Shown: positions 1-34,176 of the stretch, piece by piece | Layout: every line of letters begins with the position of its first letter | Position numbering within the stretch: the stretch's first letter is position 1 | Source: Thermotoga sp. | GTDB lineage: Bacteria > Thermotogota > Thermotogae > Mesoaciditogales > Mesoaciditogaceae | Reading direction: 5' to 3' | Assembly (NCBI GenBank): GCA_020722015.1 | Contig: DYLQ01000019.1 | Coordinates: 1 to 34,176, forward strand | Length of the DNA: 34,176 nt | Notes under the pieces: model-generated | The model's input: the letters and a program-made list of their open reading frames with translations, nothing else | The model's database searches: none | What the model was told of the DNA's origin: nothing | Translations under genes and position numbers: made by a program

Positions 1-101
1 ATAGTTTGGAGGAAGGTCATTTCCGTGCATCCATGATTATTTAAGGATAAGTTCTTAGTATGTTAATTTCATAGTGGTGAAGTATTTGGCCTCGAATACG
101 T

Positions 102-809
102 TTAATTTTTGTCAAGCCATGCTTTTGCTTCTACTTTGCACTGCGTTTCTTGAGCCGCAAATTCCTCCTCAACAGGCATTGAAATGACCTTTTGAAAGGT
201 CTCACGTGCAAGATCTTTTTTACCCCATTTCACGTATAGCATCGCAAGTTCGTAATAGCCATAAACGTAACCAGGATCTATAGAAAGACCTTCTTTAAAG
301 AGTTCTTCGGATTTCTCAAAATTGGCAAATGGCCATGGTGTATCTCTATATCTCATGGCAAGCGCAATGTAAGCACGGTAAAGTTTTGGATCAAGTTTTA
401 TGGATTTGTTTATGTAACTGTCGAAATCTCCGAGCATAAATAAACTTTGTATTATCCCTTTATACTGGGCAAGGCGACCTATTGCTGCACCGGCAACAAA
501 ATTCAGATAAGCGTTGTCCGGTGTCATCTTGAGTGCCAACTTGGCATAATCAATGGAATTGTTGAAATAAGAAGCCTTTTTGTCTTTCGGGGCGCCCCAC
601 AAACCATATTCAGTGCATGCATCGGCAAGCAACGTTAAAAGTGTAGCGCTTTTGGTAAGATTCGGCAAATTTTCAATCCGATTTATCAGATTCAACATGC
701 CAGTCGCGTTTTGAGATGCTCTGTAATTGTAAAAATCTTGACTTAAACTCGATCCTAAGGCTATTAAAGACAAACTCAAGATGAAAAAAACAATTAACAG
801 TTTTCTCAT
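102..809 (-). CDS. Secreted TPR-repeat protein of unknown function
   Basis: The product has 235 aa. It begins with a clear signal peptide (MRKLLIVFFILSLSLIALGS), with likely cleavage near residue 20-24 and no lipobox cysteine, so it is probably periplasmic. Residues about 80-220 show TPR-like helical pairs, with alanine/tyrosine spacing as in 'DPKLYRAYIALAMRY' and 'DPGYVYGYYELAMLYVKWGKKD'. TPR domains bind proteins, so a scaffold or assembly role is possible, but nothing shows its partner. The start codon follows an AGGGGGT ribosome site, and the gene lies 9 nt behind the M28-type peptidase gene, so the two are probably co-transcribed. The family is uncertain beyond the TPR fold. Confidence 0.7.
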   Translation of the reverse strand: MRKLLIVFFILSLSLIALGSSLSQDFYNYRASQNATGMLNLINRIENLPNLTKSATLLTLLADACTEYGLWGAPKDKKASYFNNSIDYAKLALKMTPDNAYLNFVAGAAIGRLAQYKGIIQSLFMLGDFDSYINKSIKLDPKLYRAYIALAMRYRDTPWPFANFEKSEELFKEGLSIDPGYVYGYYELAMLYVKWGKKDLARETFQKVISMPVEEEFAAQETQCKVEAKAWLDKN

Positions 810-818
810 ATCTACCCC

Positions 819-2522
819 CTAATCGATCAAATTTTGTTCTCTAAGTCTTTTGAGAAGATATTCAGATTGTGCTTTTAGATTCTCTTTTATGCCAAATTCT
901 TCCGACGCTATCTTTACAGCATCATCGAAGTCGAAACCGAGATCGAGAAAGTTAAGAAACTCATCTTTGTAATCTCTGTATGCTGGATATGCTTTTAAAA
1001 CTTTAAATTCCCAATCCTTGTCTGTTTCATCCATCCACAAGTCTCCCAAAGGGCCTTTGAATTTTTTCACCCTTTTCCGTTTGGGAAGTTTTTTCATGTC
1101 GACGTTATTTTTCAGGTAAGCTTTTATGTCTGCCACATCGGCATACTTTGAAAACATATCAAGACTTTTGTAAGTTCTAAATCCAATCCAATTTTTAACC
1201 GTTTCATCTGTTAAAGCGTTCGATATGAATTTTCCAAGGATCTTTTCGGCAGTTTTATTGGATGATTCCCTCGTCATACCTTCTAAAATATCCGCCAGAG
1301 TTTCGAGTACGGCACTTCCTATCCAATTGAAGGATTCGACACATGATTTATCCGGTGTGTCTTCGCTCGTGTGATAATATCTATCGGGCCATTGTGTTAA
1401 AGATACGGATTGAACGCCGATCGTCGAATCCACGAAGATGTAGTGATCAGATCCTCCGGAATAATGACCGGACTTTATCCTGAACTTTGGATTTTCGAGA
1501 TGAGCTTCCATAAGTTCATTTACAAAAGACGGCAAAGACCATGGCGTTGCGGATACATCAAGCGCAGACCCGGTCATCACTTGATTTTCTCCGACCATAT
1601 CGAGGTTCAAATCGAACTCAAAATCTGTTTTGTGATCGGTAAGATATGCAATTGTTCCATACATTTCAGGTATCCACAGGGCAATTATTTCACGATCTAT
1701 ATCAAACTTTCGAAGTGTCCTGACTATTTCGGCAAGCAATGCAGATCCGCTTGCGTTGTCATTTGCGCCTGGTTTGGGATGGCACAGATGGGCAGTTAAA
1801 ATTATGGGCTTGTCTTTTCTTTTTCCAACGCTTCCAACACGCGCTTCAAGAATTTCAAGTTCATCGGTTCCTCTGTCAGCATCGACAAAGGCTTCTATGT
1901 ACAAATTTTTCTTTGCGAGATTTTTTAAATATTCGTATTGGTTGTAAGATAAAGCAAAGCCTACCACACTTTCGTCGGATTCAACGGGAAACGACGTGTA
2001 ATTCACGGCATTAGGAAGCATTTCAGGACTTCTGTTTATCGAAGGCTCTTGGGCTCTCATGAAATATGAAAGCACGAGTCTTGCCCCGAATTTCTTTGCC
2101 ATTTTGTAAACCCTGGCAGGATCTCCGCATGCAAGAATTGCTTTGCCATGGACATCCTTTTTGTAATCTTTTTCATCTTCTCCATGTTCGACATCCACAA
2201 CTTTGAGTTTTTCGATCCCATTCGTTTTCCCAGAAAGGAAAACGGCGCTTATCGGAGAAAGCGCAAGAGAGCCAACAATGTAATTACCATTTGAGATTTT
2301 CAAAAATCCATCTTTCAAATTCCATCCATGTGGCATCTTCCAAGTTTCGTAAGATTTGTTAAGTGGGTATCTTAAAATTTGAGATTCCCCAATGAACCTT
2401 TGGATCGTCTCTATTGCTTTTGAAAATCCTATGCCTCCTTTTGATCTGTGAAATTTCGATAATTCCCATTCCAAATCAAGTGCATTTTGAGGAAAAAATT
2501 CTTTTAAAAATTCTTCTCTCAT
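819..2522 (-). CDS. M28-like zinc aminopeptidase (DUF4910 type)
   Basis: The product has 567 aa and no signal peptide, so it is probably cytoplasmic. Residues about 235-420 carry an M28-type di-zinc peptidase core. Candidate metal ligands and catalytic residues are H245/H248 in 'AHLCHPKPGANDNASG', D255 in the same motif, E286 (IPEMYG), D308 (NLDMVGEN) and H384 (YYHTSEDTP). Residues about 100-190 look like the PA-type insert found in DUF4910 proteins. A C-terminal part of about 150 residues resembles the helical tail of that family. The expected role is removing amino acids from peptides; the substrate is unknown. The gene leads a two-gene unit with the secreted TPR gene. A TATAAT box lies about 20 nt upstream of the start, and AAGGTGGG serves as ribosome site. 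Confidence 0.8.
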   Translation of the reverse strand: MREEFLKEFFPQNALDLEWELSKFHRSKGGIGFSKAIETIQRFIGESQILRYPLNKSYETWKMPHGWNLKDGFLKISNGNYIVGSLALSPISAVFLSGKTNGIEKLKVVDVEHGEDEKDYKKDVHGKAILACGDPARVYKMAKKFGARLVLSYFMRAQEPSINRSPEMLPNAVNYTSFPVESDESVVGFALSYNQYEYLKNLAKKNLYIEAFVDADRGTDELEILEARVGSVGKRKDKPIILTAHLCHPKPGANDNASGSALLAEIVRTLRKFDIDREIIALWIPEMYGTIAYLTDHKTDFEFDLNLDMVGENQVMTGSALDVSATPWSLPSFVNELMEAHLENPKFRIKSGHYSGGSDHYIFVDSTIGVQSVSLTQWPDRYYHTSEDTPDKSCVESFNWIGSAVLETLADILEGMTRESSNKTAEKILGKFISNALTDETVKNWIGFRTYKSLDMFSKYADVADIKAYLKNNVDMKKLPKRKRVKKFKGPLGDLWMDETDKDWEFKVLKAYPAYRDYKDEFLNFLDLGFDFDDAVKIASEEFGIKENLKAQSEYLLKRLREQNLID

Positions 2523-2542
2523 AATCCCACCTTCTTTGCAAA

Positions 2543-2548
2543 ATTATA
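2543..2548 (-). promoter_or_regulatory. Probable -10 box of the M28 peptidase promoter
   Basis: On the minus strand a perfect TATAAT hexamer lies about 20 nt upstream of the peptidase ATG (2522). The -35 region 17 nt further upstream (TTCGAT) is poor. A second TATAAT occurs upstream on the same strand near 2593-2598, so the exact start of transcription is uncertain. Confidence 0.45.
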
Positions 2549-2650
2549 CCAAACTTTGGAGTTAAATCGAAGATCATGTTAAAATTAAGAAGAATTATAC
2601 TAAAATTTTTTTCAAGACTGAGATATACTAAATCAACTTTAAATCGGATA

Positions 2651-2712
2651 GGATTCCCGATCAGGTCGGGAATGACACGGTGTCTGGTCCTCGCTGCGCT
2701 GCGGAGACCACC
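2651..2712. repeat. REP-like pair of hairpins in an intergenic region
   Basis: Two adjacent inverted repeats fill this stretch. The first is ATTCCCGA (2653-2660), loop TCAGG, TCGGGAAT (2666-2673), an 8-bp perfect stem. The second is TGGTC (2685-2689) with GACCA (2706-2710), enclosing an inner CGC/GCG pairing. The region is much more GC-rich than its AT-rich flank. The GATTCCCGA...TCGGGAATGAC motif resembles short dispersed palindromic repeats known from many bacteria. No T-run follows, so it is not a typical terminator. Whether copies occur elsewhere in this genome cannot be seen here; I found no second copy in the window. Confidence 0.5.
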
Positions 2713-2739
2713 TACAAGACAAGCGTGGAGGAAGGGACT

Positions 2740-3842
2740 ATGAAAAAGGTGTTTTTTCTGTAACCCCTTCTCTTAGTATCATAGGAGGAGGGGAGATATA
2801 TCTGAAAAAATTCATAAAATTTTTGTGCTCGAGAGACGAAATCGATAAAATAACAGTAGCATACCCAAACATACCGGGTCTAAAAGATTTTTGGGCAGAC
2901 ATTGAATCAAAAAAGATCGAATTTATCAACTATCGTTTTGACTCTCTTACCGTTGACAAAAATTTTCTCAATTTGAATTTTTATAGGCTCCTAAAAAGAG
3001 AGAGACGAGTCGTGGAAGAAAAGGTAAAAAGAGAAAATTACGATTTACTTTTTGCGCATGCTCCAACGGATGTTCTCATCTTAAAGAACTTTTTGGAACA
3101 AACAAGTACCATCTTTTACAGTGCCATACCTTCATACGCACGTGTCTGGCCATTCGAAATTGCGATCGTAAAATATCTTGAAAGGTTAAGAAAAGTGATA
3201 TGTGTAAGTGAATTCATGCAAGATGAGATAAAGCGTATTTTACCCTCGAAGAAAAATATTTACATGATTCACAATGGCATAGAATTGGAAAATTTAAAAT
3301 CAAATCCACCGACCAGTGTGAAAAATATCGGCGTAGTTGCAAGATTTGAAAGAGAAAAAAACGTTGTTTTGGCGATCAAAGTTTTTAGATTTCTTATAAA
3401 AAAATATGGTTATCTTTCCTTGCATCTTTTTGGAGATGGTAGCAAAAAGAGAACCGTGGAAAACTTTGTCAGAAGAAATAAAATCAAAAGTGTCTATTTC
3501 CATGGTTTCGTCAAAAATACGGATGAAATTTATTCGAAAATAGATTTGCTTGTAGTACCGTCGAAAATGGAAACTCTTTCACTTGTCATTTTTGAAGCCA
3601 TGTCCAGAGGCATCCCAGTTGTGGCTTCAAATGTGGGTGGTATCCCGGAGATAATCAAAGATGGGTACAACGGATTTTTGGCAGAACCGAATGTCAAAAG
3701 TTTTATTGACAAAATAACAAGAATCATAGAGAACCCAGAAATTATAAATGATTTTGGCAAAAATTATGCTCAAACTCTTTCGAAATTTGATATCAGGGAA
3801 AAATTTGAGGATCTTTACAAAGTTCTTTTTGATCAAGCTTGA
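2740..3842 (+). CDS. GT4-family glycosyltransferase, frameshifted near its 5' end
   Basis: This is a GT-B retaining glycosyltransferase that would transfer a sugar from a nucleotide donor in glycan or exopolysaccharide synthesis. The C-terminal half is typical: 'IGVVARFEREKNVVLA', 'HLFGDGSKK', and the donor-binding EX7E motif in 'METLSLVIFEAMSRGIPVVAS'. The frame that stays open begins only at 2751, yet the family's N-terminal acceptor/donor loop (TPSLSIIGGGE) is encoded upstream of any usable start in that frame. The proper start is ATG 2740, preceded by GGAGG with good spacing. From there the frame reads MKKVFFL and stops at 2761. Adding one T to the T6 run at 2752-2757 would give MKKVFFSVTPSLSIIGGGE. 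The gene therefore has a 1-nt deletion, a slippage site or a sequence error. It could be translated from TTG 2823 as a 339-aa protein, but that would lack the GGGE loop. Confidence 0.8.
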
Positions 3843-3914
3843 ATTTCTTACAAAATGTTGAAGATCAAAAACAATAAAAGATCGTTATTATGTTTCAAGT
3901 ATGGAGGTACTAAA

Positions 3915-4622
3915 ATGAAAATTTCGATCGTGATTCCGGCTTACAACGAAGAAAAATCAATAGAGAAGACCATAAAAACTCTTTTAAACCAAAGTTATAA
4001 GGACTTTGAGATTACAGTTGTGGATAACAACAGCAAAGATAAGACATACGAGATCGCTTCAAAGTACGTTAGAACGGTAAATGAATCAAAACAAGGTTAT
4101 ATCTTTGCCGTGAAACGTGGAATTGAAGAGACACACAATGAAATTTTAACGATATGCGATGCCGATTCTTTGTATCCAAGAAGATGGCTTGAGAAAATGG
4201 TTAAATCTTTTAACGACAAACGTGTGGTCGCAACATACGGAACGGCCATGTTTTACGACACGAATAAATTCACGGCACTTGTAAGCCTTGTGTTTTACAC
4301 CGTTTTCCTTTGGATCTCTAAAATGCTTGGTCTCGATAACACGGCAGGCTTCAATTTTCTTTTTAGAAGGGAAGCTTATAACGCAGTTGGAGGTTATGAC
4401 GAAAATTGGAAATGGGGAAGCCCAGACATAGATCTTGGAAGAAGACTTAAGAAGATTGGAAAGATAAGGTTAAGAAACAAAATCGTATTTACTTCCGCAA
4501 GAAGATTTAAAAAGGGTGGATTTCTGAATACAACGAAGATGTTCCTCAGAATGTGGAGGCAGATGTTAAAAAACAAAAATCCAACCGTAAGTTACGATGA
4601 ATACAATAAAACAAGAAATTGA
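3915..4622 (+). CDS. GT2-family glycosyltransferase with one membrane segment
   Basis: This is a 235-aa GT-A inverting glycosyltransferase. The N-terminal 'ISIVIPAYNEEKSI' begins the nucleotide-binding fold. 'ICDADSL' is the DXD metal/donor motif, and 'WKWGSPDIDLGRRLKK' supplies the acceptor-side acidic residues. A hydrophobic segment (ALVSLVFYTVFLWISKML, about residues 120-140) suggests membrane association, as in polyprenol- or lipid-linked sugar transferases. I place the start at ATG 3915, which follows GGAGGT at a good distance and begins directly before the fold; an in-frame ATG at 3855 has no ribosome site. It lies 72 nt after the GT4 gene and ends at a strong hairpin terminator, so the two may act on the same glycan. 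Confidence 0.85.
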   Translation: MKISIVIPAYNEEKSIEKTIKTLLNQSYKDFEITVVDNNSKDKTYEIASKYVRTVNESKQGYIFAVKRGIEETHNEILTICDADSLYPRRWLEKMVKSFNDKRVVATYGTAMFYDTNKFTALVSLVFYTVFLWISKMLGLDNTAGFNFLFRREAYNAVGGYDENWKWGSPDIDLGRRLKKIGKIRLRNKIVFTSARRFKKGGFLNTTKMFLRMWRQMLKNKNPTVSYDEYNKTRN

Positions 4623-4652
4623 AAGGTCTCACCTCTGAGACCTTTCTGTTTT
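4621..4652. terminator. Bidirectional rho-independent terminator
   Basis: A perfect 11-bp stem, GAAAGGTCTCA (4621-4631) with TGAGACCTTTC (4636-4646), has a 4-nt loop and is followed by TGTTTT on the plus strand. On the minus strand the stem is followed by CAATTTCTTGTTTT. It lies between the convergent GT2 and S9 peptidase genes and overlaps the GT2 stop codon. Confidence 0.85.
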
Positions 4653-4656
4653 GGAT

Positions 4657-6567
4657 TTACAGATGTTTTTTGAACCAATCGAGTATAAGATCCAGCCTTT
4701 TAATTCTGTGGTAAGGCTTACCCGATCTTGAAAGTTCATGGCTTTCGGACGGGAAAAGTGCAAGCTTCGTTTCTTTGCCGAAATATCTTAAAGCTGTGAA
4801 GAATTGAAGTGCTTCGACCATGTAACATCTGTAATCTTCCATCGAATGGATGAACATTATGGGTGTTTCAACGTTCTTTACATAGGTAAGAGGAGACATC
4901 TTCGCGTATCCGTCAGGATTCGACCAGGGATCGCCGCCAAGTTGATCTGGGCCGAAGAAGTATCCTATATCCGTTGTACCAAAAAAAGATACCCAGTTGC
5001 TTATCGAACGTTGCGAGACGGCAGCCTTAAACCTATCTGTCTGAGTTACAACCCAGTTTGTCATGTATCCACCGTAAGATCCACCTGTAATTCCGAGACG
5101 CTTTTCGTCTACGAAGTCAAAACGTTTTACAGCTTCGTCCACCACTTCCATTATGTCCTTGTAATCCCTTTTACCATACGCTCCGTGTATATAAGAAAAT
5201 TCCTCTCCATATCCGTCACTTCCCCTTGGATTGGAGAACAAAACGGCAAAGCCATTTGAAGTCAAGATTTGAAATTCAAGGAAAAAGGCATTACCATAGG
5301 CTGTTCTTGGTCCTCCGTGCACTTCAAGAATTGTCGGATATTTTTTTCCACTTTGAAAACCAACTGGCTTCATGATCCACGCATCTATCTTTTTGCCATC
5401 CGAAGAGGTAACTTCAAAGTGTTCTGGAACGGAAATCGAAAAGTCCTGGAGATCGTTAAACCTTGAGAGCCTTTTTTCTTTTCCATTTTTATAAAGGTAG
5501 AGTTCATCCAAAGACGCGAAATTCATAGACAAAAAGGCGATATTCCCGTTGGGGGCAACGCTGAATCCAGATATCGATCTTTCTCCGTTGATGATCTCGG
5601 TTACTTTTCCATCAAAGAATTTGTAAATTTTGGAAACCGGCCCATCGGTCATCATGAAATATATGCCTTGATCTCTCCAAAAAATTTCGTTGGGAGAACC
5701 GCCACGAGAATCACTGTTTATGGAGTTTCCCTTTGCCAGATCGATATCGCAGAGTTTTTTGAAATCACCGCTTAAATCCGTTACCCATAATCTTTCGTTT
5801 GTGAAAGAGCCGTGCTTTAGATCCGAAATCATGGCTGCTATTTCCCTTGAATCTGGACTCCAACATATATTTCCAACAGATACATCCGAATTTGTGATTT
5901 TTTTAGGTTCTCCAAATCCTATCTTTAAAATAAAAAGGTCTGACACAAGCGGAACATGTTCTAAATCAAGCGCTTCGATGAATGCAATGCTTTTACCATC
6001 GGGAGAAGGGGCAAAGGTGAATATCTCTCCTTTTTCGTTTGTCAGACGTTTTTTTGTTCCATTTTTGTTGACAAGGTAAAGCTGAACTTTAACATCGTTT
6101 ATAAATCCTTCTCCATTTGACCAAAAGGGTATTTCTTTTATTTCATGTACGTCATCTTTTTGTTCTCCCTTTATTTGCTTTCTTTTTGCTCTCAAAGCAA
6201 CCGATAAGATCAATTCTTTTGAGTTAAGCCATGCAAGATCCGTTATTTGATCGTCAAAATGTACGATTTTAACAGCTTCTCCTCCGTCGGATCTTATGAT
6301 CATCAAATCGGAACCGTTTTCATCCTTATCGGAAGAAACAAAGGCTATCTCTTTTCCATCAAAAGACCATCTTGGTGAACTGTTTGAAGGTCCTTTTGTG
6401 AATTTAAATATGCTGTTTCCGTTGTACATGTAAATCGACTTGTCATATCCATCTTTTTTGTCATTTGATGTACTTAACGTAAATGCAATCCTGTTTCCGT
6501 TTGAATCTATCTGCGGGTTTCCGGCAAATTTAAATCTCAAAAATGTTTTTGATGAAAATGTGCTCAT
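4657..6567 (-). CDS. S9-family serine peptidase (acylaminoacyl-peptidase / prolyl oligopeptidase type)
   Basis: The product has 636 aa from ATG 6567. The N-terminal ~380 residues form a PD40-like beta-propeller with repeated 'SPDGKSIAFI'-type blades. It gates access to the C-terminal alpha/beta-hydrolase, which carries nucleophile S497 in GGSYGG, D578 in 'HSMEDYRC' and H610 in 'SESHELSRSG', so the catalytic triad is complete. The oxyanion-region 'VHGGPRTAYG' is also present. No signal peptide is seen; it probably trims cytoplasmic peptides or N-acylated residues. An in-frame ATG at 6576 exists, but the GGAAAGGA ribosome site sits against it, while its spacing to ATG 6567 is about 9 nt. The gene is transcribed alone and convergent with the glycosyltransferases. 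Confidence 0.93.
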   Translation of the reverse strand: MSTFSSKTFLRFKFAGNPQIDSNGNRIAFTLSTSNDKKDGYDKSIYMYNGNSIFKFTKGPSNSSPRWSFDGKEIAFVSSDKDENGSDLMIIRSDGGEAVKIVHFDDQITDLAWLNSKELILSVALRAKRKQIKGEQKDDVHEIKEIPFWSNGEGFINDVKVQLYLVNKNGTKKRLTNEKGEIFTFAPSPDGKSIAFIEALDLEHVPLVSDLFILKIGFGEPKKITNSDVSVGNICWSPDSREIAAMISDLKHGSFTNERLWVTDLSGDFKKLCDIDLAKGNSINSDSRGGSPNEIFWRDQGIYFMMTDGPVSKIYKFFDGKVTEIINGERSISGFSVAPNGNIAFLSMNFASLDELYLYKNGKEKRLSRFNDLQDFSISVPEHFEVTSSDGKKIDAWIMKPVGFQSGKKYPTILEVHGGPRTAYGNAFFLEFQILTSNGFAVLFSNPRGSDGYGEEFSYIHGAYGKRDYKDIMEVVDEAVKRFDFVDEKRLGITGGSYGGYMTNWVVTQTDRFKAAVSQRSISNWVSFFGTTDIGYFFGPDQLGGDPWSNPDGYAKMSPLTYVKNVETPIMFIHSMEDYRCYMVEALQFFTALRYFGKETKLALFPSESHELSRSGKPYHRIKRLDLILDWFKKHL

Positions 6568-6617
6568 TAAGATCATTCCTTTCCATTCAATTTTGAAACA
6601 ATTATATCAGATCGATC

Positions 6618-6646
6618 TTGACAATATCTCTCCCAGTTTGTATAAT
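6618..6646 (+). promoter_or_regulatory. Consensus housekeeping promoter for the rpmH gene train
   Basis: A perfect TTGACA (6618-6623), a 17-nt spacer and a perfect TATAAT (6641-6646) lie 36 nt upstream of the rpmH ATG. This is the strongest sigma-70-type promoter in the window and fits high expression of a ribosomal protein gene. It is probably also the main promoter for the long run of genes downstream. Confidence 0.9.
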
Positions 6647-6682
6647 CATCTTACGGATATGACTTGATTTAAGGAGGTTATC

Positions 6683-6817
6683 ATGAAACGTACGTATCAA
6701 CCTAAACGCAGGAAAAGAGCCAAAACTCATGGATTTCTTTCAAGGATGAGCACAAGTTCTGGGAGAAGAGTTTTGAGTAACAGGCGAAGGGCTGGAAGAA
6801 AAAGATTAACGGTTTGA
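6683..6817 (+). CDS. rpmH: Large-subunit ribosomal protein bL34
   Basis: A 44-aa, very basic protein that begins [18 protein letters not shown] and ends GRKRLTV, matching the universal bL34 pattern (MKRTYQPxxRKRxRxHGFxxRM...RRR.GR.LT) over its whole length. It is a late-assembling component of the 50S subunit. AAGGAGGT lies 7-8 nt upstream of the ATG, and a consensus promoter is just ahead. The stop codon overlaps the TTG start of rnpA (TTGA at 6814-6817), which couples their translation. Confidence 0.97.
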
Positions 6818-7176
6818 ATTCTTTTGAAATAACAAATCGTATCAAAAGAGAAAAAGATTTTCAGAAGGTTTTATCCGAAGGTCAAAGTGTATCAAACGAG
6901 TTGTTGTTGATGAAGTATCTTCGCAACGATCTTGGACAGCCAAGAATGGGAATAATCGTATCAAAAAAATTTGGAAAGGCCCATGTCAGAAATCGGTTCA
7001 AAAGATACAGCCGGGAAGTTTTCAGAACAAATAAGCCTAAAGATGGAATTGATATTATCGTTATTCCCAAAAAAGGTTTGAAAGGTTACTTCGGAAGCAT
7101 GAGTTTTGGTACATTTAGATCTTCTTTTCTTTTTTTGATCGGCACTTTAGAAAGAACGGTTTCAAATGAGATTTAG
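6814..7176 (+). CDS. rnpA: RNase P protein component
   Basis: A 120-aa basic protein that binds the RNase P RNA and assists 5' maturation of tRNA precursors. It shows the family's N-terminal '[19 protein letters not shown]' and the signature RNR region as '[19 protein letters not shown]', followed by 'DIIVIPKKG'. Translation starts at TTG 6814, overlapping the rpmH stop by 4 nt; no other start precedes the conserved region. The 3' end overlaps yidD by 11 nt. The rpmH-rnpA order is nearly universal in bacteria. Confidence 0.95.
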
Positions 7177-7411
7177 AGATATTTTGATCAAGCCGATAAA
7201 GCTTTATCAAAAATACATCTCTCCGTTGAAGCCACCTTCTTGTAGGTTCACACCCACTTGTTCTAATTACGCCATCGAGGCCATAGAGAGATTTGGTGTT
7301 TTAAGAGGCCTTGTGCTTTCTGTTTGGCGCATTTTAAGATGCAATCCGTACAACAAAGGGGGAGAAGATCCCGTACCAACAAAATTCATCATTGGAGGTA
7401 AACACAGGTGA
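7166..7411 (+). CDS. yidD: Membrane protein insertion efficiency factor YidD
   Basis: An 81-aa protein with the YidD signature: '[35 protein letters not shown]' in two blocks (residues about 10-45) and the C-terminal '[14 protein letters not shown]'. YidD is a small amphipathic inner-membrane-associated protein that helps YidC/Sec insert membrane proteins. The gene starts inside rnpA (11-nt overlap) and its last four bases are the GTGA start of yidC, the standard rnpA-yidD-yidC order. Confidence 0.95.
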
Positions 7412-8790
7412 CAAAGAAACTGTTCTTGCTCATATTTTTTATAGTTGCCGTTTCAACTTTTGCCTTTGCATTACCGGAGGTGGATGTTGCCGTTTCTTCT
7501 AACACGGCAACTGTTACGACCAAACTGTACCAATATGGTATAGATCTTAAAACTGGCTTTTTAACAAATGAATACAGTGTTTTTTACGAGCATGTTCATT
7601 CTTGGTCCAATACCGGTGACGGATTGGTCTTATCTTACGACGGTAAACCTTTAATTCCAACGAGTTGGTCATTCGATGATCATGAAAATAAGAGTTTCAC
7701 AACAACTTCGAATGTCACAATTAACTTTTTTTACGATGTTAACGGGCAAAAAGTGCAAAAAACCATAACATTTGTCAACAATCCGAATTATGAGATCATC
7801 GTATCGGTAAAAGCGCCAAGTAATTTGCAACTTGGATTGACCTTCCCAACTCTCGAATCGCATTTCAATCGTGATGGAGGGAATATATTTGGTTCCTTTT
7901 ATTCTCAAAAGGGGATCATTGCGTTTTCTTCGATCACAAATGGAACTTTTAACGGAAATGGTGAAGCGACCTTTTCCGGCAATTTAACGTCTAAAATCTA
8001 CATGGGCCCTGTGAAAAATACCTTGATTTTTTCGGTTTTCCCTCAGCAACAGAACATCATTTCTCAATTCATAGGGACATACCCAGGAGCCGAACCGTGG
8101 TATTCATGGTTTATGTACGTATTTGTGGTATTTCTCAACTGGTTGTACGACTTAACGGGTAATTACGGATGGGCGATAATTTTATTTGGAGTGATAATCA
8201 GAGTTGTGCTTTACCCACTCTTTCATGTTCAAATGAAGTCCATGTTGAAAATGCGCGATTTGCAACCAAAGATTCAGGAACTACAGAAAAAATACAAAGA
8301 TCCAAAAAAGATGCAAGAAGAACAGATGAAACTTTTCAAGTCCGAAGGCGTGAATCCAGCGGGAGGATGTTTGCCGCTTTTAATTCAATTTCCAGTACTT
8401 GCGCTTTTGTATTACGTCATTTTCTACTCCAGAGAAGTCTTTGCTTACAATCCTCAATTTTTGATCTGGAACGATCTTTCAGTTGGTGGCTTAAGAGTTA
8501 ACATTCTTCTACTCCTGTTGATAGTCATTTTCACAGTTTGGTCTTCTTTATGGACGAGTACAAAACCGAGTCAGGTTTGGTTGGCAGCCGGCATGTCAGC
8601 TGTCATGGAATTCATATTCATAGGATTTCCAGTTGGTCTTTTCCTCTACTACACCACTTTTTCTGGGATGCAAGTCTTAACGAGTTATGTGGCTGCCAGA
8701 ATATACCATATGAAAGGTATAACATGGCGTGAAGTCTTCGGAATGAATCCAAAAGTTCAATGGGGAGACAAGAAATGGAAAAAGAATTAG
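7408..8790 (+). CDS. yidC: Membrane protein insertase YidC
   Basis: A 460-aa member of the YidC/Oxa1/Alb3 family. Residues 1-22 form an N-terminal membrane/signal segment ([21 protein letters not shown]), followed by a shorter periplasmic P1-like domain (about 25-220). The conserved five-helix insertase core follows: '[20 protein letters not shown]' with the groove arginine, the cytoplasmic coiled region '[20 protein letters not shown]', then '[20 protein letters not shown]'. It inserts and folds inner-membrane proteins alone or with SecYEG. The GTG start overlaps the yidD stop by 4 nt, with GGAGGT upstream. The 3' end overlaps jag by 16 nt. Confidence 0.95.
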
Positions 8791-9413
8791 AGTCAAGAAG
8801 TGTAGAAGAAGCTCTCGAACTTGCATGTAAGGAATTGAAGGTCAAAAGAGATGAAATCAATTTTTCCATTGTACAGGAACCATCGAAAGGGTTCTTGGGA
8901 ATAGGATCAAAGAATGCCATTGTTAAAGTCTCACTCAACGATAATTACAACATAAGGATTATCAAAGACTTTCTTCAACAGATACTCAAATTTTACAATC
9001 AAGACGGCGAAATAATCGTTGACGTGCTTAAAGAAATGTCAACGTACGCCGTGAAGGTGAAATCGAAAAATGCCCTTTCCAACTTCATAGGTAAACATGG
9101 AAGAACTATGGAGTCAATCGAACATCTTCTGTCCGTTCACATCAACAAGATGAATGATCATAAAATCTCCATTTTTTTGGACGTCAACGATTACAGGATA
9201 AAAAGGGAAGAGTTCATCAAAAAAATGGTTAACGATGCAATCATCAAGATTAGAAAGCAGAACGTAAAAAGAATATCTTTAGAACCAATGGATGCCAGAG
9301 AGAGAAAGATCGTGCATGAGATCCTTTCCCATAATGACGATCTGAAAGCCTATTCCGTAGGCAATGAACCATACCGTCATATAGTCATAGAGAATTTAAA
9401 AGTTAGAATTTAA
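8775..9413 (+). CDS. jag: Jag/KhpB RNA-binding protein
   Basis: A 212-aa protein with three parts. Residues about 1-55 are the Jag N-terminal domain (SVEEALELACKELKV ... GFLGIGSKNAIVKV). A KH domain of about 75-150 contains the GxxG loop as 'NFIGKHGRTMESIEHLL'. A C-terminal R3H domain carries R-x3-H in 'DARERKIVHEIL'. KhpB/Jag proteins bind RNA and influence cell shape and envelope synthesis in Gram-positive bacteria; the role here is inferred from family and position after yidC. I chose ATG 8775 because GGGGAG lies 8 nt upstream; an in-frame ATG at 8760 is possible but has no well-placed ribosome site. Confidence 0.92.
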   Translation: MEKELESRSVEEALELACKELKVKRDEINFSIVQEPSKGFLGIGSKNAIVKVSLNDNYNIRIIKDFLQQILKFYNQDGEIIVDVLKEMSTYAVKVKSKNALSNFIGKHGRTMESIEHLLSVHINKMNDHKISIFLDVNDYRIKREEFIKKMVNDAIIKIRKQNVKRISLEPMDARERKIVHEILSHNDDLKAYSVGNEPYRHIVIENLKVRI

Positions 9414-9423
9414 GAAGGTGATT

Positions 9424-10338
9424 GTGTTGAAAAAGTTAATCGAATCAGTTCCAAATTTCAGCGAAGGACGTCGTAAAGATGTTGTGCAAGAGATCATAAA
9501 AGAAGCCGAAGAAACTCAAAACGTGTGGGTTTTCGATTGGTCGATGGATGAAGATCATAACAGATCCGTCGTTACCATTGTCGGGGATCCCCAAGCTGTT
9601 ACGGAAGCCATATTCAAAATGTCAAAAAAAGCCGTTGAACTCATAGATCTAAGACATCATACTGGTGAACACCCAAGGATGGGGGCAGTGGATGTGATTC
9701 CCTTCGTTCCGATAAAGGGTACTACAATGGAAGAATGTGTTGACATTTCGAAAGCAGTCGGTAAAAGAATCGGTGAAGAGTTAAATGTGCCCGTTTACCT
9801 TTATGAAAGATCGGCCACGAGTAAATCGAGAGAAAATCTTGCCGATATAAGAAAAGGAGAATTCGAAGGCTTTTTCGAAAAGATCAAATCTCCAGAGTGG
9901 TTGCCGGATTTTGGTCCAACAGAAGTCCATCCTACAGCAGGGGTAGTGGCGGTCGGAGCGAGGGAGTACCTTATAGCTTTCAACGTTAACCTTGGCACAA
10001 AAGACATCAAGATAGCCGAAAATATAGCAAAAAGCGTGAGAAATTCATCTGGAGGATACAGATTTATCAAGGCCATTGGAGTTGAGCTTAAAGAAAAAGG
10101 CTTAGTCCAAGTATCGATGAACATGACGAATTACAAAAAGAGTCCCCTTTACAGGGTTTTTGAAACGATAAAATCAGAAGCACAAAGGTATGGAGTATCA
10201 ATCGTTGGATCTGAAATAATCGGAATGATGCCAATGGACGTCATGATTCAAACGTGCAATTTTTATCTGAGAATAGATGATTTTTCCGGTGATAAGGTGA
10301 TAGAAAATAAGTTACTTGACAAACTCAGCGAATCTTGA
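9424..10338 (+). CDS. ftcD: Glutamate formimidoyltransferase
   Basis: A 304-aa enzyme that moves the formimino group from N-formimino-L-glutamate to tetrahydrofolate, the last step of one histidine-degradation route. It begins KKLIESVPNFSEGRR, the family N-terminus. It contains the catalytic-region 'DLRHHTGEHPRMGAVDVIPFVP' and folate-site 'PTAGVVAVGAREYLIAFNVNL'. It covers only the transferase domain, without the C-terminal cyclodeaminase of the bifunctional animal form. Starts at GTG 9424 or TTG 9427 suit the AAGAAGGTGA ribosome site; GTG 9418 lies inside that site. Its end overlaps hutI, the pathway partner, by 23 nt. Confidence 0.93.
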   Translation: MLKKLIESVPNFSEGRRKDVVQEIIKEAEETQNVWVFDWSMDEDHNRSVVTIVGDPQAVTEAIFKMSKKAVELIDLRHHTGEHPRMGAVDVIPFVPIKGTTMEECVDISKAVGKRIGEELNVPVYLYERSATSKSRENLADIRKGEFEGFFEKIKSPEWLPDFGPTEVHPTAGVVAVGAREYLIAFNVNLGTKDIKIAENIAKSVRNSSGGYRFIKAIGVELKEKGLVQVSMNMTNYKKSPLYRVFETIKSEAQRYGVSIVGSEIIGMMPMDVMIQTCNFYLRIDDFSGDKVIENKLLDKLSES

Positions 10339-11548
10339 AATAAGAGACGTGAAGATCGTTACCGCTACCGGTACTTCTCCGGTGATCGATTGTGCTCTTA
10401 AAACTTTCATTGGAAATATAAAGATCGTAGATGGCAAAATAGTCTCGATAAGCGGTGAACGTTCGGCATCTAAAGATGTTTTTGAAGGTGCCGGTATGCT
10501 TGCAATTCCGGGCTTTGTCGATCCTCATACGCATATACCCTTTGTTGGAGATAGGGTTAAAGAGTTTTTGATGAGATCCAATGGCGCTAAATATGCTGAG
10601 ATTTTAAAGGCTGGGGGCGGTATTTATTCCACAGTTGATTCGGTAAGAAAATCCTCTGTCGATGATCTTGTCATGTCCGGACTTAAGCATGTAAAATGGT
10701 TTTTGAAAAGCGGTGTTACAGCCATTGAGTGTAAGAGCGGATATGGACTTGATTTTGAAAATGAAATTAAGCAACTTGAGGCGATAAAACTCATTTCTGA
10801 GAATACCCCTCAAAAAATAGTTCCAACTTTTTTAGGCGCGCACGCCATTCCTTCCATGGGAGAAAAAGCGTATATCGATGAATTGAAACGCATGTTGGAT
10901 TTTGTGAAAGAAAAAAATCTCGCACAATTCGTAGATATATTTTGCGATGAAGGTGCTTTCTCGGTTGAAGGTGCTTCCGAATATGTGAATTATGCAAGAT
11001 CAAAGGGCTTTAAAGTAAGAGTTCATGCAGACGAACTCTCGTCCAATGGATTTGCAGGAATCGCCTCTGATCTCGGCGCTGTAAGCGTTGATCACCTTGC
11101 CATGTGCTCGAAAGCAGAGATAGAAAGCATGGCTCAAAACAAAACCGTGGCAGTTTTGCTTCCGTTGACGAGTTTTTATCTTAAAAATGCTTTTGCCCCT
11201 GCCCGTATGATGTTAAATGAAGGCGTGCCAATAGCCCTTGGATCTGATTTTAACCCTGGTTCTAACACTTTTTATTCGCCATTTCTGAACATTCACTTAG
11301 CCGTTAATTACCTTGGAATGACTCCCGCAGAGGCATTTATCGCTCATACACTCAACGCCGCTTATGTTATCGGCCTTGGGCAGGAATGCGGAACGATAGA
11401 AGTTGGTAAGAGAGCAGATATCGTTATAATCGATGTACCAGACATAAATTACATCCCATACATGCCGACCAATGAACTTGTAAAAGCCGTTTTTGTAAAT
11501 GGAGTTGAAGTTTTTGAAAATAGAGATAATTTCTCCTGGCAAAATTAA
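10316..11548 (+). CDS. hutI: Imidazolonepropionase
   Basis: A 410-aa amidohydrolase-superfamily enzyme that opens imidazolone-5-propionate to N-formimino-L-glutamate, the substrate of the adjacent formimidoyltransferase. Metal-site motifs are present in order: 'DPHTHIPFVGDR' (HxH, residues about 68-70), 'FLGAHAIP', 'VHADELSSNG' and 'LGSDFNPGS'. The start at TTG 10316 lies inside the 3' end of the preceding gene, and the rlmH start lies inside this gene's 3' end. hutH and hutU are not in the window, so the rest of the pathway must be encoded elsewhere if it is complete. Confidence 0.94.
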   Translation: MTNSANLEIRDVKIVTATGTSPVIDCALKTFIGNIKIVDGKIVSISGERSASKDVFEGAGMLAIPGFVDPHTHIPFVGDRVKEFLMRSNGAKYAEILKAGGGIYSTVDSVRKSSVDDLVMSGLKHVKWFLKSGVTAIECKSGYGLDFENEIKQLEAIKLISENTPQKIVPTFLGAHAIPSMGEKAYIDELKRMLDFVKEKNLAQFVDIFCDEGAFSVEGASEYVNYARSKGFKVRVHADELSSNGFAGIASDLGAVSVDHLAMCSKAEIESMAQNKTVAVLLPLTSFYLKNAFAPARMMLNEGVPIALGSDFNPGSNTFYSPFLNIHLAVNYLGMTPAEAFIAHTLNAAYVIGLGQECGTIEVGKRADIVIIDVPDINYIPYMPTNELVKAVFVNGVEVFENRDNFSWQN

Positions 11549-11969
11549 AAATGATTTCATTTCAGTTGGATTCCAAGAATACCTCAAGAGACTAAAAAAG
11601 TTCGCGAAAATCACATTTACAGATCTCGGTTCGTCTCATGCCTTTGATCAACAAACATGTGTTGAAGAAGAATCAAAAAAACTGCTAAAATATATAGGTA
11701 AGAGGAAATTTACATTGCTTGATGCAAATGGAATCGAAATGAACACATCGGAATTTTCTGCTTTTATAAAAAGAGAGAGCGAAGGTAATGGAGAAATACT
11801 TTTTGTGGTTGGCGGGATTTACGGTGTTTCTGAAGAGATCAAACAACTTGCAAATTTTAAACTTTCTCTCTCACGTATGACTTTCACACATTCGATGACA
11901 TTGCTTTTGCTCGTTGAACAAATTTACAGGGCAATGAAGATCATATCAGGTCAACCGTACGATCATTGA
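11514..11969 (+). CDS. rlmH: 23S rRNA pseudouridine-1915 N3-methyltransferase
   Basis: A 151-aa SPOUT-class methyltransferase that modifies pseudouridine 1915 in helix 69 of 23S rRNA with SAM. It shows the family N-terminus (MKIEIISPGKIK), the knotted SAM-binding 'FVVGGIYGVSEEI', and the C-terminal signature 'SRMTFTHSMTLLLLVEQIYRAMKII' ending PYDH. The start TTG 11514 is preferred because GGAG lies 9 nt upstream and this gives the usual N-terminus and length; ATG 11499 would add five residues without a ribosome site. The gene overlaps hutI by 35 nt. Confidence 0.93.
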   Translation: MKIEIISPGKIKNDFISVGFQEYLKRLKKFAKITFTDLGSSHAFDQQTCVEEESKKLLKYIGKRKFTLLDANGIEMNTSEFSAFIKRESEGNGEILFVVGGIYGVSEEIKQLANFKLSLSRMTFTHSMTLLLLVEQIYRAMKIISGQPYDH

Positions 11970-11986
11970 AAGGGAGGTTGTTTCAA

Positions 11987-13324
11987 TTGGAGAGTGATCC
12001 GCTGAGTAGCACTTACATGCTTTGGGGAATAATTTTGATTTTAATCTTGCTTGGATTATCTGCTTTTTTCTCCGCTTCTGAAACTTCTATGCTTAGCGTA
12101 AGCAGAAAAAAACTTCGTGACGCTATAAGCAGCGATTCTGAAAACATGAATTTTGAAAATCAATTAAAAACTTCGAACAGATATCTGACCGTTATACTTG
12201 TGTTGAATAATTTGGTGAATATCCTGCTTTCTTCTTTTGCGACTATCATGGCAATTCAACTTTTACCGAAAAACACCTCGGAGGGGGTTGTCGTTACCAT
12301 CGTGACAATTGTAGTTACGATTGTTATAATCGTTTTTGGCGAAATAACCCCTAAACTTTACGCAAGATCCAACGCGGCAAGATTTTTTAATTTATCCTTT
12401 TCGACGATTAAATTCTTAGATGTGATTTTGAGGCCGATAACCTTAGGCCTTAATGGCTTTTCAAATCTTATAAATAGAGTGCTTACAAAAAATCGTAGCG
12501 TTGAACCATTTATTTCAAATGAGGATATACTTTTTGAGATAGACACCGGAAAAAATATGGGAGTCATAGAAGAAGAGGAAGGTGCTATACTTAAAGGTGC
12601 TTTGAAACTAAAGAGTACCTACGTCAAGGAAATCATGGTGCCCCGCATTGAGATGGTAACCTTGGAATCGATAAATACACTCACAGATGCGATAAAGAAA
12701 TTCGATGAATCTAAATATTCAAGATTGCCGGTTTACACTGAAAATGTCGATCATATAATAGGAATATGTTACTCGAAAGATATAATTTCCGTATTAAACT
12801 CAAAGGGTAAAGAAGCACTTGACAAATTTCAGGTAAAAGATGTGATAAGGGCACCGTATTTTGTGCCTGAAACAAAAAAAATAGATGATTTACTCCACGA
12901 AATGAGGTACATGAAGATGCATATAGCCATCGTTGTCGATGAGTACGGCGGAACGGCAGGTCTTGTAACACTTGAAGATGTACTTGAAGAATTAACCGGA
13001 GAGATATTCGACGAATACGATGTGGAAGAGGATAAAGTTCCGATAGTCAAAGCAGATAGAAACACGTATATCGTGAGTGGCTTGACTCCGATAAATAACC
13101 TCGAAAGAGAAATCGGAATTTCATTTCCAGAAAGTGAGTTTGAGACAATAGGAGGGTATCTCCTAAAAATATTCGAAAGGGTACCAAAACCCGGCGAAGT
13201 CGTGGAAACAAATGATTTTACAGCTAAAATCATCGAATCTAACAGGTTAAGGATAATAAAAGTAGAGATCAAATTGAAAGGGATGAATGGCATTGACGGA
13301 TCAAGAACTGATAAAGAGAGCTGA
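11987..13324 (+). CDS. CNNM/CorC-type membrane protein with CBS pair
   Basis: A 445-aa protein of the hemolysin-C/CNNM family. The N-terminal DUF21 membrane domain (about residues 10-190) has four hydrophobic segments with 'FFSASETSMLSVSRKKL' and the G-E-I-x-P-K signature as 'GEITPKLYA'. Two CBS repeats follow (about 205-325, including 'MVPRIEMVTLE' and 'VVDEYGGTAGLVTLEDVLEELTG' in part). The C-terminal CorC/HlyC domain carries 'NNLEREIGISFPESEFETIGGYLL'. Family members are linked to Mg2+/Co2+ efflux; true hemolysin activity is doubtful. I use TTG 11987, 9 nt after GGGAGG, instead of TTG 11966, which overlaps the rlmH stop. Confidence 0.9.
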   Translation: MESDPLSSTYMLWGIILILILLGLSAFFSASETSMLSVSRKKLRDAISSDSENMNFENQLKTSNRYLTVILVLNNLVNILLSSFATIMAIQLLPKNTSEGVVVTIVTIVVTIVIIVFGEITPKLYARSNAARFFNLSFSTIKFLDVILRPITLGLNGFSNLINRVLTKNRSVEPFISNEDILFEIDTGKNMGVIEEEEGAILKGALKLKSTYVKEIMVPRIEMVTLESINTLTDAIKKFDESKYSRLPVYTENVDHIIGICYSKDIISVLNSKGKEALDKFQVKDVIRAPYFVPETKKIDDLLHEMRYMKMHIAIVVDEYGGTAGLVTLEDVLEELTGEIFDEYDVEEDKVPIVKADRNTYIVSGLTPINNLEREIGISFPESEFETIGGYLLKIFERVPKPGEVVETNDFTAKIIESNRLRIIKVEIKLKGMNGIDGSRTDKES

Positions 13325-13685
13325 AGAAGCGAAAGAAAAAGCTTACGCTCCGTATTCCAGCTTTAAAGTTGGCGCCGCCGTCGAGACCGAGTCAGGGATG
13401 ATATATACAGGATGCAATGTGGAAAATTCATCTTTTGGTTTGAGCATGTGTGCGGAACGTGTTGCCATTTTTAAGGCCGTCAGTGAAGGCCAAACGAAAT
13501 TCAAAAAAATTGCCGTAGTTGCGAACACAAAAGGTCCTGTCTCACCATGTGGAGCATGCAGGCAGGTCATGTCTGAATTTGGGAATTTCGAAGTCATACT
13601 TGCAAACGATGATGGGGAAATAGCACACACCACCGTCGATCTTTTACTTCCCGGGGCTTTTGATTTAAGGAGGGATGGAAATTGA
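13287..13685 (+). CDS. cdd: Cytidine deaminase
   Basis: A 132-aa zinc enzyme that deaminates cytidine and deoxycytidine to uridine forms in pyrimidine salvage. The substrate-binding 'YTGCNVENSSFG' and the catalytic 'CAERVA' (Cys ligand and Glu proton shuttle) and 'PCGACRQ' (two Cys ligands) are all present, as in the homotetrameric short form. The start overlaps the CNNM gene by 38 nt. TTG 13293 is a plausible alternative because the AAGGGA ribosome site has better spacing (9 nt) to it. The stop overlaps the TTG start of the amylase gene (TTGA). Confidence 0.95.
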   Translation: MALTDQELIKRAEEAKEKAYAPYSSFKVGAAVETESGMIYTGCNVENSSFGLSMCAERVAIFKAVSEGQTKFKKIAVVANTKGPVSPCGACRQVMSEFGNFEVILANDDGEIAHTTVDLLLPGAFDLRRDGN

Positions 13686-15727
13686 AAAAGATGGTATCTC
13701 TGATTTTCATTTTCTTAAGCGTTATGTCTTTTGCACTTGCAAAAGATGTGTTATTTGCCTATCAAGGTGATGCCAATACAAAATCAGTAGCGGTCATAGG
13801 TACTTTCAACGATTGGTCGGCAACGTCCGATGTCATGAAAAATGCTTTTGGCACAGTATGGATGACGAAAATAGATCTTCCTGACGGGATGTATTATTAC
13901 GCTTTTCTTGTTGATGGCCATGTGATAACGGATCCGGCTAATCCCAAGACCGTTTCAAATGGAAAGGGTGGATATTATTCCGTTTTGACGGTCGGAAATT
14001 ACGTCATGCCTACCGGTGAACTTAACAGCGGTGTGATTCATGAAAATTACGTACATTTCGATCCGTATTCCTTGAAATACGTCGATCCGGCTTCGACAAA
14101 AACGATATTCTTTTTCATAGAAACACTTCACAACGATGTCGATAGCGCAAATTTGGATGTCAACGGTTCTATTTATCCGATGACAAGGATCGTCATGAAT
14201 CAATACACAGATATGTTTAGGGCAGAATTTCATCCAAGCTCTTACACTTTTGGCTATAAATTCATACTTCAAAACGGAAAAACAAAAGTTGAAGTTGGAT
14301 CAAGTGGAATTGCCACATCCTCTGATTTTTTCACGTTCAATTTTGCCTCTCCTACCGTTAAAATTTTAAACGTTCCGAAATGGTCCGAAGGTGCCGTTGT
14401 TTATGAGATATTCCCCGAAAGATTTTGGGACGGGAATCCATCCAACAATCCGGCCGGAACATTAGCCTGGGGCGGTACTCCAACAAATACCGACTTTTTT
14501 GGCGGAGATCTCAGGGGAATAATAGATCATGTCGATTACTTAAAATCGCTTGGTATAAATGAACTTTATACAACGCCGATCTTTGAGGCGCCTTCAAATA
14601 ACAAGTACGACACCGAAGATTACATGAAGATAGATCCACATTTCGGAACTTTGCAAACGTTCGAAACACTCTCCGAAGATCTCAAAAAAGATGATATTCA
14701 CTGGATTTTAGATGGAGTTTTCAACCATACCGGTACTGAATTCTTTGCCTTTAAGAATTTACTTGAATACCAACAAGAATCTCCTTACAAAGATTGGTAT
14801 TTCGTGCTTAAATATCCGGTAATAGAGATGCCGGGATATTACAGAACATTTCAGGAATACGCATCGCTTCCGAAGTTAAACGTGATGAATCCCGCTGTTC
14901 AAAAGTACTTAAAGGGAGTCATAGATTATTGGACACCGAAAGGAATAAGCGGATGGAGAATAGATTCCGCAAATGTCATATCAGACCAATTTCTTGTCGA
15001 TCTTTATGGATGGATTCACGGTGTAAATCCCAATTCTTTGGATGTCGCTGAGATATGGACAAATACATCCGCGTGGTTCGATGAAGGTGCTTTTAACTCC
15101 GTCATGAATTATCTTTTCCAGGGGGCCGCTTACAACTTCATAATTTATGGTACAGGAGCCAAATCATTTGTTGACAGTACAAACGCCTACCTTAACACGT
15201 ATCCTCCTCAACTTTGGAATTCGCTTTGGAATCTAATAGATAGTCATGACACTCCAAGGGCCATGACAGCTGCGAATGGAAATCTCAACAAAATGATGGC
15301 ACTTGTTGGTTTGCAAATGACCTTTCCAGGTGCTCCCATGATATATTACGGAGATGAAATAGGCATGACGGGCGGTAACGATCCTCTGAATCGTGGTTGC
15401 ATGATATGGGATAAAAGCAAATGGAATATGAAACTGTTCGATTGGTACAATCTTTTGATAAAGATCCATGAAGAAAATTCGGTTCTTAGATATGGAAATT
15501 ACATTCCAATCATGACTGACAAAAATGTTTTGGGCTTTGAAAGGTCTTACGGTGATCAAACCCTTTACGTTTTTATAAATGGTGGAGACACAGCTCAAAA
15601 GATAGCAACGTCACTTTCTGGAAAATTTGAGGATCTCGTTGATGAATCGATTTTTAAAGCAGATGGAACGTTGAATCTGGTAATGCAACCTTACCAAGTT
15701 ATGATACTCAAAGAATCTGATAAATGA
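13682..15727 (+). CDS. Secreted GH13 alpha-amylase / neopullulanase-type glycosidase
   Basis: A 681-aa enzyme with a signal peptide (residues 1-20, cleavage after ALA). Residues about 22-105 resemble a CBM48/CBM20-like starch-binding module (GTFNDWSATSDVM ... PDGMYYYAFLVDG). Residues about 125-220 form a second E-set domain of CBM34 type. The (beta/alpha)8 domain begins 'WSEGAVVYEIFPERFW'. Conserved GH13 regions are 'WILDGVFNHTG', the nucleophile in 'GWRIDSAN', the acid/base in 'DVAEIWTN' and the transition-state Asp in 'IDSHDTPRA'; the triad is complete. It should hydrolyse alpha-1,4 glucans or cyclomaltodextrins outside the cytoplasm. Start TTG follows AAGGAGGGA. The exact subfamily cannot be fixed by eye. 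Confidence 0.93.
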   Translation: MKKMVSLIFIFLSVMSFALAKDVLFAYQGDANTKSVAVIGTFNDWSATSDVMKNAFGTVWMTKIDLPDGMYYYAFLVDGHVITDPANPKTVSNGKGGYYSVLTVGNYVMPTGELNSGVIHENYVHFDPYSLKYVDPASTKTIFFFIETLHNDVDSANLDVNGSIYPMTRIVMNQYTDMFRAEFHPSSYTFGYKFILQNGKTKVEVGSSGIATSSDFFTFNFASPTVKILNVPKWSEGAVVYEIFPERFWDGNPSNNPAGTLAWGGTPTNTDFFGGDLRGIIDHVDYLKSLGINELYTTPIFEAPSNNKYDTEDYMKIDPHFGTLQTFETLSEDLKKDDIHWILDGVFNHTGTEFFAFKNLLEYQQESPYKDWYFVLKYPVIEMPGYYRTFQEYASLPKLNVMNPAVQKYLKGVIDYWTPKGISGWRIDSANVISDQFLVDLYGWIHGVNPNSLDVAEIWTNTSAWFDEGAFNSVMNYLFQGAAYNFIIYGTGAKSFVDSTNAYLNTYPPQLWNSLWNLIDSHDTPRAMTAANGNLNKMMALVGLQMTFPGAPMIYYGDEIGMTGGNDPLNRGCMIWDKSKWNMKLFDWYNLLIKIHEENSVLRYGNYIPIMTDKNVLGFERSYGDQTLYVFINGGDTAQKIATSLSGKFEDLVDESIFKADGTLNLVMQPYQVMILKESDK

Positions 15728-15761
15728 TGGTTGAAAGACTTCGGAGGTGGAGGTGAATCAC

Positions 15762-17021
15762 ATGAAGAAATTAATCTTTTTGGTTTTGGGAATTACGTTG
15801 TTCTTTTCCGTAAGTTTTGCTTTCACAAATTTACTCGTGTACGATCAAATGGCTCTTATCTCTTCCAATATTACAATCAAAATGGGAGGAGACTCGCTTA
15901 TGATCCCGACTACTAATGGTGCAATGCCAGAATCGTTGCTCATTTCTTCGGATAGTTCTTACGAGTACCACACGGCGGACACTTACACGCTTGAATACTT
16001 TCTTAAAAGATTTTTGGGAACGACAGTTCAGTTTGAGTTCACGAGCAACTCAACTGAGACGGTAAAAAGCGTACGCATACTTTCTTACAATCCAATCATA
16101 ATTCAAAACGTAAATAATGGAAAGGTATATCTTTCTCCTTCGGGTCAATTCGTATTCCCTTCTCTTCCACAGATCGACTCTCAAAATTATTTTCTTGTCT
16201 CAACGGCTTCTACTTCTTTGTCATACTCTTACATGACAAACGGAATAGGATGGAATGCATACTACGCGCTTAACATAGAAAACAGTTCGATGAACGGCAA
16301 AATAGAATTATGGAATAAGACCGACACGGCATTCAAAGATTTCAACCTTGCATTTCTTTCCGGAACTCCTTTCACGCCGAATCCTCAACCTCAGATGGTG
16401 AAAGCCTTTAACGCCGTGTATGAAGCTTCGCCTTCGGTTCCGTCCGCGCAAAATATCGAAGGATATAAAATCTACAATTACGGGCATGTGAATGAACTCG
16501 ATTCCAATTCTGCGCGCTTCCTTCCTTTGTTTTCCGAAAAGGTTAAAATCGAAAAGTTGAACATCGTCTATAATCCGTCTCAAAATCTTGAAAATGCGGT
16601 ACAAGTTGCCAAAGTTTCCCACAATTTTGCCATACCGTCAGGCACAGTCAGCCTTTATACGACAAAAGAAGGGATGACTTACTTCCTTGGTCAGACGAAT
16701 GTCACAGACACCGCATCTATGGTTTCACTCGATCTTCAATACGGTCAGAACTTCGATTTGAGCGCAAAACAGATTGAGATCCAAAAAACAATGGTCGCAA
16801 AGAACCTTTACGGTCATGTCTATCAGATAACGGCCGTTAATTCATCATCTAATGCCCAAGGAGTGTGGATATACATCTCCGTTCCGTCCGATGCGATTGT
16901 AACTTCGACGCCGACGAATATTCAATTCGAAAGGCCATCGGCAACGCAAATACGCTTTTACGTTAATTTAAAGCCCAATTCAGAGGAAGTGTTCACGTAC
17001 GGATTACAAACAAGTTATTGA
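15762..17021 (+). CDS. Secreted DUF4139-like protein
   Basis: A 419-aa protein with signal peptide (MKKLIFLVLGITLFFSVSFA). Residues about 145-215 hold 'YSYMTNGIGWNAYYALNIEN' and 'GKIELWNKTDTAFKDFNLAFLSG', the pattern of DUF4139 domains, which are beta-rich and of unknown function. The remainder is rich in Ser, Thr and Asn with beta-strand character, as in cell-surface or periplasmic proteins. The start ATG 15762 follows GGAGGTGA; an in-frame GTG at 15747 lies upstream of that site and is unlikely. The gene follows the amylase gene by 34 nt, the largest gap in the gene train. No function is known; a link to envelope or glycan handling is a guess. Confidence 0.75.
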   Translation: MKKLIFLVLGITLFFSVSFAFTNLLVYDQMALISSNITIKMGGDSLMIPTTNGAMPESLLISSDSSYEYHTADTYTLEYFLKRFLGTTVQFEFTSNSTETVKSVRILSYNPIIIQNVNNGKVYLSPSGQFVFPSLPQIDSQNYFLVSTASTSLSYSYMTNGIGWNAYYALNIENSSMNGKIELWNKTDTAFKDFNLAFLSGTPFTPNPQPQMVKAFNAVYEASPSVPSAQNIEGYKIYNYGHVNELDSNSARFLPLFSEKVKIEKLNIVYNPSQNLENAVQVAKVSHNFAIPSGTVSLYTTKEGMTYFLGQTNVTDTASMVSLDLQYGQNFDLSAKQIEIQKTMVAKNLYGHVYQITAVNSSSNAQGVWIYISVPSDAIVTSTPTNIQFERPSATQIRFYVNLKPNSEEVFTYGLQTSY

Positions 17022-17046
17022 TGAACTGAGGAAACTCAGAACTTTC

Positions 17047-17577
17047 ATGGTGAGCCGTCAAAGGGCGGCTCACATAGAAAGAATGGAAGAAGATGCCATA
17101 TCTTTGGCCAAAGCGCATTCTGTCGATGTAGAAAGGCTAATGATATGTGTTGATGCTCATGATCTTTTCCGTGATGTCAAACCAGAAAAGCTTAAAAAAA
17201 TCGCAAATCTTTGGAATATTCAAATTACACCGGTTGAAAGGCATGTCCCGCTTCTTCTTCACGGGAAAATATCATCCGAATATCTCAGAAGACATTTTAA
17301 AATAGAAGACAAAGAAATTTTAGACGCAATTGCCTATCACACTTCCGGAATGCCTACTTATTCGCCCATTGTTATGGCGATGTTCATACTTGATTCAACG
17401 GAATCGGGAAGAGAATTTGAAGGAGTCGAAGAGCTGAGGCAAATAGCCATGATTTCTTTAAGAAAGGGATATGAAGCGATAATCAAAAATAAAATCATTT
17501 ATGCTGTTACCAATGATCTTTTGATATTGCCAGAAAGTGTGGAAACTTGGAATAATTTAAGGGGAATAAAAAATTGA
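17047..17577 (+). CDS. yqeK: YqeK-like HD-domain hydrolase
   Basis: A 176-aa HD-superfamily protein. Motifs appear in the family order: H in 'RQRAAHIERM', HD in 'DAHDLFRDVKPEKL', 'HVPLLLHGKIS', and 'AIAYHTSGMPTYSPI', then 'FILDSTESGREFEGV' in place of the usual ADKIEPGR. YqeK proteins hydrolyse diadenosine tetraphosphate symmetrically. The pairing with a following LCP gene is the usual bacterial order (nadD-yqeK-LCP-rsfS); nadD and rsfS are absent here. The frame continues upstream with a family-like helix (IDELRKLRTF) but no ATG/GTG/TTG; an ATT at 17017 overlapping the preceding stop is a possible non-canonical start. Confidence 0.85.
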   Translation: MVSRQRAAHIERMEEDAISLAKAHSVDVERLMICVDAHDLFRDVKPEKLKKIANLWNIQITPVERHVPLLLHGKISSEYLRRHFKIEDKEILDAIAYHTSGMPTYSPIVMAMFILDSTESGREFEGVEELRQIAMISLRKGYEAIIKNKIIYAVTNDLLILPESVETWNNLRGIKN

Positions 17578-18590
17578 AAAATGTCATTCTATTGTTATCT
17601 GTAATTTCGATGATCTTCGGTATCATCATTTCTTCTGCTTTGCTTTATCCATTCTTTGAAATGGGATTTAGCACCATAGCCAACGAATATCCAAATTCTA
17701 AGGTTTACATGCTCTCTTTGATAATTGGAAATTCTGGAATTTCTACCATAGAGATAGTTGGTATGGATCTTACCACAAAAAATCTCATAATAGTTAATGT
17801 TCCAAATGATCTGACGTTCCATGGACAAACCATCTCCAAAATTTATCAAGAGTTTGGAATAAAAAGAATGGAAGAAGCGATCGAAAAAGAAAGTGGATTG
17901 AAGCTCACAGATTACATGATATCGACAAAGAGTGCCCTTGAAAATTACGAAAGCGGTTTAAATTACAACACCATAGGTGATCTTTTCAACAATCTTGAGA
18001 AGAATTCTAAATTAGAAGATCCTATTTCTATCTTTCATGCCTTTAAAAGTTTTTCGAGTAATTTCGTAAGCACGATAACGTTGACAAAATTCATAAGGCT
18101 CTTGAGATTTATTGAGACAAAGCCGGTTATTTCAAGTATATCTTATCCTTCAATTTACATCAACGGTTCGATCGTCACAGACGAAGGAGAATTGAAAAAT
18201 TTTGCGATGGAAATGGAAAATTGTGCACCGTTCCACAATCCATTTTCTATAAAACCTGTGATCATAAATTGTACAAATGAAAATCCAACCGCTTTTTATC
18301 AGAACAACTGGAGTAAATGGTCCCAAAATGGCTATAACTTCGATTTAATACCCGAAATATGCGGCAATTTTTCCGGAGAAAATGTGGTGCTTTCCCTTTC
18401 AGATGCAACATGGAAGACGATTGCACTTAAGTCCGCTTTATTGAAGATATACCCTAAATTGAATTTTAAGTTCTTAACTGAAAATGATCCGAATTTTTTG
18501 AAAATGTATTATTCAATAAGCAATTGGGCTGCTTCTGAGAGGTATTACACGCTTGGCAATTACGATTTCGTGATCTTACTTGGTTCTTGA
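17574..18590 (+). CDS. Diverged LCP (LytR-CpsA-Psr) protein with LytR_C-like end
   Basis: A 338-aa protein anchored by an N-terminal membrane helix (VILLLSVISMIFGIIISSALLY). Residues about 65-110 follow the LCP pattern: 'TKNLIIVNVPNDLTF' and 'ISKIYQEFGIKRMEEAIEKESGLKLTDYMI' in two blocks. Residues about 265-338 resemble a LytR_C domain (VVLSLSDATWKTIALKSAL ... YDFVILLG). LCP enzymes attach glycopolymers to the cell wall through a pocket that uses conserved arginines. Here the usual S/I-P-R-D is VPND, so a key Arg is missing and the protein may be inactive or altered. The TTG start overlaps the yqeK stop by 4 nt. The LCP assignment rests on pattern and on position after yqeK. Confidence 0.65.
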   Translation: MKNVILLLSVISMIFGIIISSALLYPFFEMGFSTIANEYPNSKVYMLSLIIGNSGISTIEIVGMDLTTKNLIIVNVPNDLTFHGQTISKIYQEFGIKRMEEAIEKESGLKLTDYMISTKSALENYESGLNYNTIGDLFNNLEKNSKLEDPISIFHAFKSFSSNFVSTITLTKFIRLLRFIETKPVISSISYPSIYINGSIVTDEGELKNFAMEMENCAPFHNPFSIKPVIINCTNENPTAFYQNNWSKWSQNGYNFDLIPEICGNFSGENVVLSLSDATWKTIALKSALLKIYPKLNFKFLTENDPNFLKMYYSISNWAASERYYTLGNYDFVILLGS

Positions 18591-18642
18591 AGCACGATTG
18601 AATCCAGCTTTTCATCCGTGTTGCCTCAAAAATTAAGCCTTC

Positions 18643-18672
18643 TTGCTTTTTGAGATTTGAATTTTGTATAAT
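18643..18672 (+). promoter_or_regulatory. Putative promoter ahead of the methyltransferase leader
   Basis: TTGCTT (18643-18648), an 18-nt spacer and a perfect TATAAT (18667-18672) lie in the gap after the LCP gene. Transcription would begin near 18679 and meet a terminator hairpin about 40 nt later. No other good promoter is seen ahead of the methyltransferase; a TATAAT at 18841 lacks a -35. Confidence 0.5.
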
Positions 18673-18718
18673 TGATTATGAAGGTAATTCATACGTTGCA
18701 CTATTTCGAAAAGGTCCA

Positions 18719-18753
18719 GGGCTTCGTGTTCAGTGCGAAGCTCTGCTTTTTTT
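18719..18753 (+). terminator. Rho-independent terminator or attenuator in the methyltransferase leader
   Basis: GGGCTTCG (18719-18726) pairs with CGAAGCTC (18736-18743), one G-U pair, with a 9-nt loop, followed by TGC and a T7 run. It may simply end the LCP transcript. Because a promoter-like sequence lies just upstream, it may also act as an attenuator: TTGCACT (18696-18702) can pair with AGTGCGA (18732-18738), which would break the terminator stem. Confidence 0.75.
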
Positions 18754-18885
18754 CGAAATCATACTTCTTTTTTCTCACCTTTAAACCCTCTTTTGGCAAT
18801 ACTTTGCAAAGCAAAGTGGGGATACAGAAAGGTTATGCGGTATAATTTAGGCGATGAAAAATATTCGAATCTCTTGGGGGACTAT

Positions 18886-20118
18886 ATGATTTTATCGAAG
18901 ATAATCATCGGCGACAGCAGAAAAATGGAGGAATTGAATGATTCAACCATTGACTTGGTGGTGACATCACCTCCATATTGGCACATCAAAGATTATCATG
19001 TTGAAGGTCAAATAGGATACGGTCAATCTTTACATGATTATCTGCAAAGCCTTTATCTTGTTTGGCTTGAGTGCTTTAGAGTGCTTAAACCAGGTTCGAG
19101 ATTATGTATAAACATAGGAGATCAATTTTTAAGAAGCATAGTTTATGGTAGGTATAAAATATCCCCACTGCATTCTGAAATAATATCGCAGTGTGAAAAA
19201 ATAGGTTTTGATTACATGGGATCTGTGATATGGCAAAAGAAAACCACGATGAACACTACGGGTGGTTCTAATGTCATGGGATCATATCCTTATCCTCCAA
19301 ATGGTTTAATAGAAATCGACTATGAATTTATTTTGATATTCAAAAAGCCAGGCGTTAGCCGTTACGTTTCAAAAGAGATCAAAGAAAGATCTAAACTTAC
19401 AAAAGAAGAATGGAAAGAGTACTTCTCCGGCCACTGGTATTTTAACGGAGCAAAGCAAAGCGAACATGAAGCAATGTTTCCTGAAGAACTCCCAAAACGG
19501 TTGATTAAAATGTTCAGTTTTGTTGAAGATACGGTTTTAGATCCGTTCATTGGCAGTGGAACCACAGCGAAAGTCGCGAACGAACTTGAAAGAAATTCCA
19601 TAGGATACGAAATAAATCCTGACTTTATACCCTTAATAAAGGGAAAATTGTTAAGAAATGAGAATCTATTCTCTCCTAAAATGAATTTAGAGATAATAAA
19701 AAGAATTGATTCGGTTGAGATCAAAAAATCTATTAATTATGAACCAAGCATAAAAGATGCAAAACCTATTATTTCTCCAGAAAAGTTCAAATTTGGAAAG
19801 GAGAAATTATATAAAGTTACAAGAATCGTCGATGAGTGTACCTTAGAGCTCGATACAGGACTTAAAGTAAAGTTGTTTGGAATCATTCCAAGATCTGAAA
19901 AATCAAAAGAGATAATGTCTTATTTGAATAACTACGTGAACGGGAAATTAATTTATCTGGAATTTGAAGCTAATTCTTCGGAGTCTGAAATTGTTCCAGC
20001 GTATGTTTTTCTGAAAAATAAAATATTTGTGAATAAAGAGCTTGTACGATCAGGAATGGCAATGATATCAAATGAAAATTTCAGATACAAAAAAATACTC
20101 GAGAAAGTCAAAAATTAA
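18886..20118 (+). CDS. Beta-class DNA methyltransferase (SPPYW type) with SNase-like C-terminal domain
   Basis: A 410-aa SAM-dependent DNA methyltransferase. Catalytic motif IV 'VVTSPPYWHIKDYH' (about residues 25-38) precedes the SAM motif I 'VLDPFIGSGTTAKVA' (about 215-230), the beta-class order. SPPYW favours N4-cytosine methylation. Residues about 305-405 ('YKVTRIVDECTLELDTGLKVKLFGI' in two blocks, 'VYFLKNKIFVNKELVRSGMA'-like) follow the thermonuclease/SNase fold. The SNase catalytic residues are changed (DGDT to DECT; the following Arg to Lys), so it probably binds nucleic acid or is structural. The start ATG 18886 follows GGGGGA and begins directly at the fold; in-frame codons upstream read as leader. 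The next gene is a broken MjaI-like endonuclease, so CTAG is the likely target. Confidence 0.85.
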   Translation: MILSKIIIGDSRKMEELNDSTIDLVVTSPPYWHIKDYHVEGQIGYGQSLHDYLQSLYLVWLECFRVLKPGSRLCINIGDQFLRSIVYGRYKISPLHSEIISQCEKIGFDYMGSVIWQKKTTMNTTGGSNVMGSYPYPPNGLIEIDYEFILIFKKPGVSRYVSKEIKERSKLTKEEWKEYFSGHWYFNGAKQSEHEAMFPEELPKRLIKMFSFVEDTVLDPFIGSGTTAKVANELERNSIGYEINPDFIPLIKGKLLRNENLFSPKMNLEIIKRIDSVEIKKSINYEPSIKDAKPIISPEKFKFGKEKLYKVTRIVDECTLELDTGLKVKLFGIIPRSEKSKEIMSYLNNYVNGKLIYLEFEANSSESEIVPAYVFLKNKIFVNKELVRSGMAMISNENFRYKKILEKVKN

Positions 20119-20137
20119 GGAAGGATAGGTTAAATAG

Positions 20138-20576
20138 ATGCCGAAAGAATGGATATTAAATAGTGCCACCAATAGATTCCAATTGAATTTTTCTAGAAAT
20201 GTCGGAAAAGTTGCTGAAGAAATAAGAAAATGTTCTCCACGAACAATTACAAGATGCTATTGGCGCTAAAATAGAAGTCGCCCCAGATGAGTGGGATAGA
20301 CTCTATAATGTTGATTTTTACATAAAAATAGAAGACAAATATATAGGAATCCAAATCAAGCCACTTTCTAAAGTTCAACTTCCTGAAATTTTTAAAGAGC
20401 AAAATTTACAAATGAAGACACACAAAAAGTTTAAAAACAAATATGGCGGAAGTGTTTTTTATGTTTTTTCAATAAAAATCGATAATAATAAAAGACAAAT
20501 ATATAATTTAGAAGTAATCGATGAAATAAAAAAAGAAATCAAAAGACTTCAAGATTATAAAGATGATGATTCTTAA
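20138..20576 (+). pseudogene. Broken MjaI-family (CTAG) type II restriction endonuclease
   Basis: The first frame (20138-20269) reads MPKEWILNSATNR ... VGKVAEEIRKCSP, the start of MjaI-type endonucleases, then stops. The rest continues in another frame to 20576: 'HEQLQDAIGAKIEVAPDEWDRLYNVDF', given here in pieces, then 'IGIQIKPLSKV' and 'GGSVFYVFSIK', the family's PD-(D/E)XK-like core. From memory of the family, a segment of several tens of residues is missing at the junction near 20238. Together with the frameshift this should abolish activity. The fragment is AT-richer than the neighbouring genes and follows the methyltransferase by 19 nt, so the pair was a type II restriction-modification system. 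Confidence 0.8.
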
Positions 20577-20708
20577 GCTTAATTTTACACATGCATACCA
20601 AACCCAAGGGAATCAATCACCCATCTCTAAACTTTTTTATCTTCAGACTTCCTCTTAATCTGAGAAGATTTTATTTCGTGTACTTTTATTTTGATTCAAT
20701 TCGTGATA

Positions 20709-20737
20709 TTGACGTACTTGTAATTTTGTGTTAGAAT
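20709..20737 (+). promoter_or_regulatory. Promoter of the cobalamin-controlled btu operon
   Basis: TTGACG (20709-20714), a 17-nt spacer and TAGAAT (20732-20737) stand directly before the riboswitch, so transcription would begin about where the P1 helix begins. Confidence 0.75.
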
Positions 20738-20744
20738 TTTCTTG

Positions 20745-20974
20745 AAACAGGTTTTAATAGGGAAGTTCGGTGAAAATCCGACACGGTCCCGCCACTGTAA
20801 CCGGAAACAAAGTCTGCATGATGCCACTGGGAAACTGGGAAGGCGCGGATGGAGGATAAATCCGGAAGTCAGGAGACCTGCCTGTTTTGAAGCAATTCTG
20901 ATGAACACTCGGAAGAAGTGTTTGGTATGGTAAAGATGGGAACCAGCCGACTTTTTGTCGGCTTTAATTTTTTT
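20745..20974 (+). ncRNA. Cobalamin (B12) riboswitch with terminator platform
   Basis: The aptamer spans about 20745-20887. P1 forms between AAACAGG (20745-20751) and CCTGTTT (20881-20887). Conserved GCCACTG occurs at 20791-20797 and again at 20823-20829. The B12 box AAGTCAGGAGACCTGCC lies at 20866-20882. A following stem AACACT/AGTGTT (20904-20922, loop CGGAAGA) fits the kissing-loop hairpin. The expression platform ends in an intrinsic terminator, so adenosylcobalamin or a relative should stop transcription of the transport genes when abundant. The rest of the gap between the endonuclease remnant and btuF (20577-20744) holds only the promoter and an imperfect weak hairpin. Confidence 0.95.
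20945..20974 (+). terminator. Riboswitch terminator
   Basis: AGCCGAC (20945-20951), loop TTTTT, GTCGGCT (20957-20963), then TTAATTTTTTT. It is the regulated terminator of the cobalamin riboswitch and lies 20 nt before the btuF start codon. Confidence 0.9.
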
Positions 20975-20993
20975 AATTTAAGGAGGGATTTTT

Positions 20994-21881
20994 GTGAGGA
21001 AATTTGTAGTTTTGGCGTTTTTAACGGTATTTTTAATCTTTTCGGTTTTTGCGTCTTATTATCCGGTAACACTCGTCGATGATGCAGGCAATGTAGTAAC
21101 GATCCAAAGTACACCGATGAGAGTTATCGATGCTGCTCCATCTGTGACGGATTTTCTCTTGAAATTGGGTTATGGAGATAGAATAGTAGGTGTTACCCAA
21201 TATGACTCTTACACTAAGGCACAAAACATAGGTCTTATGTATCCGCTTGATCTCGAAAAGATACTTTCTTTAAAGCCAGATATGGTATTTCTGTTTGGTG
21301 GATTTCAACTTCCTCAGTACGCAATGCTTAAAAAATTAGGAATAACGTCTTTTGTTCTGAATGCAAATAGCCTTAACGGTGTTTATCGTGATGTTATGGA
21401 TATCGCCACTATCATGGGAGATCCCCAAAAAGGCGTAACTCTTGTTGATAAATTAAAAGCTATAGAATCAAAAATTGAAAATGCCGCGTACACAATACCA
21501 ATTGATAATAGACCGACTGTTTTCTATGGAGAACCAGGAAAAGAAATATGGACAGCTGGAATGGGTTCCTTTTTAAACGAGTTGATATCTTTAGCAGGCG
21601 GTGTGAATATAACCGGGAATTATGCCGGCCCGAATGGATGGTTGCCAGTTAGCCCAGAGTTTGTCGTTGCTCAAAATCCTGACATAATTTTGGTTCCTTA
21701 CTACACGTCTGGTGGAGAAAGCGCTGCGATAAAGCAATTTGATACGTATCCTCCATTTGCAAATCTCAAAGCCGTCAAAGAAGGGCATGTTTACGCGATA
21801 AATGGAAATATCGCGTCTCAACCTAACACTCAACTTCTGGATTTACTTCAGCAAATTTACAACATTTTCCAGAAATGGTGA
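20994..21881 (+). CDS. btuF: Periplasmic cobalamin-binding protein (BtuF-like)
   Basis: A 295-aa class III substrate-binding protein. The signal peptide is MRKFVVLAFLTVFLIFSVFA; no lipobox cysteine follows, so it is probably soluble in the periplasm instead of a lipoprotein. The Peripl_BP_2 domain begins 'YPVTLVDDAGNVVTIQSTPMRVID' (shown in part) and includes 'LSLKPDMVFLFG' and 'VVAQNPDIILVPYY'. It should deliver cobalamin or a precursor to the BtuCD transporter. Substrate assignment rests on the B12 riboswitch directly upstream, because sequence alone would also allow haem or siderophore. GTG 20994 follows AAGGAGGGA. It overlaps btuC by 7 nt. Confidence 0.9.
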   Translation: MRKFVVLAFLTVFLIFSVFASYYPVTLVDDAGNVVTIQSTPMRVIDAAPSVTDFLLKLGYGDRIVGVTQYDSYTKAQNIGLMYPLDLEKILSLKPDMVFLFGGFQLPQYAMLKKLGITSFVLNANSLNGVYRDVMDIATIMGDPQKGVTLVDKLKAIESKIENAAYTIPIDNRPTVFYGEPGKEIWTAGMGSFLNELISLAGGVNITGNYAGPNGWLPVSPEFVVAQNPDIILVPYYTSGGESAAIKQFDTYPPFANLKAVKEGHVYAINGNIASQPNTQLLDLLQQIYNIFQKW

Positions 21882-22879
21882 AAAATTCAAGGGGAAGGAG
21901 TTTTTGGATAATCCTTCCCTTCATTTTGATATTCATCATCGCAAATATAGCATTCGGGCCGGTTTACATACCTTTAATTGAGGTGTTTAAGTCTTTGATC
22001 GGAATGAAAGTGCCATCAACCGATAAAACAATAATACTTCAATTAAGACTTCCAAGAATTTTACTTGGACTTGGAGTCGGCTCGTCTCTTTCCGTAACAG
22101 GTAACGCTTTTCAGGCCATGCTGAAAAATCCTCTGGCCGATCCGTACATATTGGGTGTTTCCTCGGGAGCTGCCTTTGGAGCAATTTTAGCCAATGTATT
22201 AGCGCAACTTTATTATCCCGATCTTGTCTTTTACATGTGGATCTTCGCCTTCGTCTTTGGACTTATGGCAACGGCTATAACATATTTCGTATCAAGAAGG
22301 GGAGGAAAATTACCGACGACAGAATTGATCTTAAGTGGCGTTATAGTCAATCTCATGTTCGGAGCAGGCGTTACATTTTTGATAGTTTATGGATGGAGAG
22401 ATGTTCAGATAACATCTTTCTGGCTACTTGGAAGCCTTTCCGGAGCAGGTTGGCATGATGTGATTCTTGTAGGAATTTCTTCGATCGCATCCGTTGTATT
22501 TTTCATGTCCATAAGCAAATATTTGAATGCCATGGTTGCCGGTGAAGAAGAAGCCGCATACCTTGGAGTTAACGTTGAAATGATGAAGTTGATGATATTT
22601 GTGATAGGTACGCTCGTAACGGCTATTGCCGTTTCAACATCAGGTATAATAGGGTTTGTTGGACTTATAATGCCTCACATGTCAAGAAGAATTTTTGGAT
22701 CAGATCATAAAATTTCAATGCCTGCCTCTGCCATTTTGGGAGGGGCTTTTATCGTTGCCTGTGATACAATCGCAAGAACCGCTTTTACTCCATCTGAAAT
22801 GCCCATAGGAACTATAACGGCATTAATTGGGGCGCCTATTTTCATATACATCTTAAGGAGGCGAGTCCAGAATGTCTGA
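21875..22879 (+). CDS. btuC: Cobalamin ABC transporter permease (BtuC/FecCD family)
   Basis: A 334-aa FecCD-type permease with about nine to ten membrane helices. Family motifs include 'LRLPRILLGLGVGSSLSVTGNAFQAMLKNPLADPYILG' in parts, the cytoplasmic coupling region, and 'GIIGFVGLIMPHMSRRIFGSDH' before the last helices. It forms the transmembrane channel with the BtuD ATPase. ATG 21875 or GTG 21878 both overlap the end of btuF, which indicates translational coupling. The 3' end overlaps btuD by 8 nt. Expression should be B12-repressed through the upstream riboswitch. Confidence 0.92.
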   Translation: MVKNSRGRSFWIILPFILIFIIANIAFGPVYIPLIEVFKSLIGMKVPSTDKTIILQLRLPRILLGLGVGSSLSVTGNAFQAMLKNPLADPYILGVSSGAAFGAILANVLAQLYYPDLVFYMWIFAFVFGLMATAITYFVSRRGGKLPTTELILSGVIVNLMFGAGVTFLIVYGWRDVQITSFWLLGSLSGAGWHDVILVGISSIASVVFFMSISKYLNAMVAGEEEAAYLGVNVEMMKLMIFVIGTLVTAIAVSTSGIIGFVGLIMPHMSRRIFGSDHKISMPASAILGGAFIVACDTIARTAFTPSEMPIGTITALIGAPIFIYILRRRVQNV

Positions 22880-23702
22880 GATTTTGAGAATTGAAAACAT
22901 ATCATATGCTTACCCCAAGTCATTGAGAAATGCAATCGACAAAGTCAATTTTACCGTTAGAAAAGGAGAAATCATCGGTGTAATAGGGCCAAACGGATCT
23001 GGAAAAACAACGCTGATGAAGTCTATTCTCAATATGGTTGATTATCAAGGAAATATAAAATTCTACGGTGAGGAGATAAAGAAAATTCCCAGAAAAGAGC
23101 TTTCAAAAAAGCTTGGAGTTGTTGCTCAGGAATTTACGCCGATTTACGATATGAAAGTTTCTGAAATCGTCGAAATGGGAAGAACACCTTACACGAATCT
23201 TTTTGGAGATCTTTCAAAAGAAGATAAAAAGTACGTTGAGATTGCTTTTGGAGATCTGAACATCTACCATCTAAAAGACAGGATGTTTTACTCTTTAAGC
23301 GGAGGGGAACGTCAAATAGTTTACGTTGCGAAAGTGTTTGCTCAGAATCCAGATCTTTTCCTCCTTGATGAGGCCACCGATCATCTTGATGTAGGTAATG
23401 CTCAACATTTACTTCTAAAGATGAAGGAAAGAGTCAAAAAGTTTGGTTCGACCGTTATAGCCACATTTCATGACATAAATCAGGCTTCTGCTTTTTCAAA
23501 CAGGATAATAGTTATGAAATCAGGCAAAGTATATGCAACAGGCATTCCGGAAATTATCTTGACAAAGGAAATGATAAAAGAAGTCTACAATGCAAACTGT
23601 GAAATCATCAAAGATCCAAGAAATGGTACGGTTAACGTTTTCATGGATCTTGAGGATAGTTCAGATTCTCTCTTTTGCGACGTACTTAAGAAATATTCGT
23701 GA
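22872..23702 (+). CDS. btuD: Cobalamin ABC transporter ATPase (BtuD-like)
   Basis: A 276-aa ABC ATPase of the FepC/BtuD type. Walker A is 'GPNGSGKTTLM', the Q-loop is in 'LGVVAQEF', the signature is 'LSGGERQIV', Walker B with D-loop is 'LFLLDEATDHLDVG', and the H-loop is 'ATFHDIN'. All catalytic elements are intact. It powers the BtuFC system, which is under the same riboswitch. AAGGAGG lies upstream, inside btuC. The last 42 nt overlap the convergent PAP2 gene on the other strand, and no terminator hairpin separates the two. Confidence 0.93.
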   Translation: MSEILRIENISYAYPKSLRNAIDKVNFTVRKGEIIGVIGPNGSGKTTLMKSILNMVDYQGNIKFYGEEIKKIPRKELSKKLGVVAQEFTPIYDMKVSEIVEMGRTPYTNLFGDLSKEDKKYVEIAFGDLNIYHLKDRMFYSLSGGERQIVYVAKVFAQNPDLFLLDEATDHLDVGNAQHLLLKMKERVKKFGSTVIATFHDINQASAFSNRIIVMKSGKVYATGIPEIILTKEMIKEVYNANCEIIKDPRNGTVNVFMDLEDSSDSLFCDVLKKYS

Positions 23703-24302
23703 TACTGCGAAACTCAACACTATGCCGATGACGACATCTGCTATGTAGTGTTGCTTTACAAAGACCGTTGATGCCACAATCAAACCAGTCCATATAGCCA
23801 CCGGTATCCCGATTCGTTTGTCTATGCGAATCCAGTGAAATGCCATTAAGGTGGAAAGAGAGGTATGAAGACTTGGAAAGTCGTTGTATGGGTGATCATT
23901 TGCGTAAACGGATATGATCATCTTTGTGAAAAAATCATCTCCGGTCAAATTTGGTCTTAAAATGAATGATTGGGCAAAAAAGTAGAAAGCGTAACTCACA
24001 AACCAGACAACGATCATCGAAAATGCCACAGATTTGAACATGCGTATTCTAAAGATAAGGAAAGCCAGCAACGATGCGTAAATGAAATAATTCAGAGATA
24101 CGTATGGGATGATAAACGGTGGGATAACGGGTATGAAGTTGTCAAGATACGATTTCATGAAAATCACATTTGGTCCGTGATTGAGTATATCGTAAAGTTC
24201 ATTTGTGAAATAAAGTGCCACGATAAGTACCGCTGCCAGAACGATGTTTTTCCATCCCGAATAGATCACACCTTGCTTAACCTGACGCACTAACCATTTC
24301 AT
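23661..24302 (-). CDS. PAP2-family membrane phosphatase
   Basis: A 213-aa integral membrane protein with about six hydrophobic segments. The phosphatase motifs are present: 'ILRPNL' (motif 1), 'FPSLHTSLSTLMA' (motif 2 with the PSxH histidine) and 'VKQHYIADVVIGI' (motif 3 with H and D). Family members remove phosphate from lipid phosphates such as phosphatidate or undecaprenyl diphosphate, or transfer phospho-inositol groups; the substrate here is unknown. The start ATG 24302 follows GAGGGG at 8 nt; GTG 24311 sits against that site. It is divergent from lysA and overlaps btuD at its 3' end. Confidence 0.85.
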   Translation of the reverse strand: MKWLVRQVKQGVIYSGWKNIVLAAVLIVALYFTNELYDILNHGPNVIFMKSYLDNFIPVIPPFIIPYVSLNYFIYASLLAFLIFRIRMFKSVAFSMIVVWFVSYAFYFFAQSFILRPNLTGDDFFTKMIISVYANDHPYNDFPSLHTSLSTLMAFHWIRIDKRIGIPVAIWTGLIVASTVFVKQHYIADVVIGIVLSFAVSRIFLKYVAKERI

Positions 24303-24444
24303 GCTACCCACCCCTCTCGCTTATTGAATTGAATTTTTTGATCTTCGTCTCTTTAACATCGATTATACCTTTTTTGTCGTGAAAGATATATGCCGAATCA
24401 CAGAAGCCAAAGTAAAAAATGTTTCTTAAAACGAATTTTTTTTG

Positions 24445-24450
24445 TATAAT
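24445..24450 (+). promoter_or_regulatory. -10 box of the lysA operon promoter
   Basis: A perfect TATAAT, with a weak TTTCTT 17 nt upstream (24422-24427). Transcription would begin near 24457, leaving a leader of about 26 nt before TTG 24483 with AAGGACGG as ribosome site. Confidence 0.65.
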
Positions 24451-24482
24451 TGATTTACATGTTGAAAAAAAGGACGGATATC

Positions 24483-25664
24483 TTGGACAAAAACATTTTT
24501 TATGAGGCGGCAAAAAAATACGGTACACCGTTGTACTTTTACGATCTCAACGAAATTAAGAGGAGGATAAAACTCGTTGAAGACACTCTAAAGGGTCTGA
24601 ATTTTAAAATCTTTTTTGCAATGAAGGCCAATTCCAATCCTTATCTTTTGAAATTCATACATTCTTATGGTATCGGTGCGGATACGGTTTCTGTCAATGA
24701 GTACAAAATGGCACAATTTGCGGGTTTTTTACCCGATGAGATAGTGGTAAATGGAAATGGCAAAAGCATGAGTGACATCTCTTTTTACGCCCGAGAAAAT
24801 CCTCTGTGCGTTAACGTTGATTCTTACGAAGAAATAGAGAAAATCGGTTCTCTTCCCATGCATATAGCTTTGAGAATAAATCCAAACGTTGATCCGAAAA
24901 CACATCCTCACATTTCAACAGGACTTAGGGAAAACAAATTTGGAATGGACTTTGAAACGGCAAAGACAGTTATAAAATCTCTGCCGGCTAACTTGAACCT
25001 TGTCGGACTTCATTGTCATATTGGCTCTCAGATAACCGAAATAGAGCCATTCATTGAGGCCTTTTCATCGCTAAAATCCTTTGTGAGAGAGGAAAGACTC
25101 GATCTTGAATTTATAAATGTCGGCGGAGGATGGGGCATAGATTACACGGATAAAGGAGAAGGTATCAACTTGGCACGCTATGAAAACGAAGCATTGCAGA
25201 TATTATCGTCTTTCGATCTTCCAATATATTTCGAATTGGGAAGATTTATAATAGGTTCTGCCGGATATCTTATTACAGAAGTTACGGAGATAAAAAGTAC
25301 ACCGCACAAAAATTTTGTCATCGTCGATGCATCTATGGCCGATCTGATAAGACCTGCTCTTTACGATGCTCATCATGAAATAGAATTTTTGTCCGGCAAA
25401 TCAGAAATGATCGCAGATGTAGCGGGTCGTATTTGTGAAAGTGGAGATGTTTTTGCACATGGGAAAAAAATAAAAGCTCCTGAAATAGGAGAAATTGGTC
25501 TGATTCACGATGTAGGTGCTTACGGATATTCCATGTCTTCGAATTACAATCTCTCTACGAGGCCGGCCGAGGTTGCCTTTAACGGTGATGATCTCATTTT
25601 GATAAGAAGAAGAGAAAACTTTGAAGATCTTTTAAGGTTTATTGAGGAGGAGCAAAGTTCATGA
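24483..25664 (+). CDS. lysA: Diaminopimelate decarboxylase
   Basis: A 393-aa fold-type III PLP enzyme that decarboxylates meso-diaminopimelate to L-lysine, the last step of lysine synthesis. The PLP lysine is in 'FFAMKANSNPYLL'. 'LHCHIGSQ' and 'NVGGGWGIDY' form the phosphate-binding part. 'GRICESGDVFA' carries the catalytic Cys from the partner subunit. The start is TTG 24483, preceded by AAGGACGG; in-frame codons further upstream (24450-24462) overlap the -10 box. The ATGA overlap with the ptb gene shows translational coupling. Confidence 0.92.
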   Translation: MDKNIFYEAAKKYGTPLYFYDLNEIKRRIKLVEDTLKGLNFKIFFAMKANSNPYLLKFIHSYGIGADTVSVNEYKMAQFAGFLPDEIVVNGNGKSMSDISFYARENPLCVNVDSYEEIEKIGSLPMHIALRINPNVDPKTHPHISTGLRENKFGMDFETAKTVIKSLPANLNLVGLHCHIGSQITEIEPFIEAFSSLKSFVREERLDLEFINVGGGWGIDYTDKGEGINLARYENEALQILSSFDLPIYFELGRFIIGSAGYLITEVTEIKSTPHKNFVIVDASMADLIRPALYDAHHEIEFLSGKSEMIADVAGRICESGDVFAHGKKIKAPEIGEIGLIHDVGAYGYSMSSNYNLSTRPAEVAFNGDDLILIRRRENFEDLLRFIEEEQSS

Positions 25665-26542
25665 AAAAATTTGATGAGGTTTTCGAAAAAGTAAAGAAAA
25701 AAAAGAAGAAAGTTGTCCTTGTAGGGGCCGAAGATCCTGAGTCTTTGACGGCAGTTGATGAAGCTGTTAAACTTGGTTTTATCGATGCCTTATTGGTTGG
25801 AAATGGGAAAACAATCAAAGATATGCTTAAAAATCTCGGAATCAAAGATGATTTCGAAATCATCGATTCAGAACCAAATACGTCTTCAGAGGTGGGCGTT
25901 AAAATAATTTCATCCGGACGAGCAGATATTCTTATGAAAGGACTCGTGAAGACAAGCGCTCTTTTAAAAGCCGTTTTAAATCCGGAATGGGGACTGAGAA
26001 CGGGATCACTCTTAAGTCATCTTACAGTTGTCGAAGCCAAAGATTACGATAGGTTTATAGGGATAACGGACGGTGGTATGATAATAAGGCCAACGCTTGA
26101 TCAGAAGGTTCAAATCATAAATAACGCCGTTTCGTTTTTCAAAAAGCTTGAAATTGATACACCAAAAGTTGCATGTATAGCAGCGGTTGAGGTGGTAAAC
26201 CAGGATATGCCTGAAACAATGGAAGCCGCAGAACTTGCCATGATGTGGAAAAGAAATCAAATAGGTGGTTGTATCGTAGAAGGGCCACTTGGCTTTGACA
26301 ATGCAATAGATGAAAGGGCTGCCAAAGTAAAGAGGATAACCAACGATGTGGCAGGTCATGCGGATATCTTATTAGTTCCGGATATACATTCTGGGAACTT
26401 CATAGGAAAGACTATGGATTATTGTGCCCATTACACAATAGGAGGTATAGTGCTTGGAGCAAAAGCACCCATAGTCGTTGTGTCAAGAGCAGACGAGGCA
26501 AGATCCAAACTTGCATCAATATCTTTAAGTGCGCTTATGTGA
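25661..26542 (+). CDS. ptb: Phosphate butyryltransferase
   Basis: A 293-aa member of the phosphate acetyl/butaryl transferase family, closest by pattern to the butyryl form: 'VVLVGAEDPESLTAVDEAV', 'LMKGLVKTSALLKAVL', 'GLRTGSLLSHLTV' and 'DNAIDERAAKVKRI'. It interconverts an acyl-CoA such as butyryl- or branched-chain acyl-CoA and acyl phosphate. A butyrate/acetate kinase is normally needed to make ATP from the product; none is adjacent, and the next gene is carbamate kinase. The start ATG overlaps the lysA stop, with GGAGGAG upstream. Confidence 0.9.
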   Translation: MKKFDEVFEKVKKKKKKVVLVGAEDPESLTAVDEAVKLGFIDALLVGNGKTIKDMLKNLGIKDDFEIIDSEPNTSSEVGVKIISSGRADILMKGLVKTSALLKAVLNPEWGLRTGSLLSHLTVVEAKDYDRFIGITDGGMIIRPTLDQKVQIINNAVSFFKKLEIDTPKVACIAAVEVVNQDMPETMEAAELAMMWKRNQIGGCIVEGPLGFDNAIDERAAKVKRITNDVAGHADILLVPDIHSGNFIGKTMDYCAHYTIGGIVLGAKAPIVVVSRADEARSKLASISLSALM

Positions 26543-26557
26543 AGAGGAGGATAGAAC

Positions 26558-27499
26558 ATGAAGAAAAGTGCCGTTATAGCGATAGGCGGAAATGCGATTC
26601 AAGGGCCAAAAGAGTTACCAACGGCTGAAGTGATGAGGAAAAATTTGAATTCAACGGCTCGTTATCTTGTTCAAATGTTAGATGACATAAATGTCGTAAT
26701 AACCCATGGAAACGGACCTCAAGTTGGAAATTTGATGGTCCAACAGGATCGTGCAAAGGAGTTAATTCCACCACTTCCTCTTGACCTTAACGATGCTTAT
26801 ACCCAAGGTATGTTGGGATATCTTATCGTGGAAGCCATGGAAAACCAACTTTTAAACTACAATCTTAAAAGACAATGTGCTGCAATCGTCACACAGGTTG
26901 TCGTGGATCCCAAAGATAAGGCATTTCAAAATCCAACTAAACCGGTAGGACCTTTTTATGATGCCAAAGAGGCTGAAAGACTTGCAAGAGAAAAAGGTTG
27001 GAAGATGAAAGAAGATGCCGGACGTGGATACAGACGCGTTGTCCCATCACCTGAGCCTCTTGATATAGTCGAAAAAGATCTGATAAAAGAGTTGATGGAG
27101 AAAGGTGTTTTAACCGTAGCCGTTGGTGGTGGAGGAATACCGGTTTTGAAAGAAAGCAATGGGATGATAAAGGGAGTTGAGGCAGTCATAGATAAAGATC
27201 GCGCATCATCTTTAATTGCGCGGATACTTGATGTTGATATTTTCATGATCCTTACGGGAGTGGATGAGGTTTACCTCAATTATGGAAAATCAGATCAAAA
27301 AGTTTTAAGGGAACTTAAAGTTTCAGATGCAAAGGCATATTTGAGTGATAACCAATTTCCATCTGGCTCTATGGGCCCCAAGGTAGAAGCAGCCATTTCT
27401 TTTGTCGAAAAAACAGGTCGTCAATGTGTAATAACGTCTTTGGAAAAAGTCTCAGAGGCCATGAAAGGTAGATCAGGTACATTTGTAATTCCAGGGTAA
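26558..27499 (+). CDS. arcC: Carbamate kinase
   Basis: A 313-aa amino-acid-kinase-family enzyme that makes ATP and carbamate from carbamoyl phosphate and ADP in arginine, citrulline or purine fermentation. It has 'VIAIGGNAIQGP' at the N-terminus, 'VVITHGNGPQVGNLMVQQ', 'RRVVPSPEP', 'VAVGGGGIPVL' and 'FPSGSMGPKVEAAISF', all typical of ArcC. AGAGGAGGAT precedes the ATG. It follows ptb by 15 nt and precedes the regulator-like gene by 13 nt. arcA and arcB are not in the window. Confidence 0.95.
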   Translation: MKKSAVIAIGGNAIQGPKELPTAEVMRKNLNSTARYLVQMLDDINVVITHGNGPQVGNLMVQQDRAKELIPPLPLDLNDAYTQGMLGYLIVEAMENQLLNYNLKRQCAAIVTQVVVDPKDKAFQNPTKPVGPFYDAKEAERLAREKGWKMKEDAGRGYRRVVPSPEPLDIVEKDLIKELMEKGVLTVAVGGGGIPVLKESNGMIKGVEAVIDKDRASSLIARILDVDIFMILTGVDEVYLNYGKSDQKVLRELKVSDAKAYLSDNQFPSGSMGPKVEAAISFVEKTGRQCVITSLEKVSEAMKGRSGTFVIPG

Positions 27500-27512
27500 T
27501 TGGGGGAAGAGC

Positions 27513-28649
27513 GTGAATATACTTATTCCTGTTGGTTTGAAAAGCAAAATAAATGATTTTGATCACACAACTTACGTAAAAATAGAAGATGAGATCTACT
27601 CTCACTTCTGGGATGTCGTTGTTGTTGAAAACATGGATGATTTAAAAATAGTCATGCAATTTCAGAAATTTGGAATTCAGATTGTCTACGTTGGAATTGA
27701 AAAGGTAAAAAACGTTTTAAATGTAAATGTAGATGACATAGAGGTCTTTCTTAGCCTTTTCAATTCTGTATTGGAAAAAAGCAAAGAAATAGATACTCTG
27801 AAAAAAAATCAAGATTTACTTTTTGAACCGATGAGTCTAAGTTCAAAAATGGCTATGGCATATGAAAAACTTTCTAAACTTGTTCAATCGAGAATGGCCA
27901 CTGTTACAGCCCAAAACGGACTTTTAGAAGAATGGATACTTTCAAAGACGATTGGGCAGCATGAAACCTTTGATTTCTCAGTTCTCCAAGAAGAAGAGAT
28001 ACTACTTAGACTTTTTGGATCAAAAAATCATCTTCCGTTATTTTTGAAATCCACGGTTATAGTTTTGATGAATTGCGATCTTGCGAATCCCGCTTCTGTA
28101 TTGAAAATAGCAATGGCTTCGTCTAACGGGTATTTTCAGATATACGGAGTGAATGATAAAAAAACGTGCAATGCAAAATTGATCCTTCATTTTGAAAATT
28201 CAGCAAATATTCCAAAACCGATTTCACAATTATCCGGGAAACATTTCGTCGAAATACCCGCATTGAAAGAGATATCAGACGATCTGCCGACAATTTTCAG
28301 GTTTACGGTTTCAACCATGGCCCAAAATACCAAAAACGTTTCTTTTAACTTCTCGGATGATGTCTTTGAAAGTTTAAAAAGGGAAGAATGGTCCGAAAAT
28401 TGGAGAAGTTTTTTCAAATTTTGTAATGCTTTCATATCTGGCGAGACTGCGATTCATAAAGATATTGAAAATGATTCCGAAATTCCCAAGATGAGAGACT
28501 ACATCAAAAATATAACAAGCGCGGGAGAAAATATTTTGATAAAAAAGGCGATCGAACGTTACAAAAATGACAAGAAAAAAATATGCAAGGCTCTTGGCAT
28601 AAACATCAAAACTCTTAACAAGAAACTGAAAATCTACAATTTAAAATGA
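27513..28649 (+). CDS. Degenerate NtrC-like (sigma-54 activator-like) protein with Fis-type HTH
   Basis: A 378-aa protein I could assign only by layout. Residues about 1-100 look like a receiver- or sensor-sized alpha/beta domain. Residues about 110-300 trace a sigma-54-activator AAA+ domain: 'SLSSKMAMAYEKLSKLVQSRMATVTAQNG' (in pieces) and 'LLRLFGSKNHL' for the ESELFG region, then 'EIPALKEISDDLPTIFRF' in place of LPPLRERxEDI. The Walker A motif, the GAFTGA loop and the Walker B DE are all lost. Residues about 340-378 form a clear Fis-type HTH (IKKAIERYKNDKKKICKALGI). It should bind DNA but not hydrolyse ATP. GTG start after GGGGGAAGAG; the stop overlaps the next start (ATGA). Confidence 0.65.
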   Translation: MNILIPVGLKSKINDFDHTTYVKIEDEIYSHFWDVVVVENMDDLKIVMQFQKFGIQIVYVGIEKVKNVLNVNVDDIEVFLSLFNSVLEKSKEIDTLKKNQDLLFEPMSLSSKMAMAYEKLSKLVQSRMATVTAQNGLLEEWILSKTIGQHETFDFSVLQEEEILLRLFGSKNHLPLFLKSTVIVLMNCDLANPASVLKIAMASSNGYFQIYGVNDKKTCNAKLILHFENSANIPKPISQLSGKHFVEIPALKEISDDLPTIFRFTVSTMAQNTKNVSFNFSDDVFESLKREEWSENWRSFFKFCNAFISGETAIHKDIENDSEIPKMRDYIKNITSAGENILIKKAIERYKNDKKKICKALGINIKTLNKKLKIYNLK

Positions 28650-30241
28650 AAATCATAGTTTATCTTTCCTTAGATCCTCAGAAGGCGAAAGAAGAAAATC
28701 TTCCAGTTTCTCTTCCTTTGCTTGAAGAAGATTTTGAAGATGCCGTCAAAAAGAACAAACTCGATCCTGACATGATAGTAAGAGGTCTAAAGGCTCAAAT
28801 AGAGACAGGTAAAAAAGCCGAATATTACTTGCCTTATCTTGTTTATTTTCTTTACGATCTGGCGAGATCTTACATAAACGCTGGCAAATTTCAAGAGGCA
28901 AGAGAAATGGTTGAAGAAGCGGCAAGTTACAAAAAAGATTACAGATATCCTCTTCACCTTGGAATAATAGAAAGATTGTCTGGAAATCTCGAAAAATCTG
29001 AAATACTTTTAAAAGAAGCTATTGCCATGAATTCGGAATATCTTCCGATTAGAATAGAACTTGCCAGAACACTGATGGATCAGTCAGAATTCGAAGAAGT
29101 TATCAATATATGCAAAGAAATAATACAATTGGATCCCTCTTTCACCGTGACATATCTTTTAATGGGAGATGCCTATCTCGCCCTTGGAGATGCCAAATCG
29201 GCTATAACACTCTACCAGCAGGCATTGGCCATTGATAACGATCTTCCCGTTCACTGGAGAATTGGCGTTTCTGCCAACATGCTTCAGAAATTTTCACTTG
29301 CCGAGAAAGAGTTTAGAATTTCGTTGTCTAAAAACGAGGGCGGATGGCACGTGAAATACGATCTTTCTTACTCACTTTACAGACAGGGCAAAATCTTAGA
29401 AGCCCTCCAATTGCTCTCAGAAATTCAAAGAATTGGGATCGAGGCGCCGGAAGTTTTAACCGAGATGTTAATACTTCAAAAATCGATTGGCCTTTACGAA
29501 GAAGCGCTTGAAACCGTTGAAAAAGGTATGAACATGAAAATAGAAGAAGAAGGATTTCTGCTTGCATCGATAGATGTTTACGCATTTAACGGTATGATGG
29601 ATAAGGCCTTGGAACTTGTCGAGTTTTTGCCTTCAGATTTTGCCGGTTCGAGAAAACAGTTGCTTGAATTTGAAGATAAATGGGGAAAGCAGATAGATCT
29701 CGTTACACTTGCAGAGCTAATCGATATTTCAAAACCAGAAGTAAAAAGTAAAATAGAAGATGTAAAAAAAGGTATTGTAAGTGGAAATAAAGTTTTCGAT
29801 GTTACGATGCTTTCAATTGTAAATGAGATTATAAAAGTTCATGGTACTCATTTCTATTCGGCTGAATCCTCTCTTACAAAATCTGCAATGGCTTTTTCAG
29901 GATCAGTTGAAACGATTGCAATCTTCATTTTTTTGTACAGGATCTACTTTTACACGCATGCACTTGGTTACAAATTGAAAGAGGCAATTGAAATCGTTAT
30001 ACCACAGATAACGGATATATCATGGAAGGTTGGCTACGAAATTGCCAAGGTTTTTGAAGCAGAGGAAATGACGGATATTGAGGATATGTCTCAAAAGCTT
30101 GAAAATCCCGTTGATGTGGCAAAATTTTTCACGTCAGCGTTGACTTTACTTGAAGATGAAAAAGATCGATCCAATTTTCTCAGTTCAGTCAACACGCCCG
30201 AGGTTGTAATAGCACTCATCGAAACGATCTACGAAAGTTAA
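28646..30241 (+). CDS. TPR-repeat protein of unknown function
   Basis: A 531-aa cytoplasmic protein without signal peptide. Residues about 65-330 hold roughly seven TPR units, for example 'YLPIRIELARTLMDQSEFEEVINICKEIIQLDP' in parts and 'TYLLMGDAYLALGDAKSAITLYQQALAID'. The C-terminal ~190 residues are helical and not TPR-like, with a hydrophobic patch (ETIAIFIFLYRIYFY); I do not recognise this domain. The ATG overlaps the stop of the NtrC-like gene, so the two are translated together and may interact. The gene ends 13 nt from the convergent MFS gene without a hairpin. Confidence 0.75.
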   Translation: MKIIVYLSLDPQKAKEENLPVSLPLLEEDFEDAVKKNKLDPDMIVRGLKAQIETGKKAEYYLPYLVYFLYDLARSYINAGKFQEAREMVEEAASYKKDYRYPLHLGIIERLSGNLEKSEILLKEAIAMNSEYLPIRIELARTLMDQSEFEEVINICKEIIQLDPSFTVTYLLMGDAYLALGDAKSAITLYQQALAIDNDLPVHWRIGVSANMLQKFSLAEKEFRISLSKNEGGWHVKYDLSYSLYRQGKILEALQLLSEIQRIGIEAPEVLTEMLILQKSIGLYEEALETVEKGMNMKIEEEGFLLASIDVYAFNGMMDKALELVEFLPSDFAGSRKQLLEFEDKWGKQIDLVTLAELIDISKPEVKSKIEDVKKGIVSGNKVFDVTMLSIVNEIIKVHGTHFYSAESSLTKSAMAFSGSVETIAIFIFLYRIYFYTHALGYKLKEAIEIVIPQITDISWKVGYEIAKVFEAEEMTDIEDMSQKLENPVDVAKFFTSALTLLEDEKDRSNFLSSVNTPEVVIALIETIYES

Positions 30242-30254
30242 AATGCAAAGAAGA

Positions 30255-31439
30255 TCAATCGTTCTTTTTGAAAAAATGCCAATAAAGTGCGGCGTTGGCA
30301 AATTGAAAAACGGCGGCGATGAGAATTGGCGCTTCCATCATTGAATAATCCATGAAGTAACCACTTGCGGTTGGTCCTATCGAAGATGTTATTTGCTGTG
30401 GCAAATTACTTAATGCTGCCATTGAAGCACGTTCTTCCTCTTTGGCCTGACCCATGGTAAATGATTGCCTTAGAGGTATTCCCGTGGATACAAAAAACAT
30501 TCTCAACAGATAAAAAAGCCCTGCAAGGAATAAAGTTGGCATTAAGGCCATAAAAATGAGCGTAACGGCCCCGATTATCCTTACACCTACTATCGTTTTT
30601 ACAGTACCAAAGAATTTTGCCATGCGTGCCGAAGATATAGAAGAAATCGCACGTGCAATGTTGGAAAGCACGTAAATTATGCTTATAAAATCGACACTGG
30701 CACCATATCTTACGAAAAACCAGTAAACAAGTATTGGTCCGCTGAAAAATCCAGTTCCAAGTCCATTCACGGCATTTGTCAAAGAGAACTTTCCCAGCAA
30801 TTTCCACGAGAGTTTGAAAGTATTCTGGCGCTTAGACCTGTTTTTATTTTCCCGAACTAACAAAGTTATGAAGAAAGTGGAAATGTAGATGATAAGTGCA
30901 AGAGCCATCAAAAACAAATATCCCCCTCGCCATCCTTCATTAAAAACATTTGATATGTAAGGCAAGGCGATGGTAAGTGCGTATCCTATCGTACTTCCTA
31001 TGGCTCCGAAAAAAGAAAAAGTACCGAAAACTTCGTTTCGGAACTTTGAATCCGCACTTTCGGCAATCAAAGCCTGTTGAGCCGCACCAGCTGCGCCTCC
31101 GCCGCCTCCGCCTCGTATCGTTCCAATCGACACGAAAAGCATAAGGGGAATATAACTTGTCGTCAAAAAAAATCCGATAACGCTCAAAGAGTTCACAACC
31201 GTCATGATAAGAATAACGAGTTTTCTACCGTATTTATCCGCAAAAAATCCGACGCCTATTGAGAAGATTATTCCAACTATCACCGACAGCGTGAAAGCAA
31301 AACCAATCTGAACTCCTGAAAGGCCCAATTTTGAAAGGTATATGGGCACAAGAATGGTCAAAGAAGCCTGGGCAACACTTCTTAAAAATCTGCTTATCAT
31401 TAACAGCGAAAGGTTACGATTTAGCCATTTGTTGAACGT
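30255..31439 (-). CDS. MFS transporter with apparent ACG start and Gly-rich tract
   Basis: A membrane transporter with about 12 helices. From ATG 31400 it has 381 aa, starting 'ISRFLRSVAQASLTILVPIYL', inside the first helix and with no ribosome site. The frame continues upstream to ACG 31439, giving FNKWLNRNLSLLMISRF, a typical N-terminal cap. That ACG has GGGGTGAT 7 nt upstream, the spacing expected for a start. The intracellular loop 2-3 signature 'GFFADKYGRKLVIL' is clear. 'RGGGGGGAAGAAQQALIAES' marks an unusual glycine run near the fourth helix. Substrate unknown. It follows the DHA2 gene on the same strand after a hairpin. Confidence 0.8.
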   Translation of the reverse strand, partial: TFNKWLNRNLSLLMISRFLRSVAQASLTILVPIYLSKLGLSGVQIGFAFTLSVIVGIIFSIGVGFFADKYGRKLVILIMTVVNSLSVIGFFLTTSYIPLMLFVSIGTIRGGGGGGAAGAAQQALIAESADSKFRNEVFGTFSFFGAIGSTIGYALTIALPYISNVFNEGWRGGYLFLMALALIIYISTFFITLLVRENKNRSKRQNTFKLSWKLLGKFSLTNAVNGLGTGFFSGPILVYWFFVRYGASVDFISIIYVLSNIARAISSISSARMAKFFGTVKTIVGVRIIGAVTLIFMALMPTLFLAGLFYLLRMFFVSTGIPLRQSFTMGQAKEEERASMAALSNLPQQITSSIGPTASGYFMDYSMMEAPILIAAVFQFANAALYWHFFKKND

Positions 31440-31455
31440 GCGATCACCCCGAATC

Positions 31456-31484
31456 GAAAAGACTTCACACTAAGTGCGAAGTCT
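31456..31484 (-). terminator. Hairpin terminator after the DHA2 efflux gene
   Basis: AGACTTC (31460-31466) pairs with GAAGTCT (31478-31484), with an inner CAC/GTG pairing and one mismatch. On the minus strand the stem is followed by TTTTC (short). The loop-side sequence resembles that of the hairpin at 18719-18743. Its T-run is weak, so some read-through into the next MFS gene is possible. Confidence 0.6.
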
Positions 31485-31503
31485 GTCATGTCAAAATATT
31501 CAA

Positions 31504-32976
31504 TCATTTTGTATTTTCTTTTGATAACTTGGTTGATTCTGAACTTGCGTCACTCCATACCGGAGTCGGCCCCCTCATGTAAGAAATCACGGCTGCAGCT
31601 ATGCTTATTATAAAGGATAGTAAAAATGCAAAACGTAAATCGGATATGAAAGTATCGACGAATATGCCTTTGCCTCCTATCTGAGCGCCTATGAACAATG
31701 CATCCATAGCCTGAGGCGTGAGTCCTGACGAGAGAATCGCGAATGCCATGGCTATACTTATTACAGAACCAGCGTTCATAAGCATCGTCCTTGTGCTTCC
31801 GGCAATTCCTCTTCTTTCCGGCGGAACGAGACCCATTATCGTGCTTATATTAGGCGAATTAAACATTCCGGATCCGAATCCCATGACCGTTCCCCAGAGC
31901 ACGATCTCGAACATTGACATGTCTACCCTTGTGAAGAGAGAATATCCGAGCAGACCGATTCCGGAAATCAAAAGACCGACTGAACTCAAGATTCTTGATC
32001 CATGTCTATCGGCCAATCTTCCACTTATGGGCGCCATGATCATCATGGCAGCGGCAAATGGTATTAGGTAAATGCTTGCCGTGAAAGGATCCATGTTTTT
32101 GATGCCAAGCAGATAGAAGATGAGCAGAAACATCAGAGCACCCCTTGCGAGTCCATTTATAAGGTCAGAGCTGTACGCGAAGAACAAAATCCTCGACTTG
32201 AAAAGTCTCAGATCAAGCATGGGTTGTTTTACCTTTGATTCCACGTAGACGAACAGAGGTATGAGTATTGCCGATAAGATGAAAAAGGTTATCACAATCG
32301 GAGATGTCCATCCTCCAAATCCACCCTCCGTCAGAGCGTAGAGGAAAAAGAAGAGACCAGATGTAAAAGATATGGCCCCTAGCCAGTCGAACTTTTCTCC
32401 TTTCGGTATAGGCGCTATGTCTTTTATTTGTATCAATGCCCAGACAGTTACAAGTGCACCTAAGGGAACGTTCATGTAAAAGATCCATCTCCATCCGACG
32501 GTTACTGTTAAAATACCACCTATTATAGGACCTATTGCAGAACCGACGGCTACTATCAAACCGTTTATTCCGAGCGCCATTCCGAGTTCTCCTTTTGGAA
32601 AGGCATCTGTAACTATTGCAGTGCCGTTTGCCATCATCAAAGAACCGCCGACGGATTGAATGATCCTTATCACCAAAAGTTCTATGCCACTTTGAGACAT
32701 GCCTGCAAATAGAGATGCGAGAGTAAATATCGCAGCTCCAAGCACAAAGAGTCTTTTTCTCCCTATCATATCTGCAACGCGCCCAATTGATGGAACGAGC
32801 ACGGTTGTAGTCAACATGTAACTCATCAAAACCCAGATTATGATTATCATCGGAGCCTTGAGATCTGCTGCAACATTCGGAAGCGCTATCAAAAGTGCTG
32901 TTCCGGTCATAACTCCGATCAACGTACCCAAGCTCGTGGCAGAAAGTGCGAGCCATTTGTATTGAATCTTTTTCAT
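31504..32976 (-). CDS. DHA2-family (EmrB/QacA-type) 14-TM drug efflux MFS
   Basis: A 490-aa transporter with the 14-helix DHA2 pattern. It shows the 'GRVADMIGRKRLFVLG' loop between helices 2 and 3, the helix-5 motif C in 'GLIVAVGSAIGPIIGGILT', and 'WRWIFYMNVPLGA' following it, all diagnostic for proton-driven multidrug efflux. It follows the MBL gene by 4 nt and a marR gene upstream, the usual arrangement for a MarR-controlled efflux operon. Substrates cannot be told from sequence. The last residues (SDASSESTKLSKENTK) are a hydrophilic cytoplasmic tail. Confidence 0.92.
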   Translation of the reverse strand: MKKIQYKWLALSATSLGTLIGVMTGTALLIALPNVAADLKAPMIIIIWVLMSYMLTTTVLVPSIGRVADMIGRKRLFVLGAAIFTLASLFAGMSQSGIELLVIRIIQSVGGSLMMANGTAIVTDAFPKGELGMALGINGLIVAVGSAIGPIIGGILTVTVGWRWIFYMNVPLGALVTVWALIQIKDIAPIPKGEKFDWLGAISFTSGLFFFLYALTEGGFGGWTSPIVITFFILSAILIPLFVYVESKVKQPMLDLRLFKSRILFFAYSSDLINGLARGALMFLLIFYLLGIKNMDPFTASIYLIPFAAAMMIMAPISGRLADRHGSRILSSVGLLISGIGLLGYSLFTRVDMSMFEIVLWGTVMGFGSGMFNSPNISTIMGLVPPERRGIAGSTRTMLMNAGSVISIAMAFAILSSGLTPQAMDALFIGAQIGGKGIFVDTFISDLRFAFLLSFIISIAAAVISYMRGPTPVWSDASSESTKLSKENTK

Positions 32977-32980
32977 ATGA

Positions 32981-33673
32981 TCAGCTTCTTCCCTCGATTA
33001 ATGCCCTGTAAAAGTCTTTGACTTTTATGGAAGCCTTCGGTTTTAAAGGTTCTCCGTGACCGCTGAGCATGATGTCGTAATCGATTTTAGTGAGCTTTTC
33101 CATCATTTTAATTGCCAAATCCATATCCGGTGTGAACTGTTCAGGCGGACCCTGAATTTTGCCGTCCATGTATCTTAGCTCGTCTCCGACAAATAAGATT
33201 TTTTTATCAACGCTGTAAAGTGAAATACTGCCAGGTGTATGGCCAGGATTATGTATCACGACAAAACCGTCTACAACGTCGTTCTCTTTAAGTAAAATAT
33301 CTGGTTCGACGTATTTAACCTTGAAAAAAGGAGATGCGACCTTGAATGCGGCTCCAGCCAATCCCTTTGGAGAAGGCATCTTTTCTTTTCCGGAGACGTA
33401 TGGTGCATCCTTCTCATGAACGTACAACTTTGCGTTTGTCAATTTTTTTAGTTCGAAAGCATTACCAATGTGATCTACGTGGCAGTGTGTGAGTATTATC
33501 TTGGTGACGTCTGATGGCTTTTTACCAAGATGTTTTATGTAATCAAGGATCTTGCCTAACTGACCGGGCATGCCTGTATCGATAATCGTCAGATTGTTGT
33601 CATTTACAACAATGTAGACGTTGGCATTTGTTCCATCAACAAGATGAATTCCATTTGATATTTCCACAACCAT
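32981..33673 (-). CDS. MBL-fold metallo-hydrolase
   Basis: A 230-aa metallo-beta-lactamase-fold protein. Di-metal ligands are 'LTHCHVDHIGNA' (HxHxDH), the His of 'HNPGHTPGS', the Asp of 'LFVGDEL' and the His of 'LSGHGEPL'. The set is complete, as in glyoxalase II-like and lactonase-like hydrolases; the substrate is not known. The gene lies between marR and the DHA2 efflux gene, with 8-nt and 4-nt gaps, so it may detoxify a compound that is also exported. ATG 33673 sits close to AGGAG; GTG 33667 (MEISNGIHLVDG) has better spacing and is a good alternative. Confidence 0.88.
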   Translation of the reverse strand: MVVEISNGIHLVDGTNANVYIVVNDNNLTIIDTGMPGQLGKILDYIKHLGKKPSDVTKIILTHCHVDHIGNAFELKKLTNAKLYVHEKDAPYVSGKEKMPSPKGLAGAAFKVASPFFKVKYVEPDILLKENDVVDGFVVIHNPGHTPGSISLYSVDKKILFVGDELRYMDGKIQGPPEQFTPDMDLAIKMMEKLTKIDYDIMLSGHGEPLKPKASIKVKDFYRALIEGRS

Positions 33674-33681
33674 CTCTCCTT

Positions 33682-34128
33682 TTATTTTTCAAAATTTTGC
33701 AAAATGTCGACAGTTTCCTTTATGGTCGAAAAAGCGCCAAGAAGCTTTTCAAATTGCTCATCTGAAAGTACGCTCAATTTTTCATTAACGTAATTTCTCA
33801 TGGCCTTTTCTATTTCTAACGCTTTCTCTCGACCTCTTTCTGTTAATTCTATGAAAACGGCTCTTCTATCTTTATCCGTCCTGAATCTTTTAACATAGCC
33901 TGCTTTGACAAGTACATCTGTTGCCGCAGTTAAAGTACTTTTTATGAATCCGGATTTGTTTTCTATTTCAGACATCTGCGCGCAAGTTTGGGAATGCCTT
34001 TCCATGAAGATAAGGACAGACGCAGATGTTTTCGGAAGTTTCGTCCTCGAATAGTCGAAACTTTTGAAAGCTATCTTTGAAAAAGTCGAATAAGCCATAA
34101 GAAGATCCTCTGGTACTTCATGATTCAT
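33682..34128 (-). CDS. MarR-family transcriptional regulator
   Basis: A 148-aa winged-helix regulator. The recognition-helix region is 'FIKSTLTAATDVLVKAGYVKRF', and the wing carries 'RTDKDRRAVFIELTERGREKAL', the MarR signature. Flanking helices form the dimer interface. It is the first gene of a unit with the MBL hydrolase and the DHA2 efflux pump and most likely represses it until a ligand binds. A 7-bp inverted repeat 30 nt upstream of the start is a good candidate for its own operator. The ribosome site is weak (GTGAT). Confidence 0.92.
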   Translation of the reverse strand: MNHEVPEDLLMAYSTFSKIAFKSFDYSRTKLPKTSASVLIFMERHSQTCAQMSEIENKSGFIKSTLTAATDVLVKAGYVKRFRTDKDRRAVFIELTERGREKALEIEKAMRNYVNEKLSVLSDEQFEKLLGAFSTIKETVDILQNFEK

Positions 34129-34158
34129 ATCATCACAAAAGATTGGTACTGGAAGCTA

Positions 34159-34174
34159 TGCCGTTTTAACGGCA
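34159..34174. promoter_or_regulatory. Palindromic site, candidate MarR operator
   Basis: TGCCGTT (34159-34165), TT, AACGGCA (34168-34174) is a perfect 7-bp inverted repeat with a 2-bp centre, 30 nt upstream of the marR start codon. Size and position fit a MarR dimer site. Its relation to the promoter cannot be seen, because the window ends here. Confidence 0.55.
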
Positions 34175-34176
34175 GA

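Follow-up and report, generated by a model that had tools for sequence, protein, structure and literature searches.

The window, the whole 34,176-nucleotide stretch of DNA that was analyzed, contains an apparent operon in which lysA, ptb, arcC, the gene under study (hereafter the regulator), and a gene for a tetratricopeptide repeat (TPR) protein lie in this order, separated by −4 to 15 nt. The regulator is an open reading frame of 378 codons with a GTG start and a stop at 28649, and it occupies the location first assigned to it. The features of the operon are the following.

24445..24450, plus strand: TATAAT, candidate −10 element preceding lysA (consensus only; the upstream alignment shows it conserved in the nearest relative, without a good −35 element)
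24450..25664, plus strand: lysA, at the head of the apparent operon (NCBIfam TIGR01048 above cut-off; 4-nt overlap with ptb)
25661..26542, plus strand: ptb-like phosphate acyltransferase (Pfam PTA_PTB; the best NCBIfam models are phosphate butyryltransferases, under their cut-offs)
26558..27499, plus strand: arcC, carbamate kinase, directly upstream of the regulator (NCBIfam equivalog TIGR00746, 399 bits versus a cut-off of 358)
27513..28649, plus strand: regulator gene, degenerate NtrC-type protein of 378 amino acids (open reading frame; fold and profile matches; orthologues in 42 genomes)
28646..30241, plus strand: TPR protein, 4-nt overlap with the regulator gene (Pfam TPR; synteny)

The initial annotation had placed the regulator next to ptb. 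In fact arcC lies in between and ptb is two genes upstream. The accompanying analogy to clostridial ptb clusters, which are often run by sigma-54 activators, is loose; ptb is indeed a conserved partner, but so is the carbamate kinase gene. No useful literature was found on ptb together with carbamate kinase or on TM1576. The minus strand at 30255-34128 of the window encodes two MFS transporters, a metallo-beta-lactamase-fold protein, and a MarR-type regulator, and looks like an ordinary transport locus.

In a Pfam search of the 378-residue protein, the Fis-type helix-turn-helix (HTH) was the sole domain recognized, and no Sigma54_activat match was obtained. Residues 1-72 gave no Pfam receiver match and show no recognized phosphorylation site. 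NtrC-type NCBIfam models matched from residue 246 to the C terminus, far under cut-off. Across 25 family members, HTH_8 was matched in 24 and AAA_lid_14 in 20, the window member itself not being among the latter. Together with alignments and a structural model, the following layout was assigned.

27513..27728, plus strand: degenerate receiver-like domain, residues 1-72 (strands and helices alternate in the model; receiver, core, and HTH are all covered in the Foldseek alignments to NtrX and NtrC1)
27729..27836, plus strand: long linker helix from receiver to core, residues 73-108 (DSSP of the AlphaFold2 model)
27837..28241, plus strand: former AAA+ alpha/beta core, residues 109-243 (alignment to intact activators; hhalign; pLDDT mostly 81-93)
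27909..27932, plus strand: former Walker A site, residues 133-140, AQNGLLEE versus GESGTGKE (alignment)
28011..28031, plus strand: former loop-1 site, residues 167-173, LFGSKNH, GAFTGA segment absent (alignment, 9-column gap)
28053..28076, plus strand: former Walker B site, residues 181-188, TVIVLMNC versus GVIFLDEI (alignment)
28242..28436, plus strand: AAA+ lid region, residues 244-308, IPALKEISDDLP...WSENWRSF (AAA_lid_14 in the family; alignment)
28527..28634, plus strand: Fis-type HTH, residues 339-374 (Pfam HTH_8, E 1.3e-6, above cut-off)

The motifs were compared by alignment with the intact sigma-54 activators of the same genome. Where these carry the Walker A sequence GESGTGKE and the Walker B sequence FLDEI, the regulator has AQNGLLEE and VLMNC. 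The GAFTGA loop is replaced by a clean 9-column gap directly after a retained LFG, and both the sensor-I asparagine and the arginine-finger segment FRxDLxxR are missing. As judged from these alignments, the protein thus lacks every ATPase and sigma-54-contact motif. The resemblance to NtrC-type proteins is nevertheless extensive. When the regulator family was compared with the six intact activators of the genome by hhalign, a probability of 98.4% (E 7.8e-15) was obtained across core, lid, and HTH. An AlphaFold2 model built from ten family sequences reached a mean pLDDT of 80 and a pTM of 0.58, indicating that single domains are better defined than their mutual arrangement. In a Foldseek search of the PDB the model matched NtrX (7e-15), NtrC1 (1.5e-12), and PspF (about 1e-9), as well as NtrC4, VpsR, and FleQ. 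The predicted fold and the domain order ending in a Fis-type HTH therefore indicate that the regulator descends from an NtrC-type sigma-54 activator and consists of a degenerate receiver, an AAA+ core, a lid, and the HTH. The initial annotation had described an NtrC-type outline with a good Fis-type HTH that had lost Walker A, GAFTGA, and Walker B; all of this was borne out, and the predicted structure does show the AAA+ resemblance whose absence would have counted against it.

The loss of every ATPase motif could be taken to mean that a former activator is decaying into a pseudogene. The dN/dS ratio was, however, 0.11 when the nearest relative was used for comparison, and two further pairs gave 0.07 and 0.13. 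This level is similar to that of the TPR neighbor and above that of arcC, and the ratio was low across every domain. The reading frame is open in all ten genomes of the window's family, Mesoaciditogaceae (labeled f1; f2, f3, and so on denote the other families of the genome set). Synteny is conserved as well, and new invariant sequence stands in place of the lost motifs. The regulator is under purifying selection and is not decaying; these selection data already contradict the pseudogene reading, which we regard as extremely improbable.

Among the ten f1 sequences, conservation peaks at the former Walker A stretch (residues 128-145), where the mean identity is 0.68 compared with 0.60 in the HTH and 0.50 in the lid, and residues G136, L137, L138, and E139 are invariant within the family. 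This pattern suggests that the site was rebuilt for a new role and did not simply drift. As for the role itself, one rather speculative idea is that the former ATP site in f1 has become a new, tightly conserved ligand pocket that would sense a metabolite or a metal for the ptb-arcC operon; the phylum would then preserve the stepwise change of a sigma-54 activator into a plain transcription factor. The pocket would comprise the invariant residues G136-L137-L138-E139, W141, H173, C188-D189, C219, and H226. The iron-binding NtrC-family regulator XibR was considered as a precedent for metal sensing and rejected, because it keeps GETGTGK and GAFTGA.

The distribution of the family was analyzed at two levels. 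With the single protein as the query, the gene was recovered from all ten f1 genomes (40-81% identity), and matches outside f1 were weaker. In a scan of the genome collection with the alignment of the close family, the named relatives were Athalassotoga saccharophila and Mesoaciditogaceae metagenome-assembled genomes (MAGs), the host itself lying near Athalassotoga. The orthologue in A. saccharophila NAS-01 (L067:10001-11128) shares 54% identity. A profile of 25 members was then run on 103 genomes of the class Thermotogae. As this profile also matches ordinary activators, members were selected on the basis of their length, the loss of motifs, and synteny, and a second profile served to check the short ones. 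Orthologues were assigned in 42 of the 103 genomes (f1, 10; f2, 10; f3, 3; f4, 1; f8, 1; f10, 9; f11, 8), so that the degenerate form is shared by relatives, a point that the initial annotation had left for checking. The f1 proteins and the short f2/f10/f11 proteins matched each other over their full length, including the N-terminal domain, at 99.7% (E 1.8e-25), which is better than the match of f1 to intact activators. In a tree of the lid and HTH all 40 sampled members fell on one side of one branch, with weak support (87/31). The shape of the protein is graded. Members from f1 have a full-length core without the motifs; those from f3, f4, and f8 (about 395-425 amino acids) keep a Walker B-like strand, for example GIIFLDNF in f8; and in f11, f2, and f10 (about 285-330 amino acids) much of the AAA+ core is gone, although the model of an f11 protein still resembles NtrX and FleQ.

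Linkage to the metabolic genes is also conserved. In 33 of the 42 members arcC or ptb lies directly upstream (f1, 10/10; f4, 1/1; f3, 3/3; f10, 9/9; f2, 10/10), and in all ten f1 genomes the TPR gene comes next after the regulator, usually with the 4-nt overlap. The f8 member sits on a short contig without ptb or arcC. In f11 the gene stands apart from both. It is convergent with prfB-secA there, as it also is in some f2 genomes, which supports orthology. In f10 an M55-ptb-(arcC)-regulator-ispD cluster and dnaA are transcribed divergently, with about 230-280 bp between them (L079, L081, L095, L097, L098, and L099).

These data bear on two other functions. A nucleoid-type DNA-binding protein like Fis, which also has an NtrC-type HTH, would fit the recognition of the HTH by Pfam in nearly all members and the shrinkage of the core to proteins of 285-330 residues in several families. 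Yet purifying selection acts on the rest of the protein too, the gene is single copy and stands at or near the end of a conserved metabolic operon, and its 378 residues are four times the length of Fis, whose equivalog model gave 16.7 bits where the cut-off is 99. The single copy and the conserved linkage to the operon favor a specific regulator over the structural DNA protein that the initial annotation had offered as one outcome, and a nucleoid role appears quite improbable. The second function is that of a wider regulator, perhaps of the c-di-GMP type like VpsR and FleQ, with ptb-arcC as one target among several. Because the f11 gene is kept apart from ptb and arcC, control of that operon cannot be its sole job there. 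VpsR and FleQ are among the matches of the model, and in one f2 genome a gene for a GAF-GGDEF diguanylate cyclase (L078:8706-10310) lies ahead of the M55-ptb-regulator cluster, with similar-sized genes in the same position in L088, L089, and L094. In f1, on the other hand, the cluster has no GGDEF gene, and Foldseek ranked VpsR and FleQ no better than ordinary activators. We consider the wider role unlikely, if a little less so than the nucleoid one.

A search of the window with the sigma-54 promoter consensus TGGCAYRNNNNTTGCW, allowing up to two mismatches, gave 21 matches versus 12.8 expected; all had two mismatches and none lay on the plus strand ahead of lysA. The −24/−12 promoter that the initial annotation had proposed to look for ahead of ptb-like genes was thus not found before the operon in any close form. 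Upstream of the operons no shared operator was found; palindromes differed between genomes and none stood out.

To judge dependence on sigma-54, rpoN was scored with PF00309, PF04552, and a custom RpoN profile. The host genome encodes a full-length RpoN of about 421 amino acids (activator-interacting domain, E 4.6e-12; DNA-binding domain, E 5.8e-44) together with six strong Sigma54_activat proteins, and rpoN is present in all ten f1 genomes. From PF00309 alone, f2, f4, and part of f10 would have been classed as lacking rpoN; this was rejected, as PF04552 and the RpoN profile reveal sigma-54 there. The orthologue co-occurs with rpoN in 23 genomes (f1, f8, f4, f2, and one f10) and is found without a convincing rpoN in 19 (f3, eight f10, and f11), although some MAGs are incomplete and single absences, above all in f3, may be gaps. 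Six of the eight f11 genomes have the gene but lack both a convincing rpoN and any Sigma54_activat domain at 1e-20, and there the regulator must work without the two. Its retention with and without rpoN suggests, from co-occurrence, that the family is independent of sigma-54 and that the stripping is not explained by sigma-54 loss. The view of the gene as a fossil left after sigma-54 had disappeared, put forward in the initial annotation, is accordingly not upheld; the host has sigma-54, and the gene is under purifying selection.

The same distribution was used to weigh an anti-activator role, in which the regulator would form mixed oligomers with intact activators, or compete for enhancer sites, and so damp sigma-54 transcription. 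The host does have rpoN and six strong activators, and the core and lid of the regulator resemble theirs. Such a role is hard to reconcile with persistence of the family where rpoN is not convincing and, in the six f11 genomes, without any activator domain at 1e-20, and the neighbors are metabolic rather than activator genes. We rate it as improbable as a nucleoid function.

Several other sigma-54-related loci were observed. The RpoN loci L113, L114, L115, L116, L119, and L120 of f2 and f10 encode a compact sigma-54 of about 289-333 amino acids with an RpoN box (e.g. SRRTVNKYR) in which Pfam recognizes no activator-interacting domain; the genomes concerned still have an activator that carries GAFTGA or GSFTGA. 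L107 (f10, no rpoN found) and L033, L035, L036, L038, and L039 (f7) contain PAS-type activators in which the GAFTGA loop is either altered to GAFLGA or absent. The hosts are mostly without rpoN, and this represents a second, apparently independent loss of sigma-54 contact. The window's own genome also encodes a second degenerate activator (L009:844-2013, contig C21) adjoining the intact paralogue L007. It keeps the Walker A sequence GESGSGKH, lacks the GAFTGA loop, and has VIEDLG at Walker B.

Taken together, the regulator probably controls its own ptb-arcC operon without requiring ATP or sigma-54; it is conserved in Thermotogota and would be comparable to TyrR, DhaR, and VpsR while being more thoroughly stripped. 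It keeps the lid and the Fis-type HTH, as well as the receiver and AAA+ scaffold in remodeled form. The protein is probably dimeric and would dimerize via the HTH and the old receiver/AAA+ parts, which may serve as a scaffold and perhaps as a sensor. It would bind an operator of the operon and exert control at ordinary sigma-70-type promoters, with repression marginally favored over activation. In place of phosphorylation and ATP, the switch may now be a metabolite or the TPR protein, which is translationally coupled. The operon presumably serves acyl-phosphate and carbamoyl-phosphate metabolism, for which the protein is a candidate regulator in Thermotogota.

Activator relatives without sigma-54 contact have been known one by one. 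Here, one family within one phylum presents graded states, from the remodeled full-length core (f1) through partial retention of a Walker B-like strand (f3, f4, and f8) to a core mostly cut away (f2, f10, and f11), in hosts with sigma-54, compact sigma-54, or none. The order in which ATPase, sigma-54 contact, and sigma-54 itself were lost thereby becomes testable by comparison. The sigma-54 activators NtrX, NtrC1, NtrC4, and PspF are the best structural matches and share the domain order of the regulator, but the regulator lacks all of the ATPase and sigma-54-contact motifs. TyrR and DhaR from E. coli and HupR from Rhodobacter capsulatus are sigma-54-independent relatives of these activators that have lost the GAFTGA contact, act at sigma-70 promoters, and keep the Fis-type HTH (PMC3162934). 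The regulator, likewise an activator-derived protein with an HTH and without GAFTGA, is a candidate member of this class. In contrast to the GAFTGA changes or small deletion described for these proteins (PMC3162934), it also lacks Walker A, Walker B, sensor I, and the arginine fingers, and its partner genes differ. VpsR from Vibrio cholerae, an NtrC-type protein with a defective GAFTGA (PMC3162934), acts together with sigma-70 polymerase and c-di-GMP (PMC9303241). The Foldseek matches of the regulator include the VpsR structure, but the gene context is different. FleQ from Pseudomonas aeruginosa has a phosphorylation-incompetent receiver and exerts ATP-independent, sigma-70-dependent regulation at some promoters (PMC10723142). 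Unlike the regulator, FleQ additionally works as an ATPase and as a sigma-54 activator, and its partner FleN is an ATPase (PMC10723142), whereas the neighbor of the regulator is a TPR protein.
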